From Microcystis elabens FACHB-917 (lineage in GTDB: Bacteria > Cyanobacteriota > Cyanobacteriia > PCC-6307 > Cyanobiaceae), in contig NZ_JACJSZ010000003.1 in NCBI RefSeq assembly GCF_014698445.1, forward strand, positions 1 through 64,000: a DNA stretch of 64,000 bases. Reading direction: 5' to 3'. Both the position numbers and the translations under genes were made by a program. The notes under the pieces were generated by a model. The model was not told the origin of the DNA. It saw only the letters and a list, made by a program, of their open reading frames with translations, and searched no databases. This document shows, piece by piece, positions 1-64,000 of the stretch (positions are counted from its first letter, which is position 1; the number at the start of each line of letters is the position of its first letter).

Positions 1-293
1 TTGATGATGTCCACCCAATCCATCGGCTGGCCCAGCACATGCCGATAGAAGAAGGACAATCCCCATAGATCCACCTTGACGCTGCTCCAGGAATAGTTCT
101 CCACCATCCAGGCGAAGTAGGTCTTGAGCTCAGTGGCGCTCAGGTTGTCCGGACAGCGGTTAAAGAATCCTGTAATGCGGCGCACTGCTCTGGCATAGCC
201 ATCGATTGTTTTGCTCCGCTTGCCCTGCAACTTGAGTGCCTGCAGGTGCTTTGCATAGAGCTGGTCGAATCGCTCCTGTTCATGCTGTTCCAT
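1..293 (-). CDS. Tyrosine recombinase/integrase, N-terminal part (runs off the window)
   Basis: The reading frame starts at an ATG (293) and stays open to the window edge, giving 97 codons. The translation begins MEQHEQERFDQLYAKHLQAL and continues through a helical region with SKTIDGYARAVRRITGFF and WSSVKVDLWGLSFFYRHVL. This matches the SAM-like N-terminal DNA-binding domain of phage/integron-type tyrosine recombinases. The catalytic R-H-R-Y domain would lie outside the window and cannot be checked. Its position at the edge of a polysaccharide island fits a mobile-element or island-mobility gene. It could equally be the integrase-like helper gene that often accompanies IS91-type elements. No ribosome binding site is obvious. 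Confidence 0.65.
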   Translation of the reverse strand, partial: MEQHEQERFDQLYAKHLQALKLQGKRSKTIDGYARAVRRITGFFNRCPDNLSATELKTYFAWMVENYSWSSVKVDLWGLSFFYRHVLGQPMDWVDII

Positions 294-545
294 GGTGGAT
301 TTCCCCCAGGGGATAAAGGTCATGACACGCCGATGTGGGCGTGCATCCTTCACTGTGGAACTGGGCAACCGACTGGCAATCGGGCCTGCTGCCGAAGCCC
401 AAGGCTGCTCGGCAATCAAATCAGCGCTTGCTGGCCATATTGCATGTCTCTGGCTACACTGGATTTGAATCTGCCGCGCAGCGGCTTAGTCCAACAACGA
501 GTTGCCGTCGACGTTTCTCCGCTGCGCTAGGCAACAGGAATAAAC
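294..545. other. Non-coding stretch upstream of the integrase
   Basis: I recognise no gene here. Short open frames exist on the plus strand but have no codon or motif support. The region separates the integrase start from a gene fragment and probably includes the integrase promoter and possibly a recombination site, neither of which I could pin down. Confidence 0.3.
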
Positions 546-766
546 TCACATAGTATCGAGATTAGCAAGCATAAAGGTTGCCTCAATGCGATTGGAATTC
601 AATTGTTTCGAGGTCTTCTTGTACTTGAGGAGAAGCTCATCCCAATCGGGAACTCCAACCAGCCGTTCCGGGAATGAGTCGAGGTGATTGGGTGGAGAAA
701 AGAGCTTGAGCAACTCCTCGATCGTACGCCATCAACCTGATTGACACGGGAAAAATTGGTCATGTC
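546..766 (-). pseudogene. Decayed 3' fragment of an unidentified gene
   Basis: Read on the minus strand from about 728 to the TGA at 546-548, one frame encodes a protein-like tail of 60 residues containing RTIEELLKLFSPPNHLDSF, FPERLVGVPDWDELLLKY and IEATFMLANLDTM. A TGA lies just upstream in this frame. The preceding sequence (MTNFSRVNQVDG) is open in another frame, so a frameshift near 729 is likely. It sits downstream of the 10-kb glycan operon in the same orientation, so it may be the tail of a lost operon gene. The family is not recognisable. Confidence 0.35.
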
Positions 767-787
767 CAAGACCCTTCTCAAATCAGA

Positions 788-1636
788 TCAAGACAATCCG
801 CTTGGTGGCAGGGGCAAGGGGGGCGCAATCCGTAGCACCTCGGAAAGCATGTGCTTGAGCGGTCTCCGGCGACTGCGCAGGAAGGTGAACAGCTGGTAAC
901 AACCCCAACAGAGCAAAGATAGCAGGCTGACCAGCCGGCCCAGTCCATGGGCACGGTAGACGCCATAGGCCCACAAAGGCATGCGCCATCGGTCTCCAGT
1001 CAAGTTACCTGGATGCACCGCATAGAAAGCCAAAACCATAGGGATGGTGACGCAACAGAGATCCGGATGACGCCGAAACGTTGTGAGCCAGCGGAGATAG
1101 TCCTCGTGATGGCAAGGCTTGAATCCATCCTCCAGTAAGCGGCGATCCAGCAGCAACGTCAGCATGGGGATGGCATTGGTCACTCGCAACAGGCGGTATC
1201 CGAAGCGGGCTGGTGGCAGGCGCCAGCCGAGCAATCTTTCACTGGAGGCTTCGAAGCGCAGATAGCCCGTCACGCTGATGCTAGCACCGCTGCGGTGGAG
1301 GCTTTTCAGCTGACAGCGGAGCTTGGCAGGATGCCAGCGGTCGTCAACATCCAGAAAGGCGATCAGATCGTGCCGGGCCTGCACCAGGCCATGGTTCCGT
1401 GGCCACCAGGGGCCCAGTGGAGTTCCGGCAGGACGCTCTGGTGCCGTCAGTGCCCGGACCCGCTCATCCTGATCGGCAGCGCCTCTGGCGAGATCTGCTC
1501 CTCCGTCGGAGGAGCCATCGTCGATGAGGAGCAACTCCCAGGCAGAGTGTGACTGTTCCTGCACGTTGGCGATCAAGCCCGGCAGGAAGGCGGCGCCATC
1601 GCGGTAGGGACAGATGATGCTCACGGCGGAGTGCAT
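788..1636 (-). CDS. Glycosyltransferase family 2
   Basis: GT-A fold transferase of family 2, expected to move a sugar from a nucleotide donor onto a growing surface glycan at the cytoplasmic face of the membrane. Visible features are the N-terminal VSIICPYRDG strand, LLLIDDGSSDGG (nucleotide-binding Asp) and the metal-binding FLDVDDRW (DxD). I chose the ATG at 1636, which overlaps the upstream stop by one base (TGATG); a GTG at 1657 would add seven residues. With 282 residues it is a normal length for a single-domain GT2. It is the last gene of a long overlapping minus-strand operon. Donor and acceptor are unknown. Confidence 0.8.
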   Translation of the reverse strand: MHSAVSIICPYRDGAAFLPGLIANVQEQSHSAWELLLIDDGSSDGGADLARGAADQDERVRALTAPERPAGTPLGPWWPRNHGLVQARHDLIAFLDVDDRWHPAKLRCQLKSLHRSGASISVTGYLRFEASSERLLGWRLPPARFGYRLLRVTNAIPMLTLLLDRRLLEDGFKPCHHEDYLRWLTTFRRHPDLCCVTIPMVLAFYAVHPGNLTGDRWRMPLWAYGVYRAHGLGRLVSLLSLLCWGCYQLFTFLRSRRRPLKHMLSEVLRIAPPLPLPPSGLS

Positions 1637-2511
1637 CAAGGAGACACCACCTGCCACCCAGGTTTCCTCAGATCTCCCAGGCGGCCGTCATCCTTCAGCA
1701 GCCAGCGCTCTGGCGTCAACACCGTGGTCAAGGGATCCCGTAGCTGGGCCAGATGGGCGGCGACCGCCGAGAGGCTGCTGTTGCCTGTAATCAGCATCTC
1801 CGCATGGGCCATCGCTGCCAGGTCCTGTTCCGGCGTCCCACCACCGAACTCCCATCGCCAGCGTGGGTCCTGGAGGTGGTCACAGCACCAGGTGGGGTCG
1901 TCGCTGTAAGCGTTGACAAGCAGCGGTGCCGCTGAGGCAGAACCCCTCGTTGCCAGGGCGCGCTCCAGGGCCGCCCGGTAATAGGGCTCACCAAGAAGAC
2001 GGAAACCACTGCGGGGAAGCAGATAATCGGTGCGCCTCACGTGCACGGCCACCCTTGGCGCCGGGCCCCGAAGATGGGGAACAAGCACCTCGAGGATGGC
2101 TCGCCAGGCAGAGGTGAACGCCTCTCCGAAAAGGGCCGGATGGGTGGCATGGCTGTGAATCACCCGGACCCAGCCCAGGCGATCCAGCAGGGGAGGTTGT
2201 CGCACAGCCTCCAGCAAACCCCGGTCGGTGAGGACCCCTGCCGAGGCGGGATCAGCCAGCCGGGCCATCAGCCGGGCGGGCAGGTGGCGCCCCCATGGCG
2301 ACGGCGGGCAGACCAATCGCTCCAGCACGACTGGACTGATGGAGCGGGCCGTCAGGCCCCGCAGTCTGCGGCTTCGGGACTCCAGCAGCACCGTCGAACC
2401 CATGAGCTCTCGATCGAAGGCAGCGGCCAGCGTCTCTCCAAGAGCCAGTTGCAGCAGCTGGTTTCCCAGCCCCCCCTGGAGAAGCAGCAGCAGACGCCCT
2501 TGATCAGCCAA
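1636..2511 (-). CDS. Alpha-1,2-fucosyltransferase-like protein (GT11)
   Basis: The 291-residue product carries the two diagnostic features of family GT11: an N-terminal GGLGNQLLQLALG (family form GGLGNQLFQ) near residues 13-25, and the donor-binding VAVHVRRTDYL in the middle. Known members use GDP-fucose to make alpha-1,2 linkages on LPS or other glycans. No GDP-fucose synthesis genes are in the window, so the donor would be made elsewhere or differ. The gene overlaps the preceding glycosyltransferase by 8 bases and touches the following one, implying translational coupling. The specificity is inferred from family motifs only. Confidence 0.75.
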   Translation of the reverse strand: MADQGRLLLLLQGGLGNQLLQLALGETLAAAFDRELMGSTVLLESRSRRLRGLTARSISPVVLERLVCPPSPWGRHLPARLMARLADPASAGVLTDRGLLEAVRQPPLLDRLGWVRVIHSHATHPALFGEAFTSAWRAILEVLVPHLRGPAPRVAVHVRRTDYLLPRSGFRLLGEPYYRAALERALATRGSASAAPLLVNAYSDDPTWCCDHLQDPRWRWEFGGGTPEQDLAAMAHAEMLITGNSSLSAVAAHLAQLRDPLTTVLTPERWLLKDDGRLGDLRKPGWQVVSP

Positions 2512-3301
2512 GACGCACCTGCCTGACGGCGCCCATCAGCCGCAGCACGGCCATCCGCAGCCAGATGGAGGCGCTGCACCCCAGCCGGCGCTCAACCCGC
2601 AGCATCAACAGGGTGAGCCGCGGCCGCGGCCAGGGCCGCAGGGCAAGGCCGAGGCGCGCGATCGTGGCCAGGTCGTTGGCAATCCGCTCGGGATCCCTGG
2701 AAGCGTTGGCGGGACTCACCTCGGTGGCCGCCAGCAGTCGTGGTGACAGGCGCTGGCCCAGCGAAGCGATCCGCAGCATGAACAAGGTGTCGGCGCAGAT
2801 CGAGAGGCGTTCGTCATAAGGGCCACAACGGTCATGAAGGTTGCGCTGATACACCAGGGCCTGATGGCAGGGCGAGAGGCACCGGGGTCTCCATAGCCCC
2901 TGACGGGCACCTGGTGAAAAGATCGCCGCCTGGCATTGGAGGCTGGTTACTCCCGAGGCGTTGGCCGCTGCCAGGGCTCCGATCAGCGGGGACGCATCGA
3001 GCAGAAGGTCGCCGGCGTTGATGAACAGCAGCCACTCCCCCTGGGCCAGCCGCCAGGCCTGGTTCATGGCCGGATAGATGCCACGTGGCGGCTGACTGCT
3101 GAGGCGTACGGCAAGCGAGAGAGGGGCAGCCCAGTCCGTGGCGAGCTGGAAGCTGCCATCGGAAGACTCCCCATCCACCAGCACCAGTTCGGCGGGAAGC
3201 GCCTGCAGCGCAACGATCTGCCGTTCGATCGACGCCAGGGTGCTGGCGAGAGCTGGGGCGGCATTGCGCACCACAAGGCAGATCGACAGCCGAGGCGTCA
3301 T
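2504..3301 (-). CDS. Glycosyltransferase family 2 (WcaA/colanic-acid type)
   Basis: The 265-residue protein starts RLSICLVVRNAAPAL, followed by ELVLVDGESSDGS and the substrate-loop sequence PPRGIYPAMNQAW, then LLFINAGDLL. The PRGIYDAMN-like motif and the NAGD in place of DxD are typical of the subgroup of GT2 enzymes found in colanic acid and O-antigen clusters. It probably adds one sugar of the repeat unit. It overlaps the DUF268 gene by ATGA and the GT11 gene by 8 bases. The C-terminal third is basic and helical, with no clear membrane span. Donor unknown. Confidence 0.78.
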   Translation of the reverse strand: MTPRLSICLVVRNAAPALASTLASIERQIVALQALPAELVLVDGESSDGSFQLATDWAAPLSLAVRLSSQPPRGIYPAMNQAWRLAQGEWLLFINAGDLLLDASPLIGALAAANASGVTSLQCQAAIFSPGARQGLWRPRCLSPCHQALVYQRNLHDRCGPYDERLSICADTLFMLRIASLGQRLSPRLLAATEVSPANASRDPERIANDLATIARLGLALRPWPRPRLTLLMLRVERRLGCSASIWLRMAVLRLMGAVRQVRLG

Positions 3302-4116
3302 CGGCGCCGCAGGGACAACCCGCAGAGGCCGAATCCGTGGAAATCAGCCAGCAACGCAGCCGGTTCACCGGACACCTGGCGGGGGCTGCGGCGGTCATCG
3401 ACCACGAAGCTCCATGTGGGAATGAACTGCGGCAGCAGGCCGGTCAGAAGATCGGCAAGCAGAGCATTGGAAAAGAGTCGCTGGCTGTTGAACTGGATCA
3501 GGTGACGTTCCATGCGGGCCACCGGCAGGGAAAGCAGAAGGGTGCCGCCCGGAGCCACAAAAGCAGCCGCATGGGCCAAAGCACGCTCGAACCCATCCGG
3601 TGCCACAGGATCGCCGTAACGCCCAAGACCAACATGCTCGAGGGCATGCATGGAGCTGACTAGCTCATACTGGCCCATCAGAGTGGCCGGAGGGTCGAGG
3701 ATGTCGCCCTGAACAAATCGCAAGTTCGGGGTAGGAGGTGCTGGAAGGGGCCTGATGTCGAGTACATCGATCGGCCTTGAAGCGGCAATCTGGGCCACGA
3801 AGCCATCGATGCGTGAGCCGATGTCCAGATGCCGGCAAGGCGATCGCTGCAACACATGGCTGCTGCAAAGCAGATCCTGAAGGAAGTAGAGCGAGCGCCC
3901 CGCACCTGCCCCTGCGTAGCGATCAGAGAGGAGGGGGGCCAGCTGCAGGGAGGCGTCCGTCACGTCGGGGAGATGCCGCCGCAGCCTGCGGTAGGTGGCC
4001 AGATCGCGCAGATAGGCCGGCAGGCCCCTCAGGCCAAGCAGCTTCAGGGGCTGGAGGCCGATGTCCTCCAGACCGTGATAGGCGCTGCGGGCCCAGAGCC
4101 CCAGGGTCCCCCTCAT
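3298..4116 (-). CDS. DUF268 family protein, methyltransferase-like
   Basis: The 272-residue protein (start at the ATG at 4116, which overlaps the upstream stop as ATGA) has the DUF268 signature HLDIGSRIDGFVAQIAA followed by VLDIRPL, then SSMHALEHVGLGRYGD and VAPGGTLLLSLPV. The GxxxDG loop, the acidic strand end and the HALEHVGLG motif resemble SAM-dependent methyltransferases. DUF268 members are repeatedly found in glycan clusters, but no activity is known to me for this one. An earlier in-frame start would add 69 residues of low-quality sequence, so I rejected it. A role in sugar methylation is inferred from context. Confidence 0.7.
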   Translation of the reverse strand: MRGTLGLWARSAYHGLEDIGLQPLKLLGLRGLPAYLRDLATYRRLRRHLPDVTDASLQLAPLLSDRYAGAGAGRSLYFLQDLLCSSHVLQRSPCRHLDIGSRIDGFVAQIAASRPIDVLDIRPLPAPPTPNLRFVQGDILDPPATLMGQYELVSSMHALEHVGLGRYGDPVAPDGFERALAHAAAFVAPGGTLLLSLPVARMERHLIQFNSQRLFSNALLADLLTGLLPQFIPTWSFVVDDRRSPRQVSGEPAALLADFHGFGLCGLSLRRR

Positions 4117-4973
4117 GGAGATGAACGGCGGGCAGGGCCGCCCAGCGGCAGGTCGCCGAGGAAGGCCTGGTGATGGGCCTCGGCCACCACCAGCACATTG
4201 TCGTGGAAGGCCCGGTCGTCCGCCGCATCGGCCGTCAGGGGGCGCCAGCGGCCCGGACCCTCCACCAGGGAGGAGCAGCCCAGCAGATGGGTGTAGGCAC
4301 AGAGGCGCAGATCCACCAGACAATGTAACCAGGCCTGGTGGTTCCGGCTCGGGGCCAGTTCCAGCACCAGCAGGGGGTGGGTGGCCTCCAGCAACTGCCG
4401 GGCGCCCCGCAGCGCGTCGGGCTCGGCCCCCTCGCAGTCGAGCAGCCAGAGGCTGTCGGTGGGCCGCGGAGCGATCCCCCCCGGAGCGAAGAGGCCATCG
4501 AGGGGCACGGTGGTCACCGCGCGGCGATCCCAGCGGGGCGTGCCGGAGAGCCCCTGCAGCAGCGAGCCTGCGGTGCCGGTGCCGTAGAAGGTTGCGCGTC
4601 CAAGACCGGCGGCGACCGCGGCCGGAATGGCCAAACAGCTGGAACGATTGAGGCCCAGGTTGCGCTGCAGCAGGCGAAAGGCGGTGGGCTCGGGCTCGAA
4701 GCCCACCGCCTCGAGGCCGAGAGCCTCGGCCAGCAGGCAGTAGAAGCCGGCGTTGGCCCCCACATTGAGGAAGCCACGGAGCCCGGGGGCCAGTCGGCGC
4801 AGCACCTCGATCGTGCCCAGCTCGTCGCAGGCGTGCCGGAAGCGCCGCTGGGAGCCGATGAAGCGGAAGCCATGGCCGGTGTCCCGTGCCGGCAGGGCCG
4901 CCTGGGAGCGATCCCGCAGGCGCCGGAAGAGGGGTCGGATCTGATCGATCGGCTCAGCCACGCTCGGCCCCAC
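4113..4973 (-). CDS. FkbM family methyltransferase
   Basis: The 286-residue product has the FkbM pattern: FLNVGANAGFYCLLAEAL (SAM-binding loop), then AVGFEPEPTAFRLLQRNL, then TVPLDG and LLDCEGAEPDALRGA. FkbM-type enzymes transfer a methyl group from SAM to sugar or polyketide hydroxyls. Here the partner is most likely a sugar of the encoded glycan. The start used overlaps the preceding gene by 20 bases; a GTG at 4961 is an alternative. It is one of two FkbM genes in this operon (the other begins at 10510). Confidence 0.8.
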   Translation of the reverse strand: MGPSVAEPIDQIRPLFRRLRDRSQAALPARDTGHGFRFIGSQRRFRHACDELGTIEVLRRLAPGLRGFLNVGANAGFYCLLAEALGLEAVGFEPEPTAFRLLQRNLGLNRSSCLAIPAAVAAGLGRATFYGTGTAGSLLQGLSGTPRWDRRAVTTVPLDGLFAPGGIAPRPTDSLWLLDCEGAEPDALRGARQLLEATHPLLVLELAPSRNHQAWLHCLVDLRLCAYTHLLGCSSLVEGPGRWRPLTADAADDRAFHDNVLVVAEAHHQAFLGDLPLGGPARRSSP

Positions 4974-5940
4974 GCATGGCGGGAGGAAGGCGCCGCAACC
5001 ATACGCTCCAATAGCGGAAGAGGAGTCGCGGCAGCAGGAGCAGGGCGCCCCGGGGATCCTGAAAAGGCGAGGGCAGGGGCCGTGGCTCCAGAACGGCCTC
5101 GGGCAGCCGATCGAGCATCTCCAGGATGTCCCTCAAGTAAGGCAGAAACAGCAGGGCGAAAGCGCCCCAGGGCATCGGCACCCCTGCCGTCGGACGGACC
5201 ACCAGCAGGCCCGCGAGACGGAACAGACGGAAGCCCTGGAAGTGATAGAGACAGGGCTGGGCCAGCGACTCACTCCAGAACCGTTCAATGTTCCAGGGAG
5301 CCAGGGTGAGGGCCGGGCGATCCAGCACATAGACATCCGCCCCGAACCTTGAGGGCCAGTCCTCCAGATGGCCCTGATCACCCAGTGGGCCCTCACCCAG
5401 GTTGCTGCTGCAGCACTCGAGGCAACGCCGCTGCCACCAGCGAAGAATCAGGGCCGCCTGAGGGGTGCGGCGGAAGGGCAGGAACTGCACGCAGTACGTG
5501 CCGGCGATGGCGGTGCGGTCCCGCTGGGGGCTGTAGGCATGGGGGGTGATCATGCAGTGGGCACCCGAGGCTTCTAAGAGATCCATCAAAGGACTGACCG
5601 GGCCGAGAAGCCAGCAATCGGCGTCGATGTAGGTGACGACGGCGGCTTCGGGATCGCGCTCCAGCACCAGTTGGGGCAGGAAGGGGGTGAGGGTCCAGCA
5701 GTACTCCCCCCAGGAACGCTCACGCCGGGCCAGGCGCAGCTCCTCGGTCTCGCACTCCTCCAAGCGCATGATCCGCAGAGCGGGGTGCTGCAGCCCCGTG
5801 AGCAGCCGGTGGCAGCGGGCGTCCATCGCCAGAACCCACAGCCGAACCTCCGGCACATGCCGCTCCAGGCTGCGCAGAAGGGCGAGACCCTGAGGCAGGT
5901 AACCGCTATCGAAGAGGGTGCAAAACACGGGCCCTGCCAT
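4954..5940 (-). CDS. Putative nucleotide-diphospho-sugar transferase (GT8-like)
   Basis: The 328-residue protein begins PVFCTLFDSGYLPQGLALL, a first-strand pattern seen in GT8-like enzymes that act on stored or membrane-linked acceptors. It contains VTYIDADCWLLG, where YIDAD is the expected metal-binding DxD. Later blocks (HAYSPQRD, LGDQGHLEDWP) resemble the donor-site and DQ motifs of these families. Start and stop are one-base coupled (TGATG) with the aminotransferase. It probably transfers the sugar made by the adjacent SDR/aminotransferase pair, but this is inference from neighbourhood. Confidence 0.65.
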   Translation of the reverse strand: MAGPVFCTLFDSGYLPQGLALLRSLERHVPEVRLWVLAMDARCHRLLTGLQHPALRIMRLEECETEELRLARRERSWGEYCWTLTPFLPQLVLERDPEAAVVTYIDADCWLLGPVSPLMDLLEASGAHCMITPHAYSPQRDRTAIAGTYCVQFLPFRRTPQAALILRWWQRRCLECCSSNLGEGPLGDQGHLEDWPSRFGADVYVLDRPALTLAPWNIERFWSESLAQPCLYHFQGFRLFRLAGLLVVRPTAGVPMPWGAFALLFLPYLRDILEMLDRLPEAVLEPRPLPSPFQDPRGALLLLPRLLFRYWSVWLRRLPPAMRGAERG

Positions 5941-7070
5941 CAGGCCGGGGCTGCAGGGAGCTGGTTGCAGGCATCGATCACCCGACTCACCTCGTCGTCA
6001 CGAAGGAAGGGATGAATCGGCAGGCTGAAGCAGGTGCGGCAGTGTTCAAGGGCATGGGGGATGCCCCCCGGAGCTATGCGGTGCTCGGCAAGAGCCTTCT
6101 GCTGGGTGCAGGGCAGGGGGTAGTGGATGAGGGTGGAGACGCCCCGCTGCTGCAGCAGGGATCGGACCCCATCCCGATCCGGCGTGCGCAGCACGTAGAG
6201 GTGGTGCACATGGGAGTCGGGATCGGTCTCCTCCGACAGCGGCTCCAGCAGGGGATGGTCGATGCCGCGGCGGTAGCGGGCCGCGATCTCCCGCCGCCGG
6301 CTGGTCCAGGCATCGAGCCAGGGCAGCCTCACCCGCAGGAGGGCTGCCTGCAACTCATCAAGCCGACTGTTCATGCCAGCGAGATCGTGGTGATAGCGAT
6401 CGCTCTGGCCGTAGTTGCGCAGGCACCGGGCAGCCCGCGCCACCTCCGCATCGGCGGTCGTGAGGGCGCCGGCATCGCCGATGGCACCGAGGTTCTTGGT
6501 GGGATAGAAACTCCAGGCAGCGCAGCGGCCCACGCTGCCCACCGGCCGACCGCGATGGCGGGCGCCGTGGGCCTGGGCACAGTCCTCCACCAGGGGGAGT
6601 CCGTGGCCGTCGCAGGCCGCCGCCAGACCATCCAGATCGGCGGCACGGCCATAGAGATGGACCGGCAGGACGGCCCGGGTGGAGGTGCTGATGCAGGTCG
6701 CCACCGAGTCGGCCGCAAGGCAACCAGTGGATGGGTCGATGTCGGCGAACACCGGCACGGCGCCGCAGCGCTGGATCGCCAGCGTGGTGGCATAGGCCGT
6801 GACCGGGGTGGTGATGACCTCGTCGCCGGGGCCGACGCCGAGGGCGCGGAGTCCAATCTCGATGGCATCAAGGCCATTGGCCACGCCCACGGCATGGGAA
6901 CTGCCGCAGTGCAGAGCCCAGGCCTGCTCGAAGGCCTCCACCTCGGCACCCAATATCCACCATCCCGAGCGCAGCACCCGCTCGACGACGGCCAGCTCAG
7001 CCTGCAGCAGCTCCTCCGGTTCCCGGCGGAAGTCGTTGGCAGCGACGGGAGCGGCGATCGGGTCGGTCAC
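5940..7070 (-). CDS. DegT/DnrJ/EryC1/StrS family aminotransferase
   Basis: PLP-dependent sugar aminotransferase of 376 residues. The Schiff-base lysine is Lys192 in WSFYPTKNLG. ECAQAHGA-like LVEDCAQAHGA and HLYGRAAD motifs are also present. Family members (for example the QdtB/FdtB type) aminate a keto-sugar nucleotide, usually dTDP- or UDP-linked, at C3 or C4. The gene overlaps the SDR gene by ATGA and is followed by a GT8-like transferase, so the three may make and transfer an amino sugar. It differs from the pseudaminic acid aminotransferase at 13204-14361, which has its own pathway. Substrate not determinable. Confidence 0.85.
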   Translation of the reverse strand: MTDPIAAPVAANDFRREPEELLQAELAVVERVLRSGWWILGAEVEAFEQAWALHCGSSHAVGVANGLDAIEIGLRALGVGPGDEVITTPVTAYATTLAIQRCGAVPVFADIDPSTGCLAADSVATCISTSTRAVLPVHLYGRAADLDGLAAACDGHGLPLVEDCAQAHGARHRGRPVGSVGRCAAWSFYPTKNLGAIGDAGALTTADAEVARAARCLRNYGQSDRYHHDLAGMNSRLDELQAALLRVRLPWLDAWTSRRREIAARYRRGIDHPLLEPLSEETDPDSHVHHLYVLRTPDRDGVRSLLQQRGVSTLIHYPLPCTQQKALAEHRIAPGGIPHALEHCRTCFSLPIHPFLRDDEVSRVIDACNQLPAAPA

Positions 7071-8032
7071 AGATAGAGCGGCAGGCGGTGGCGGTAGTAG
7101 TCGACGGTGCGGGCCAGCCCATCCTCCAGGCCCACCCGCGGCTCCCAGCCGAGCAGCTCAAAGGCGAGGGCGTGATCGCTGTAATAGTCGCCGATGTCGA
7201 TGCGCCTGCGCTCCTCGGGGAAGGGCACCAGCTCCCAGCTGGCTCCGGGCTGCAGCGCGGCGAGCCGCGCGGCCAGGTCCGCCAAGGACACCACTTCCGG
7301 ACTGCCCAGGTTGAACACCTGACCATGGCAGGCTTCGGTTGTGGCGGCACGCAGCAGCGCCTCGACCACGTCGTCGACGAAGTTGAAATCGCGCAGCTGG
7401 CGGCCGTCACCGAAGACCTGGATCGGCTCGCCAGTAAGCAGATTGCGGATCCAGATGCCGAGGAACGTCTGGCGCGCATCCTTGATGCGCATGGCAGGGC
7501 CATAGGTGTTGGTCAGCCGCATCGCGCAGGTGCGTATGCCGTAGACGTCGTGATAAAGGAGATGGAACTGCTCCCCCGCCAGTTTGTTGACGCCGTTGAC
7601 ATCCACCGGCCGGATTGGGTGGGCCTCGTCGACCGGAAGATACTGGGGGCGTCCATAGAGTTGACGCGTGGACGCGAAGACGAGAATCGCTTCGGGGTTG
7701 ACGTCACGCACCGCCTCGAGAAGGGAGAGCTGGGCCTTCGCATTGATATCGAGGTCGGTGTAGGGATCCGTCATTGAGTCGGCATGACTCGTCTGCCCAG
7801 CCAGATTGAACACCCAGTGCACACCCTTGAGCAGCTCACGGGTGGCGAAGGGATCGCGGACATCGCTGATGTTGATGGTGATCCTCTCCCGGACATCGGC
7901 CACGTTGGCCAGATTGCCCCCGTACTGGGGAATGAGGCTGTCGATCACCGTGACACGATGGCCCTGCTGCACCAGGCGGCGGGCGAGATGGCTGCCGATG
8001 AAGCCGAGACCACCGGTGATGAGACAGTTCAT
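7067..8032 (-). CDS. NAD-dependent epimerase/dehydratase (extended SDR) with Asn in the catalytic Tyr position
   Basis: The 321-residue Rossmann protein has GGLGFIG at residues 7-13 and a typical extended-SDR layout (FNLAGQTSH, VFASTRQLYGRP). The catalytic YxxxK is replaced: VDVNGVNKLAGE places Asn146 where Tyr is expected, while Lys150 is kept. An Asn-for-Tyr form is, to my recollection, found in a subgroup of cell-surface SDRs, so this may be a conserved variant and not damage. The reaction is unknown; candidates are epimerisation or dehydration of a nucleotide sugar used by the next gene. ATGA overlaps link it to both neighbours. Confidence 0.75.
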   Translation of the reverse strand: MNCLITGGLGFIGSHLARRLVQQGHRVTVIDSLIPQYGGNLANVADVRERITINISDVRDPFATRELLKGVHWVFNLAGQTSHADSMTDPYTDLDINAKAQLSLLEAVRDVNPEAILVFASTRQLYGRPQYLPVDEAHPIRPVDVNGVNKLAGEQFHLLYHDVYGIRTCAMRLTNTYGPAMRIKDARQTFLGIWIRNLLTGEPIQVFGDGRQLRDFNFVDDVVEALLRAATTEACHGQVFNLGSPEVVSLADLAARLAALQPGASWELVPFPEERRRIDIGDYYSDHALAFELLGWEPRVGLEDGLARTVDYYRHRLPLYL

Positions 8033-8829
8033 GCGGATTCCCCGTCGCGGATGAACAGCAGCCCGATGTGCTCAGGACGCTGGGCGTCGAAGCTGTTGTG
8101 CCACTCCCGCGCCAGCCGGTACCCCGGGAAGGATCTCTTCAGCCGTTCACGGTCGAGAACCTGGATGGGATAGGTCACCGTCCGAGCGTAGTAGCCGGGA
8201 TTGGTCTGCACGGACCAGCGGCCGGGCCCTCGCCGGACGGCGGTGCGATCGACGATCACGGCACGGGGGTGGCAGTGCTCGAGCAGCCTGGCCAGGGTGC
8301 CCCAGGGATCCGGCAGATACTGGAGCACACCGGAAAGGATCAACACATCCACTCGGGGCCAGGGATCCCTTTCGGCATCGAGGAACTCGATCGGGAGTCC
8401 GAAGGCCGCGGCCATGCGGCGGCCTGCCTCCACCATCGTGGCCTGCTCCAGCACCAGCCGCAGGCAACCCGGCGGAAACAGCTCCGGGGCATTGATGAAA
8501 AGCCCTCCAAGACCTCCACCGAAATCAGCGATGGTGCTGCTGGGTCCGACCAACGGAGCCAGGGCGGCATGGATCGGCAGATCCGGGCGAGTCGTGAAAG
8601 CGGTGCCATCCCGTTCATAAATCGCCCGCCCCTCCAGCACGGCCCGGGTCGCCTCCTCCACCTGCTCCGCCACCACCGGTGCGTCGTAGCCGGTGGCGGC
8701 GGCCATCGCGGTTGCGAAGGACGGATAAGGCCCCTGCATGGGCAGGCGGGTGGGAATCACCAGGCGCGCCAAGGGTGAGATCCGCTTGCGGAGTGGATCC
8801 AGAAATGAGGGATGATCAGACCGCTTCAT
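8029..8829 (-). CDS. Methyltransferase, TIGR04325 family
   Basis: The 266-residue protein shows the TIGR04325 pattern: MQGPYPSFATAMAAATGYD, then a SAM-site-like ADFGGGLGGLF followed by LRLVLEQATMVEAGRR. Members are found in LPS and capsule clusters. They are assumed to methylate sugars, though activity is usually not shown. It overlaps the downstream SDR gene by ATGA (8029-8032) and the upstream glycosyltransferase by ATGA (8826-8829). No signal peptide or membrane span, so cytoplasmic. Confidence 0.78.
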   Translation of the reverse strand: MKRSDHPSFLDPLRKRISPLARLVIPTRLPMQGPYPSFATAMAAATGYDAPVVAEQVEEATRAVLEGRAIYERDGTAFTTRPDLPIHAALAPLVGPSSTIADFGGGLGGLFINAPELFPPGCLRLVLEQATMVEAGRRMAAAFGLPIEFLDAERDPWPRVDVLILSGVLQYLPDPWGTLARLLEHCHPRAVIVDRTAVRRGPGRWSVQTNPGYYARTVTYPIQVLDRERLKRSFPGYRLAREWHNSFDAQRPEHIGLLFIRDGESA

Positions 8830-9755
8830 ACAGCATCTCGCTGGTCGGCCCGAGAAGCGAAAAGCCGATGCCGCATGGATCTGGAGCGGTTGACCAATCG
8901 CCGCAACAGCGAAGGGCCAGCATACTGCTTGGAAAAAGCAGTAATGATCTCAGGATCTTCGCTCACGGGCTGAGCCACGACCTGAACAGGCCGATCAGTC
9001 AAAGAAGCTGCCAATGCAGAGGAGGGCACGCAATGCTCACCGGAAAAATCAAGACCGATATTACGCACGAGTGAGCGACCAGGATAAAGTGAATAGCAAT
9101 CAGCCAGAAAACAGCTTGCATGCCAGCATATTGCCCAACTTTCTAATCGCCCAGAGGCGCGGTCGTCGAGCATCCGTAGATTGGGAACTCTCCCACCTAA
9201 ATTGAAGGCGTCGACGAGGCGGCGCTGCCGGATCTCATCAGCCATGGCTGCAGCGTCATGCCGATACAAGGACCACCGATCACGCCAAGTGGCCCAGCCC
9301 CAGCAATCGGCACCGCGCAGAAAGAAGGTTTCCGGCAACGCAAGCGGAATGGGGGGTAAGTAGCCATGGATTGAGCCTACGCGAGGATTGTCGGCATAGC
9401 AGCCAAGGCCATCAAGCATGAAATCCAGAAAATAGGGTGAAACAACAATGTCATCTTCAAGGACAATTACCTGGTCATGATCGGCAAGAACCGCAGTAAT
9501 ACCATCAGTCAACGATCCGTAGAGACCCCGATTAACCTCAGACTCAACAATGACGAGGGGCAACCGATCACCGAAGTCCGCAGCGACAGTCCGACAGGAA
9601 TCAACAGCGGAAAGGTCAGCGGCACCACGGGGACCATCAAGAAACAAGTAAACAGGAAAGGCGCGATGAACTGATTGGGAAACCAGAGAATTCAACACTT
9701 TAAAGAGATGGGCCGGTCGCCGAAACGCGAAGATCGCAATAGCAGTTGAAGTCAC
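8826..9755 (-). CDS. Glycosyltransferase, GT-A fold
   Basis: The 309-residue protein starts TAIAIFAFRRPAHLFKVLNS, then FPVYLFLDGPRG, VIVLEDDIVVSPYFLDFM (EDD metal motif) and FFLRGADCWGWATWRDRW. This layout matches a widespread bacterial glycosyltransferase group related to the GNT-I fold, often annotated simply as glycosyltransferase in O-antigen clusters. It overlaps its neighbours by ATGA on both sides. Base composition is lower in GC than the downstream operon genes, hinting at a different origin. Donor and linkage unknown. Confidence 0.75.
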   Translation of the reverse strand: MTSTAIAIFAFRRPAHLFKVLNSLVSQSVHRAFPVYLFLDGPRGAADLSAVDSCRTVAADFGDRLPLVIVESEVNRGLYGSLTDGITAVLADHDQVIVLEDDIVVSPYFLDFMLDGLGCYADNPRVGSIHGYLPPIPLALPETFFLRGADCWGWATWRDRWSLYRHDAAAMADEIRQRRLVDAFNLGGRVPNLRMLDDRASGRLESWAICWHASCFLADCYSLYPGRSLVRNIGLDFSGEHCVPSSALAASLTDRPVQVVAQPVSEDPEIITAFSKQYAGPSLLRRLVNRSRSMRHRLFASRADQRDAV

Positions 9756-10510
9756 GAGGCTTCGAAGAGAAGATCGCGGTACGAGCCCGCGTCGGAGAGA
9801 ACGGCGGAGAGACGGTAACCCCGGGCATGAAGATAGTCAGATACATCCACAGTTCTGACTTCGACAAGAATCCAATGGGGCCGATATCTCGAGAAATCAA
9901 GACCTCGCAGCACGCAGAGTTCATTGCCTTCAACATCAAGACTCAGAAGATCGAACTTTTCGGGCGCCGCGACCTCGTCAAGCAGGCTGGTCAGGGTGCG
10001 CGCTACGGCGCCAAAGACATGCGCCTCATCACGCTGCATGAGAAAGGAATGGCCTCGCTCGGCGTGTGCGGAAGCCTGCTCAGAACTCACATCAAGATGA
10101 AGTGCCACACTCATGAGATCGGCGTACTGCATCGCGATAAAAGGCTGGTCATAATCAAAGTCGACACAAGCTGCACAACGGAAAGAAGGCCTATTTCCAA
10201 AGCTCCTGTTCCGCACACATTCAATGTACTTCGACGGACTGGGCTCAATCAACAGTCCAGTCCACCCATAGCGCTGTTGCAGCAAATAGGTATTGGCCTG
10301 AGCAAGACCATTGTTGGCGCCAAGCTCGACAAAGAAACCAGGTCGCTTCAATTCATCGGGTTGGATAGATTCCAGCAAACGAAAATCCAAGCCCTCGAGA
10401 CCATAACCGCGGAAACGAGCCAAGAGGAGATGCTTGAGCGTGGCAAGGGTTTGCCGGAATAGGTCGAAGGCTGGCTTGAGTCTGATCAAGGGAATGGGGA
10501 GGCTGGACAA
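9752..10510 (-). CDS. FkbM family methyltransferase (first gene of operon)
   Basis: The 252-residue protein has the FkbM features FFVELGANNGLAQANTYLL, LLIEPSPSKYIECVRNR and FDLLSLDVEGNELCVLRGL. It would methylate a sugar hydroxyl from SAM. No ATG is available at the front: a TAG stands just upstream and the first usable codon is TTG at 10510. A second TTG at 10489 would fit better with the promoter-like sequence at 10525-10554, which would leave only about eight bases of leader for the first start. It opens an eleven-gene overlapping minus-strand operon. Confidence 0.75.
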   Translation of the reverse strand: MSSLPIPLIRLKPAFDLFRQTLATLKHLLLARFRGYGLEGLDFRLLESIQPDELKRPGFFVELGANNGLAQANTYLLQQRYGWTGLLIEPSPSKYIECVRNRSFGNRPSFRCAACVDFDYDQPFIAMQYADLMSVALHLDVSSEQASAHAERGHSFLMQRDEAHVFGAVARTLTSLLDEVAAPEKFDLLSLDVEGNELCVLRGLDFSRYRPHWILVEVRTVDVSDYLHARGYRLSAVLSDAGSYRDLLFEAS

Positions 10511-10524
10511 AGCAAGAAGAAACT

Positions 10525-10554
10525 AGTATACAGTCCCAGAAATAGACGATGCAA
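10525..10554 (-). promoter_or_regulatory. Putative sigma-70 type promoter of the glycan operon
   Basis: On the minus strand TTGCAT (10554-10549) and TATACT (10530-10525) are separated by 18 bases. Both are close to consensus. It lies directly in front of the first operon gene and faces it. No other candidate was seen in the gap. Confidence 0.4.
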
Positions 10555-10583
10555 TATGGAGCATCTCCCGAGGGGGTCTTTCC

Positions 10584-10970
10584 ATGGCTGTCGGCCGACC
10601 GATGCCGGTGCTGGACCTCACGGAGGACTAAGTTCAGCAACTGCAGAGCATCACCAACTCCCCTCGTCGCCTCATTCGATCGTGCAGCATGCTCAGATCG
10701 TGATGGATTGCGGAGCGGGTGAAGCCAACGCCTCCATCGCCAAGCCCATGGGTGTCACGGGCATGACCGTTGGCGAATTGCGACAGCGCTACCGAGAGCT
10801 GTGCCTGCCAGGCCTGCACGACGAGCTCAGGCCTGGCAGGCCGCACAGCTACCAGGACGACAAGGTGGCGAGGGATCATCGGGCCTTGCATGCCAAGCCC
10901 GCCGAGTCAGCACTCACTGGACCGCCAGCTCCCTTGCGAATGCCAGTGGTATCTCCCTAGGTGGCGACGG
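10584..10970 (+). pseudogene. IS630-family transposase relic, N-terminal part
   Basis: From the ATG at 10584 the frame reads MAVGRPMPVLDLTED and then meets TAA (10629-10631) where family members continue. After a frame change near 10690 the sequence continues AQIVMDCGAGEANASIAKPM and then LPGLHDELRPGRPHSY, the helix-turn-helix and RPGRP linker typical of IS630 transposases. A further frame change near 10905 gives STHWTASSLANASGISL, matching the family THW-SLA block, after which similarity is lost. At least one nonsense change and two frameshifts, and no DDE domain, so it is dead. It marks an old insertion between two glycan loci. Confidence 0.75.
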
Positions 10971-11204
10971 ATCAGGCGCTCCTGACTGCGCGGTGTCAGT
11001 CAGGCCAATGGGTGGCTGAATGGGGGTGAGGTTCCAGGCTAAGATTCTTCACTCACAACCTTACCCTGGCAGCCCGATACCATCCTTGCAAGCTGAAAAG
11101 CTGGTTGGACTACACTAAGGGATGACCAGACCGATGTAGAAGCGCAACTGTTCGACCTGATCCCCCCCCCCACCCCGTCCGGCAGCGGTGCCTTGATCTC
11201 AGAG
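10971..11204. other. Gap before pseB with a C10 homopolymer
   Basis: No gene is visible. A run of ten C residues lies at 11162-11171, 34 bases before the pseB start. The pseB frame stays open upstream through this run back to a TGA at 11094-11096, but without a usable start codon, so it could be the scar of a lost upstream gene. No clear promoter was found. Confidence 0.35.
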
Positions 11205-12224
11205 ATGCCTTTCGATTCCTGCTCCCGCATCCTGATCACCGGTGGCACCGGCAGCTTCGGCAAGGCTTTCATCGCTGCAACGCTGCGGCAGTATCCCGAC
11301 ATCCAGCGGCTGGTGATTTACAGCCGTGATGAACTCAAGCAGTGGGAGCTCCAGCAGCGCTACCCGGAAGCCCAGTACCCTCAATTGCGCTTCTTCATCG
11401 GTGATGTACGGGATCGGATACGCTTGGCGCGCGCCCTTGAGGGCATCGACACAGTGGTGCATGCGGCAGCTCTGAAGCAGGTGCCCGCGGCCGAATACAA
11501 CCCGATCGAGTTCATCAACACCAACGTGCTCGGTGCCGAGAACCTGGTTCAAGCCTGCCTTGACACCAATGTAAGACGCGTTGTGGCTCTCAGCACCGAT
11601 AAAGCCGCTGCCCCGATCAACCTTTATGGTGCCACCAAGCTCTGCTCTGACAAGCTTTTTATCGCTGCTAACAATATCCGCGGCAATCGCGATCTTCGCT
11701 TTTCTGTGGTGCGCTATGGAAACGTGATGGGTTCGCGGGGCTCAGTTATTCCTTTTTTCATGCAAAAGGCGAAAGCGGGTGTGCTGCCGATCACAGATCC
11801 AGCGATGACCCGTTTCAACATCTCCCTTAGCGAGGGGGTGGCCATTGTGCTCTGGACTCTGCAGCACGGGCTGGGCGGCGAGCTCTTCGTTCCCAAGATC
11901 CCCAGCTATCGCATCACCGATGTGGCGGAGGCGATCGGCCCCAGCTGCACGAAGCCGATCACGGGTATCCGGCCAGGAGAGAAGATCCACGAGGAGATGA
12001 TCACCACTTCGGACAGCTTCACCACGATTGATCTCGGGGCGTATTATGCAATCCTGCCCAGCGATGGCGAGGTGTTGCAGCATTATAGGCAGGAAGGGAT
12101 CTGCTTCGATCCGGTGCAGCAAGGCTTCGCTTACAACTCAGGCACCAATCCCGACTTTCTCAGTGTGGAGCAGCTGCGCGCCCTGATCCGGGAGCATGTG
12201 GATCCTGCCTTCGAGCCCACATGA
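11205..12224 (+). CDS. pseB: UDP-N-acetylglucosamine 4,6-dehydratase (inverting), PseB
   Basis: First enzyme of pseudaminic acid synthesis: converts UDP-GlcNAc into the UDP-4-keto-6-deoxy-L-arabino sugar. The 339-residue protein has RILITGGTGSFGKAF (Rossmann motif), VVHAAALKQVPAAEYNP, ALSTDKAAAPINLYGATK and RYGNVMGSRGSVIPFF, all hallmarks of the PseB/FlaA1 short dehydratases and without membrane spans. I chose the ATG at 11205; a TTG at 11193 would add four residues. PseC, PseF, PseG/H and PseI follow on the same strand, so the assignment is supported by the full pathway. Confidence 0.92.
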   Translation: MPFDSCSRILITGGTGSFGKAFIAATLRQYPDIQRLVIYSRDELKQWELQQRYPEAQYPQLRFFIGDVRDRIRLARALEGIDTVVHAAALKQVPAAEYNPIEFINTNVLGAENLVQACLDTNVRRVVALSTDKAAAPINLYGATKLCSDKLFIAANNIRGNRDLRFSVVRYGNVMGSRGSVIPFFMQKAKAGVLPITDPAMTRFNISLSEGVAIVLWTLQHGLGGELFVPKIPSYRITDVAEAIGPSCTKPITGIRPGEKIHEEMITTSDSFTTIDLGAYYAILPSDGEVLQHYRQEGICFDPVQQGFAYNSGTNPDFLSVEQLRALIREHVDPAFEPT

Positions 12225-12269
12225 GTCGGTCTTGACGTCCTCACTTTATTCCCTTTTCGACCGATTGAA

Positions 12270-13199
12270 ATGGCCTCCTACAATTTTTGCATCAACACCT
12301 TAAGGCAGGCTTACGCGCGCGGAGAGAATATCACGCTATTGTTGCGGGATAGAGAATCTGCTGAAGGCGGCGAGAATCTCTTGGACTCTATCGAAGTTGC
12401 CTATGATCTCCAGGCTGGAAGCTATACGGAGTACGCTCTTCGTGAGGCTGACAGGGTTGGTCAATACGCGGCCGATATCCATTCTCTCTGCTCGAACCAC
12501 TTTGCAGAATGCCGCAGCCTGTTGGATTGCGGCACAGGCGAGATGACCACTCTTTCCGCGCTAAGTCAATACCTACCGTCCAATACAACATTGCTTGCCT
12601 TCGACATTTCCTTGAGTCGTGTCAAGTGCGGTCTTGAATTCTCTCGAAGATGGATGAGAGACGACTTAAGGCAGGGGCTTCATGCTTTTGTGGCTGAAAT
12701 GGGTAGGATTCCCCTTCCCACGGGCTCAATTGATGCTGTGTTCACCTCCCATGCCTTGGAACCCAATCGCGGCAGAGAAGAGGTCTTGCTCACTGAGCTC
12801 CTTCGCGTGGCTTGCAAGAAGCTGATTCTATTGGAGCCCTCGTACGAGAATGCTTCTAGAGAAGCGCAACAACGCATGGACCGACTGGGTTATATTAGAA
12901 ATCTTCCTCTATACATCCAGCGATGCGGTGGTCATTTGATTTCAGTAGACCCAATTCCACATTCTTGCAATAACCTGAATCCGACATATTGCTACGTGGT
13001 GGCTCCGCCAGAGGGCCAGCATGCTTCTTTCTCTAACTATAATGGCAAATTTGACGACTTCTGCTGTCCGAAGAGTGGCCATCCCTTGGAAAGGAAAGAA
13101 AATTATTGGTGGAGCTATGCAGGTGGTTATGCTTATCCCGAAATCGAGCGCATTCCCTGTCTGCGAGAACGACACGCTATTCTTATGACCCATAGCTGA
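12270..13199 (+). CDS. SAM-dependent methyltransferase-like protein of the pse locus
   Basis: The 309-residue protein has a class I methyltransferase core: SLLDCGTGEMTTLSAL, then LLAFDISLSRVKCGLEF, then IPLPTGSIDAVFTSHALE. The C-terminal 80 residues contain a Cys pair region (FDDFCCPKSGHPLE) resembling a small zinc-ribbon or Trm112-like tail. The gene is clearly poorer in GC than pseB and pseC around it, so it looks like an insertion into the pse operon from another source. It is unrelated to the core pathway and could methylate the nonulosonate or an attached sugar. Function inferred only. Confidence 0.65.
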   Translation: MASYNFCINTLRQAYARGENITLLLRDRESAEGGENLLDSIEVAYDLQAGSYTEYALREADRVGQYAADIHSLCSNHFAECRSLLDCGTGEMTTLSALSQYLPSNTTLLAFDISLSRVKCGLEFSRRWMRDDLRQGLHAFVAEMGRIPLPTGSIDAVFTSHALEPNRGREEVLLTELLRVACKKLILLEPSYENASREAQQRMDRLGYIRNLPLYIQRCGGHLISVDPIPHSCNNLNPTYCYVVAPPEGQHASFSNYNGKFDDFCCPKSGHPLERKENYWWSYAGGYAYPEIERIPCLRERHAILMTHS

Positions 13200-13203
13200 A
13201 GCC

Positions 13204-14361
13204 GTGATCCCCTACGGGCGCCAAACGATCACCGAGGACGACATCGCGGTGGTCGTCGAGGTACTGCGCAGCCCCTTTCTTACCCAGGGGCCTGCCATTC
13301 CAGCCTTCGAGCAGGCGGTGGCCGAGAAGGTGGGTGCCCGCTATGGGATCGCCGTGAACAGTGCCACCAGTGCCCTGCACATTGCGTGTCTGGCCCTGGG
13401 GCTGGGGCCGGGCGATCACCTTTGGACTTCTCCCATCACCTTCGTGGCCTCGGCCAACTGCGGCCGCTACTGCGGCGCTGAGGTGGACTTCGTGGACATC
13501 GAGCCGGCCACGGGCCTGATGAGCTTGGCGGCGTTGGCGGAAAAGCTGGAGCGGGCCGAACGGAACGGCACACTGCCGAAGGTGGTGGTGCCTGTGCACC
13601 TTGCCGGGAGCAGCTGCGACATGGCAGCCATCGGGGCGCTTGCACAGCGCTACGGCTTTGCCGTTCTGGAGGATGCCAGCCATGCCATCGGGGGCCGCTA
13701 CCAGGGCCGTCCCGTGGGCGACTGCCGCCACAGCGCCATCAGTGTGTTCAGCTTCCACCCGGTGAAGATCATCACCACAGCCGAAGGCGGCCTCGCCACC
13801 ACCAACGATCCCCAGCTCGCACAGCGCATGGCGGATCTGCACAGCCATGGCATCACCAAGGACGACGCACGGTTTGAGCGTCCACCCCCTGGACCCTGGA
13901 GCTACGAACAGCAGGATCTCGGCTTCAACTTCCGCATGACCGACCTTCAGGCCGCGCTTGGCCTGAGCCAGCTGCATCGGCTTGAGGCGATCGTGGCGGA
14001 ACGCCAGCGTCTGCTGAAGCAGTACCGCCTGTTGCTAGCTGGTCTTCCCCTCCGGCTGCTGGAGATCCCCCAGGATGTTAGTTCGGCCCTGCACCTGGCT
14101 GTGATCCGGCTGGAGGATCCCAGCCCAGCCCATCACCGGCAGGTGTTCGAAGGGCTTCAGGCTGCAGGCATCGGCGTACAGGTGCATTACACCCCGGTGC
14201 ACCTCCAGCCTTACTACCGGAGGCTCGGCTTCCGAGAGGGCGATTTTCCGGCGGCCGAGGCCTATGCCACCAACTCCATCAGCCTGCCCCTCTACCCCGG
14301 TTTGCAGGCTGCAGATCAGCAGCGTGTGGTGGACACTCTCACCACCCTGCTACGCGCATGA
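13204..14361 (+). CDS. pseC: UDP-4-amino-4,6-dideoxy-N-acetyl-beta-L-altrosamine transaminase, PseC
   Basis: PLP-dependent aminotransferase acting after PseB in pseudaminic acid synthesis, giving the 4-amino sugar. The 385-residue protein starts at a GTG (13204) with IPYGRQTITEDDI, the usual N-terminus of PseC. Lys188 in SFHPVKIITTAEGG is the Schiff-base lysine. ILEDASHAIGG-like LEDASHAIGGRY and NFRMTDLQAALG are also present. It lies 4 bases after the methyltransferase-like gene. Its high GC contrasts with that gene. The stop overlaps an ATG (ATGA) belonging to a decayed aldo/keto reductase, the remains of an original coupling. Confidence 0.92.
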   Translation: MIPYGRQTITEDDIAVVVEVLRSPFLTQGPAIPAFEQAVAEKVGARYGIAVNSATSALHIACLALGLGPGDHLWTSPITFVASANCGRYCGAEVDFVDIEPATGLMSLAALAEKLERAERNGTLPKVVVPVHLAGSSCDMAAIGALAQRYGFAVLEDASHAIGGRYQGRPVGDCRHSAISVFSFHPVKIITTAEGGLATTNDPQLAQRMADLHSHGITKDDARFERPPPGPWSYEQQDLGFNFRMTDLQAALGLSQLHRLEAIVAERQRLLKQYRLLLAGLPLRLLEIPQDVSSALHLAVIRLEDPSPAHHRQVFEGLQAAGIGVQVHYTPVHLQPYYRRLGFREGDFPAAEAYATNSISLPLYPGLQAADQQRVVDTLTTLLRA

Positions 14362-14817
14362 CGCCGCAACTCTGCCAGAGGACCGTCCAGTTCGGCCTAA
14401 CCTACGGCATCAACATACCCGGCCGGTCAGGTGTCGGAAGGGGAGGTGGAGTAGCTTCTGGCCCAGGCTGAAGACAGTGGCATTCGCTGGTTAGAAACGG
14501 GCCAGGCTTGCGGCAACGCGAGGCGGTGCTCGGGCCGCCCCTGCGCGCATCCATGGTTTCCGGTTGATCAGCAAGCTGCTTGCCAAGCTGCAGCAGGCCT
14601 TCACCGCCCAGGATGCGGATTCCTGGGAGAGGGCATGCATGCCAGTTACGAGCGACTTGGCCTGGATGCAGTGGATGCCTTGCTTCTGCAAGCGCCTGCG
14701 ACCTGAGCAAACCGGCTGGGCAGCATCTTTGGCGCTGTGATAGCCGGGGTTGCACGAGCGGGGCAGGTGCATCGACTCGGCGTTTCGATCTATGCCACTG
14801 AAAGTCTCGAAGTTTGA
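14358..14817 (+). pseudogene. Decayed aldo/keto reductase of the pse locus
   Basis: The ATG at 14358 overlaps the pseC stop. The frame reads RTVQFGLTYGIN, matching the start of aldo/keto reductases found in many nonulosonate clusters. After a frame change come EGEVE, a TAG, then LLAQAEDSGIRWLETGQACG, another shift, then ASYERLGLDAVDALLLQAPA, a TGA, and GVARAGQVHRLGVSIYATES ending at TGA (14815-14817). Several stops and shifts, and loss of the C-terminal half, make it non-functional. The order of blocks matches the TIM-barrel family closely, so the identity is fairly secure despite the damage. Confidence 0.72.
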
Positions 14818-15181
14818 ATACAGCTTTGCTCGATCTGGCTGAGTGTCCACTTTCTATGCTCGATCAGGGAGACACGTTCAGGGGCTGCATATGGCAAGTG
14901 CGGGACCACCTCACACTGCGGGTAGTGTCTGTGATGGGCTCTAGGCCTGAAATAGGGTTTGTTGGGGCCACGGCGATTGGTTTCAGACTACCGCCAAACG
15001 TCAGTCAGCGGAGCAGATCCATTGTGATGCAGTGCTTGTGAGGTTTATCCAGCCCCCCTTAATCGTACCCGTTCAGGGGTGGGCGGGATGACAGCGTGGC
15101 CCGCCTGCCTTGACGTGGGACCAATACCCATCGCTGCTTCCAAGGTGAGCTACCATAGAGAAGAGTTGAGTGGCATCACTT
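14818..15181. other. Gene-free stretch after the aldo/keto reductase relic
   Basis: I see no credible coding sequence, RNA gene or strong hairpin. Composition falls from GC-rich to AT-rich towards the right end, where the low-GC block begins. It probably contains the rest of the decayed reductase and flank of the next transfer unit. Confidence 0.35.
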
Positions 15182-15210
15182 TTGACAAACTCATTGCTGC
15201 AAGGTAAATT
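15182..15210 (+). promoter_or_regulatory. Putative sigma-70 type promoter
   Basis: TTGACA at 15182-15187 is a perfect -35 box, followed 17 bases later by TAAATT (15205-15210) as a -10 box. It lies 70 bases in front of the methyltransferase at 15281 and would drive the low-GC block with the amidotransferase, hisH- and hisF-like genes. Confidence 0.5.
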
Positions 15211-15280
15211 TCATAAGTTATGGCGACTAAATCAGCCAGCTTGTCTGATTTAATTCATTGTACCTTGGCTTCTTTGGGAA

Positions 15281-16237
15281 ATGGTGCTCGACACTCCAAA
15301 CCAGCTTGCGCTTCACCGAGCAAGACAAGTCCAGATAAATACGTATTCAAAATATATCGAAGAATTTCTTAATAACATCAACCCTAAATTGGATTGCGAG
15401 AATGCTTCTTGCCCAACTTGCAATTTCACAGCCGATGCGCCCCTGTTCACAAAAAACAGCGGCACCTACTGCTTCTGCCCCAGTTGCCAACACATCTTCT
15501 TGTCAAATCCATTGAGTGAAGCGCAGTTGCTAAGGTTTTATGCTGATTATCCCACCTCCAGCCTTGAGTGGCACCAAAATGAATCTGACTTCTATAGAAA
15601 TATCTATATCAAAGGCTTGGCTCTTATTGGCTCAACCTCGCAAGTTCGAACAGTCTTAGATATAGGCTGCAGCAGCGGGTATTTTTTATCAATTGCTGCC
15701 GAGCAAGGCTTAGATGTCTTTGGCATTGAGCCCAACAGGCAAGAAGTGAATTATGCAATTAATAACGGAATCAATATCCTCGGTTCTACCATTTCTGACT
15801 TGGGAGACTTGACTTTTGATGCTATCACGCTTTGGGATGTACTCGAGCATATTCGACGTCCCGTAGGCTATCTTGAAATGCTTCGCTCACATCTCAATCC
15901 CAATGGATTAATCTTTGTTCAGGTTCCAAGCTGTGATTCACTTGCAGCGAGAATTATGCGAGAAGCATGTAATATGTTTGATGGCATTGAGCATCTGACC
16001 TTGTTCAGTGCGACTAGCCTAGATGCGGCCTTTTCACAGGCTGGGCTAAAGTGCCTGAGCAAGCAGACTGTGATTTCTGATATTTATGCAATCAGAAATT
16101 ATCTATCATATGAAGTTGATCCCTATCTTCCGCAATTAGACACACAACTCGCCATGGACCTACTTGAGCCTGAATTAATCGAGTCCTCTGGTTTAGGATA
16201 TAAGATACAAGCTGTATACAGTGTTTCCCAACCATGA
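15281..16237 (+). CDS. Class I SAM methyltransferase with N-terminal zinc-ribbon
   Basis: The 318-residue protein begins with a Cys cluster (CPTCNF and FCPSCQHIFL around residues 44-72), a likely zinc site. The methyltransferase core follows: VLDIGCSSGYFLSIA, VFGIEPNRQEV, ITLWDVLEHI and NGLIFVQVPS. This architecture is common in capsule and O-antigen clusters and is related to methyltransferases that act on nucleotide sugars. The stop overlaps the ATG of the amidotransferase gene (16234), so the two are coupled. The gene starts a low-GC block unlike the pseC and PIG-L genes. Substrate unknown. Confidence 0.75.
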   Translation: MVLDTPNQLALHRARQVQINTYSKYIEEFLNNINPKLDCENASCPTCNFTADAPLFTKNSGTYCFCPSCQHIFLSNPLSEAQLLRFYADYPTSSLEWHQNESDFYRNIYIKGLALIGSTSQVRTVLDIGCSSGYFLSIAAEQGLDVFGIEPNRQEVNYAINNGINILGSTISDLGDLTFDAITLWDVLEHIRRPVGYLEMLRSHLNPNGLIFVQVPSCDSLAARIMREACNMFDGIEHLTLFSATSLDAAFSQAGLKCLSKQTVISDIYAIRNYLSYEVDPYLPQLDTQLAMDLLEPELIESSGLGYKIQAVYSVSQP

Positions 16238-17388
16238 TCTATTGTCGCCGCTGTCTTTACCCGTCAACCAAGCCTGATCTTTGGTTTAAGGATGGTATTT
16301 GTGGAGCCTGCCATGCCTTTGATCAAAGGTCTAAGTATAATTGGTCAAATGGAAGCCAAGTTCTTGCCGAAATCCTTAAGTCTAACAAAAAAAACCCGCA
16401 GTATGACTGCATCATTCCTGTCTCCGGTGGCAAAGATAGCACTTATCAGGTGTGGCGCATCCTTCAAGAGGGATTTAACCCGTTGTGTGTTACTGCGCCA
16501 ACTGATCAGTTAACCCCCCTCGGCAGAAAGAATATTGAGAACCTCAAGACATTGGGTTCCGACTATATTGAGTTTTCCGTCAATCGCACTGTTCGCAAAC
16601 TGATCAATCGCTATGCATTCTATAATGTAGGCGACATTCAATGGCCAGAGCATCTTCTCATATATACTATCCCTGTGCGCGCCGCCGTTCTTTTCCAAAT
16701 TCCAATCATCATCTGGGGTGAGTGCCCACAGCGCGAATATGGTGCCGGGAGGCCCGAGGATGCTTCACTCAAGTATTTCGATCGCCGTGTTCTCGAAGAA
16801 TATGGTTCGCTTAATGGCCTAAGGGTTTCAGATCTAACTTCTATTGCAGGTGTGCAGCCATCAGATCTCTATTTCTACGAGTATCCTGAGGCATCCGATG
16901 TTGAAGCCCTTGGTCTTAAGGGAATCTATCTTGACAACTACTTCCCATGGAATGGCATTTCAAATGCTGTTATTTCTCAATCCCTTGGATTCCAGACATA
17001 TCATGAAAATATTCTCGGCACTATCGCCAACTATGAAAATCTAGACAATTATGTTCATGGGATCCATGACTACCTAAAATATCTAAAATTTGGTTTTGGA
17101 CGGGCTACCGATGTTGCCTGTAATCTTATTCGCCGCAATCTCTTGTCCCGTGAAGATGCAATACAGCTAGTACTTGCTAATGATGGCGCTTATCCATCGA
17201 GCTATATGGGTAAGTCTCTCGAGCAGATCTTGGCTGAGTATTCTATAAGTATCGATGAATTTAATTCCGTTTGCGATGACTACACAAACCATGATCTATT
17301 CAGGCAGAATTCTGCTGGTGGCTTAATTAGGCGAGGCGATGGCTCGCCGAGCCTCGTTGGGAGTTACAATAGTTTCCAGGTTTACTAA
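16234..17388 (+). CDS. N-acetyl sugar amidotransferase, PseA/WbpG family
   Basis: ATP-dependent PP-loop enzyme expected to convert an N-acetyl group on a nonulosonate or uronate into an acetamidino group, using ammonia supplied by partners. The 384-residue protein has the zinc-type Cys pairs CRRC (4-7) and CGAC (23-26) and the PP-loop SGGKDS at 64-69. The HisH- and HisF-like genes follow directly, the known arrangement for this family in Pseudomonas and Campylobacter. With the pse pathway around it, the likely product is an acetamidino pseudaminic acid. It is only distantly similar to the second copy at 34895-36097. Confidence 0.82.
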   Translation: MIYCRRCLYPSTKPDLWFKDGICGACHAFDQRSKYNWSNGSQVLAEILKSNKKNPQYDCIIPVSGGKDSTYQVWRILQEGFNPLCVTAPTDQLTPLGRKNIENLKTLGSDYIEFSVNRTVRKLINRYAFYNVGDIQWPEHLLIYTIPVRAAVLFQIPIIIWGECPQREYGAGRPEDASLKYFDRRVLEEYGSLNGLRVSDLTSIAGVQPSDLYFYEYPEASDVEALGLKGIYLDNYFPWNGISNAVISQSLGFQTYHENILGTIANYENLDNYVHGIHDYLKYLKFGFGRATDVACNLIRRNLLSREDAIQLVLANDGAYPSSYMGKSLEQILAEYSISIDEFNSVCDDYTNHDLFRQNSAGGLIRRGDGSPSLVGSYNSFQVY

Positions 17389-17393
17389 TATCG

Positions 17394-18020
17394 ATGATTT
17401 GGGTCGTAAACTTTCCGTTCTGCAACTTCTTTAGCTTGGAGCGCTATTTGCGTGTCCGATCTCATCCATACCGGCTACTCACTATAGCTGATCAGCTAGA
17501 ACCTCAGGATATTCTCCTCCTTCCTGGAGTTGGAACATTTGCTCAGGGGATGGACTATCTACGTGCATCTAACCTTGCTAACGCCATTGTTCAGCATGCC
17601 AGCGCTGGGGGAAGGATTGTTGGCATATGTCTGGGAATGCAGATGTTGCTCCAGGCTAGTTCTGAAAGCCCTGGTGTTGTTGGCTTGAGTCTGATTGCCG
17701 GTGTGTGTGAGCGTATTCCAGCGTCGTCCAAGTTTTCTGTTCCACATATAGGCTGGAATAGGCTAGTGTTCCCAGAATCTCTTCATCAATGCTTCTTACC
17801 CTTTGGTAAACCATCAGGATATTCTAAAGCCGATTATTATTTCGTTCACTCTTATCATGTTATTCCTGAATGCCCTTTCGCCATAGCCGCTGCATTTGAG
17901 CATCCGGCCGGTCATCTCGCTGCCGCTATCGCCACCAATAAAATCATTGGCTTTCAGTTTCATCCTGAAAAAAGTGGTCCTGCTGGCTATGCACTATTGG
18001 ATCATGTTCTTAATTTATGA
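17394..18020 (+). CDS. HisH-like glutamine amidotransferase subunit
   Basis: Class I glutaminase of 208 residues that should release ammonia from glutamine for the adjacent amidotransferase. The catalytic Cys79 is in GICLGMQ, the oxyanion strand is LLLPGVGTF, and the His-Glu pair is in QFHPEKS near the C-terminus. The N-terminal strand is diverged from true HisH: NFPFCNFFS replaces the usual DYGxGN. It overlaps the HisF-like gene by ATGA. A histidine-biosynthesis role is unlikely because no other his genes are near and the partner HisF has lost its catalytic acids. Confidence 0.82.
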   Translation: MIWVVNFPFCNFFSLERYLRVRSHPYRLLTIADQLEPQDILLLPGVGTFAQGMDYLRASNLANAIVQHASAGGRIVGICLGMQMLLQASSESPGVVGLSLIAGVCERIPASSKFSVPHIGWNRLVFPESLHQCFLPFGKPSGYSKADYYFVHSYHVIPECPFAIAAAFEHPAGHLAAAIATNKIIGFQFHPEKSGPAGYALLDHVLNL

Positions 18021-18790
18021 AAAAGCGCCTTATCCCTTCGATTCTGCTTCGTTGTGGCACCAGCGTTTCGCTTTCTCAGCAGTTCAAGCCATGGCGAACC
18101 GTTGGTGCTTTGGCTCAGCAATTGCGTCTCCACGTCCGCCGTCATTGTGATGAGCTCCTGATTGTAAACACTGATCTTGCTGGTTCCAGAAACTTTCATT
18201 GCCCGCAACGTCTGCTTTCTCTAGTCCGCCAGGAAGTGGATGTACCCATTGCCTATGCTGGTGGTATCGCATCGGAGGCTGATGCGGCTCAATGTATCAA
18301 TGCAGGCTTTGATAAGGTTTACATGACTGCGCTCTTCCTTGAGGATCCGCCTGGTGTTCAGCGTGTAGCTTCGCTTATAGGCTCTCAAAGTGTTGGCATC
18401 TGTTTGCCTTATCGCCGCGAATCATTGGGGAGCGATGCCCTAGTTTGGGATTATCGCACCTCATCTTTTAGGCATGACATGCCTTTGATTGAGGCCTTGG
18501 CTTTGGCGGTCGATCATGGAGCTGGTGAGATTTTACTCCATGATGTTGATCGTGATGGATCATTGCAGGGTTTGGATCTGCCGATCCTCCCAGAGCTTGA
18601 AGCATGCAAGATCTCTGTGCCTGTATTGATGGCAGGAGGTGCTGGTTCTTCCTCGCATATCAGTGATGCTCTGGCGAATCCGGTCGTTCAAGGTGTTGTG
18701 GCTAGTTCGATCTTCTCCCTCACCCAGGAGACACCCAGCACGATCCGCTCTCATTGTGAGGAGCGAGGTATCCCCATGCGTAGGCCATAG
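18017..18790 (+). CDS. HisF-like protein lacking both catalytic aspartates
   Basis: A 257-residue TIM-barrel protein of the HisF family that partners the HisH-like glutaminase. In HisF two aspartates (Asp11 and Asp130 in the Thermotoga enzyme) carry out cyclisation. Here the aligned positions are Leu10 in LIPSILLRCG and Pro131 in GSQSVGICLPYR. The phosphate-binding and barrel segments (AYAGGIASEADA, ILLHDVDRDGSLQGLD, VLMAGGAGSSSHI) remain. This argues that it does not make imidazole-glycerol phosphate and acts only as an ammonia conduit or scaffold for the PseA/WbpG-like enzyme. Confidence 0.8.
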   Translation: MKKRLIPSILLRCGTSVSLSQQFKPWRTVGALAQQLRLHVRRHCDELLIVNTDLAGSRNFHCPQRLLSLVRQEVDVPIAYAGGIASEADAAQCINAGFDKVYMTALFLEDPPGVQRVASLIGSQSVGICLPYRRESLGSDALVWDYRTSSFRHDMPLIEALALAVDHGAGEILLHDVDRDGSLQGLDLPILPELEACKISVPVLMAGGAGSSSHISDALANPVVQGVVASSIFSLTQETPSTIRSHCEERGIPMRRP

Positions 18791-18796
18791 ATTCTT

Positions 18797-19498
18797 ATGG
18801 GAACCAATATCTGCGTCATACCTGCGCGAGGCGGCAGCAAGCGTATTCCAAGAAAGAATATTCGTCAGTTCCATGGGCGACCGATGATCGCTTGGTCGAT
18901 TGCTGCGGCTCGAGCTTCAGGCTGTTTCGAGCGAATCATAGTAAGCACGGATGATGAAGAAATCGCTGCTGTAGCCATTGCTTGTGGGGGCGAGGTTCCT
19001 TTCTTGCGGCCTGCTCACTTAGCTGACGACTACGCCACAACCCAGGATGTAGTTGTTCACGCCCTGCAGTGGTGTGAACAGCAAGCGTTGCCGGTTCAGG
19101 CTGTCTGCTGTTTATACGCTACAGCCCCCTTTGTGCAAGCTGAAGACCTCTCGAAAGCTGCTTCCTTGTTCGAACGCGGACCCGCGCAGGGGTTTGTGTT
19201 TGCTGCTACCAGTTTTCCCTTCCCTATACAACGCGCTTTTCGCATTGATGCTACTGGTAGTGCTGTCATGTTTCACCCCGAGTATATCAATGCTCGAAGC
19301 CAGGATCTTGAGGAGGCCTATCATGATGCTGGCCAGTTCTATTGGGGGTCTTCTTCTGCTTGGTCTAGCACTCGTAATCTTTTCCACGATGGCTCTCCTC
19401 TCCTGCTTCCGCGCTGGCGCGTGCAGGACATCGACACCGAGGAAGACTGGGTAAGAGCAGAGTTGCTACATCATATTCTTTTTACATTATCTCAATGA
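18797..19498 (+). CDS. pseF: CMP-pseudaminic acid cytidylyltransferase, PseF
   Basis: Activates the finished nonulosonate with CTP to the CMP-sugar used by transferases. The 233-residue protein has the cytidylyltransferase signature VIPARGGSKRIPRKN (8-21), then GRPMIAWSI, IVSTDDEEIAA and the C-terminal VQDIDTEEDWVRAE that binds metal and substrate. AYHDAGQFYWG is the block typical of PseF over NeuA. It is low in GC, while the next gene only two bases further is high in GC. Assignment as PseF, not a second NeuA, rests on this block and on PseB/C/G/H/I in the same locus. Confidence 0.88.
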   Translation: MGTNICVIPARGGSKRIPRKNIRQFHGRPMIAWSIAAARASGCFERIIVSTDDEEIAAVAIACGGEVPFLRPAHLADDYATTQDVVVHALQWCEQQALPVQAVCCLYATAPFVQAEDLSKAASLFERGPAQGFVFAATSFPFPIQRAFRIDATGSAVMFHPEYINARSQDLEEAYHDAGQFYWGSSSAWSSTRNLFHDGSPLLLPRWRVQDIDTEEDWVRAELLHHILFTLSQ

Positions 19499-19499
19499 A

Positions 19500-20189
19500 A
19501 TGACTGCCCAGATTCTTGTTGTTGCCGCACATCCCGACGACGAAGTACTTGGTTGCGGCGGCACGATCGCCCGCCATACCGAGGCCGGTGATCAGGTGCA
19601 GGTGTTGATCGTGGCGGAAGGTGCCACCTCCCGGCATCAGCAGCGCGATCGCCTGCAAGCCACGGATGCGCTGTCCGCCCTGGCGCAGGCGGCCCGGAAC
19701 GCGGCGGCCATCCTGGGTGCCGCCGGTGTAGAGCTGCTGGATCTGCCCGACAACCGTTTGGATTGCCTGGATCGCCTTGATCTGATCAAACAGATTGAAG
19801 ATTGCATCACGCGTCACCAGCCCCAGGTGGTCTATGTGCATCACGCCGGTGATGTGAACGTGGATCACCGCCGCCTGCATGAGGCGGTGGTCACCGCCTG
19901 CCGGCCCATACCCGGCCAGTCGGCGCGGCGGTTGCTCAGCTTTGAGGTGGCCAGCAGCACCGAATGGCAGCCCCCCGGTTCCGGGCCTGGTTTCCAGCCC
20001 AACTGGTTTGTCGATATCTCGGCCCAGTGGCCACGCAAGCGCGAGGCCCTGGCGGCCTACGCCAGTGAGATGCGCCCATGGCCCCATGCCCGTTCGCTTG
20101 AAGCCCTGGAGCACCTGGCCCGCTGGCGGGGCGCCCAGGTGGGTGTGGAAGCGGCGGAGGCGTTCTGCCTCCTGCGGCACCTGGTATGA
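19500..20189 (+). CDS. PIG-L family deacetylase
   Basis: The 229-residue enzyme carries the zinc motif AHPDDE at residues 10-15, followed by GCGGTIARH and the third ligand block HHAGDVNVDHR. PIG-L members remove acetyl groups from N-acetyl sugars; this one lies inside the pse pathway and overlaps the PseG-PseH gene by ATGA. It could remove an N-acetyl group so that another acyl or amidino group is added. Such genes occur in some nonulosonate loci, but the step is not established here. High GC, in sharp contrast to pseF directly before it. Confidence 0.85.
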   Translation: MTAQILVVAAHPDDEVLGCGGTIARHTEAGDQVQVLIVAEGATSRHQQRDRLQATDALSALAQAARNAAAILGAAGVELLDLPDNRLDCLDRLDLIKQIEDCITRHQPQVVYVHHAGDVNVDHRRLHEAVVTACRPIPGQSARRLLSFEVASSTEWQPPGSGPGFQPNWFVDISAQWPRKREALAAYASEMRPWPHARSLEALEHLARWRGAQVGVEAAEAFCLLRHLV

Positions 20190-21844
20190 CCCACATCCTG
20201 ATCCGCTGTGACGCTTCCCTGCTGATCGGCAGCGGCCATGTGATGCGTTGCCGCACCCTGGCGCGGGAGCTGCGGCGCCGCGGCGCGGCGATCACCTTCC
20301 TGTGCCGCCGTCAGCTCGGTGATCTGATCAGCCTGCTGGAGCAGGAGTTTCCAGTGTTGGCACTGCCGTCTCAGCCCCTGGCGGCCTCTTCGGGACTGGA
20401 GGGCCGGGCGCTCTATGGCGCCTGGCTCGGCTGCCGGCAGGAGCAGGATGCCGCCCACTGCCTGGCGGCCCTGGCCGAGGCCGGCATCACCTGCGCCAGC
20501 TGGGTGGTGGTGGACCACTATGGCCTTGATGCAAGCTGGGAGGCGCAGCTGCACGCGGGGCTGGCCGGCGGCGCCCCCCCGCAGCTGCTGGTGATCGATG
20601 ATCTGGCCGACCGCCTCCACCAGGCGGATCTGCTGCTAGATCAGAACTTTTTCGGCGAGACCACGCAGCAGCGGTATGCGGGGTTGGTGCCAGCGCACTG
20701 CCGCCAGCTGCTGGGGCCCCACTACGCCTTGCTCGGGCCGGAGTACGCCCAGCTGCATCCGTTGGTGCCGCTCCGCAGGGAATTGCGGCGCGTGCTGGTG
20801 TTCTTCGGGGGGGTGGATGCGGACAACCTCAGCGGCCGGGCCGTAGAGGCGTTGATGGATCCGGACCTGATCCATCTGGCGGTGGATGTGGTGCTGGGGC
20901 CCCAGTCGCAGCACCGGCAGGCCGTGGCTGCATTGGTGGCCCGCCGACCCCACACCACCCTGCACGATCCTCTACCGAGCCTGGCCGGGCTGATCGCCCG
21001 TGCGGATCTGGCCATCGGCGCCGGCGGCGCCACCAACTGGGAGCGGGCCTGCCTGGCACTGCCGAGCCTGGTGGTGGTAGCGGCGGCCAACCAGCGCCCC
21101 TTTGTTCAGGCCCTCGACGCGGCTGGCCATCTGGAGCTGCTAGGGGATGCGGTGTCGGTGACCGTGCACAAGATCCGCGCCGCACTGCTCGCGCGGATCG
21201 CTGAGCCGCTCCGCGCGGCAGCTGGCTCTGAGCTAACCGATGGCTGGGGCGCATCACGCCTCGCCACGGCCTTGCTGGGGCCCCAGGGGGCTATCCGCCT
21301 GCGGCCGGCCACGGCTGCGGATGAGATGCTGCTGCTGCGCTGGGCCAACGCCCCCGAGGTGCGAGCCAACAGTTTTACTCCCCAGCCGATCCCGGCGGCG
21401 GCCCATCACCGATGGTTTCAGCGGGGGCTGGCCGATCCCCACCGGCTGCTGCTGATCGCCACCGATGCCGATGGCTGCCCCATCGGCCAGATCCGCTTTG
21501 ATCGTCAGTCCGCCACGCCTGAAGCTGCGGTGGATGATGAGGCCAGGATTGATCTGTCGCTCGACCTCGCTGTCCGCGGACACAGACTGGCCGCACCACT
21601 GCTGCGATTGGGGATTGCCGCCATGGAACAACGCTGGGGGCCGGCGACCACTGCCGTGGCCGAAGTGCTCACCTCCAACACCACCAGCAATGCCTGCTTC
21701 GCCCGCGCCGGCTTTGCGCTGGTGGGTGTTTCAGAAATCTCCCCACCTCTGCCTCAGCGCGTGAATCGCTGGTGTTGGCAGTCGGCGGGGTCACCCTGCT
21801 CAGTAATGCCGGCAGCTGGTTCAACGCCGAACTGCCCGCCCTGA
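20186..21844 (+). CDS. PseG-PseH fusion: UDP-sugar hydrolase plus N-acetyltransferase
   Basis: A 552-residue protein combining two steps of the pathway. Residues 1 to about 350 are PseG (UDP-2,4-diacetamido-trideoxy-altrose hydrolase): DASLLIGSGHVMRCRTLARE, LVIDDLADR and GAGGATNWERACLALPSLVV. From about 370 follows a GNAT acetyltransferase like PseH: IRLRPATAADEMLLLRWAN, then IGQIRFDRQ and ANACFARAGF-like SNACFARAGFAL. PseH acts before PseG, so the fusion could channel the intermediate. The C-terminal about 20 residues (after VNRWCWQ) overlap the start of the next gene out of frame and look like read-on into a recombination joint. Confidence 0.88.
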   Translation: MTHILIRCDASLLIGSGHVMRCRTLARELRRRGAAITFLCRRQLGDLISLLEQEFPVLALPSQPLAASSGLEGRALYGAWLGCRQEQDAAHCLAALAEAGITCASWVVVDHYGLDASWEAQLHAGLAGGAPPQLLVIDDLADRLHQADLLLDQNFFGETTQQRYAGLVPAHCRQLLGPHYALLGPEYAQLHPLVPLRRELRRVLVFFGGVDADNLSGRAVEALMDPDLIHLAVDVVLGPQSQHRQAVAALVARRPHTTLHDPLPSLAGLIARADLAIGAGGATNWERACLALPSLVVVAAANQRPFVQALDAAGHLELLGDAVSVTVHKIRAALLARIAEPLRAAAGSELTDGWGASRLATALLGPQGAIRLRPATAADEMLLLRWANAPEVRANSFTPQPIPAAAHHRWFQRGLADPHRLLLIATDADGCPIGQIRFDRQSATPEAAVDDEARIDLSLDLAVRGHRLAAPLLRLGIAAMEQRWGPATTAVAEVLTSNTTSNACFARAGFALVGVSEISPPLPQRVNRWCWQSAGSPCSVMPAAGSTPNCPP

Positions 21845-22758
21845 TTCGGGCCCTCTGGCCATATGGCCATGCGGTGCGCTCGATTCACGAGCCCTACCTG
21901 CTGGCCGGGTGGGGTCTGCCTGCTGCTCAGCAAGAGGAAGCGCTATTATCTCCATATCAACATGCTATTAAACTGAGGATCGAAATGCAACAAACCACTA
22001 AGGAGCGCGCAGAATCCTTGGAGCTCCTCGCTCCAAGACTCGAGATCAATCAAAGGTGCCAAGACAGGGACTTTCAAGTGTGGTTGCAGTCAAGGCTCTC
22101 TGTGCAAGCCGGCGAGAGGGTGCTTGACTTGGCCTGTGGGAACGGTGCTCAGTCTCAATATTTTGACAAGCGCATTGGGATTAATGGCTATATGCGTTGT
22201 GTCGACATTCATGAGCCTTCTATAGACTATATCAAGGAGCATGTGCGCAAGGGGGATGGTCGAGAGTTTGTTGTTTCTGACATGATGAGTTTTGCGTCCT
22301 ACCTGAGAGAGGGAGATGATTTTACTCTGGCGCATTGTTCCTTCGCCCTGCCTTATGCTTCTAACCCAGCCCTTGTCATAGGAAAGCTTGCCAAAAGCAT
22401 TCAGCGCCCCTTGGGAAGGGTTGCAATTTCGCTGCCGTGCAAGCCGCATGGGATGTTTGAGCTCGCAAAGTCTATCCATCCAGTGCCAGAAACGGTAGAG
22501 CCCGCCATCGATATGGGCGAATCCTTGTGCATTGATTTATTTCGGGAACTGTTCGGAGAGGTGGATGTGAGCTACTTCAACAGCAGCCTCACGTTTGTTT
22601 GCGGAAATGACTTCATGCGGCTTTATAGAAGCACGACTTACTATTCGCAAGCCCATGACAAGGAAGTCGGCGCCTTAGTCAGAAAGCGCATTGACGACTG
22701 TGGGTTCATCTCGTTTAAAAAGAGTGCTATATTAATTATTGGGCGAGATCCAGCCTAG
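21772..22758 (+). CDS. Chimeric methyltransferase with a short formyltransferase-like N-terminus
   Basis: The 328-residue frame starts at a GTG (21772), overlapping PseG-PseH by 73 bases. Residues about 6-45 (GVTLLSNAGSWFNAELPALI, then YGHAVRSIHEP) resemble the first strands of formyltransferases found in nonulosonate loci. From about residue 72 a class I SAM methyltransferase core follows: GERVLDLACGNGAQSQYF, CVDIHEPSIDYI, LAHCSFALPYAS. Composition turns from GC-rich to AT-rich at about 21945, between these parts. The active protein may begin at the ATG at 21985. I read it as a methyltransferase joined to a truncated leftover gene. Confidence 0.65.
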   Translation: MLAVGGVTLLSNAGSWFNAELPALIRALWPYGHAVRSIHEPYLLAGWGLPAAQQEEALLSPYQHAIKLRIEMQQTTKERAESLELLAPRLEINQRCQDRDFQVWLQSRLSVQAGERVLDLACGNGAQSQYFDKRIGINGYMRCVDIHEPSIDYIKEHVRKGDGREFVVSDMMSFASYLREGDDFTLAHCSFALPYASNPALVIGKLAKSIQRPLGRVAISLPCKPHGMFELAKSIHPVPETVEPAIDMGESLCIDLFRELFGEVDVSYFNSSLTFVCGNDFMRLYRSTTYYSQAHDKEVGALVRKRIDDCGFISFKKSAILIIGRDPA

Positions 22759-22762
22759 GAGG
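22757..22762 (+). promoter_or_regulatory. Perfect ribosome binding site for pseI
   Basis: AGGAGG lies 9 bases before the ATG at 22772. It decides this start over the in-frame alternative at 22739, which would overlap the preceding gene. Confidence 0.75.
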
Positions 22763-22771
22763 TTCATAACT

Positions 22772-23821
22772 ATGACAATTGAGATAGCCAGTCGTGTCAT
22801 CGGCGTGGAGCATCCCCCCTTTGTGATCGCCGAGATGAGTGGCAATCACAACCAGAGCCTAGAGAGGGCCCTGGCGATCGTGGATGCCACAGCCCAGACC
22901 GGCGCCCATGCGATCAAGTTGCAGACCTACACCGCCGATACGATCACGCTCGATGTGCGCGGCGGCAGCTTCGAGATCAGGGATCCCGACTCCCTCTGGG
23001 CGGGCCAAAACCTGCACGACCTCTACAAACAGGCCTACACCCCCTGGGAATGGCATGCACCCATCATGCAGCGCGCCCGCGAAAGGGGCCTGATCTGCTT
23101 CAGCTCACCCTTTGATGAAACGGCCGTTGATTTTCTGGAGGCCCTTGATGTTCCTGCCTACAAGATCGCCAGCTTTGAAAACAATCATCTGCCACTGATC
23201 GAGAAGGCGGCTGCCACCGGCAAGCCGTTGATCATCTCCACCGGCATGGCCAGCCTAGGCGAACTCGAGGACGCTGTGCGCACCGCCCGCGACGCCGGCT
23301 GCACCCAGCTGGTGCTGCTCAAATGCACCAGCACCTACCCCGCCAGCCCCGAAAACACCAACATTCGCACGATCCCTCATCTGCGTGAGCTGTTCGGCTG
23401 CGACGTGGGCTTGAGCGACCACACCATGGGTTTGGGCGTAGCATTGGCTGCCGTGGCCCTCGGTGCCAGCGTGGTGGAGAAACACTTCACGCTGGCTCGG
23501 GCCGATGGTGGAGTGGATGCCGCCTTTTCCCTGGAGCCCGCGGAGCTCAGCAGTCTGGTAATCGAAACTGAGCGCGCCTGGCAAGCGCTCGGCCATGTGC
23601 GTTACGGGCCCACAGAAGCCGAACAGAACAGCCTGGCGTTCCGCCGTTCGATCTATGCGGCCTCCGACATTGCCGAGGGAGAACCATTCACGGAAGCCAA
23701 CATCCGCATCGTGCGTCCAGGCCATGGGGCGCCGCCCGCTCTGTATCGAAAGCTGATTGGGCGCTCAGCACCACGCGCCTTCGGCTACGGAGAGCCCTTA
23801 AGCCTGGAGAAGCTGTTTTGA
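22772..23821 (+). CDS. pseI: Pseudaminic acid synthase, PseI
   Basis: Condenses the trideoxy-altrose product of PseG with phosphoenolpyruvate to pseudaminic acid. The 349-residue protein has the NeuB-type barrel: PPFVIAEMSGNHNQSLERAL (the SGNH form is typical of PseI; NeuB has GINHEG), CFSSPFDETAVDFLE, YKIASFENNHLPLIEKAA, ISTGMASLGELEDA, GLSDHTMG and VEKHFTLARADGGVDAAFSL. A C-terminal SAF antifreeze-like domain follows (about 285-349). It has a strong ribosome binding site, is high in GC and ends the locus. It is clearly distinct from the NeuB/LegI at 33837-34883. Confidence 0.92.
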   Translation: MTIEIASRVIGVEHPPFVIAEMSGNHNQSLERALAIVDATAQTGAHAIKLQTYTADTITLDVRGGSFEIRDPDSLWAGQNLHDLYKQAYTPWEWHAPIMQRARERGLICFSSPFDETAVDFLEALDVPAYKIASFENNHLPLIEKAAATGKPLIISTGMASLGELEDAVRTARDAGCTQLVLLKCTSTYPASPENTNIRTIPHLRELFGCDVGLSDHTMGLGVALAAVALGASVVEKHFTLARADGGVDAAFSLEPAELSSLVIETERAWQALGHVRYGPTEAEQNSLAFRRSIYAASDIAEGEPFTEANIRIVRPGHGAPPALYRKLIGRSAPRAFGYGEPLSLEKLF

Positions 23822-24192
23822 TTGCATCTTCCAACCCCTCTGAGCACAGGCTCAGCTACGCCAAGCCAAGGGCGGCTCGGCGGCGGCGGCCCGAAATTGA
23901 AACCACTTGAGGCAACTCATGGATCCTCTGCCTTGACTTCCAAAAACGGCTGGTAGGGCAACCAGCTCTCGATGCTTGCCTATATGCCTAAGAGTCTGCC
24001 TCCCTTTGGCGGCGCATGCCTGAGCTCGAAAGCAGCCCTTATAGGAACTGGGCAACAGGGGGGGGGTAACGTCATATTTTCAATAGCAAAGGTATCTCTC
24101 TCAGAATTATTATTATTCTGTTTATTTTTTAGCCTGCTTATTGTTTGCCATCGCCTCTCCTGCCCGCTGCCCTCGGTCGAATGTGAGAAGCC
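23822..24192. other. Gap between convergent genes
   Basis: About 370 bases without a credible gene. It contains a run of nine G (24058-24066) and an AT-rich stretch near 24105-24140. I found no convincing terminator hairpin, although transcription from both sides converges here. Confidence 0.35.
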
Positions 24193-25677
24193 CTAAAGGT
24201 GTTGCCCATGATCTGAGGCGGTTCGGTGTATGTTGGCTATCTGACAGAGAAGCGTTTCAATGACACCTTGTTCACGGCATCGATCCCAAGGATATCCAAA
24301 GGCCAAGGCAGATAGCTCTTCTCCAAAGAATAGGATTGACTGTTGTGCAATTTCGTGGAATTGGGATTCCACTTTTCTGGGGTTGATACTGTAACCCCGA
24401 GCTTCATCCAGTGCAGACTTTACATCAGAAGGCCTGTTAACACGGAAGCAGCCATCTATCTCTTGATACCAGACCTCCCCAAAGACAATAACACACTTTG
24501 AGCGTGATAGTGATTCGTAACCCGCACTTCCAGTAACGGTGGCGACCAATTCAGAACCATCGATCAGAACCTGAGAATGAATCTCAGATGAAATCAGCTT
24601 CACATTATGGATGCCGTTTAGCTGTTTGTAGAAAAGCTCGGACCGACCGAGGTATCCGTATGAATGTCCTAAATATTGGGCTGGGTGCTCTTTTACGTAA
24701 ACCAGCCATCCTTCAGGCAAGGCTGAAGCCAGTGCACGCACAGCGGACAGTTGATCACAAAAAATTCCCGCGAGTGGACTTGTGGTTAATTCAGGTTGAT
24801 AGTTCAGTGGAAAGTAGATGTAGTTTGCGGCCAGATCAATCTCCTTGATGGGAGCGATGGAATGTCGTGATCGATGGAGCCATTGCAGGTAGGCCCGATC
24901 ATTGGCGTTGTTTCGGAGAAGCAGGCCCTTCGCGGAAGCCTTCAATGCGATCTTGATGTAGTCCATGAGCTTGGCTTTAGACTCATTTGCTTGGGCAGAC
25001 TTGAGGTCATAACGAGGATTCCACTCAAGTGGGTTTCTATACTCTGCCAAGAGTTGATCCACATGTTCGATCTGTATTGCTTTTGAAGAAGAATCCATAT
25101 GGGTTAGCCAAAGCGGCTTGCTTTCTATCGTTCCATGACTATCGGCAATCAGTACAACTGGCCTGTGCCCCCAAGGATTGTACTGCAATGTGATCCAGGG
25201 AATACCATGGCGAAGCGATAAGATAAACAGAGCAAAGTCTACAATCTCATGCGGGGGTGATTGTGAAATAATCAAGTCTGGCTTGTCTTGAGCGAGGGCA
25301 CCACTCCAAAATGAAATGATATAACTTGACAGAGCCCTTCGCTGGTCTTGAGTCGTCGAGAGTCCATCATGTAATCGACTTTGCATGTAATCAAGGCAAT
25401 AGATCAGCCCTGGGCAGTCGTAAAATACATCCAGATCAGAGAGTAGGGGAGACCGCGGCAAAGGCTCCTGCAGTCTGGCCTGTATCAATAGAGTTTCTAT
25501 GCTGAAGCACCTGTTTATTTCATTGGCCCAATACTGAGTAGCGTCATGATAATCCAAAGACCCCCATGGTTCCAGTCTCCCCTGTTTAATGATGTTGAGT
25601 GCAGCAGCTCTGGCTTCACTTCCCAGCGCGGCAAACATTACTCTAGGTGTGATCATAAATATCTGACTAGGATTCAC
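24193..25677 (-). CDS. KpsC/LipB-like capsule polysaccharide protein, possible nonulosonate transferase
   Basis: The 494-residue protein has, in its C-terminal half, YIYFPLNYQPELTTSPLAGI, GWLVYVKEHPAQYLG and VTGSAGYESLSRSKCVIVFG. These blocks resemble the capsule-synthesis family (KpsC/LipB and related GT-B enzymes), where they bind a CMP- or nucleotide-linked sugar. The N-terminal half has ISQSPPHEIVDFALFIL and is family-typical but less informative. It overlaps the ABC exporter gene by 11 bases and follows the CMP-sugar pathway in the same direction. A transferase using the CMP-nonulosonate is plausible. No membrane span or signal peptide. Confidence 0.6.
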   Translation of the reverse strand: MNPSQIFMITPRVMFAALGSEARAAALNIIKQGRLEPWGSLDYHDATQYWANEINRCFSIETLLIQARLQEPLPRSPLLSDLDVFYDCPGLIYCLDYMQSRLHDGLSTTQDQRRALSSYIISFWSGALAQDKPDLIISQSPPHEIVDFALFILSLRHGIPWITLQYNPWGHRPVVLIADSHGTIESKPLWLTHMDSSSKAIQIEHVDQLLAEYRNPLEWNPRYDLKSAQANESKAKLMDYIKIALKASAKGLLLRNNANDRAYLQWLHRSRHSIAPIKEIDLAANYIYFPLNYQPELTTSPLAGIFCDQLSAVRALASALPEGWLVYVKEHPAQYLGHSYGYLGRSELFYKQLNGIHNVKLISSEIHSQVLIDGSELVATVTGSAGYESLSRSKCVIVFGEVWYQEIDGCFRVNRPSDVKSALDEARGYSINPRKVESQFHEIAQQSILFFGEELSALAFGYPWDRCREQGVIETLLCQIANIHRTASDHGQHL

Positions 25678-27508
25678 TTGGGTTGCGTCCTGCTGCTTTG
25701 ATCATGGACCGAAAAGATGAACTCAATGAGGTGAGCTCGGCAAAAGACCCTTGTGCTTTTATCTTGCCAGCCTCGATTTCAAGAATCTGGTCACAATAAC
25801 GCAGGGTTGTCAAGCGGTGGGCAATCATGATCACCGTCAGATCTCTACGTATGCATTCAAGGACCTTGATAAATGCATGTTCGGTATTCGAATCAAGTGC
25901 ACTTGTCGCCTCATCAAGCACAAGAACTTCGGCTTGCTTATACAAGGCTCTGGCAATTCCAATCCGCTGGCGCTGACCCCCACTCAGGCGAACTCCCCGC
26001 TCACCAACGTAAGTTTCGTAACCGGCGGGTAAGCCGGAAATGAATGCATCAATCTGTGCCTGCATGGCAGCTTGCTTGAGACGGGGCCAATCGATGCGAT
26101 CACTGTCAATTCCAAAAGCAATATTTGCTGCTATGGAATTATCTGTGAGAAAAATACTCTGTGGTACATGGGCGATAATTTTACGCCACTCAGCCCTCCG
26201 GTCGCTTGCGGGATTCTCTTGTTGAAGAGGGGTTGCATCCACCAGAATTCGTCCCGTCGTTGGCGACAACAACCCCATGAGGAGATCTGCTGTTGTGCTC
26301 TTGCCGCTTCCCGTTGTACCCACAAAACCGATGCACTCACCTTTGCGGATTTCAAAACTGAGTCCACAAATGATTTCCTTTGAGTCGCGGTAGCTGAAAT
26401 GCACATCATCAAATCGGATGGTTTTAAGAAAACTGAGGGAAAGCTTGTCTTCGGGTTCCGGATTGATAGGTTTGCGTTGTTCAAGTAACATCAGGGTTCC
26501 AGACAGAATAGCCCTATAACTGCGTATCGTTGTTGTTGATGCATAAATCATTTGAATGGCTGGGAGCAAGCGTTGAACCGCAAGGATCAGCACGCCAATG
26601 GAAGGCAGGGCTGACGCGAAGCCGCGTAAGGAAGCCAGGATCATTGCGCTTGTGGCAATCGCGGCAATACCGATGCCCTCCAGCAGAAATCTTGGCATTT
26701 GCGCCACGAACACCGCTTCGGCGTTGAGCAGTCGATATGGCCGATCAAGTTTGCGGAAGATATCAACATAGACAGGTTGGCTATCCTCCAGAATCACATC
26801 GCGTATCCCCCCCAAGCTTTCTTGTTGTGTCTTCAACAAGGACTCTTGAATGGATGCTGATCTCGAACTCACTTGTCTTAGGCGTCGTTTGCTGAATCTC
26901 GAGATCAGCCCATAAGTGACTCCTAGAATGACGGCCAGCGCGCAGGCCAGGATTGGCTCATAGGACAACAAACCAATCACAATGGAAATCGTGAGCACGG
27001 CGGATGTGATCGCAGCGAGCAACGGCTGTAAGACCCCAGCGACTAGCAAGCCAGCATAGGAAATTTTCGTAATGATTTCGCTGCTGTTGCGAGCGGTATG
27101 GACTTCGTAGGGCTGGCATAAGGTTCTCTCATAAGCATCTACGCTTAAGTCGTTACCAATTAAAGCCGCCAGGCGACCCGTATAGTATAGATTTGCTGTT
27201 CGGATCGCTGCCGCCGTCAAAGCGGCGACTGCAACGAGAAAAGTGAGGATTACTAACAGATTGTGGGTAGATCCGACGCCAAATAGCTGATATAGTTTCG
27301 CCACAAATCTGAGCCGTAAAGCTTTATTGGGGTCACTGAGAACAGCAAGAAAAGGGAACAGGCTTGCAAGTGTCAGCAGCTCAGCGACACTGCTCATCAG
27401 CATGAGCAGTGACAGAGCAGCCAATTGTTTGCGTCTCTGTGGACTAAGATGACTCCAGAGTTGCCTGAGTAATGCTGGAATTGTGTCTGAAGAAGAACTG
27501 CTGGTCAA
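25667..27508 (-). CDS. ABC exporter, fused permease and ATPase (PglK/MsbA type)
   Basis: The 613-residue protein has about five to six membrane segments in residues 30-330 and a nucleotide-binding domain after 360. Walker A is GTTGSGKST (near 397-405), the signature is LSGGQRQRIGIARALY, and Walker B is VLVLDEATSALD, followed by the H-loop MIAHRLTTLR. Homodimeric exporters of this type flip lipid-linked glycans. Sited after the CMP-sugar genes, it could export a nonulosonate-containing glycan. A related but broken copy lies at 37005-38785, so this one may be the surviving exporter. Confidence 0.85.
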   Translation of the reverse strand: MTSSSSSDTIPALLRQLWSHLSPQRRKQLAALSLLMLMSSVAELLTLASLFPFLAVLSDPNKALRLRFVAKLYQLFGVGSTHNLLVILTFLVAVAALTAAAIRTANLYYTGRLAALIGNDLSVDAYERTLCQPYEVHTARNSSEIITKISYAGLLVAGVLQPLLAAITSAVLTISIVIGLLSYEPILACALAVILGVTYGLISRFSKRRLRQVSSRSASIQESLLKTQQESLGGIRDVILEDSQPVYVDIFRKLDRPYRLLNAEAVFVAQMPRFLLEGIGIAAIATSAMILASLRGFASALPSIGVLILAVQRLLPAIQMIYASTTTIRSYRAILSGTLMLLEQRKPINPEPEDKLSLSFLKTIRFDDVHFSYRDSKEIICGLSFEIRKGECIGFVGTTGSGKSTTADLLMGLLSPTTGRILVDATPLQQENPASDRRAEWRKIIAHVPQSIFLTDNSIAANIAFGIDSDRIDWPRLKQAAMQAQIDAFISGLPAGYETYVGERGVRLSGGQRQRIGIARALYKQAEVLVLDEATSALDSNTEHAFIKVLECIRRDLTVIMIAHRLTTLRYCDQILEIEAGKIKAQGSFAELTSLSSSFRSMIKAAGRNPSES

Positions 27509-27673
27509 TACTCAGAACACGTTGCGTTCCCGCAAATCCTAACGGTGGTCGGGTCGGTTTACCAACACCCCAGTGGGCTTTTCTTCCCACTTCGGGTACG
27601 GACAAGGCAAGGGTGGTCTCCTGTACGGTCTACATGCCGCTTTGCGGCTGTGGTGGGCCACATCACCAGTGGT

Positions 27674-28384
27674 CTATGGCTGGCCGCACAACTGTGCTTG
27701 AGCCATCAGCAACGAAGCAATCTTAAAATCAAACTCTGTATCAATATCGATCGACCGCTCCCTTGGCATAATATAACCCAAGCTGCCTGCGGGCATGAAT
27801 CTGTGTTCCCGGAGGAATACCTCGATGCTAATTACATATATTGCCCCATTAAGACGATACCAATCTGAGGACAGATTCTGGTTTAGATTCTGAAATTGCG
27901 GAGGGGTGAAATCATCCATGACGAGGCTACTGGGGAGCTGTCCCATCCAGGTTGGAGAGCATTCGGTCCTGCTGATCGAAACCACGGCGGGTGAACTACG
28001 TGACTCAAATAGCTCCAAGGCGCCAATAATATCGTTAGCTGTACGCAGTGGTGATGTAGGCTGAAGTAAAACAATCCCATGATATTGACTAAGACTATCA
28101 GCCAGTCGTTCAAGTAGAGCAGCGACGACATCTGCGCTAGAGGCGCCATCCGTAGCTAAGGCTGGATCGCGTAGCCAAGGGCACTCAGCACCAGCTTCTT
28201 TGGCGATGCGCTGGTAGTCAGAAGAATCAGTGCAGACAATCGTGCGTGCGATGTGCGGGGTGGCTATAGCCGCAAAGACGGACCAGACAAAAAGCGGCTG
28301 ACCACAAAGCTCACGTACATTCTTCCCGGGGAGACGTTTGCTGCCCGAACGGGCTGTAATGATGGCCAAATAATGGTGTTTCAT
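27674..28384 (-). CDS. CMP-nonulosonate cytidylyltransferase (NeuA/LegF type)
   Basis: The 236-residue enzyme activates a sialic- or legionaminic-type acid with CTP. Features: IITARSGSKRLPGKN (8-22), QPLFVWSV, VLLQPTSPLRTANDI and the C-terminal IDIDTEFDFKIA. I chose the ATG at 28384, which overlaps the stop of the HisH-like gene as ATGA; a TTG at 28390 is less likely. It belongs to the second nonulosonate locus, parallel to PseF in the first. LegF and NeuA cannot be separated by eye. Confidence 0.85.
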   Translation of the reverse strand: MKHHYLAIITARSGSKRLPGKNVRELCGQPLFVWSVFAAIATPHIARTIVCTDSSDYQRIAKEAGAECPWLRDPALATDGASSADVVAALLERLADSLSQYHGIVLLQPTSPLRTANDIIGALELFESRSSPAVVSISRTECSPTWMGQLPSSLVMDDFTPPQFQNLNQNLSSDWYRLNGAIYVISIEVFLREHRFMPAGSLGYIMPRERSIDIDTEFDFKIASLLMAQAQLCGQP

Positions 28385-29001
28385 AAGCAAATGCTCATAA
28401 AGTTCCTTAACATTTGCAGGCCAGCTTCGCCGCTTTTCTCAGGGTGAAATTGGGTACCAAAGACATTGCCATCCTCAACCAGCGCTGTGATTTCACAGCC
28501 TGCATAGACAGCGATAGCGTAAGGCAATGAGCATGCTGGTTTGACCAGTCCATAGCTGTGCACAAAATAAAACGCCTGACCTTCTAGCCCTTCCAGAAGC
28601 CTAGGCTTTCCTGGAGTGTCTGAAGCGGGAATCACCCGTGCCCAACCAATATGAGGCAGCCTTGCGTGAACGGGTAACCGAATGATCTGTTCTTCAATCA
28701 ACGCAAGACCATCGTGCGTGCCGAGCTCGGTACTCGACTGCATCAGCATCTGGAATCCGAGACAGATGCCCAAGAGAGGTCTGCCTTCGGAAACGAGTGT
28801 TAGAATAGGTTCCCGCAATTGATGCATGGCAAGCCTGCGCATGCCCTCACCAAAGGCGCCAACACCAGGCAGGATCATTCCATCAGCATCACCCAACTCC
28901 TTGGGATCCCTTGTGAGAACAGCCTGAGCACCAATGTATTCAAAGGCGTTGAGCACGCTTCGCACATTCCCCAGCCCGTAATCAATGACAGCGATGATCA
29001 T
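28381..29001 (-). CDS. HisH-like glutaminase of the second amidotransferase triad
   Basis: A 206-residue class I glutamine amidotransferase with DYGLGNVRSVLNAF (normal HisH N-terminus), GMILPGVGAFGEG, the nucleophile Cys80 in GICLGFQ, and QFHPEKS. It overlaps the HisF-like gene at 28998-29001 (ATGA). Unlike the partner in the pse locus, it keeps the classical N-terminal motif. It should supply ammonia to the amidotransferase at 34895-36097. A housekeeping HisH is less likely because it sits among nonulosonate genes and a second such pair is in the window. Confidence 0.83.
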   Translation of the reverse strand: MIIAVIDYGLGNVRSVLNAFEYIGAQAVLTRDPKELGDADGMILPGVGAFGEGMRRLAMHQLREPILTLVSEGRPLLGICLGFQMLMQSSTELGTHDGLALIEEQIIRLPVHARLPHIGWARVIPASDTPGKPRLLEGLEGQAFYFVHSYGLVKPACSLPYAIAVYAGCEITALVEDGNVFGTQFHPEKSGEAGLQMLRNFMSICL

Positions 29002-29750
29002 CGTATGACCCCATGGCAGGTGGCAGCTGTGAATACGGATTTCAATTGATCAACTGTTGCTTTGTTGTAATGAAGCATCGAGGCCACAGCAATACCCTGA
29101 ATAGTCGTCTTGGAAGTAAGCTGCTGAAGATGTTCGAGTTTTCCGGCCCCCCCTGACGCGACAATAGGAATCCGCACAGCTGCCTCAATCGCAGCGCAGA
29201 GTTCGAAGTCGAAGCCCCGTTGTGTCCCCTCCTGATCGATCGATGTGACCAGCAACTCACCAGCACCCCGATCCTCCAATTCCCTGGCCCAGGACACCAC
29301 ATCTCGCCCGGTTGGCTCGCGCCCATTACTGAAATAGGCCTCCCAAGCACTTCCCATGCGTTTCGCTTCGATTGAGGCAACAAGACACTGACTTCCGTAG
29401 ACAGAACTGATTTCATGGATAAACTGTGGCCTATTCAACAAGGCTGTATTGACAGCAACTTTGTCTGCTCCTGCATCCAATGCCTCCTCAACATCAGCCA
29501 TCGTACGAATGCCTCCGCCCATGGTAATGGGTACAAAAACAGTTTTGCAGGCCTTGGAAATCATATGGAATAAATTGCTGCGACCATACAGACTAGCCAC
29601 AGAATCCATCAGCAGAATTTCATCTGCAGACTGTGTGTAATATTTCCTCGCTAATTCGACTGGATCACCAATGCGACGCTGACCCTCAAGATGGATCCCC
29701 TTGATGACGACTCCATTTTTGATATCCAGTCGAGCAATGAGCCTTTGCAT
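28998..29750 (-). CDS. HisF-like subunit of the second amidotransferase triad
   Basis: A 250-residue TIM barrel partner of the HisH-like glutaminase. The catalytic Asp11 equivalent is kept (Asp9 in LIARLDIKNG), while the Asp130 equivalent is Glu128 in VASIEAKR. PITMGGGIRTMADVEEALDA and IVASGGAGKLEHL are the phosphate loops. It is therefore much closer to true HisF than the pse-locus copy, yet not fully canonical. It lies 3 bases downstream of the NeuC-like gene. Likely role: passing ammonia to the WbpG-type enzyme. Confidence 0.82.
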   Translation of the reverse strand: MQRLIARLDIKNGVVIKGIHLEGQRRIGDPVELARKYYTQSADEILLMDSVASLYGRSNLFHMISKACKTVFVPITMGGGIRTMADVEEALDAGADKVAVNTALLNRPQFIHEISSVYGSQCLVASIEAKRMGSAWEAYFSNGREPTGRDVVSWARELEDRGAGELLVTSIDQEGTQRGFDFELCAAIEAAVRIPIVASGGAGKLEHLQQLTSKTTIQGIAVASMLHYNKATVDQLKSVFTAATCHGVIR

Positions 29751-29753
29751 GGA

Positions 29754-30905
29754 TCAAAGATCATTGAATTGCTTTTGTGTTGAAATCTTCCAAAGACTGT
29801 TATCATTTAGGGCGGCAAGGAACTGACTGGCACTGTTTCCGGTTCCGAACGACAGGTCAGGGATGTGTCGAGCAGTATTCAACCAACAGGCATCCATCGC
29901 CGCGCGGATTTCATGCAGATGGCCTACTACATTCACAATGCAGGGAGAATTGGCGCGACCATTTTGCCGCGAGGAAACATTGATCGCTGGCACACCATAG
30001 ACCGGACATTCACGTATACCGGCACTGGAATTGCCGAGGAGGTACTTCGCATTGCGAAGAAGTACCAGGAAATATTCTACGCGCATCGATGGCAAGATCT
30101 TGATCTGCTTATTGTTATTGAGCCGTTTCCACGCCTCAAAGATAAGTTCACAACCTTCATCGTTATTTGGGTAGATCACCACATGCGCTCGTCCACTCTC
30201 CAAAACTGCCTGCGCGATGGCTTGCGCTGTCTGCTCCGTGTCTAAGAGATCAGTGGTGACTGGATGAAACATGATCACTCCATAATCAGAAAAGGGGATA
30301 TCGTAATAGTTTTTCACCTCCTCTATTCCAGGAAGCATGGGTGACATCATAAGATCAATATCTGGCGAACCGATCACATGGATGGATTCTGGCCTCTCAC
30401 CTAACTGTATCAAGCGCCGTAGAGCCTCCTCGTTTGCGACAAAATGAACATGCGACATCTTTGTAACAGCATGCCGGATGAGTTCATCAATTGTCCCCGA
30501 GACTTCACCACCTTCAACATGGGCGACTAGGATATTCTTTAATGCACCAACAATAGCCCCAGCCAAGGCCTCAACACGATCACCATGGACAACAAGGAGA
30601 TCAGGCCGGAATTCACTTAGGTACTTTGAAAGCCCGTCAATTGTTGAAGCCAGCACCCGCTCCATCGGCTCTCCCAGCACTTGATTATGGTAGACGTAAA
30701 CACTGCGGGTGCCATCGCGTAGCCTGTGTTCGGGAAGCACCCTATACACTTCATCAAGGGTGTAGCCATAGCGAGACAGAGTATGCATTCCTGTGATGAA
30801 GATGGCGACATCAAATGCATCAGAGGATTCAACTGCTTGGATCAGCGGCTTCAGTTTGCCAAAGTCCGCACGAGTGCCAGTCAGGAACAAGATTTTCTTG
30901 GTCAT
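29754..30905 (-). CDS. UDP-GlcNAc 2-epimerase, hydrolysing (NeuC/LegG type)
   Basis: The 383-residue GT-B-fold hydrolase makes the free manno-configured hexosamine used by the synthase NeuB/LegI. Motifs: ILFLTGTRADFGKLKPLI, LLVVHGDRVEALAGAI, HVEGGEVSGTIDELIRHAVT and LLGNSSAGIRECPVYGVPAI. It overlaps the next gene upstream by ATGA (30902). Whether the substrate is UDP-GlcNAc (giving ManNAc and a Neu5Ac pathway) or the 2,4-diacetamido sugar (legionaminic pathway) cannot be read from the sequence; no LegB/LegC-like genes lie in this locus. Confidence 0.87.
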   Translation of the reverse strand: MTKKILFLTGTRADFGKLKPLIQAVESSDAFDVAIFITGMHTLSRYGYTLDEVYRVLPEHRLRDGTRSVYVYHNQVLGEPMERVLASTIDGLSKYLSEFRPDLLVVHGDRVEALAGAIVGALKNILVAHVEGGEVSGTIDELIRHAVTKMSHVHFVANEEALRRLIQLGERPESIHVIGSPDIDLMMSPMLPGIEEVKNYYDIPFSDYGVIMFHPVTTDLLDTEQTAQAIAQAVLESGRAHVVIYPNNDEGCELIFEAWKRLNNNKQIKILPSMRVEYFLVLLRNAKYLLGNSSAGIRECPVYGVPAINVSSRQNGRANSPCIVNVVGHLHEIRAAMDACWLNTARHIPDLSFGTGNSASQFLAALNDNSLWKISTQKQFNDL

Positions 30906-32689
30906 TTTCTCCCATTCCGAATCAGGGCATGTTGAATATTATGAGACAGTCCAGGAATATCGTTTGCATTCTCTGTGTGCTGTGGAAGTAGACGATGCAG
31001 GCGAGCTAGTGATGTGAGCACAACTGACACTTCATTGTCGAGGTCTTTTCGTTGATCATGTAAGGACAGTGCCGGGGGGATCGCGTCATAGCCCTGTGTT
31101 AGCATCCGCGAAACTAACGCACTCGCATCAACAGCATCGCGCCATCGCAGTAGGTCTAAAGGATAAGTTACAGCTTGCAGCTTCGTTTTTATTCGCATCC
31201 AAATTCTTTTCCAGAGTCTATCAAAAAGATTGAGTGATCTTAGCTCATATCTGCCAAAATGATTGGATACTGTGGCTGTGCATGTTACAAAGTTATAGGC
31301 CATCCATCGAAAACCATGGATTGAGTTTTCCAAGCGCCATCCATCTGACAAGGCTTTATCAATGTTGACAAAGTATTCCTCCTCAGTGCGCCCTGTATAG
31401 TGAATGTCCCGAGGGTAGCTTGGCAAATTTGCGTCATAGGTAACCACTGGAATGCCCAATGCAAGTGCCTCCACACCAGTCACAGACCAACCAGTCAGCA
31501 CAACGGAAGTGCTCTCGAGAATCTGATAGAGAGAGATTGTTTCATTGGGCCAATTGACATGAGCGTTGCTTGGGACATAGCTAAGTTGTTGTTCAAGTAG
31601 AAAGGATTGATCAGAGCGCATGGCCTCGCGCTTGTTAGGAAAATCGCGAGGATGGATCCGAATCACAAGGAAGAGCTCCGGTCTGTTCGTTATCCATGAC
31701 AACGTTGCCTGAACCCACTCTGCTTGGGTGCGAAACACATCACTGAACACCTTACTTTCGGGAAAGGCATCGATGAGCAAAGCAGCATAGGCCTCATCGT
31801 AACTCGATAGCGTCATCAGCAGTATTTTTTGTTCTGGTTTAATACCCCAGCGTGAACGTAGATCGCATCTGCCGCCACTAGGAGCTGAATAAACGGCAAA
31901 GTGCTGGCCCGAAAGCAGCTGTTCAAAATGGCCGACAATCTTTTTGGCTGCATATGAAGAGACTGGATGAAGCCTGCTGTTATCCCAGTACCGTAATGCG
32001 GGGTTGACCAGTCGGTGAACTCCCCAGTCCCAAATTCTCAAGGTACCCAGACGATGGGACAGATTATTGCCGCTTTCAAGAAACAGAACCTTGAAGCCAT
32101 TACCAATGGCGTACTGAGTACAAGGATTAATGTTGGAATATTGTGGGCTAAACGTTAAGATAGCATCTGCCGGGTTAGCATCAAGATAGCGCGCAAATCC
32201 TTGCAAGCTGCGCAATGCATTGGCAAGATAGACGGCATAATCGTCCCACTGTTGTTCTGTTAGATTCGTGGACATCTTTTTGTGAAACAGTGTCAGTTCA
32301 TACAAGGCTAATCGACCTACTTTCACCCCCAAAAGCACAGTATCCAACGATCTGCTGGCAACCGCATGGGCAGCCATCTCATCAATTTTCCGACAATCAC
32401 GTTCATCCAAGTAGTGGGAGAGCGCATCGACAGGAAATCGGTAGACCCGCGCGATCGCTTCCACACTGGATATGCATTGCGCACAGATGGAGGCCGACTG
32501 ATCCGACGCGCACCCTGGTACCAAGCCGTGGGCACTCATCGGCGCACAATAGCTTTGTGCCCGACCACATGTGAGATATTGGATGCGATGGCCAGTTGCA
32601 GCCAAGGCCCGGGCCAAATAAGCTTCTGGCGCTGTATGGGGCCAGAGAGCAGCATGGGGCGTGAAAAAAAGCAGCTTTAATGACATCAT
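30902..32689 (-). CDS. Large GT-B-like protein of the nonulosonate locus, function unknown
   Basis: A 595-residue protein starting SLKLLFFTPHAALWPHTAPE, like the first strand of GT-B transferases. A second Rossmann-like half has QKILLMTLSSYDEAY, LFLVIRIHPRDFPNK and SVVLTGWSVTGVEALALGIP, as in capsule-synthesis and CDP-glycerol-transferase-like proteins. The last 150 residues are helical and unassigned. ATGA overlaps at both ends fix it in the same transcript as NeuC and the pyruvyl transferase-like gene. Best guess is a nonulosonate or glycerol-phosphate-type transferase. Confidence 0.6.
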   Translation of the reverse strand: MMSLKLLFFTPHAALWPHTAPEAYLARALAATGHRIQYLTCGRAQSYCAPMSAHGLVPGCASDQSASICAQCISSVEAIARVYRFPVDALSHYLDERDCRKIDEMAAHAVASRSLDTVLLGVKVGRLALYELTLFHKKMSTNLTEQQWDDYAVYLANALRSLQGFARYLDANPADAILTFSPQYSNINPCTQYAIGNGFKVLFLESGNNLSHRLGTLRIWDWGVHRLVNPALRYWDNSRLHPVSSYAAKKIVGHFEQLLSGQHFAVYSAPSGGRCDLRSRWGIKPEQKILLMTLSSYDEAYAALLIDAFPESKVFSDVFRTQAEWVQATLSWITNRPELFLVIRIHPRDFPNKREAMRSDQSFLLEQQLSYVPSNAHVNWPNETISLYQILESTSVVLTGWSVTGVEALALGIPVVTYDANLPSYPRDIHYTGRTEEEYFVNIDKALSDGWRLENSIHGFRWMAYNFVTCTATVSNHFGRYELRSLNLFDRLWKRIWMRIKTKLQAVTYPLDLLRWRDAVDASALVSRMLTQGYDAIPPALSLHDQRKDLDNEVSVVLTSLARLHRLLPQHTENANDIPGLSHNIQHALIRNGRK

Positions 32690-33837
32690 CTATTCTGATC
32701 CAGCCAATCATTCAGGGTCTTCAGGGTACGACTTGCCTGCTTATAGAGTTGAGCCATGCACTCCACAACTCCTCTTCGCTGAGCAGCCAGATCATCAAGG
32801 TCTGTGAGCGACGATTCGACAAGGCGACTACCGAATCCAGGTTCGCGCACATCAATGATGCGTTCATCAAATCCTAGCTCCTCATAAAGGAGCTCAATCT
32901 GTGGGTAATTCAACAGCCCACGAGAAGGGATTCCCATGCCTATAGGGCAGACGTTGGCGTGAAAGCGCATGCCCAGGACCAGGTCAAGACGACGGTAAGA
33001 ATCCAGAAAGTCTTTGAGCCCAACTTGATTTGGCTCAAGCTTACCGATAGCTACCCTACGCCTCAAAAAGGGGTCTGGTATCAGCGCAAGTAACTCCGCA
33101 ATCAGTGAACAGTCTCTCCAGATATGCGGCATCAGATCAATATGAAGCTTCGGCTTTGTCGCCATGAGTTCTGTACAGGCTACGGCAAGCTCCTTAAGAA
33201 ACCCATCTTTGCTTAAATTGCGGTTGAAGCGACGTTCAAGCATATCCCCGGCCAGGTTAATTCCGATGCGATCAGTTGCCGGTCGCTCAGCAACACAACC
33301 TGCCTCATCAGCGAAGAAGCCTCCATCAGGAATGGATGGGATCATGGACGCCATTTCCCTGCCGAGAACTTGGCACAGTGCCCGCTGCGATCCATCATTA
33401 CGAACGCAAATGAACATATCGTGGCGACTCAATACCGTCGTGATGAAAGCTGAAAACCGGCTGGCCGACCTCTCACTGTAGCCTTGCCCCGTGTCTACAC
33501 CCAAAGCAAAAAAGATGGTAGGCACTGTGAGCTGGGAAAGTTGCCCAGGCTTGATATCAATAGAGGTCCCAGTGGCGGAATGGTCTACCCATAACTCCAG
33601 ATAATTCCCGCCGCCAATCATTAATAAATCAAACCTATTGGCATAGCTTACAAAGTCTTCGTCAAACTTGCGTTGGTTCCAATAGAACTCACGCATTTCT
33701 AATTCCGTGAAATCCAGCTGATAGCTCAGCTGTTCACCTAGAATGCGTCGAGCCCCGGCATGATTGGCTAAGTCACCAATATTGCCTGCGAAGCTTGCTA
33801 CATGCAGGACACGTAGTATGTTGCGCTGGCCGCTCAT
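32686..33837 (-). CDS. Polysaccharide pyruvyl transferase family protein
   Basis: The 383-residue protein has VLHVASFAGNIGDLANHAGA, LLMIGGGNYLELW and DLVLGMRFHANVCPIGMGIP, matching the polysaccharide pyruvyl transferase family (GDxxN, GGGN and GxRxH blocks). Members put a pyruvate ketal on sugars from PEP, and some act as sialyl- or glycosyltransferases. It overlaps the synthase by one base at 33837 (TGATG). Placing a PEP-using or transferase-like protein beside NeuB makes a direct role in this nonulosonate glycan likely, but the reaction is unknown. Confidence 0.72.
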   Translation of the reverse strand: MSGQRNILRVLHVASFAGNIGDLANHAGARRILGEQLSYQLDFTELEMREFYWNQRKFDEDFVSYANRFDLLMIGGGNYLELWVDHSATGTSIDIKPGQLSQLTVPTIFFALGVDTGQGYSERSASRFSAFITTVLSRHDMFICVRNDGSQRALCQVLGREMASMIPSIPDGGFFADEAGCVAERPATDRIGINLAGDMLERRFNRNLSKDGFLKELAVACTELMATKPKLHIDLMPHIWRDCSLIAELLALIPDPFLRRRVAIGKLEPNQVGLKDFLDSYRRLDLVLGMRFHANVCPIGMGIPSRGLLNYPQIELLYEELGFDERIIDVREPGFGSRLVESSLTDLDDLAAQRRGVVECMAQLYKQASRTLKTLNDWLDQNR

Positions 33838-34883
33838 CAGGACATGTTAGCTTGATTGACGTCTGCCCAACCCACTTGCACATTCTCGGGTAGATCACGA
33901 CTAGCGGTTCGCCCAAATAAGCTCTCATAGTTAACAGCTTTGATCTCACCAGTTCCTGGTCGCTTCACCCAAATGTTTCCAGAAGTAAATGCCTCCCCAG
34001 CATTGATGCGCCGTGTGGTCACCACAGAAGCATAGGCAAAGTCGATAGTGGGCTGCTCCTCAGTGAGAATTGTTTTCCTTCCTCCTAGGGCTGCATAAAT
34101 CGCTCGGCTACCCTTAACCAATTCTGACAGCTGTGGAGGATCAATCGAAATGGGGATATCTGGACCAGGCCATTCATAGCTCGAGGTGAAATGCTTTTCG
34201 AGGATAGATGCCCCCAAAGGAACGGAGGCCAGACATGTATAAATTCCGAGGGAATGATCCGACAGTCCAAGCACGGCATCAGGGAACTCATCGGCGAGTT
34301 GAGCCAGGGCCCCAAGACGGACCTTATCATAGGGTGTTGGATACATCGACGTACAATGCATCAGTGCAAAGGGAATCCCTGCCGTTCGAAAGGTCTCTAC
34401 CGCGGGGCGGATACTTTCGAGATCATTCATTCCTGTTGACAAGACGATAGGCTTGCCGAATGATGCGATATGGCGTATCAGCGGGTAATTATTACATTCT
34501 CCAGAGCCTATCTTGTACCAAGCCACGCCAAGAGCTTCAAGTTCATTGGCGGCAGCCCTGGAGAAAGGTGTGCTCAAGTAAAGCAATCCTTTGGACTCTA
34601 CGTAGGCTTTGAGTTGCTGTTCTTCCTTCGGTGATAAGGCACAACGCTTCATGATCTCCCAAATACTCTCACTGGCGTTGCCTGGAACGACATCATTTGG
34701 AATCATCTCATCCTCAACCACGTGGTATTGAAATTTCACGCATTCACAGCCTGAAGAGGCGGCATCGTCGACCATGCAAATCGCTTTCTCCAGATCGCCT
34801 TCGTGATTAATTCCTATTTCCGCGATTACAAGTGGCGGATGCTTGGCGCCGATGCTGCGATCGAGGATGCGAAATTCGGTCAT
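33837..34883 (-). CDS. Nonulosonic acid synthase (NeuB/LegI type)
   Basis: Condenses PEP with a manno-hexosamine to give a nine-carbon acid. The protein, 348 residues from the ATG at 34883, has PPLVIAEIGINHEGDLEKAI (the GINHEG form separates it from PseI), STPFSRAAANELEALGV, YKIGSGECNNYPLI, LSTGMNDLESI, GLSDHSLGIYTCLASV and LEKHFTSS, then a C-terminal SAF domain. An upstream start at 34922 would overlap the amidotransferase gene by 28 bases and is less likely. With NeuC and NeuA it completes a minimal sialic-type pathway. Confidence 0.88.
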   Translation of the reverse strand: MTEFRILDRSIGAKHPPLVIAEIGINHEGDLEKAICMVDDAASSGCECVKFQYHVVEDEMIPNDVVPGNASESIWEIMKRCALSPKEEQQLKAYVESKGLLYLSTPFSRAAANELEALGVAWYKIGSGECNNYPLIRHIASFGKPIVLSTGMNDLESIRPAVETFRTAGIPFALMHCTSMYPTPYDKVRLGALAQLADEFPDAVLGLSDHSLGIYTCLASVPLGASILEKHFTSSYEWPGPDIPISIDPPQLSELVKGSRAIYAALGGRKTILTEEQPTIDFAYASVVTTRRINAGEAFTSGNIWVKRPGTGEIKAVNYESLFGRTASRDLPENVQVGWADVNQANMS

Positions 34884-34894
34884 GGTGGTGTGCG

Positions 34895-36097
34895 TTAACT
34901 GATCTGGTGCCTCAGCTTCCACTCACCATCTGGCTTGTGCCAAAGGTGCGGGGAGCGGTAGCGGTCTAGGGTCTCTTGGAACTCTACTTCGTTGATGCCG
35001 ATGTATTCAAGGAATTCCCGAAAATACTTCCCAGGAAATTCCGTATCAAACTTCCTAACGAGATTTACTCCTTCTTCTCGTGTGATTTTACCGTTACGGA
35101 TTTCTTGGGCAGCATCATATGAAGCACGCCCAAGGCCAAATTTAATTAATGTTGTATAGTAGTGAAATGGATCGATCTTGTCATCAATGCTGCTGTATTT
35201 GGAATAGGTGCCTTCGGTCCTGACGGGATTGGGCTGAAATCCCGTATGTTCAGCAGCATAATAATAGCATTCTTGCGGATCCCATTTGAGGTAATAGCCA
35301 AGGTAATGCACTTCCACACCATTGTCCTGTAGCTCCTCCAGGCGAGGTGGCAGGTAGGGAGCAAAATCACCCAGGGTGTAGCCGTAGTTTGAAATGATCT
35401 CGCGCATGGGTACACCCCCGAACATCATGTCCAGATGATCGACAGTGGAATAGAAGGCTGGATCCATGGTGGGAGATTTGTTCTCCTCCACGTCATTGCC
35501 GTATTCAGCCTGATTTTCTCCATACATCACGAGCTTGACGCCATAACGAGAGGCCATGGCGGGGCCAATAATTCTCTGGCCAATAATAAACGGCTGAAAG
35601 GGATGTAGCAAGTTTAAAAAAGCCAGGCGTGTCAGCAAGCGATGCAGTTTGCCATTCGGTGTGTAGAGAATGTTGTCAAGACCACCAAGATGCATCCAAT
35701 TAGTGAAATTCTTCCAGCCGATTTCCGTGTACATATGCGGGGCCCATGTGACGGTCAGTGGGTTCATCCCATACTTGTATTTCAAGATATGTGCTGTGTA
35801 GGCACTGTCTTTGCCTCCGCTTCCGGGAACAATCACGTCATATTTGCCATCATCGCGCTTGAAGCGGGCCAGCAGATCTCTGAGGCGATCTTCACGCTCT
35901 TCCCAATCGATGTTGATATTTTTCTGTAACGCAAAAGTACAAGCCGAGCAAACGCCATCCTGGAATGAGATGGTTATTTTTTTGTCGCTCTTCCCACTCC
36001 CAAATTCAACAGTGGAACTTGGTCGTTGATTCGAGATAACGCAACGGCTGCAAAACTCCACCTGGGGAGGGAGTCCGTAAAAGGCTTTGGCTGTCAA
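34895..36097 (-). CDS. N-acetyl sugar amidotransferase, WbpG family (second copy)
   Basis: A 400-residue PP-loop amidotransferase with Cys pairs CSRC (16-19) and CSAC (50-53) and SGGKDS at 93-98. Compared with the copy at 16234 the spacing between the Cys pairs is 15 residues longer, and the C-terminal parts differ, so the two belong to separate subgroups. With the HisH/HisF-like genes of this locus it should turn an acetamido into an acetamidino group on the sialic-type acid or precursor. It is the first gene of the minus-strand locus; upstream sequence holds relics only. Confidence 0.82.
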   Translation of the reverse strand: MTAKAFYGLPPQVEFCSRCVISNQRPSSTVEFGSGKSDKKITISFQDGVCSACTFALQKNINIDWEEREDRLRDLLARFKRDDGKYDVIVPGSGGKDSAYTAHILKYKYGMNPLTVTWAPHMYTEIGWKNFTNWMHLGGLDNILYTPNGKLHRLLTRLAFLNLLHPFQPFIIGQRIIGPAMASRYGVKLVMYGENQAEYGNDVEENKSPTMDPAFYSTVDHLDMMFGGVPMREIISNYGYTLGDFAPYLPPRLEELQDNGVEVHYLGYYLKWDPQECYYYAAEHTGFQPNPVRTEGTYSKYSSIDDKIDPFHYYTTLIKFGLGRASYDAAQEIRNGKITREEGVNLVRKFDTEFPGKYFREFLEYIGINEVEFQETLDRYRSPHLWHKPDGEWKLRHQIS

Positions 36098-36255
36098 GAT
36101 GGATCGAGGAATCGGATCAATGAAGTGGGCGACATGGACTGCTGGGGTCGAATATTGTTACGGACTGACCCTTGAGTGCCCAGCAATGCTAGCATGGTAA
36201 GAGCTTGCCGAGAAGTGGCTTCGCACCTTCAACTGAATATATTAGACAACCGATC

Positions 36256-36426
36256 CTAAACGCGTGCCTTAATGAATGGCGATAATTGACAGGATTGTTG
36301 CCTCAGTTGTATGGCGACCATCCTCTCTGCCTGCCAATTATTAGCACTCCGAAAGGTTGTGATCTGACGCAAACTGGGGCAAGAATTGCGGATGATCTGC
36401 TCGCCTACCTGCTTGGTGCGTTTCAT
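36256..36426 (-). pseudogene. Probable IS3-family orfA relic
   Basis: From the ATG at 36426 the minus strand reads MKRTKQVGEQIIR, very like the start of the helix-turn-helix OrfA of IS3-type elements (MKRxxxxEEQIIxIL). After that the match fades and only scattered residues fit, so the element is badly decayed. No OrfB DDE domain is visible. The identification rests on a short motif. Confidence 0.4.
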
Positions 36427-36431
36427 GATAG

Positions 36432-36602
36432 ATTCCCCAACCCAGTCTGGCCGGCTGGGGACTTTCATTCACCCTGGACTGGTTTCTGGGGTCCACGTCA
36501 CGGGATTTCAATGACGTGGAGGATGTGGTGGATACCCTGCTGATCGCTGGTGTGCAGATGGATCTTCCGCAGGAGCCCTACAACTGGGTTGCACTGAGGT
36601 GA
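36432..36602 (+). pseudogene. 3' fragment of an unknown plus-strand gene
   Basis: The frame ending at the TGA (36600-36602) gives a coding-like tail of 56 residues with LAGWGLSFTLDWFLGSTSRD and DVEDVVDTLLIAGVQMDLPQ, closing with EPYNWVALR. A stop precedes it at once, next to the IS3-like relic, so an insertion may have cut the gene. I do not recognise the family. Confidence 0.35.
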
Positions 36603-36836
36603 TTTCACTGGCCGATTTGTCACGGCTGAATGATTGAGCTTCATGGCTCAGGAGTTGTTGATCATTCCGTTTCCAGAGAAGCGCCAAAAGATCAATATTG
36701 GGTGATATAATTCCAGTTATGCCCGATTTAAACAGGCCACGGGTTTGCAGCCGAAACGCACTTTGCGACAGAACCTTAAGCGGAGCCTGGAGTATTTCTC
36801 CACTTGGCTGGCGCGGTATGGTCCCGGCGAGAGGAC
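36603..36836. other. Gene-free stretch
   Basis: No supported feature. A short plus-strand open stretch (FKQATGLQPKRTLRQNLKRS) has a coding look but no start, stop context or family match. It may be another relic. Confidence 0.25.
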
Positions 36837-36998
36837 TCATGAGCAGCTACGGATATCCCCATCGGTGAGGGTGCCGACCAGGCGCCCCTCGCCATCCACC
36901 ATCAGGGCGATCCGCACCCCACCCCTGTCGATGGCGTTGATGCCTTCACGCAGACTGGCCCCGGTGGCAATGCGGCATGCATCAAGCTGCGTTCTCAT
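36837..36998 (-). pseudogene. CBS-domain fragment of a LegE/PtmE-type nucleotidyltransferase
   Basis: The ATG at 36998, six bases after the stop of the broken ABC gene, opens a 53-residue frame with ATGASLREGINAIDRGGVRI and ALMVDGEGRLVGTLTDGDIR, ending at TGA (36837-36839). This is the N-terminal CBS block of CBS-nucleotidyltransferases that make GDP-glucosamine for legionaminic acid synthesis (LegE/PtmE). The nucleotidyltransferase domain is gone. It suggests that a fuller legionaminic pathway once existed here. Confidence 0.65.
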
Positions 36999-37004
36999 CG
37001 CCGA

Positions 37005-38785
37005 TCAGCCCTCCACAGGGATCGATTCTCCAGCCTGGGAGGCCCCTGCCATTCGTCGGAATCCGGGGCTTGTGGCCTGCAGTTCGGCATAGGTCCCGAT
37101 GCCATGGATCTGGCCTCCCTGAAGCTCGATGATCCTGTGACAACGCTGCAGCGTGCTCAGGCGACGAGTCACCATTACCACGGTATGGCTGTGGCCGTGC
37201 TGCCAGAGCGAATCGATCGCAGCCTGCTCGGTAATGGTGTCGAGGGCGCTGGTGGCCTCATCGAGAATCAGCACATCGGCCTGCTTGTAGAGGGCTCTGG
37301 CAATCCTGAGCCGCTAGCGCTGGCCGCCGCTGAGCCGCACCCCCTGCTCCCCAACCGGGGTATCGAATCCCTGGGGCGGCTTCGAGATGAAGTCCTTCGC
37401 CTGGGCCGAGGCCGCCGCCCAGTCCAACCGTTCCAGATCGACCTGCTCGGGGGGAAGGCAGAAGGCGATGTTCGCGGCGATCGAGGCATCGGCCAGAAAG
37501 ATGGTCTGGGGCACATGGGCCAGATGACGCTGCCAGGCCGAACGCCGGTCGATCGAACCCGCCGGCTCCTCCAGGGGTAACCCATCCACGCAGATCTGCC
37601 CCAGGCTCGGGGACAGCAGCCCCATCAGCAGATCCAGCAGGGTGCTCTTGCCACTGCCGGTGGCCCCCACCAGGCTGATCCACGCGCCGGGGCGGATGCT
37701 CAGATCGATGCCTTGGAGAACGGCAACGCCGCCCTGATGGCAGAACTCCACCTGCCGGAACTTCAGTCCCTTCTCAAACGGCAGGACTTCGGGTTGAGCC
37801 ACGGGGGAGGCCGGTTGCGCAAACACCCGGAGGGGGGTTCCCTGCTCCACGAGTTCAAGCCCGCCGGCCAGTGCATCGCGGTAGGCCCCCAGATAGGTGG
37901 AGGCCCCATACATGTACTGCACCGCCGGCAGGGCCGCCACCACCCAGCCGCGGGGCAGAAGCCACAGCACCGATCCGGCGATCGCCACCATGCTCGCCGC
38001 CTCCAGGGCAAAACGGGGAAGGCCGGCCACGGTGTCGGCTTCGGCCTGCAGCAGCATCAGGGGACGCTGGGCGCGGCGGTAGGTGTCCACATATAACGGC
38101 TGGCAGCCATCCAGCAACACATCGCGGATGGCAACGAGGCCCTCCTGCTGGGCCTTGAGCGAGCGCTGGCTGTAGTGGTCCGAAAGCACGCTGATGCGGT
38201 GAAGGCGGCGGCGATTCAGCCGGGCCATGGCCCCATAGGTGGCCAGGAACACGGCCTCAAGCCCCAGGACCAGGGTCGGCTGGTAGGCCAGGAGCCCCGC
38301 CACCAGCACCGCCGCCACGATCAGGCCCGAGAGGCCCTGCAGCAACGGGGCCAGGACACCCCGGCTGATCGCCCCCAGATACCCCAGCCGCGGGATCACC
38401 TCGCTGCTGTTGCGTCCCAGGTGCACCACGTTGGGCTGCTCCAGGGTGCGGCGCAGCCCTCCACCGCCAAGTCGCTGCCGATCAGGGCGGAGAGGCGAGC
38501 ATTCACCAAGAGGTTGGCGGCCCGGATCGCCGCGCTCACCACGCTCGCCGCCATCAGCAGCAGAGTGATCGGCAGGATCAGCTGCTGGGGGCCGCTGAAG
38601 CCCAGGGCCTCGGCCGCGCTCCGCACCCAGGGCTGGCACCAGAGACCGGCCGGATCGGAGAGGGCCACCAGGAAGGGCACCAGGCTGGCGATCGTGAGCA
38701 GCTCGGCAAAGCTGCTCAGCAGCATCAGAGACACCAGCAAGGCCAACTGGACCCTCCGCCGGGGCTGGATATGGCCCCAGAGCAT
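37005..38785 (-). pseudogene. Broken ABC exporter gene (permease-ATPase)
   Basis: Related in layout to the intact exporter at 25667-27508. The N-terminal part (38785 to about 38460) reads LALLVSLMLLSSFAELLTIA and GSDLAVEG; a one-base frameshift then moves to the frame with LRRTLEQPNVVHLGRNSSEV. Walker A is GATGSGKST. Directly after LSGGQR a TAG (37314-37316) replaces the Gln codon of the LSGGQRQR signature. The rest (RIARALYKQADVLILDEATS) follows in frame to 37005. One nonsense and one frameshift change, so it cannot make a working protein, but decay is recent because the remaining motifs are intact. Confidence 0.85.
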
Positions 38786-38831
38786 GCGCCGGGGGGATGC
38801 CGTAGCGCGCCTCGCTGAGGCCCGAGGGGGG

Positions 38832-39063
38832 TCACCCGGCCAGGACCTTCATCAGGCTGCCCATCTCGAGGGCTTGCGGCCATGGCTCCAGGCCAGGTTG
38901 CTCTTGATGCCGGCCCGCTCAAGGCTGTCGGTGGTGAGCACGTCAAAGATCACAGGGATGCACGTGCGCGGTCCACGGCGGTGAAGCCCTGGCTTACCTG
39001 GGCCACCACCACGGCGGTACGCAGATCGGCCATATCGGTGAAGCGCCCTTCGAAAACCGTCAA
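38832..39063 (-). pseudogene. ribH: Degraded second copy of ribH
   Basis: Begins [20 protein letters not shown] like the intact ribH at 40859, then jumps to QVSQGFTAVDR (the family block VVVAEVSKG), a deletion of roughly 65 codons. A frameshift leads to IPVIFDVLTTDSLERAGIK and SNLAWSHG, and another to EMGSLMKVLAG. Substrate-site and pentamer segments are lost. It follows the psbZ copy at 39069 exactly as ribH follows psbZ at 41349, so the pair is a duplicated unit. Confidence 0.85.
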
Positions 39064-39068
39064 CACTT

Positions 39069-39257
39069 TCAGACCACGAGATAGCTCATCCCCCAGTTCA
39101 CCAGCACCAGGGCCACCCAGGCCGCTCCACCCAGCAGGATCAGGCGGTTGGAGCGGCCGCTGTCCTCGCTGCTCGCATAGAGCACCGGCACCGCCACGAT
39201 CAGGGCGAAGGACAGCACCACCAGGGCCAGAACGGTGAGGGTGTTGAGGATCTGCAT
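39069..39257 (-). CDS. psbZ: Photosystem II protein Z, extra copy
   Basis: Complete 62-residue PsbZ with two membrane helices (about 4-25 and 38-60) and the lumen/stroma loop [12 protein letters not shown]. It differs from the copy at 41349 at 7 of 62 positions (about 89 % identical), with all changes conservative. Sequence similarity between the two loci stops at the start codon, so this copy lacks the native upstream region; it lies 85 bases after rmlC and would rely on that transcript. Reading frame undamaged, unlike the ribH relic next to it. Confidence 0.88.
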   Translation of the reverse strand: MQILNTLTVLALVVLSFALIVAVPVLYASSEDSGRSNRLILLGGAAWVALVLVNWGMSYLVV

Positions 39258-39342
39258 GGGCAGGGAGGCTCGAGGCCGGATCAGGCAGCGTGGGTGATCC
39301 TGCCATGGACGTTGGGGCCGAGCCTGGAGCCAGCGCCATCCG

Positions 39343-39957
39343 TCACACGTTGTGGGCAGGGGCAGGGTGAGGAGAGAAGAGATCCCCTGCCGCCGCAAGG
39401 GCTTCCAGGCCAGGTGCTTCGGCGTCCTTGGGGGCCAGCAGGGGCTGGTGGGGAGCCGGCAGCTCCTCCAGGGGCCAGGCGATGGCGAGGGCCGTGTCGT
39501 TCCAGGCGAGGGAGCGCTCGCACTCCCGGCTCCAGTAGCCGGCGGTCTTGTACTGCACCTCGGCCACCGCGCTCAGGGTCAGGAAGCCGTGGGCGAAGCC
39601 CACCGGCACCCAGAGCTGCTGGTGGTTGTCGGCACTGAGCCGCACTCCCACCCACTGGCCCAGGGTGGCCGAGTCCTGGCGCAGGTCCACGGCCACGTCG
39701 TACACCTCCCCCAGCGTGCAGCGCACGAGCTTGCCCTGGGGATGGGGCTGCCGCTGGAAATGCAGTCCCCGCAGCACCCCCTGGACGGAGCGGGAGTGGT
39801 TGTCCTGCACGAAGTCGGGAGCCTCCGCCTCGCTCACCCCCAGAGCCTCGGAGAAGCGGCGCCGGTTCCAGCTCTCACTGAACCAGCCCCGGTCGTCGGC
39901 ATACACCGCCGGGGTGAGCAGCAGGGGGCCTTCGATGGCCAGGAACTGCACGTTCAT
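39343..39957 (-). CDS. rfbC: dTDP-4-dehydrorhamnose 3,5-epimerase
   Basis: RmlC enzyme of the dTDP-L-rhamnose pathway. The 204-residue cupin protein has [31 protein letters not shown] (catalytic His in RGLHFQ), [19 protein letters not shown] and [14 protein letters not shown]. It is slightly longer than usual at the C-terminus. The start overlaps the rmlA stop by ATGA. RmlB and RmlD are not in the window. The pair rmlA-rmlC lies between the two psbZ-ribH copies. Confidence 0.93.
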
Positions 39958-40862
39958 CGTTGGGGCTCCAGGGCCTTGTGGTCGCTGGCGGCTTCCTGCA
40001 GCAGGCGCAGCAGGTAGTCGCCGTAGCCGGATTTCCTGACGGGCAACGCCAGCCGCTCCAGCTGGACATCGTCGATCCAGCCCAGCCGCCAGGCCACCTC
40101 CTCGGGGCAGCCCACCTTGAGCCCCTGGCGTTTCTCCAGGGTGCGGATGTAGCTGGCGGCCTCGTGCAGGGAGTCCGGAGTGCCGGTGTCGAGCCAGGCC
40201 ATGCCGCGGCCCATCAGCTCCACCCGCAGCAGGCCGTCATCGAGGTAGAGCTGGTTGAGATCGGTGATCTCCAGCTCGCCCCGCGGCGAAGGGCGCACCT
40301 GGCGGGCCCGCTCCACCACCGTGTGGTCGTAGAAGTACAGCCCGGTGACGGCGTAGCGGCTGCGGGGCTGTTCCGGCTTCTCCTCGATGCTCAGCACCCG
40401 GCCGTCGCCGCTGAACTCCACCACCCCATAGCGCTCGGGGTCGCGCACCGGATAGGTGAACACCGTGGCACCGGGCCGGTCGCCGTTGGCCCCCTGCAGC
40501 TGGGGAATCAGGTCGTGGCCATGGAACAGGTTGTCGCCCAGCACCAGGGCCGCCGGGGCCCCGCCGAGGAAATCGGCGCCGATCAGGAAGGCCTGGGCCA
40601 GCCCGTCGGGGCTGGGCTGCTCCGCGTAGCGGATCTCCATGCCCCAGCCCGCCCCATCCCCCAGCAGCCGCTCGAAGGAGGGCCGGTCGGTGGGGGTGGT
40701 GATCACCAGCACCTCGCGGATCCCCGCCAGCATCAGGGTGCTGAGCGGGTAGTAGATCATCGGCTTGTCGTACACCGGCATCAGCTGCTTGCTGACCGCG
40801 GTGGTGAGGGGGGAGAGCCGGGTGCCGCTGCCGCCGGCCAGGATGATGCCGCGCCGGTTCAT
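39954..40862 (-). CDS. rfbA: Glucose-1-phosphate thymidylyltransferase
   Basis: RmlA, making dTDP-glucose from glucose 1-phosphate and dTTP. The 302-residue protein has [16 protein letters not shown] at its start, then [47 protein letters not shown] and [12 protein letters not shown]. Length and motifs are fully typical. It overlaps ribH by ATGA-type spacing (40859-40862) and rmlC likewise. dTDP-glucose could feed rhamnose or the dideoxy-amino sugar suggested by the DegT/SDR pair. Confidence 0.94.
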
Positions 40863-41344
40863 GGGCGGGAGGGCAGCGACGCCATCAGGCTGCCCATCTC
40901 CAGCGCCTGCAGGCCGTAGCTCCAGCCCAGGTTGCTCTTGATGCCGGCCCGCTCCAGGGCCTGCTGCAGGGTGTCGGTGGTCAGCACCCCGAAGATCACG
41001 GGGATGCCCGTGTCGCGGGCCACGGCGGCCACGCCCTTGCTCACCTCGGCCACCACCACGTCGAAGTGGGGGGTGTCGCCCCGGATCACCGCCCCCAGGG
41101 TGATCACCACCTGGTAGCGGCCGCTGGCGGCGAGCCGCTGGGCCACCAGGGGGATCTCGAAGCTGCCCGGCACCCAGGCCACATCCAGCTGGGAGCTCTC
41201 GGGGGTGACGTCGATGCCGTGGCGAGACAGGGAATCCAGGCAGCCGCTCAGCAGCTTGCCGGTCACCAGATCATTGAACCGGGCCACCACCAACGCGAAG
41301 CGCAGACTCGCCACGTCGGTGAAGCGACCTTCGAAAACCGTCAA
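40859..41344 (-). CDS. ribH: 6,7-dimethyl-8-ribityllumazine synthase
   Basis: Penultimate enzyme of riboflavin synthesis. The 161-residue protein contains [36 protein letters not shown] (substrate site), [16 protein letters not shown] and [20 protein letters not shown]. The only available start is a TTG (41344), 4 bases after psbZ, which the reading frame and the family N-terminus support. It is the intact counterpart of the relic at 38832-39063, and is followed at once by rmlA, which is not its usual neighbour. Confidence 0.93.
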
Positions 41345-41348
41345 GGGG

Positions 41349-41537
41349 TCAGACCACGAAGAAGCTCATGCCCCAGTTGAGCAGCACCAGGGCCACCCAG
41401 ACCAGCCCCCCGAGCAGGATCAGCCGGTTGGAGCGGCCGCTGTCCTCGCTGCTGGCGTAGAGCACCGGGACCGCCACGATCAGGACGAAGGACATCACCA
41501 CCAGAGCCAGAACAGTCAGCGTGTTGAGGATCTGCAT
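41349..41537 (-). CDS. psbZ: Photosystem II protein Z
   Basis: 62-residue PsbZ (Ycf9), a small two-helix subunit at the photosystem II periphery that affects supercomplex contacts. Start at the ATG at 41537, with its own upstream region (an AT-rich TGATAAATT lies about 30 bases before it on the minus strand). Motifs: [46 protein letters not shown]. The ribH gene follows 4 bases later. This is the ancestral-looking copy; a divergent copy sits at 39069. Confidence 0.95.
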
Positions 41538-41714
41538 GGCAAGACAGCAGCAGATTGTTGCGCCAGTAATTTATCATGGGAAAACCCAACGCCCTGTGAG
41601 TGCGGCAGGTCCTTCACACTTTGTGGGGATGGAAGACGTAGGGTTGGGGATAAAGCCGCATCAGAGATGCCGACGCAAGTTCGTCAGAAGCGACTGGAGA
41701 TCTCTTTCGGAGCG

Positions 41715-43195
41715 ATGTCCACTCCAGAGGGCAAGGCCATTGGGCTGATCGTACTGGGCGCGCTTCTGATGAGCTTCATCTACTTTGATGCCTTCATCTA
41801 CGACGTCCTTGCCTATCATGGCCCCTTCGCAGCCTTGGCGGCACGTATACCGCGCCTGAGCGAGTCCAGCTCTCTGACTTTATGCAGAGGCGCTATGAAG
41901 GGTTTCCACCATTATGGCGCTGGGCACTGGCTCCCGGCCTGGCTTTGGGAATGCCCCGACTGCTGCTGATGCCCAACCTCGTGGGCCTCGCGATGTATAC
42001 CTGGGCTGGACGACGATGCCTGGGCACGGCCTGGACGGTGGGAGTGGCCAGCGCCTTCCTTTTCCCGATTGCCCTGTTCGGCTTCCATTCTGCCTACCAG
42101 GACTTCTTCTCCGCCATGATGCTGAGTGCCGGCCTGATCGCTCTCAGCACAGCACTGCATCACTGGTACGTTCAGCAATCCAGCAAGGAAGCCTTTCTGA
42201 TCGCGGCTCCATGCCTGCTGGCCGCTTCTCTCACCAAATACCAGGGACTGATCCAGGCGATCCTTGCCTGGCTGGTGGGGGTCGGCTTCATCGCAATCTT
42301 CCTGCTCCTAAAGCGAAATAGAGCAGAGAAGACCCTTGCACAGCAAGCCTCCCTGAAGGCCGTCCTGCTGTGGATGCTGATCATTGGGGGACTGCTCCTC
42401 GTCCACCCATTGGGCAATCTGATCCATCACGGCAATCCCCTCTATCCGATTGCGGCAGGACCATTCCCCGGACCCGAAGCGACTTATTCAGCGTCTCAGG
42501 AATACACGGCCTTTCTCGGGCCACTGAAGCCTCTGGCCAATCACCTCACCTCCACGACGGAACTCGACTGGATCGCCAGAGGTGTTGTGCCCTCCTACAC
42601 CATCGACCAGGCCAGAAGCCAGATTCAGTATGGAGGCCTGCTCGATCCGCGCGAGATGCGCACCCTGATTCGTTCCGGCGGCAGCTTCGGACCCATCTAC
42701 TTCGTCGTCATCGGCCTGTTCTCCATCTCTGCCTGCCAGGCCTGGCGCAACGCTTCGGGCAGCGGGGGGCAGATCTCACCACAAGGCTTCCTGGTACTGG
42801 CTCTCGCTCCCTATCTTTTACTCTCTGGATTCCTGCCCCAAAGCCATGAACTGCGCTACTACATCGCCCAGCTGGTGCTGCCGGCTTACGCAAGCATTGC
42901 CTGGCTGGCCAGTGGAAGTTCAAGAATGCGCTGGCTCGCATGCTCAATTCTGACGGGATTGGTGATCTCCTTCACCCTGAACTTCATTTATCCGCTAGTC
43001 ATCACCGCCCACGAACATGATCGAACCGGCACTTTCAGTTTCGCAGCCACCTACCCGGTGCGCTTTCTTCCCACACTGAAAGACTGTCTTGCCGACAAAC
43101 AGAAGCCAGCATCACCAATGACCTACGACGATCCAGGCCAAGCCTTTGCCTGCAGGATGATCCTGCCAGCAAGAATCATGGTGAAACAGAAATGA
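41715..43195 (+). pseudogene. Multi-pass membrane protein with a frameshift
   Basis: From the ATG at 41715 the frame reads MSTPEGKAIGLIVLGALLMS and FDAFIYDVLAYHGPFAALAA. From about 41850 on coding continues in another frame: VQLSDFMQRRYEGFPPLW, then about nine hydrophobic segments to 43195 (437 residues from the ATG at 41882). The two parts fit as one protein of about 490 residues, resembling integral-membrane glycosyltransferase-like proteins (HGPFAA near the first loop, WRW region), though the family is not certain. The shift at 41825-41855 may be a real mutation or a sequence error. It might still be translated from 41882 as a shortened protein. Confidence 0.55.
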
Positions 43196-43463
43196 TTCAA
43201 GCAACCATCGGCGAGGTCCACCTGGCAGAGGGTCGATGTTCGACCACGACCGCCGTCCTCCTTGACAAGCCATGGAAGGCAGGTGTGGGATGCTGCCGAT
43301 CTGTCTCACCGATCGGATCGTTCTGATCCCCATTGAGACGCCGACACCCCATCGGAGATGGCCACCGGCTCCCAACAGCTTCGAGAGGGAGGACGATCGG
43401 TTGTGTCGCTGATACCAGCGCTCTGGGAGCGACCTATGCCGCCACCGATAGAGCCCCCCTAGG

Positions 43464-46343
43464 ATGGAAGGCCCCATCCCTAGTGCCATGACCGGGCGCG
43501 CGGCGGCCTCGGCGGAACAGCAGCTGTCCCTGGTGGCCGATCTCGGGGTTCAAATCGACCTGTTCGCCGCCGCGCCGATCGTCCCGGCAGCCGGAGCGAC
43601 GGACCCGGCCGGGCCTACGGAAGCGGACCTCACCGCCGCAGCCCTCAGGGCCGATGCCTGCTCCCGACCACGGCCCAGAAGACCGAGCGGCAGCAGCGCA
43701 ACCGGAACGGACCCGGATACGGAGCCAAAGGAGTCGGAAGGCCTGCTGGAGCCAGCGATCGAACCTGGCGGCGGCGACGGGGGCGAGACGGACCTGCCCC
43801 GCTGGCACCACCATTCCCTGGTGGACCCCGCCGCGCTCACCCCGGTGCTGCGCCACTACGTGGAGCTGAAGGCGGCCCATCCGGACCGGGTGCTGCTCTA
43901 CCGGCTGGGCGACTTCTACGAATTCTTCTTCGAGGACGCGATCCTGCTCTCGCGCCTGCTGGAGCTCACCCTCACCGGCAAGGACGCCGGCAAGGGCATC
44001 GGCCGGGTGCCGATGGCGGGCATCCCCCACCACGCCGCCGAGCGCTACTGCGCCGACCTGGTGCGCCGGGGCCTCAGCGTGGCCCTGTGCGACCAGCTGG
44101 AGGCCACCCCCGCCAAGGGGGCCCTGCTGCGCCGCGGCATCACCCGGGTGCTGACCCCCGGCACGGTGCTCGAGGAGGGGATGCTGACCGCCCGCCGCAA
44201 CAACTGGCTCTGCGCCGTGGTGCTGGAAGGGGATGGCAGCGACGCCAGCCACTGGGGCCTGGCCGTCGCCGATGTGAGCACCGGGGAGTTCCGGGTGACC
44301 GAACGCCGCGGCAGCGGCGCCCTTCACCAAGAGCTGCTGCAGCTGGAACCGGCCGAGGTGGTGTGGCCCGCCGGCACGGGGGAGGCCCCCGCCTGGTGCC
44401 CCGAGGGCCTGCGGCTAACGCCCCTGGCCCGCACCCCCTTCGAGACCCCCGAGGCCGGCGCCCTGCTGCGCCGTCGCTTCCGGTTGGCCAGCCTCGACGG
44501 CCTGGGGCTGGGGGAGGCCCCCCTGGCGCTGCGGGCCGCCGGGGGCCTGCTGGCCTATCTGGACACCACCCAGCCGGCGCCGGAGGCGGCTCCATCGGCC
44601 CAGGCTGCCGGCGGCACGGCGATCCCCCTGGAGATGCCCCGGCTGTGGCACGCCGGCGACCAGCTGGTGCTCGACGCCCAGACCCGCCGCAACCTGGAAC
44701 TCACCCGCACCCAGCTGGGCGGGGCCCTGCAGGGATCGCTGCTGTGGGCCCTCGACCGCACCGCCACCGCCATGGGCGGCCGCTGCCTGCGGCGCTGGAT
44801 CGAGGCCCCCCTGGTGGACCGCGCGGCGATCCTGGAGCGCCAGGAGGCGGTGAGCGAGCTGGTGGCCCAGCGGTCCCTGCGGCTGGGCCTGCGCCGGCTG
44901 CTGCGGCCCATGGGGGATCTGGAGCGGCTGGCGGGCCGGGCCGGGGCCGGCAGCGCCTCCGCCCGCGACCTGGTGGCCCTGGCCGACGGCCTCGAGCGGC
45001 TGCCCCGGCTGGCGGCCCTGGTGACCTCCTGCCGCAGCGCCCTCCTGCAGGCTCTGCAGGGCCCCTGGCCCGACCTGGCGGCCGTGGCCGAACAGGTGCG
45101 CCACCGGCTGGTGGAGACCCCGCCCCTGTCGCTCAGCGACGGCGGCCTGCTGCACGACGGGGTCGATCCGGTGCTCGATGGCCTGCGCAACCAGCTCGAC
45201 GACCAGGAGCAGTGGCTGGCCCGGCAGGAGGCGATCGAACGGCGGGCGAGCGGCAACCCCAACCTGCGCCTCCAGTACCACCGGACCTTCGGCTATTTCC
45301 TGGCGGTGAGCCGCGCCCGGGCCGCCCAGGTGCCCGACCACTGGATCCGCCGCCAGACCCTGGCCAACGAGGAGCGCTTCGTGACCCCGGAGCTCAAGGG
45401 CCGTGAAGGGCGGATCCTGCAGCTGCGGGCCCGGGCCTGCCAGCGGGAATACGACCTCTTCTGCGACCTGCGCCGCCTGGTGGGGGAAGCCGCCGGACCG
45501 ATCCGGGCGGCCGCCCGGCGGGTGGCGGAACTGGATGCCCTCGCCTCCCTGGCGGAGGTGGCGGCCACCGGCGGCTACTGCCGGCCCGAGCTCAGCGAGG
45601 GACGCGAACTGGTGATCGAGGCGGGGCGGCACCCGGTGGTGGAGCAGCTGCTGGTGGACACCCGCTTTACCGCCAACGACCTGCACCTGGCGACCACCGG
45701 CCCCGACGGGGCGCCGGCCCCTGACCTGCTGGTGCTCACCGGCCCGAACGCCAGCGGCAAAAGCTGCTACCTGCGCCAGAGCGGCCTGCTGCAGCTGATG
45801 GCCCAGATCGGCAGCTGGATCCCCGCCCGCGTCGCCCGGCTGGGCATCGCCGATCGCATCTTCACCCGCGTGGGCGCCGTGGACGACCTGGCCAGCGGCC
45901 AGTCCACCTTCATGGTGGAGATGGCCGAGACCGCCAACATCCTTCACCACGCCAGCCCCCGTTCCCTGGTGCTCCTCGACGAGATCGGCCGGGGCACCGC
46001 CACCTTCGATGGCCTCTCGATCGCCTGGGCCGTGGCGGAACACCTGGCCGACGGCATCGGCGCCCGCACCATCTTCGCCACCCACTACCACGAGCTCAAC
46101 GAACTGGCCGAGCTGCTGCCCAACGTGGGCAACGCCCAGGTGCTGGTGGAGGAGACGGGCAACGACCTGGTGTTCCTGCACCGGGTCTGCCGGGGGGGCG
46201 CCAGCCGCAGCTACGGCATCGAGGCGGCCCGGCTGGCGGGGGTGCCCGCCTCGGTTGTGCTGCGGGCCCGCCAGGTGCTGGGCCGGATCGAGGCCAACAG
46301 CCACGTGGCGGTGGGGCTTCAGGGCGGCTCCCGGGCCGCCTGA
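43464..46343 (+). CDS. mutS: DNA mismatch repair protein MutS
   Basis: ATPase that recognises mismatches. The 959-residue protein has a 115-residue low-complexity N-terminal extension, then the mismatch-binding domain with [10 protein letters not shown] (Phe-x-Glu, near 150), connector and lever domains, and the ATPase with Walker [14 protein letters not shown] near 760 and Walker [16 protein letters not shown] near 835, followed by [11 protein letters not shown]. The Walker A loop reads NASGKSC where most MutS have NMAGKST. Start could also be the ATG at 43488. It ends with a 25-base overlap with the convergent cobH. Confidence 0.94.
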
Positions 46344-46966
46344 TCCAGCCAGGCCCTGCGCAGCAGGGCATTGGCCGCCGCGGCCACCAAACCGGCACCT
46401 CCCTTGCTGCCCTCCAGCCGGATCTGCACCAGAGCGCTGGCCGCCAGATGGCGCTTGCTCTCCGCCACCCCCACGAACCCCACCGGCATGCCGATCACCA
46501 GCGCCGGGGCGGGGATGGTCCCGGCGGCCGTCAGCTCCAGCAGCCGCTCCAGGGCCGTAGGAGCGCTCCCCACCAGCACCACTGCGCCGGGATGCTCCCC
46601 CAGGGCGCGCGCCATCCCCGCCGCCGCCCGGGTGCCGCCGGGCGGAGCGACGGCAGGCGCCCACGCCAGCACCGAATGCACCGGATTGGCGAAGGTGCGG
46701 CGAGCCATGGGAGCGACGGCGGCGGCCGCCATGGCGGTGTCGGTGAGGATCGGCGCGCCGGCCGCCAGGGCCGCCATGCCCGCCTGGCAGGCCCCCGGCC
46801 CGATGCGCAGATCCGGCGCCAGGCCCAGATCGCCGCTGCTGTGCACCAGGCGCTCCAGCAGCTCCTGCTCGACCCCCACCAGACCGGTGTCTCCGAGCCA
46901 GCCGCGGATGCGCCGCACGCTTTCCCGGAAAATCGGGTGGTCGAGCGAAGAATCGAAGCTGTCCAT
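46319..46966 (-). CDS. cobH: Precorrin-8X methylmutase
   Basis: Moves a methyl group from C11 to C12 in corrin synthesis, giving hydrogenobyrinic or cobyrinic acid. The 215-residue protein has [27 protein letters not shown] (catalytic His in VHSSGD), [12 protein letters not shown], and [15 protein letters not shown] near the C-terminus. Length and blocks are typical of CobH/CbiC. It is convergent with mutS and overlaps its end by 25 bases. Cytoplasmic. Stands alone, with no other cob genes in the window, as is usual in cyanobacteria. Confidence 0.92.
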
Positions 46967-47124
46967 CGCCTGCGGTGCCCCGAGCGCCGAGCCTCACCCG
47001 GCGCGGCCTTCGACGCCGGAACGGGAAACGGTGAGGCTACGGGAGGCCACGCCGGGTGGCGCCCTCATCATCGCCTTGGCCGTGCTCCGGGTGGGCATGG
47101 GGTGTCCCAAGCGGAATCCAAGAC

Positions 47125-47141
47125 CTGTACCTTGTGTACAG
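47125..47141. promoter_or_regulatory. Palindromic operator in front of the Phd-PIN gene
   Basis: CTGTAC-cttgt-GTACAG is a perfect inverted repeat with six-base arms, 23 bases before the ATG at 47165. It contains GTAC cores like the GTGTAC repeats bound by P1 Phd antitoxin. It is a likely autoregulatory site. Confidence 0.6.
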
Positions 47142-47164
47142 ATCCCGATTCCGGCCCTCCCACC

Positions 47165-47845
47165 ATGCACACCCTTGGCGTGCTCGAGGCCCGGAGGCGC
47201 TTCCCCGAACTGCTCGAACGGGCCCGTGGGGGCGAGGAGACCCTGATCTCGCGCCATGGCCACCCGGTGGCCGCCCTGGTCCCCCTCTGGCAGCGGCACC
47301 GTCCCCAGCGGCAGGCCCTGCTCAGCCTCAAGGGCAGCGGGCACGCCTGCTGGCCGTCACCCCTTCCGTCGCCTGCCGGCAGACCCGGCTCGCTCCAGCC
47401 CCTGGGGAGCACCGCCTCGCTGGCCCTCGGATCGGCCGTGGCGATCGACGCCACGGTGCTGATTCCCTATCTGCGCGGGGACGCCTCCAGCCGCCACCAG
47501 GAGCCCCTGATCGCGTCGATCGCCGCCGGCCACTGGCGTGGCGTGCTGAGCATGCGGACCCTGCAGACCCTGGTGGCGGGACCGCTGCGTCAGGGTGACG
47601 AAGCCCTGGCGGCCCGTTACGAAGCCGTGTTCAGCGATCCGGCGGCCTGGACCCTGGTGAGCCTCACGCCCCAGGTCGCCTTGTCGGCCGCACGCCTGCA
47701 AGGGCCTGGCACGCAGGCCGACATAGCGCCTGACAGCGCCCTTGAACTGGCGTCGGCCCTGCATGGGGGCGCCACGGCGATGATCAGCCGGGACCCCCTC
47801 CTGCTCGCCAGCCTGCCGTTGCCGGCGCACCCGCCCCTGCCCTGA
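47165..47845 (+). CDS. Phd-type antitoxin fused to a PIN-domain toxin
   Basis: The 226-residue product combines both halves of a type II toxin-antitoxin system. Residues 1-41 (LGVLEARRRFPELLERARGG, then ISRHGHPVAALVPL) match Phd/YefM DNA-binding antitoxins. A Pro/Ser-rich linker of about 50 residues follows. From about 92, VAIDATVLIPYLRGD starts a PIN ribonuclease domain, with later acids in IAPDSALELASAL and MISRD. The second acidic residue usual in PIN (Glu in TLxE) seems replaced (RTLQTLVAG). A GTG at 47438 could start a separate toxin. Its stop overlaps the holA start by one base. Confidence 0.75.
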   Translation: MHTLGVLEARRRFPELLERARGGEETLISRHGHPVAALVPLWQRHRPQRQALLSLKGSGHACWPSPLPSPAGRPGSLQPLGSTASLALGSAVAIDATVLIPYLRGDASSRHQEPLIASIAAGHWRGVLSMRTLQTLVAGPLRQGDEALAARYEAVFSDPAAWTLVSLTPQVALSAARLQGPGTQADIAPDSALELASALHGGATAMISRDPLLLASLPLPAHPPLP

Positions 47846-48843
47846 TGCCGATCCATCTCTTCTGGGGCGACGACGAAGCCGCCCGCCACCGGGCCCTGGC
47901 GGCCCGGATCGAAGCCCTGGTGGATCCGGCCTGGGCGTCGATCAACCTCAGCCGCCTGGACGGCGGCGATCCGGGCCAGGCGGTCCGGGCCCTGGAGGAG
48001 GCCCGCACGCCCCCCTTCGGATCGGGGGCCCGGGTGGTGGTGCTGCAGCGCAGTCCCTTCGCCCAGGCCTGTCCGGCCGAGCTGGCCGCCCAGCTGGAGG
48101 CCTCCCTGCCGCTGATCCCCGCCGAGTGCCACCTGTTCCTGCTCAGCGACGGCAAGCCCGATGCCCGGCTGCGCAGCACCAAGCAGCTGCGGGCCGTGGC
48201 CGAGGAGCAGGCCTTCCCCCTGCCGGCCGTGTGGGACGGTGCGGGCCAGATCGAACGGGTGGAGCGCGCCGCCCGGGAACGGGGGCTGGCCCTGGCACCG
48301 GCGGCGGCCGAGGCCCTGGCGGAGGCCATCGGCAGCGATGGGATGCGGCTGGCCAGCGAACTGGAGAAACTGGCCCTCCATGCCGGCCCCGATGGCGGTC
48401 CGATCACCGCCGAGGCCGTGGCCGCCCTGATCGGCGGCCAGGTCACCAGCAGCCTGGCGGTGGGGGAGGCCCTGCTGGCCCAGCGGGCCGCCGAGGCCAT
48501 CGGCCTGGTGGACGCCCTGCTGACGGCGGGCGAACCCGCCCTGCGCATCGTGGCGGCCCTGGCCAGTCAGATCCGCGGCTGGCTGTGGGTGAGCCTGCTG
48601 GAGCGCAGCGGCGAACAGGACGTGGCCGTGATCGCCAAGGCGGCGGGGATCGGCAATCCCAAGCGCATCTACGTGATGCGCAAACAGATCCGCGGCCGCA
48701 CCCCCGTCCAGCTGCTGGACCTCCTGCGCCGTCTGCTGGATGTGGAGGCCGCCCTCAAGCGGGGGGCCGACCCCGGCGCCGCCTTCCGGGACGGTTTCCT
48801 GCTGGCCGCTCTGGCGCAGCCCCGGAACCCCACCCGCCGATAA
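47845..48843 (+). CDS. holA: DNA polymerase III subunit delta
   Basis: Clamp-loader subunit that opens the beta clamp. The 332-residue protein begins IHLFWGDDEAARHRALAARI, a HolA-like first block, followed by an AAA+-like domain lacking a working Walker A as expected for delta, and C-terminal helices (ALRIVAALASQIRGWLWVSL). Overlaps the Phd-PIN gene by one base (TGATG) and precedes aspartate kinase by 27 bases, an order often seen in picocyanobacteria. Confidence 0.88.
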   Translation: MPIHLFWGDDEAARHRALAARIEALVDPAWASINLSRLDGGDPGQAVRALEEARTPPFGSGARVVVLQRSPFAQACPAELAAQLEASLPLIPAECHLFLLSDGKPDARLRSTKQLRAVAEEQAFPLPAVWDGAGQIERVERAARERGLALAPAAAEALAEAIGSDGMRLASELEKLALHAGPDGGPITAEAVAALIGGQVTSSLAVGEALLAQRAAEAIGLVDALLTAGEPALRIVAALASQIRGWLWVSLLERSGEQDVAVIAKAAGIGNPKRIYVMRKQIRGRTPVQLLDLLRRLLDVEAALKRGADPGAAFRDGFLLAALAQPRNPTRR

Positions 48844-48870
48844 TCGGCCCGATGCGCCGGCGACGAGGGA

Positions 48871-50685
48871 ATGGCCCTGCTGATTCAGAAGTACGGAGGC
48901 ACCTCGGTGGCCGACACCGAGCGGATCCGCGCGGTCGCCCGCCGCATCGCCGCCAGCCGCGAGGAGGGCCATGAGCTGGTGATCGTCGTGTCGGCCATGG
49001 GGCACACCACCGACCAGCTCACGGCCATGGCCGCCAGTGTCTGCAGCCATCCCCCCCGCCGGGAAATGGACATGCTGCTGGCGACCGGTGAGCAGGTGTC
49101 GATCGCCCTGCTGTCGATGGCCCTCCATGCCGAAGGCGTGCCCGCCGTATCCATGACCGGCACCCAGGCGGGGATCATCACCGAATCGGCCCACGGCCGG
49201 GCCCGGATCCTGGAGGTGCGGACCGAGCGGCTGCGCCGCCTGCTGGAGGATGGCCAGGTGGTGGTGGTGGCCGGCTTCCAGGGCACCAGCAGCGGCCATG
49301 CCGGCACCCCCGAGATCACCACCCTGGGGCGGGGCGGTTCCGACACCTCCGCGGTGGCCCTGGCCGCCGCCCTCGGCGCCGATGGCTGCGAGATCTACAC
49401 CGACGTGCCCGGGGTGCTGACCACCGATCCACGCAAGGTGAACGACGCCCAGCTGATGGAGAGCGTCAGCTGCGACGAGATGCTGGAGCTGGCGAGCCTC
49501 GGGGCGGCGGTGCTCCACCCCCGGGCCGTGGAGATCGCCCGGAACTACGGGGTGCCGCTCACGGTCCGCTCCAGCTGGAGCGACGCCCCCGGCACCCGGC
49601 TCACCAGCGGTCCGGCCCGTCCGATCGGCAGCGAAGGGCTGGAGCTGGGCCGGCCGGTGGACGGGGCGGAACTGGAGCAGGACCAGGCGGTGCTGGCCCT
49701 TTCCCACGTGCCCGACCGACCGGGCGTGGCCGCGACCCTGTTCGAGGCCCTCGGGGCAGCCGGGCTGAACGTGGACCTGATCGTGCAGGCCATCCATGAG
49801 GGGACCAGCAACGACATCGCCTTCACCCTGGCGGCGACGCAGATGGAAACCGCCCGCCAGGTCTGCCACCAGGTGCTGACGGCCATGGGGGCGGACGGGG
49901 CCCGGATCACGGCCGAAGCGGGGATGGCCAAGCTGAGCATCGCCGGGGCCGGCATCCTGGGCCGCCCCGGCGTGGCGGCCCGGATGTTCGACACCATGGC
50001 CCGCCTGGGCATCAACCTGCGGCTGATCGCCACCAGTGAGGTCAAGGTGAGCTGCGTGGTTGACGGCCAGCAGGGGGCCCGGGCCCTGCGGGCCACCGGG
50101 GAGGCGTTCGAGCTCTCCGAGCAGCAGCTGCGCCAGGATCCGCCCCCGTGCCACGTCGGCGATCCGGCCGTGCGGGGGGTCGCCCTCGACCGCGATCAGG
50201 TGCAGGTCTCGGTGCGGCGGGTGCCCGACCGGCCCGGGGCCGCCGCGGCCATCTGCCGGGCCCTGGCCGACGCCGGCATCAGCCTCGACGCCATCGTGCA
50301 ATCGGAGCGCACCCACGGCGGGCCCGACGACCGCCGCCGCGACATGAGCTTCACCCTCCGCCGCGACGATCGTCCAGGGGCCGAAAGAGCCCTGGCCCCG
50401 ATCCTGCGGCAGTGGCAGGGCGCCTGTTTCGAGGAGGGACCCGCCATCGCCCGGGTCAGTGCGGTGGGCGCAGGGATGGCCTGCACGGCCGGCACGGCGG
50501 CCCGCATGTTCCGCTCCCTGGCCGATGCGGGCATCAACATCGCCCTGATCGCCACCAGCGAGATCCGCACCAGCTGCGTGGTGGCGGAGGCCGATGGGGT
50601 GCCCGCCCTGCAGGCCGTGCACCGGGCCTTCGGCCTGGGGGGCGCCACCCGGCACGCGGCCCAGGGGACCGAAGCGCCGGTCTGA
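48871..50685 (+). CDS. lysC: Aspartate kinase, four-ACT-domain type
   Basis: First enzyme of lysine, threonine and methionine synthesis, ATP-dependent phosphorylation of aspartate. The 604-residue protein has the kinase domain (LIQKYGGTSVADTERI at the start; FQGTSSGHAGTPEITTLGRG; EIYTDVPGVLTTDPRKV) and then two pairs of ACT domains with VPDRPGVAATLFEAL and VPDRPGAAAAICRALADAG. Four ACT domains is the cyanobacterial form, more than the two of most bacteria, and implies feedback regulation by amino acids. A GTG-less, clear ATG start. It is followed by a metal-dependent hydrolase gene 66 bases later. Confidence 0.94.
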   Translation: MALLIQKYGGTSVADTERIRAVARRIAASREEGHELVIVVSAMGHTTDQLTAMAASVCSHPPRREMDMLLATGEQVSIALLSMALHAEGVPAVSMTGTQAGIITESAHGRARILEVRTERLRRLLEDGQVVVVAGFQGTSSGHAGTPEITTLGRGGSDTSAVALAAALGADGCEIYTDVPGVLTTDPRKVNDAQLMESVSCDEMLELASLGAAVLHPRAVEIARNYGVPLTVRSSWSDAPGTRLTSGPARPIGSEGLELGRPVDGAELEQDQAVLALSHVPDRPGVAATLFEALGAAGLNVDLIVQAIHEGTSNDIAFTLAATQMETARQVCHQVLTAMGADGARITAEAGMAKLSIAGAGILGRPGVAARMFDTMARLGINLRLIATSEVKVSCVVDGQQGARALRATGEAFELSEQQLRQDPPPCHVGDPAVRGVALDRDQVQVSVRRVPDRPGAAAAICRALADAGISLDAIVQSERTHGGPDDRRRDMSFTLRRDDRPGAERALAPILRQWQGACFEEGPAIARVSAVGAGMACTAGTAARMFRSLADAGINIALIATSEIRTSCVVAEADGVPALQAVHRAFGLGGATRHAAQGTEAPV

Positions 50686-50751
50686 CCACCCCGGGGGGGC
50701 GGACGGAAGGGCCACTGCTTCCTAGCCTGAACCAGGCGCCTGAATCGGAGG

Positions 50752-52641
50752 ATGTTGGTTCGGTTCTGGGGCACCCGGGGGTCGATCGCCAAACCCGGCC
50801 CGGACACCTTCCGCTTCGGTGGCAACACGTCCTGCGTGGAGGTCCGCTCCGATGGCGGCACCCTGCTGGTGATCGACTGCGGCACCGGGGCCCACGGCCT
50901 CGGCCAGGCGCTCATGCGGGAGTCTCCGGCCGGCATGGAGGGGTCGCTGCTGATCAGCCACACCCACTGGGACCACATCCAGGGCTTTCCCTTCTTCGCC
51001 CCCTTCTTCGCCCCGGGCCACACCTGGGACGTCTTCGGGCCCAGCGGCCTCTCGGGGAGCATCCGCGGCGTGCTCTCCGGCCAGATGCAGCACGCCTACT
51101 TCCCGGTCACCCTCGACCAGTTCGCGGCCACGGTGCGCTACCACGATCTGCTCGAGGGCACGCTCCGCATCGGGGACGTGACGATCACGACCCATTACCT
51201 CAACCACCCCGCCCTGACCCTGGCCTACCGGCTCCAGGCCGATGGGGCGACGGTCGTCTACTGCTGTGATCACGAGCCCCATGCCGCCGAACTGGCCGGC
51301 GGGAAGGGGCCCGTGGCCGGCCAGGACCGCCGCTACGCGGAGTTCATCGCCGGCGCCGATCTGGTCATCCACGACGGCCAATACACGGCCCTCGATTTCC
51401 CGGCCAAGCTCGGCTGGGGCCACAGCTCGGTGGAATACGCCGTGCGCATCTGCGAGGAGGCCGGGGTGGCACGGCTGGTGCTCACCCACCACGATCCCCT
51501 GCGCAACGATGCCGCCATCGACCTGATCCTGGCGGGTCTGCGCGCTGATCTGGAGCAGAGCGGCTCCAGCCTGGAGGTGATGGCGGCCTCGGAAGGGCTG
51601 GTGCTGCGCACATCCCCCACCCGGCCCCCGGGGGCTGCCACCGCCCGGGCACCGGGGGACCCGACGGCCGGCTCCGCCACCCGGGCCCTGACGGACGATC
51701 CCGCCACCCGGCCGGTGCTGGTGGGGGTGGCCGACCCCGATCTGGAGGCCTCCCTCACCGCGGCCCTGCGGCTGGAGGGCCTGCCCGCTCGGGTGGTCGC
51801 AGGCGTCGCCGATCTCCAGCGCCTGCTCGAGGGTGAGGGGGCCTCCCTGCTGCTGCTGGAGCACGCCCCGCCCGCCGGGGATGGGCTCGACCTGGCGCGC
51901 CGCCTCCTGCGGGAGTCCGCCGGCGCGGCGAGCGCCAGCCTTCCGATCCTGATGCTGGCGGCCGAGGAGCGGCTGGCCCAGCGGGACGATCCCCTGGTCA
52001 GCGAATGGCTGGTGCGGCCCGTTTCCGAGAACTACCTGCGCGCCCGGATCCGGGCCTGGGCGCTGCGCAGCACCTGCCGCTGGCAGCGGGCCCTTCTGCC
52101 GGAGGACGAGGAGCCGCGACTGAACCGGCTGCGGCAACTCGCCCTGCTGGACACCGAGCGGGAGGAACGGTTCGACCGTCTGACCCGGATCGCCGCCGCC
52201 GCCTTCGACGTGCCGATCGCCCTAGTCAGCCTGATCGACGCGGAACGGCAGTAGTTCAAGTCGTGCCAGGGGCTGGCTACCCGCCAGACCTCCCGTGATC
52301 TGGCCTTCTGCGCCCATGCGGTGCACCGGAAGGCGGATCTCGTGGTGGCGGACACCTGGCTCGATGACCGCTTCGCCGACAATCCCCTGGTGCAGGATGA
52401 ACCGAGGATCCGGTTCTACGCGGGCGCGCCGCTGATCCTGGACGACGGCACCTGCCTGGGCACCCTGTGCCTGCTCGACACCCGACCGCGGCAACTCAGC
52501 TCCAGCGAGCTCAGCCTGCTGCACGACCTGCGCGACCTGGTGCTGCTGGAAATCTCCCGGCCCCCGGGGGAGCCGGAGGACCCGGCGGTGGCCGTGGCGC
52601 TCCGAGCCATGGAGGCTGCCAGCGGCCAGAGTCCTGGTTAG
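50752..52641 (+). pseudogene. MBL-fold hydrolase, receiver-like and GAF domains, split by an in-frame TAG
   Basis: The first 500 codons run to a TAG at 52252-52254. In the same frame coding continues for 129 codons to 52641. Residues 1-285 form a metallo-beta-lactamase fold with HTHWDH and LTHHDP. Residues about 323-440 are a receiver-like domain, with Glu in place of the phospho-Asp (LLLLEHAPP) and Arg in place of the usual Lys (WLVRPVS). A GAF domain starts near 455 (RLRQLALLDTEREERFDRL) and is cut at DAERQ; the expected next residue in GAF (RQWFKSC) is Trp, so TGG has become TAG. The continuation FKSCQGLATRQTSRDLAFCA fits the rest of the GAF. A shortened MBL-receiver protein may still be made. 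Confidence 0.75.
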
Positions 52642-52642
52642 C

Positions 52643-52650
52643 AAAGGAGG
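52643..52650 (+). promoter_or_regulatory. Ribosome binding site of mscL
   Basis: AAAGGAGG stands 13 bases before the first ATG (52664) and 19 before the second (52670). The longer-than-usual spacing still favours the first. Confidence 0.5.
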
Positions 52651-52663
52651 GAAGTCGCTGACG

Positions 52664-53062
52664 ATGTCCATGCCCCGCGGCCGCCTGACGTCCTTTGCGA
52701 GCGATTTCAAGGCCTTCATCAACAAGGGCAACGTGGTCGATCTGGCCGTCGCCGTCGTCATCGGCGGGGCCTTCGGCAAGGTGGTCGATGCGGTGGTCAG
52801 CCTGGTGATGACGACCGCGCTGGAACAGGCCCTGAAGGCGGCAAGGGTGGATTCGATCAACGCCTGGCCCGCCGGCGCGGTGATCGTGGCCCTGATCAAC
52901 TTCCTGGTGATCGCCTTCGTGGTGTTCCTGATCGTGCGGTCGATCGAAGCGATGCGGCGCCAGGAGGAGGTCAAGGTCGCCGATGCGGGCCCCGACCCCC
53001 AGGCCGAACTGGCGGCCGCCGCCAACCGGCTGACCGAGGCCCTCGATCGGCGCGGGCTCTAG
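52664..53062 (+). CDS. mscL: Large-conductance mechanosensitive channel
   Basis: Inner-membrane pentameric channel that opens on osmotic downshock. The 132-residue protein has FASDFKAFINKGNVVDLAVA, then VIGGAFGKVVDAVVS (first helix, with the pore-lining Gly-rich constriction), a short periplasmic loop (about 60-75), and a second helix VIVALINFLVIAFVVFLIVRS, then a charged cytoplasmic end. The periplasmic loop is shorter than in E. coli MscL. Overlaps nothing and is convergent with uvrB, with only 20 bases between. Confidence 0.92.
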   Translation: MSMPRGRLTSFASDFKAFINKGNVVDLAVAVVIGGAFGKVVDAVVSLVMTTALEQALKAARVDSINAWPAGAVIVALINFLVIAFVVFLIVRSIEAMRRQEEVKVADAGPDPQAELAAAANRLTEALDRRGL

Positions 53063-53082
53063 GCCCTGCGCCCGCCCCAGGC

Positions 53083-55086
<2,004 letters not shown>

Positions 55087-55168
55087 CGGCCCATTCTGGC
55101 GGTCACCCGAGGGGACCGCCCGGGGGGGGACAACCGATCCTTTCTGTCGATCCGTTCAGGTGATCAGT

Positions 55169-55591
55169 TCAGGCCAGGTTGGAGGCCGCGGCCATCGCCC
55201 GGGTCAGGGGAACGTCCAGACCGAGCCAGCCCAACACCAGGCTGCTCAGCACGCTGTAGGCCAGCGCCCCCAGAATCGCACTGATCGCCCCGTTGTGGAG
55301 CCGGAAGCCCGTGATCAGCCAGGCGGCCAGGCTGAACAGGATGATGGTGATCAGCCAGTTGAACAGGAAGGACACCGGGCTGATCAGGCCCCCCAGGGAA
55401 GAGACGAACCAGACGGGCCCCAGCAGGAGCTTGAGGGGGAGCACCAGCAGGGTGCCCAGCAGACCGATGACGACGGCCGACAGCAGCGCCGCCGAGAAGC
55501 CTGCCATCTCCACCCCCAGGGGCAGCCGGGCCACCAGGAGAAGAATGACGGCCCGTATCGGCCACTGCAGAAGCCAGAGCAAGGGGCCCAT
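55169..55591 (-). CDS. Small four-helix membrane protein (phage-holin-IV-like)
   Basis: The 140-residue protein has about four hydrophobic helices (LLWLLQWPIRAVILLLVARL; AALLSAVVIGLLGTLLVLPL; FLFNWLITIILFSLAAWLIT; ISAILGALAYSVLSSLVLGW). The short charged loops, with GxxPL-like turns, match the mycobacterial four-TM phage-holin superfamily IV, a chromosomal family of unknown function. I chose the ATG at 55591; upstream in-frame sequence lies in a different gene. It follows the ycf23 gene by 28 bases, so the two may be cotranscribed. Confidence 0.65.
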   Translation of the reverse strand: MGPLLWLLQWPIRAVILLLVARLPLGVEMAGFSAALLSAVVIGLLGTLLVLPLKLLLGPVWFVSSLGGLISPVSFLFNWLITIILFSLAAWLITGFRLHNGAISAILGALAYSVLSSLVLGWLGLDVPLTRAMAAASNLA

Positions 55592-55619
55592 GGGAGAAGA
55601 CGGCGTTGCCCCCGGCAGC

Positions 55620-56390
55620 TTACTGAGGTTGTTCGTTTTGAACCATCGACGCCACGGGCAGCGCTTCCCGCAGCGCACGCACCACCGCCACCATGGCGAG
55701 CTCGTCGTCGAGGCGGTTGACGGCCGAGCCCACGCCGACGCCGGCGGCACCGGCGGCCAGGGCCATCGGCGCCGTGACGGCGGAGAGGCCGGAGGCGCAC
55801 AGCACCGGCACGGTCACCGCCCGGCTGATGGCATGGGCCGCCGCCAGGGTCGGGGCGGCCTTCTCGATCAGGCCCAGGGCACCGGCGCTGAGGGGACGGG
55901 CGCTGGTGCCGCCCTCGGTCTGGATCAGGTCGGCGCCGGCGGCCACCAGGTCCGCCGCCAGCCGCTCCTGTTCGTCGAGGGGGAGAGGGTGGGGCACGGT
56001 GACCGAGAGCACCGTGCCGGGCAGCAGAGCCCGGGTGCGGCGGGTGAGCTCGAGCACCTCGGCCGCCGTGAAGACCCGCCCCTGAGTATAGAAGCTGTCG
56101 TAGTTGCCGATCTCCACCAGGGCGGCACCGGCCTCGACGGCCGGCGGGAACAGGGCGGGATCCACGGCCGAGACGCAGACCGGCAGAGCCGGTGCCAGCG
56201 CCAGGGCCAGGCGGACGAGGGTGGGATCACAGGCCAGATCTACCAGGTCGGCGCCGCCGGCGGCGGCGGCCCTGACCACCCGCTGCACCCTGGCCGCGTC
56301 GAAGTTGTCGAGACCGGCGATGACCTTCAGCGCCCGCCCCTGGCGGATTGCCTGCTGCAGGGCGGTGGGCAGGCTGGAGAGGCGGGTCAT
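55620..56390 (-). CDS. ycf23: Ycf23/DUF561 family protein
   Basis: Conserved protein of cyanobacteria and red-algal plastids. The 256-residue TIM-barrel-like product has ALKVIAGLDNFDAARVQRVV, AGGADLVDLACDP, VCVSAVDPALFPPAVEAGA, VEIGNYDSFYTQGRVFTA and LIQTEGGTSARPLSAG, all typical of Ycf23. No enzymatic role is established. The ATG at 56390 gives the usual N-terminus; an upstream in-frame extension would be 12 residues. It is divergent from tilS, with starts only 23 bases apart. Confidence 0.88.
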   Translation of the reverse strand: MTRLSSLPTALQQAIRQGRALKVIAGLDNFDAARVQRVVRAAAAGGADLVDLACDPTLVRLALALAPALPVCVSAVDPALFPPAVEAGAALVEIGNYDSFYTQGRVFTAAEVLELTRRTRALLPGTVLSVTVPHPLPLDEQERLAADLVAAGADLIQTEGGTSARPLSAGALGLIEKAAPTLAAAHAISRAVTVPVLCASGLSAVTAPMALAAGAAGVGVGSAVNRLDDELAMVAVVRALREALPVASMVQNEQPQ

Positions 56391-56413
56391 CGGCGAACGG
56401 ACGCAGGCGTGCT

Positions 56414-57445
56414 GTGATTCTCCCACCCGACCCCAGCGATGGCCGGCGCCCCTGGGGCAGCGACCAGGCGCGCCTGCACCGGCACCTGCTGCGGCACCCC
56501 GCCCTGCTGCCGGCGGGGGGTTCGCTGCTGCTGGCCGTATCCGGCGGCCAGGACTCCATGGCCCTGGCCACCCTGCTGCTGGACCTCCGGCCCCTGCACC
56601 GCTGGCGGCTGCAGCTGTGGCACGGCGACCACGGCTGGCGCCCGGAATCGGCCCGCCAGGCCGGGGAACTGGCCCGGTGGGCCCGGAGCCAGGGACTGGA
56701 TCTGAGGCTCGAGCGGGCCGATCCGGTGCCCGGCAGCGAGGCCGCGGCCCGGGACTGGCGCTACCGCCGCCTGGCGGCCGCGGCCCGCGAGGGGCAGTGC
56801 ACCCATGTGGTGACGGGCCACACCGCCAGCGACCGGGCCGAGACCGTGCTGCTCAACCTGGCTCGCGGCAGCCACCTGCGGGGTCTGGCCAGCCTGGGGG
56901 CCAGCCGGCCCCTGGACCCGGCCGCCGGCCCCCTGTGGCTGGCCCGTCCCCTGCTGATCTTCGACCGCGGCGACACCGGCCGCCTCTGCCGGGAGCGGGG
57001 CCTGCCCGTCTGGATGGACAGCAGCAACGCCGACCGGCGCTTCGCCCGCAACCGGCTGCGCGCCGAGGTGATGCCGGTGCTGGAGGCCCTCCATCCCGGA
57101 GCCGGCCGACGGATCAGTGCCCAGGCGGAGCGGCTCGAGGCGCAGTTCGGGACCGAGACGGAACTGCTGGACCTGGCCCTGGAGGGCCTGCAGCGGCACG
57201 GGGCCGACGACCGTCTGCCCCGCCGACGGCTGGCCAGCCTGGCCCGGGCCAGCCAGCGGCGCCTGCTGCACCACTGGCTGCGGGGCCACCTGGGGCGGGA
57301 CCCGTCAGCGAAGAGCCTCGAAAGCCTGGTGGACCGGCTGAGCCGCGGTCGGGATCCGGGCCGGCTGGATCTGGCCGGAGGATGGCAACTGAACTGGGAC
57401 CACACCACACTGTGGATCCGCCCACCGGAGCCGTTCCATGGCTGA
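56414..57445 (+). CDS. tilS: tRNA(Ile)-lysidine synthase
   Basis: Adds lysine to C34 of the isoleucine CAU tRNA with ATP. The protein, 343 residues from the GTG at 56414, has the PP-loop LLLAVSGGQDSMALATLLL (SGGQDS at 43-48), HGDHGWRPESARQ, VVTGHTASDRAETVLLNL and VWMDSSNADRRFARNRLR (the latter two are TilS-specific). It starts very close to the divergent ycf23, and the start codon is uncertain. It overlaps the next gene by 8 bases. Confidence 0.9.
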   Translation: MILPPDPSDGRRPWGSDQARLHRHLLRHPALLPAGGSLLLAVSGGQDSMALATLLLDLRPLHRWRLQLWHGDHGWRPESARQAGELARWARSQGLDLRLERADPVPGSEAAARDWRYRRLAAAAREGQCTHVVTGHTASDRAETVLLNLARGSHLRGLASLGASRPLDPAAGPLWLARPLLIFDRGDTGRLCRERGLPVWMDSSNADRRFARNRLRAEVMPVLEALHPGAGRRISAQAERLEAQFGTETELLDLALEGLQRHGADDRLPRRRLASLARASQRRLLHHWLRGHLGRDPSAKSLESLVDRLSRGRDPGRLDLAGGWQLNWDHTTLWIRPPEPFHG

Positions 57446-58064
57446 GATCAGCGCCAACGACGCCGCCCAGCGCTACGCGGCGATCGAGCAGGCCTACTCC
57501 CGGGAGACGTGGGCCACGGTGCTGAGCGACGGGCAGGAGCTGCTGCAGCGGCTGCGGCCATCGGACAACCCCCAGCTCACCGGGCTGCAGCTGCGGCTCC
57601 TGCTGCTGCTGGGCCACACCCAGCTCTACGGCTACGGGGACAAGGCCGCCGCCGCCGGGTACTACGGGAGCGTGGCGGAGCAGAGCGGTGAGGCCGCCCT
57701 CACCGGGATCGCCGAGCAGGGACTGAAGCAGTGCGCGATCGATTCCCCTCCCAGCGAACTGGGCATGGGTTCAGCGGTGGCGGCGATCACCGGGCCGGCG
57801 GCGCCCTGGCTGACCACGACGACAGCGACCGCCACACCTGGCACAACAGCCGCCGCAACGGCCGCGGCCCCCTGGAGTGAGCCCTCGCTGATTCCTGACG
57901 TCGTGGAGGAGCCCGAGCTGATCGAGCTGCACCAGGCGGATCCGGCCCTCGCCGACGACGTGGAACTGAGCTGGCAGGAGGAACCGGCCACCACGCCAGC
58001 CCCAGCGATGGATACGGAGGACGAGGAGCTCCTGAGCGGCCTGATGCTGGTCAGGATCCGCTGA
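57438..58064 (+). CDS. Conserved-looking hypothetical protein
   Basis: The 208-residue protein starts EISANDAAQRYAAIEQAYSR and has a helical first 95 residues with TPR-like spacing (WATVLSDGQELLQRL; LLLLLGHTQLYGYGDKAAAA). Residues about 105-140 are Thr/Ala-rich, followed by an acidic tail (DVVEEPELIELHQADPALAD). It overlaps tilS by 8 bases, so it is translated with it. No family or function is recognisable; the helical domain could be a protein-protein surface. Convergent with rnj, with 15 bases between. Confidence 0.6.
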   Translation: MAEISANDAAQRYAAIEQAYSRETWATVLSDGQELLQRLRPSDNPQLTGLQLRLLLLLGHTQLYGYGDKAAAAGYYGSVAEQSGEAALTGIAEQGLKQCAIDSPPSELGMGSAVAAITGPAAPWLTTTTATATPGTTAAATAAAPWSEPSLIPDVVEEPELIELHQADPALADDVELSWQEEPATTPAPAMDTEDEELLSGLMLVRIR

Positions 58065-58079
58065 GCCTGCCCTGGGCGA

Positions 58080-60071
58080 TCAGCCCGCCGCCGCGGCCGA
58101 GCGACGACGGCGGACGCGACCGGTGGGTTCCGGTTCGTCGACGGGGGCCTTGCCTGCCGCCGCCCCAGGGGCCGGCGCTGTGGCCGGGGCCGGGGCCGCG
58201 ACGGTCACCAGCTGGCGCTGGGGCACGGCGGCGCTGGGGCGCCCACCCCCATCCCTGCGGCCGCCGCGGGGTGCCGGCCGGGTGTCGGGCTCGGCATCGG
58301 CCCGGCCCTTGTAGGCCGGGGTGCCGGCAGGTGCGGGCTGCACCAGGCAGATGATCAGCGGATCCACCTGCAGCTCGCGGCGCAGGCGGCGCTGCAGGCC
58401 CACCTCCACCTCCCGCTGCACACCCACCCAGTCGACGTCCGGGGCCTTGCCGCCGGTGTTGCGGGACAGCTGGTTCCAGCGGTTCTCCAGCACCCAGGTG
58501 ATCTCCCGTTCGGCCCAGACCGAGAGCTTGCGGGCATCGGCAGCGGTGACCACACCGCGCAGGTTCACCCGCGGCGGGGCCGCCATCACACCGTCGGTGG
58601 TGATCACCGCCAACAGGGTGATGACGCCGTCCTCGGCCAGCTGCTGGCGCTCCTTCAGCACCCGGGCATCGACGATGCCGTTGCGGGAGGCGTCGAGCAG
58701 CTCGATGCCGGCCTTCACCGGCTCGCCCTTGTTGATCGTGTCGGCTGTGAGCTCGACCACATCGCCGTTGTCGATGATCAAGGTGTGGTCGGCCGGAATC
58801 CCCATCGACTGGGCCGTCTTGGCGTGGCAGACGAGCATGCGGTGCTCGCCATGCACGGGCACGAAGAACTTCGGCCGGCAGAGGGCGAGCATCAGCTTGT
58901 GGTCCTCCTGGCAACCGTGGCCGGAGACGTGGATGCCCTCGCCCTTGCCGTAGACGACCTTGGCACCCATCATCATCAGTCGATCGATGGTGTTCACCAC
59001 CGAGATGGTGTTGCCGGGGATCGGGCTGGCCGAGAAGATGATCGTGTCGGTGGACTTCACCTGCACCTGGGGGTGTTCACCGCGGGAGATGCGGCTGAGG
59101 GCCGCCAGCGGTTCGCCCTGGCTTCCGGTCATCAGCAGCAGGGTTTCCCGGTCGGGCAGATCGCGGATCTGCTTGATGGGCACGAACAGATCGTCGGGGC
59201 AGCGCATATAGCCCAGCTCGCGAGCCTTGGCGATGACGTTGAGCATGGAGCGGCCCAGCAGACCGACCTTGCGGCCGTTCTTCATCGCCAGCTCCAGGAT
59301 CATCGAGACCCGGTGGACCGAACTGGCGAAGGTGGTGAGGATCACTCGCCCTTCGGCCTGGCTGATATGGCGATCGAGATTCGGGAACACGGAGCGCTCC
59401 GGAGGGGTGAACCCGGGGATCTCGGCGTTGGTGGAATCGCTGAACAGGCAAAGCACGCCCTGCTCACCGAAGTGGGCCAGGCGCTGGATGTCGAAAGTTT
59501 CACCATCGACGGGAGTGTGGTCGAACTTGAAGTCACCGGTGAAGATGACAACCCCGACGGGGGTGGTGATGGCCAGCGTGAAGCTGTCGGCCATCGAATG
59601 GGTGTTGCGGATGAACTCCACCTTGAAGTGCTGGCCGACATGCACCACATCCCGCGGGCCGACCGTCTGGATGGTGGTCCGGTCGGTGACGCCTGCTTCC
59701 TCCATCTTCCCCTGCAGCATCGACATGGCCAGCCGGGGGCCATAGATGATGGGGATGTTGAAGTTCTTGAGGTGGTGGGGGATGCCGCCGATGTGATCTT
59801 CGTGGCCATGGGTGACCACCATGCCACGGATGCGCTTCTGGTTCTCCCGCAGGTAGCTGGTGTCGGGCATGACCACGTTGACGCCATGCATGCCATCGCT
59901 GGGGAACGCGAGACCGGCATCGACAAGCATCAGCTCATCGCCGTATTCGAAGACGCAGGTGTTCTTGCCGATCTCGTGCAGGCCGCCCAGCGGGATGACC
60001 CGCAGGCCCTGGTGCCTGGGCTTGGCACCGTTGCCGGAGCGGACGATGGGATTGGCGTTCTGACTGGACAT
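58080..60071 (-). CDS. rnj: Ribonuclease J
   Basis: 5'-3' exo- and endoribonuclease of RNA decay, found in cyanobacteria besides RNase E. The 663-residue protein has the beta-CASP MBL fold: IPLGGLHEIGKNTCVFEYGD, zinc motif HGHEDH (88-93), FTGDFKFDHTPVDG, DSTNAEIPGFTPPE, LLMTGSQGEPLAALSRI and HVSGHGCQEDHKLM. The C-terminal 110 residues are basic, low-complexity, Pro/Ala/Arg-rich (ATAPAPGAAAGKAP), a typical cyanobacterial extension. The start is the ATG at 60071. Confidence 0.94.
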   Translation of the reverse strand: MSSQNANPIVRSGNGAKPRHQGLRVIPLGGLHEIGKNTCVFEYGDELMLVDAGLAFPSDGMHGVNVVMPDTSYLRENQKRIRGMVVTHGHEDHIGGIPHHLKNFNIPIIYGPRLAMSMLQGKMEEAGVTDRTTIQTVGPRDVVHVGQHFKVEFIRNTHSMADSFTLAITTPVGVVIFTGDFKFDHTPVDGETFDIQRLAHFGEQGVLCLFSDSTNAEIPGFTPPERSVFPNLDRHISQAEGRVILTTFASSVHRVSMILELAMKNGRKVGLLGRSMLNVIAKARELGYMRCPDDLFVPIKQIRDLPDRETLLLMTGSQGEPLAALSRISRGEHPQVQVKSTDTIIFSASPIPGNTISVVNTIDRLMMMGAKVVYGKGEGIHVSGHGCQEDHKLMLALCRPKFFVPVHGEHRMLVCHAKTAQSMGIPADHTLIIDNGDVVELTADTINKGEPVKAGIELLDASRNGIVDARVLKERQQLAEDGVITLLAVITTDGVMAAPPRVNLRGVVTAADARKLSVWAEREITWVLENRWNQLSRNTGGKAPDVDWVGVQREVEVGLQRRLRRELQVDPLIICLVQPAPAGTPAYKGRADAEPDTRPAPRGGRRDGGGRPSAAVPQRQLVTVAAPAPATAPAPGAAAGKAPVDEPEPTGRVRRRRSAAAAG

Positions 60072-60149
60072 GTAGGTAGGGATTCGGTGGTGGCGACGGA
60101 AGAGAACGTGGAGCGGGAGCGGAGGTGACTCTGGACATCAGCCTTGGCG

Positions 60150-61079
60150 TCAGGTGGGACGCAGGGCGGCCAGGATCGAGGAAAGGCGCTGTCGCACGGC
60201 GGTATCGGCGGAAAGCAGGGGAAGTCGGGGGGCACCCACCGGCCAGCCGCAGATCTCCAGGGCGGCCTTGACGGGGATGGGATTGGTGGTGCAGAAGAGC
60301 GCCCTGCACAGGGGCAGCAGCTGCTGGTGCTCGTCGAGGGCGGTGGCGATGTCGCCGCTCAGGAAGGCCTGGACCATGGCCCGGATCCTGGGACCCACCA
60401 GGTGGCTGGCCACGCTGACCACGCCCACCGCACCCACCGCCAGCATCGGCAGGGTGAGGGCGTCGTCGCCGCTGTAGATGGCCAGGCGGTCGCCGCAGAG
60501 CTCCCGCAGCCGGCTGACCTCCTCGGTGGTGCCGCTGGCGGCCTTGAAACCCACCACGTTGGCCTCGTCGAGAAGGCGGGCCGTGGTGTCCGGGGCCAGG
60601 CTGCAGCCGGTGCGGCCGGGGATGTTGTAGAGCATCAGCGGCAGCTCCGGGGCGGCCTGGGCCACGGCGCGGAAATGGGCTTCCAGTCCCTCCTGGGGCG
60701 GCTTGTTGTAATAGGGCACCACCACCAGGGCGCCGTCAGCGCCGAGGGCGGCGGCCTCGCCGGTGGCTTCCACGGCTTCGGCGGTGCAGTTGCTGCCGCT
60801 GCCGGCCAACAGGGTGGCGCGGCTCCCCACCGCCCCCTTCACGGCGGCGAAGAGCTCATGCTGCTCCTGCCAGGTGAGGGTGGGGGACTCCCCGGTGGTG
60901 CCGCAGAGCACCAAGCCATCGGAGCCGTGGAGGACCAGATGGTCCGCCAGCCGCGCCGCCAACTCCAGATCGATGGCCCCATCAGGCCGGAAGGGGGTCA
61001 CCATGGCCGTGAGCACCCTTCCGAAAGGGGCCTCGGGGGACGGGGCCGTGCTGGGTGCCGGCAGGGTGGCCGTGCTCAA
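60150..61079 (-). CDS. dapA: 4-hydroxy-tetrahydrodipicolinate synthase
   Basis: Condenses pyruvate with aspartate semialdehyde in lysine synthesis. The 309-residue protein has [28 protein letters not shown] (catalytic Tyr) and [13 protein letters not shown] with the Schiff-base lysine. The start is a TTG (61079) sharing bases with the stop of asd (TTGA), so the two are translationally coupled; a start at ATG 61004 would remove the N-terminal 25 residues and is less likely. The substrate is made by the preceding gene asd. A gap of 78 bases separates it from rnj. Confidence 0.92.
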
Positions 61080-62158
61080 GCGACACCTCCGGCGGCGGCC
61101 GCGGCCGCGGCGGGATCCCGCAGCAGTTCGGCGATCTGGATGGCGTTGAGGGCGGCACCCTTGCGGATCTGGTCGCCGCAGAGCCAGAGCTCGAGGGCGC
61201 AGGGCTCGCTGAGATCCTGGCGGATGCGGCCCACGGCCACCGGATCCCGGCCGGTGACGTCGGTGGGCATGGGGAAGCGGTTGGTCTCGAAGTTCTCGAT
61301 CAGCTCGACCCCGGCGGCGGCCGCCAGCAACTCGCGGGCCTCCGCCACGGGGAAAGGCTCCTCGAACGTGATGTTGACGGCCTCGGAGTGGGCCCGCAGG
61401 ACCGGGACCCGCACGCAGGTGGCGGTGAGGCGCAGGTCGGGCAGGCCCATGATCTTGCGGGTCTCATGGAGCATCTTCAGCTCCTCCTCGCAGTAGCCGC
61501 TCGGCTGCAGGGGCGAGTTGTGCAGGAAGAGGTTGAAGGCCAGCGAATGGGGCAGCACGGTGCTCACCGGCTCGCCCCCCTCCAGCACCGTGCGGCTCAG
61601 GTCGCGCAGCTCCTCCATGGCCCGGGCACCGGCGCCGCTGGCCGATTGGTAGGTGCTCACCACGACCCTGCGGAGCGGCCGCCGGGCCGCCAGGGGAGCC
61701 AGGGCCAGGGTCAGCAGGATGGTGGTGCAGTTGGGGTTGGCGATGATCCCGCCATGGTCGAAGGCGGCCTGGGGATTGACCTCTGGCACCACCAGGGGCA
61801 CAGCCTGGTCCATGCGGAAGGCGCTGGAGTTGTCGATCACCACAGCACCGGCGGCCACCGCCACCGGCGCCCATTGGCGGGACACCGAACCGCCGGCCGA
61901 GGCGAGCACCAGATCAATGCCCTCGAAGGCGTCGGCGCCGACCGGCCTGACCTTGAGCCGTTCACCCTGCCAGTCCAGATCCTGGCCCGCCGAGCGCGGC
62001 GAGGCCAGCGGACGCAGCTCGGCCACTGGAAAACCCCGCTCCTGCAGCAGGACCAGGAGCTCCTGACCCACCGCTCCGGTGGCGCCGAGGATGGCGATGC
62101 GCAACGGCCGCGAGGGCAGATGGCGCGGAGGGCAGGGAAGGGTCGCTGAGACGGTCAA
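61076..62158 (-). CDS. asd: Aspartate-semialdehyde dehydrogenase
   Basis: Reduces aspartyl phosphate to the semialdehyde with NADPH. The protein, 360 residues from a TTG at 62158, has [16 protein letters not shown] (nucleotide loop), [34 protein letters not shown], the catalytic Cys in NPNCTTI and [17 protein letters not shown]. No ATG fits near the expected N-terminus, and the long in-frame upstream extension has poor coding character, so the start is uncertain. Its stop overlaps dapA. The kinase for the preceding step is at 48871. Confidence 0.92.
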
Positions 62159-62432
62159 CGGGGGGAAAGGGGACGGGTGGCGGGTCGGGAGCGGGCCTGC
62201 TGACTGGAGACGGGGCCCGGGAACATTCCCTGGGGAATGATTCGGGTCGAAGCTGGAATTCAGAGCCCCCGAGACGCGAGCCTGAGTCAAAACAGCCGGC
62301 CTGGAGGCCAGCCGGAGGGAACCCTTCAGTTGGAGATATGGGCGCGCCGGTGCGTCAATTGCACAATACGCGCCGGAGGCACGGAACGGCCAGTTTCTAG
62401 GATGGAGGGCTGCCCCGAGGGAGCCCCAGTTC

Positions 62433-63905
62433 ATGAGTCCTGCCGCCAGCACCGAAGCCAACCTCCGGGTGACCACCTCCCCGCGCCCCGGAAGCCGTCT
62501 GGCGGTGGAGGTCGCCGTGCCGGCGGGGCGCAGCCGGGAGAGCTACGAGACCGCCCTCGAGAAGCTGAGCCGCAGCGTCAAGCTGCCCGGCTTCCGCAAG
62601 GGACGGGTTCCCCGGCCGGTGCTGCTGCAGCAGATCGGACCGCTGCGGATCCGCGCCACCGCGCTCGAGGACCTGGTCGATGCGGTCGTGCGGGAGGCGA
62701 TGCAGCAGGAGGCCATCGAGGCCATCGGCCGGCCCGAACTCAGCGAAGCCTTCGAACGGGTCCTGGAGCGCTTCACACCCGGGGAGGAGCTCACCATCAC
62801 CCTGGAGATGGATGTGGAGCCGACCCCCACCCTGCGCAGCACCAGGGGCTTCAAGGCCGAGGCGGAGCCCGTGCCCTTTGATCCTGCCCGGGTCGACGAA
62901 CTGATCGAGCAGTCGCGCCGCCAGCTGGCCACCCTGGTGCCGGTGGAGGACCGGCCCGCCGCCGAAGGCGACGTGGCCCAGATCGCCTTCCGCGGCACCT
63001 TCGTCGACAGCGGCGAGGCCATCGAGGGCGGCAGCAGCGACGGGATGGAGGTGGAGCTGGAGGAGGGCCGCATGATCCCCGGCTTCGTGGCCGGCATCAT
63101 CGGCATGGCCGTCGGGGACAGCCGCGACGTCTCCTGCCGCTTCCCCGACAGCTACCCCCAGGAGCAGGCGGCGGGCCGCGAGGCCCTGTTCGCCATCACC
63201 CTGCTGGAACTGAAGACCCGGGAGCTGCCGGCCCTCGACGATGCCTTCGCCCAGCAGGCCAGCGACAAGCCGACCCTCGCCGAGCTCCGTGCCGACCTGG
63301 AGACCCGCCTGCGGGAGGACGCCGAGCGCCGCCACCGCGCCAACCGCCACGAGGCCCTGCTGACGGCCCTGGTGGAGCAGCTGGAGGTGGAGCTGCCTGA
63401 GACCCTGATCCAGCAGGAGGTGCGCAGCCTGATCGAGCAGACCGCCGGTCAGATCTCCCAGCAGGGCATGGATGTCAAGAAGCTGTTCACACCGGATCTG
63501 GTGCGCAGCCTCATGGACACCTCCCGGCCCGAGGCCGAGCAGCGGCTGCGGCGCAGCCTGGCGCTCAAGGCCCTGGCTGCAGCCGAGACGATCGAGGTGC
63601 CCGCCGCCGACCTGGAGGCCAGGCTGGCCGAGATCCGCAGGGGCCTGAGCGACGGCGCCGCCATTGATCCGGAGCGGCTGCGGCTGGCGGTGGCCGAGGA
63701 TCTGCTCAAGGAGAAGCTGCTGGAGTGGCTCGAGGCCAACAGCACCATCATTGACAAGGCCCCGGCCGCGGAGGAGGCCCCTGCGGCCGACGGGGCCCCG
63801 GCCAGCGATGACGCCTCTCCAAAGCCGGCCGAGGCCGCCAAGGCGAAGAAGGGAGCCGCCGGCGCCAAGGCCGCCAAGGCCCGGGAGGACGACGCCCAGC
63901 CATAG
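62433..63905 (+). CDS. tig: Trigger factor
   Basis: Ribosome-bound chaperone with peptidyl-prolyl isomerase. The 490-residue protein has the ribosome-binding signature [17 protein letters not shown] in the N-terminal domain, a FKBP-type PPIase domain ([36 protein letters not shown]) and a C-terminal helical domain. The last 60 residues are Ala/Pro/Lys-rich, a common cyanobacterial tail. It starts at the ATG at 62433 and is followed by a probable clpP, the normal order tig-clpP-clpX. Confidence 0.95.
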
Positions 63906-63939
63906 ATTGCATTCACCTCCCGTCCACCAGCGAAACCGC

Positions 63940-64000
63940 GTGATCGACGCCCGACCGCCCCTGATCCCCGACGCGCGCTCCGCCGCCCTGGCCGGCCCTG
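63940..64000 (+). CDS. Start of a probable clpP gene (runs off the window)
   Basis: A GTG at 63940 opens a frame reading MIDARPPLIPDARSAALAGP to the window end, 35 bases after tig. The tig-clpP-clpX order of picocyanobacteria makes ClpP the best guess. The 20 codons seen contain no diagnostic motif. Confidence 0.4.
   Translation, partial: MIDARPPLIPDARSAALAGP

Follow-up and report, generated by a model that had tools for sequence, protein, structure and literature searches.

The arrangement of psbZ and ribH in the genus Cyanobium indicates that psbZ, a photosystem II gene, was very probably relocated in a clade of 16 species by an old duplication that was followed by differential loss of the duplicated genes. 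The locus was found in the window, the 64,000-nucleotide stretch of DNA that was analysed, which belongs to a draft genome of 3.68 Mb in 121 contigs. We call the genus Cyanobium; public records list the relatives under the names Cyanobium, Synechococcus and Aphanothece. Among them are Cyanobium sp. CACIAM 14 (G274), Cyanobium sp. N.Huapi 1H5 (G175), Synechococcus sp. BO 8801 (G235), Cyanobium sp. Aljojuca 7A6 (G257), Aphanothece saxicola (G198), Synechococcus sp. CCY 0621 (G113), Kiruna_bin-04642 (G005), Cyanobium sp. Cruz CV13-4-11 (G286) and Cyanobium sp. N5-Cardenillas (G330).

On the minus strand of the window, the genes follow one another in the order psbZ, ribH, rmlA, rmlC, a second psbZ and a ribH relic. 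The proximal psbZ (41349..41537, minus strand) occupies the ancestral position beside ribH and is an intact open reading frame of 62 amino acids with a Pfam Ycf9 match of 63 bits. It is followed by an intact ribH gene for lumazine synthase with a TTG start codon (40859..41344, minus strand; Pfam DMRL_synthase, 164 bits), by rmlA (39954..40862, minus strand; Pfam NTP_transferase, 244 bits) and by rmlC, which encodes a dTDP-4-dehydrorhamnose 3,5-epimerase (39343..39957, minus strand; Pfam dTDP_sugar_isom, 218 bits). Pfam assigns the rmlA product to the nucleotidyl transferase family, and we take it to be a glucose-1-phosphate thymidylyltransferase. Behind rmlC lies a leader that is homologous to other Cyanobium psbZ leaders and whose upstream end carries an extended -10-like element (39258..39307, minus strand). 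It precedes the distal psbZ (39069..39257, minus strand), also intact with 62 amino acids and a Ycf9 match of 63 bits, and the distal ribH relic (38832..39068, minus strand; 84% identity over 234 aligned bases). Open reading frames, Pfam matches and the relic agree with the initial annotation of this DNA, which had described a doubled psbZ-ribH pair in the same orientation with rmlA and rmlC between the two.

The locus is anchored by its divergent neighbour mutS (43464..46343, plus strand; Pfam MutS I-V), which is present over at least 1500 bases in 37 of 41 rows (the source genome and L039-L078). The mutS-ribH distance and the reading frames reveal an enlarged spacer between the proximal psbZ and mutS (41538..43463, no strand assigned), since this distance is 2120 bp in the source genome versus 284 and 331 bp in L039 and L040. 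Inside the spacer, the frame of a membrane protein is broken (about 41700-43195, plus strand). The spacer owes its size in the source genome to an insert of about 1.8 kb, which is missing in G226 and G274.

The two psbZ copies lie 2280 bp apart and are 88% identical across an ungapped repeat of 191 nt, which starts 2 nt upstream of the psbZ start codon. As annotated, both reading frames are open, and 7 of the 62 residues are not the same in the two proteins (positions 15, 18, 45, 46, 53, 59 and 60). The PF01737 (Ycf9) match covers residues 6-61 in both. With two intact copies, the genome is merodiploid for psbZ, as had been proposed. The earlier argument that seven differences are too many for a fresh duplication was also sound: the duplication appears to be old and common to the clade.

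Three gene orders were found among 42 genomes of the genus. State A, with a single psbZ on the mutS side in the order psbZ-ribH, is present in 21 of them. State B has the order psbZ-ribH-rmlA-rmlC-psbZ with identical junctions and is restricted to three genomes, the source genome, G226 and G274. In the 13 genomes with state C, the order is ribH-rmlA-rmlC-psbZ; a full psbZ is present only behind rmlC, and a remnant of the old copy lies beside ribH. Cyanobium sp. N.Huapi 1H5 and Synechococcus sp. BO 8801 are of this distal-only kind. The other five genomes were left unclassed (G298, G304 and G352 gave no match; in G325 and G361, ribH lies at a contig end). A named collection of 80 loci, some of them from the same genomes, contained one locus with state B, eight with state C and 59 with state A, and 12 were unclassed. 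Across the family, two psbZ matches were observed in 6 of the 201 genomes that contain psbZ at an E value of 1e-6, out of 400 searched. These are the three B genomes, G358, G048 and G159. The extra psbZ is degenerate in G358, where it lies on the same strand together with ribH and a holA-like fragment, and in G048, where it is inverted; in G159, it is a fragment at a contig end.

In the mutS protein tree, the 16 genomes with states B and C form one clade (SH-aLRT 100), in which B (91) and C (98) are sister clades. The ribH tree supports the 16 genomes with 98/97, the three B genomes with 99/93 and the thirteen C genomes with 96/96, and the rmlA tree supports the 16 with 99. Together with their leaders, the 16 distal psbZ copies form a single group (100/97). 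With psbZ alone, they were not recovered as one group (p 0.44 for the grouping), and in a set of 91 rows the tree was 5.8 log units better when they were held together; the leader is needed for the grouping. Because the 16 genomes form one clade, the duplication predates the split between B and C. The single clade, the same rmlC-psbZ junction and the presence of a copy or a remnant at the old place all point to a common ancestor of the 16 genomes that carried two copies.

In all 13 C genomes, the gap between mutS and ribH contains a psbZ remnant, with local alignment scores of 71-118 compared to maxima of 34-49 in a shuffle control (300 base shuffles each). In L050, L054, L055, L057 and L061, the final 63 bases of psbZ are retained and joined to the mutS leader; in the other eight, about 50-62 bases of the psbZ 3' end are left. 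The sequence TGGCCCTGGTG occurs twice in psbZ, at bases 29 and 143. In the five-genome subgroup, the 20 bases before the second TGGCCCTGGTG are native (15-18 of 20 positions). In L058-L060, the 20 bases before TGGCCCTGGTG match the context of the first repeat at 15-16 of 20 positions versus 10 of 20 for the native context. The psbZ 5' end is joined at the TGGCCCTGGTG repeat in these three genomes, a match reached by none of 1000 shuffles, and the remnant looks as if the piece between the two repeats had dropped out. Matches to the psbZ 5' end were reached by 2 of 1000 shuffles in L051 and by 7 of 1000 in L052, and no 5' end was detectable in L049, L053 and L056 by this shuffle test of the remnants. 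The form seen in L058-L060 cannot derive from the five-genome form, which is without the 5' end, and the opposite derivation is impossible too; for this reason, psbZ was still whole or almost whole when the lineages separated. G090 (L061) carries the remnant form of the five, yet its ribH groups nearer the eight. Owing to this conflict, the number of deletions is given as at least two and not as exactly two. At least two different deletions have thus destroyed the proximal psbZ in the 13 genomes.

An intact distal ribH was found in none of the 16 clade genomes. A relic is clear in the source genome and gives a weak match in G226, and no relic on the same strand was found in the other 14. The main deletion in the source genome joins two GGTGGTGGCC repeats that are 234 bp apart in the intact gene. 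The annotation of this ribH as a frameshifted copy that had lost about 65 codons is correct in that a relic with gaps is present, but the distance between the GGTGGTGGCC repeats puts the deletion at about 78 codons. The relic also has a one-base gap and a 12-base gap relative to intact ribH. That the ancestral duplicate included ribH can be inferred from the B clade, with the relic being clear in the source genome only and weak in G226.

To the relic, the 14 most similar of 51 rows all belong to its own clade. In a ribH tree of 52 rows, the relic came out outside its own clade, though without decisive support (AU p 0.46). In larger trees, it was placed within its own clade with a support of 100/98 (91 rows) and 96/95 (88 rows). 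In the 88-row set, a clade without the relic was 9.2 log units worse (AU p 0.37), and the relic as a clade with other genomes of the genus was 35.7 log units worse (AU p 0.077). Named loci with a ribH below 58% G+C or too short were omitted from these larger sets, and 50 of 71 named loci (L088-L158) remained after this filter, 39 of them as new rows. The 88-row tree excludes three misaligned rows (L127, L145 and L151); the placement was the same with them included. The psbZ copies themselves did not come out as sisters in trees of psbZ alone. A tree constrained to make them sisters was 1.7 to 12.2 log units worse and was not rejected, with an AU p of 0.21 (54 rows) and 0.47 (91 rows); the psbZ alignment has only 189 bp, and neither of the two trees decides on a donor. 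A nucleotide phylogeny had been suggested earlier as a way to distinguish transfer from duplication in place. For ribH, it fits duplication in place, with a position of the relic outside the clade not rejected, and for psbZ, sister and non-sister copies are both compatible with the data.

The leaders of the two copies are markedly different. The initial annotation stated that the similarity ends at the psbZ start codon, which is true between the two copies but does not extend to the genus, since psbZ leaders across the genus are homologous to the distal leader and the unusual one is the proximal leader. Aligned to 21 single-copy leaders of the genus, the distal leader reached a mean score of 9.5 (200 shuffles: mean -0.7, maximum 4.7). 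When the 52 bases ahead of each distal psbZ were compared with the 21 state-A leaders, the z values were 4.9-7.5 in all 16 genomes (dinucleotide shuffles), and the three proximal leaders gave 0.0, 2.4 and 3.3. All 16 genomes have an extended -10-like element ahead of the distal psbZ, at a distance of 50-51 bases; in 19 of 21 state-A genomes, such an element precedes psbZ by 48-69 bases. The block GCCTGA..GGCC was observed in 14 of 16 distal leaders and in 16 of 21 state-A leaders, in none of the three proximal leaders and in none of 14 from other genera. A leader similar to the proximal one was found in no sampled lineage, the best outside score being 8.5 of 52, compared to 22 between L039 and L040. 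With its own psbZ-type leader, present in 16 of 16 distal copies, the distal psbZ need not depend on rml transcription as had been assumed, and it seems likely that this leader drives transcription. Due to this leader and to the insert of about 1.8 kb before the proximal copy, the distal psbZ is probably better placed for expression in the source genome than the proximal one.

In the 900 bases behind the distal psbZ, five unrelated types of sequence were found across the 16 genomes. One is common to the source genome and G226, one to a group of ten and one to a pair, and two are found in single genomes. Because of these five types, the extra psbZ is not part of one island. It had been proposed that the distal copy may have come from another strain together with the present polysaccharide island. 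This proposal is not supported, as G226 and G274 have the same junction and 13 further genomes have no other full psbZ than the distal one. The proposal was based on a correct observation that was placed at the wrong depth, because the duplication seems to be old and clade-wide. Polysaccharide islands adjoin core genes in picocyanobacteria. In likeness to these islands, the distal psbZ lies where a variable region meets the core genes; unlike them, one psbZ junction is common to 16 genomes with five unrelated types behind it.

A position of rmlA-rmlC behind ribH is not peculiar to this island. Outside the clade, rmlA was found within 4 kb behind ribH in 28 of 95 loci (some genomes counted twice). 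In Synechococcus RCC307, ribH and rmlA are 9 bp apart; in Vulcanococcus, Prochlorococcus and others, the distance is mostly 0.5-1.4 kb. Within the genus, rmlA-rmlC follows ribH in one of 22 other loci (G335), and the rmlA of the clade groups not with G335 but with Synechococcus lacustris, GFB01 and Cyanobium ATX 6A2 (96, 93). For these reasons, rmlA-rmlC may be an acquisition of the clade itself. A relic of a second rmlA or rmlC belonging to this clade was not found behind the distal psbZ. An rmlA relic at this place in L058 was considered as part of the duplicate and rejected, as it is up to 79% identical to other lineages versus 71-76% to its own clade. A short string that the psbZ -10 region has in common with the end of rmlC, assessed by eye, was dropped as a candidate for junction microhomology because it is too weak.

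The three states, their distribution on the trees, the psbZ remnants, the common leader and the selection pattern are observations, and the following order of events could account for them. The ancestor of the 16-species clade would have gained a second psbZ-ribH, resulting in the order mutS, psbZ-ribH-rmlA-rmlC-psbZ'-ribH', and the second psbZ would have retained a psbZ-type leader with a promoter-like element. The redundancy would then have been resolved unequally. The distal ribH would have been lost, and in the 13-species sister clade the proximal psbZ would have been removed by at least two deletions, leaving the distal one as the only full copy. By this process, psbZ, once located on the mutS side of ribH, would have come to lie behind rmlC, a shift of about 2 kb. 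The three-species clade, which includes the source genome, would represent the intermediate, with both psbZ copies under purifying selection. It would be sufficient if psbZ-ribH-rmlA-rmlC had been duplicated in tandem and the second ribH, rmlA and rmlC had subsequently been lost.

How the duplicate arose is a separate matter, and we give an origin in place roughly even chances, about the same as two variants of import taken together. It is not rated higher because other members of the genus seldom have rmlA-rmlC behind ribH. Both variants of import alter the origin and not the relocation. In the first, which shifts the earlier proposal back in time, the distal psbZ-ribH was imported by recombination from another Cyanobium-like strain at the base of the clade, at an island edge, and the proximal pair is native. 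It would explain why the distal leader is far closer to other Cyanobium leaders than the proximal leader is, and why the psbZ copies are as unlike each other (88.5% identity) as they are to the rest of the genus (88%). The degenerate extra psbZ near the locus in G358 and G048 also suggests that duplicates recur at this site. On the other hand, the ribH relic falls among the ribH genes of the clade itself, its grouping with the rest of the genus is disfavoured, and the five unrelated types behind the distal psbZ show no link to one island. We regard this variant as a serious possibility, though not as a likely one. In the second variant, the distal pair is native, and a cassette of psbZ-ribH-rmlA-rmlC from another lineage was inserted between it and mutS. 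The genus-type leader on the distal psbZ would be expected here, and ribH-rmlA-rmlC is found in other genera such as RCC307 and rarely in this genus; the rmlA grouping with Synechococcus lacustris, GFB01 and Cyanobium ATX 6A2 points in the same direction. However, the ribH relic, which would be native here, groups with the canonical ribH of the clade and not with that of the genus, and the missing donor for a proximal-like leader among the sampled lineages also makes this variant rather unlikely. A transfer or tandem duplication that was recent and confined to the source strain would fit two copies in the window and nothing beyond, and is practically negligible, since G226 and G274 show the arrangement too and 13 more genomes carry a psbZ behind rmlC. 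Nor do we give any real weight to an assembly artefact of mixed strains, conceivable for a draft of 121 contigs, as two other assemblies (L039 and L040) have identical junctions, rmlC is followed by psbZ in 13 more and the derived state is present in G090, a single-contig genome.

The relocation of psbZ by duplication and loss is a known kind of event, of which this locus seems to be an unusually complete example with the intermediate preserved. In the SNAP model as outlined by Brandis and Hughes 2020 (PMC7055797), gene order changes via duplication and the subsequent loss of different genes from the two copies, and the idea has been applied to a ribosomal operon cluster (PMC8046335). The history proposed here would resemble this outline in the duplication, the period with both copies, the reciprocal losses of ribH in one copy and psbZ in the other, and the new order. 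The segments treated in that outline, in contrast, comprise tens of kilobases and more, and the psbZ-ribH unit has about 0.7 to 2.3 kb. A duplication kept by selection during niche adaptation is a further feature of the model as presented there (PMC7055797), and one to which nothing at the psbZ locus points. Different genes are inactivated in the two copies: none of the 16 genomes has an intact distal ribH, and the proximal psbZ is broken in 13 of them. An old tuf duplication with differential loss in bacteria was reportedly described by Lathe and Bork in 2001. As with tuf, an old duplicate would have been kept in some lineages and lost in others; unlike tuf, the loss would relocate a photosystem gene inside one small locus, and the broken remnants can still be read. 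In the open literature searched, no paper on psbZ with ribH in cyanobacteria or on a psbZ duplication in Cyanobium was found, and no title on psbZ copies was among the matches listed. The steps of duplication and loss are usually inferred from end states. In Cyanobium, the ancestral, intermediate and final orders coexist among species of which several are named strains, so that the steps can be tested at a photosystem II gene. The psbZ of the derived species is not at its ancestral place, which should be taken as a warning.

Both psbZ copies are under purifying selection in the three-species clade. Nei-Gojobori counting on few sites gave, for the three two-copy genomes (3 pairs each), a dN/dS of 0.135 in proximal and 0.089 in distal copies; for the 13 distal psbZ of the distal-only genomes, the value was 0.038. 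Residues 45 (Leu in the proximal, Ala in the distal copies) and 53 (Leu and Val, respectively) consistently separate proximal from distal copies. It is conceivable, but in our view improbable, that the two-copy species keep two PsbZ isoforms as condition-specific photosystem II subunits and that the 13 sister species kept the distal isoform only. This idea leans on residues 45 and 53, on the dissimilar leaders and on the purifying selection on both copies. As evidence of a new function, the differences at the two residues are weak, because both states also occur at these positions among single-copy genomes.

A tRNA-Gly(gcc) gene was found behind ribH, in either orientation, at 10 of the 39 loci scanned (L043, L052, L058, L062, L065, L066, L071, L072, L074 and L100). 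The presence of this gene behind ribH may help to account for the gathering of islands at this site. The window was searched for a tRNA-Gly(gcc) gene as well, and none was found there. At L058, the locus of the clade member G005, a relic of rmlA lies near the tRNA-Gly gene (about 10240-10390). This relic is closer to other lineages than to the clade to which G005 itself belongs. Further stretches resembling the rmlA-rmlC region, with 71-80% identity, were observed elsewhere in the genome of the window, on contigs C84 and C87.

Degenerate copies of psbZ were also observed in other genomes. In G358 (L065), a second, degenerate psbZ-ribH pair (4395-5023 and 6073-6365) lies on the same strand as the intact pair and about 10 kb from it; a holA-like fragment is found at a distance of about 1 kb. 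This second pair appears to reflect a separate duplication event that affected the same region in a different Cyanobium lineage. G048, which belongs to a different genus of the same family, carries, besides its intact psbZ, a degenerate psbZ with one stop codon (L169, 14049-14228), which is inverted and located about 5 kb from the intact copy.

In the window, behind the ribH relic, the ABC exporter gene (37001-38785, minus strand) has no single frame that is open throughout; its counterpart in the merodiploid G226 (L039) is free of stop codons over 570 codons. Between mutS and the proximal psbZ, a frame-broken membrane protein gene is inserted (41700-43195, plus strand). According to the frame reading, this protein is held in two frames, with the frame change located within 41790-41966, and its main ORF (41882-43195) gave no Pfam match. 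The other two merodiploids lack this insert.

In the single-contig genome G062 (L062, 7917-8822), psbZ and ribH are separated by a gap of about 240 bp instead of the usual few bases. Two further ribH loci, L088 and L124, stem from public metagenome bins titled Bifidobacterium breve and Crocinitomicaceae bacterium. Because their ribH resembles that of cyanobacteria, the bins may have been mislabelled or may contain DNA of more than one organism.
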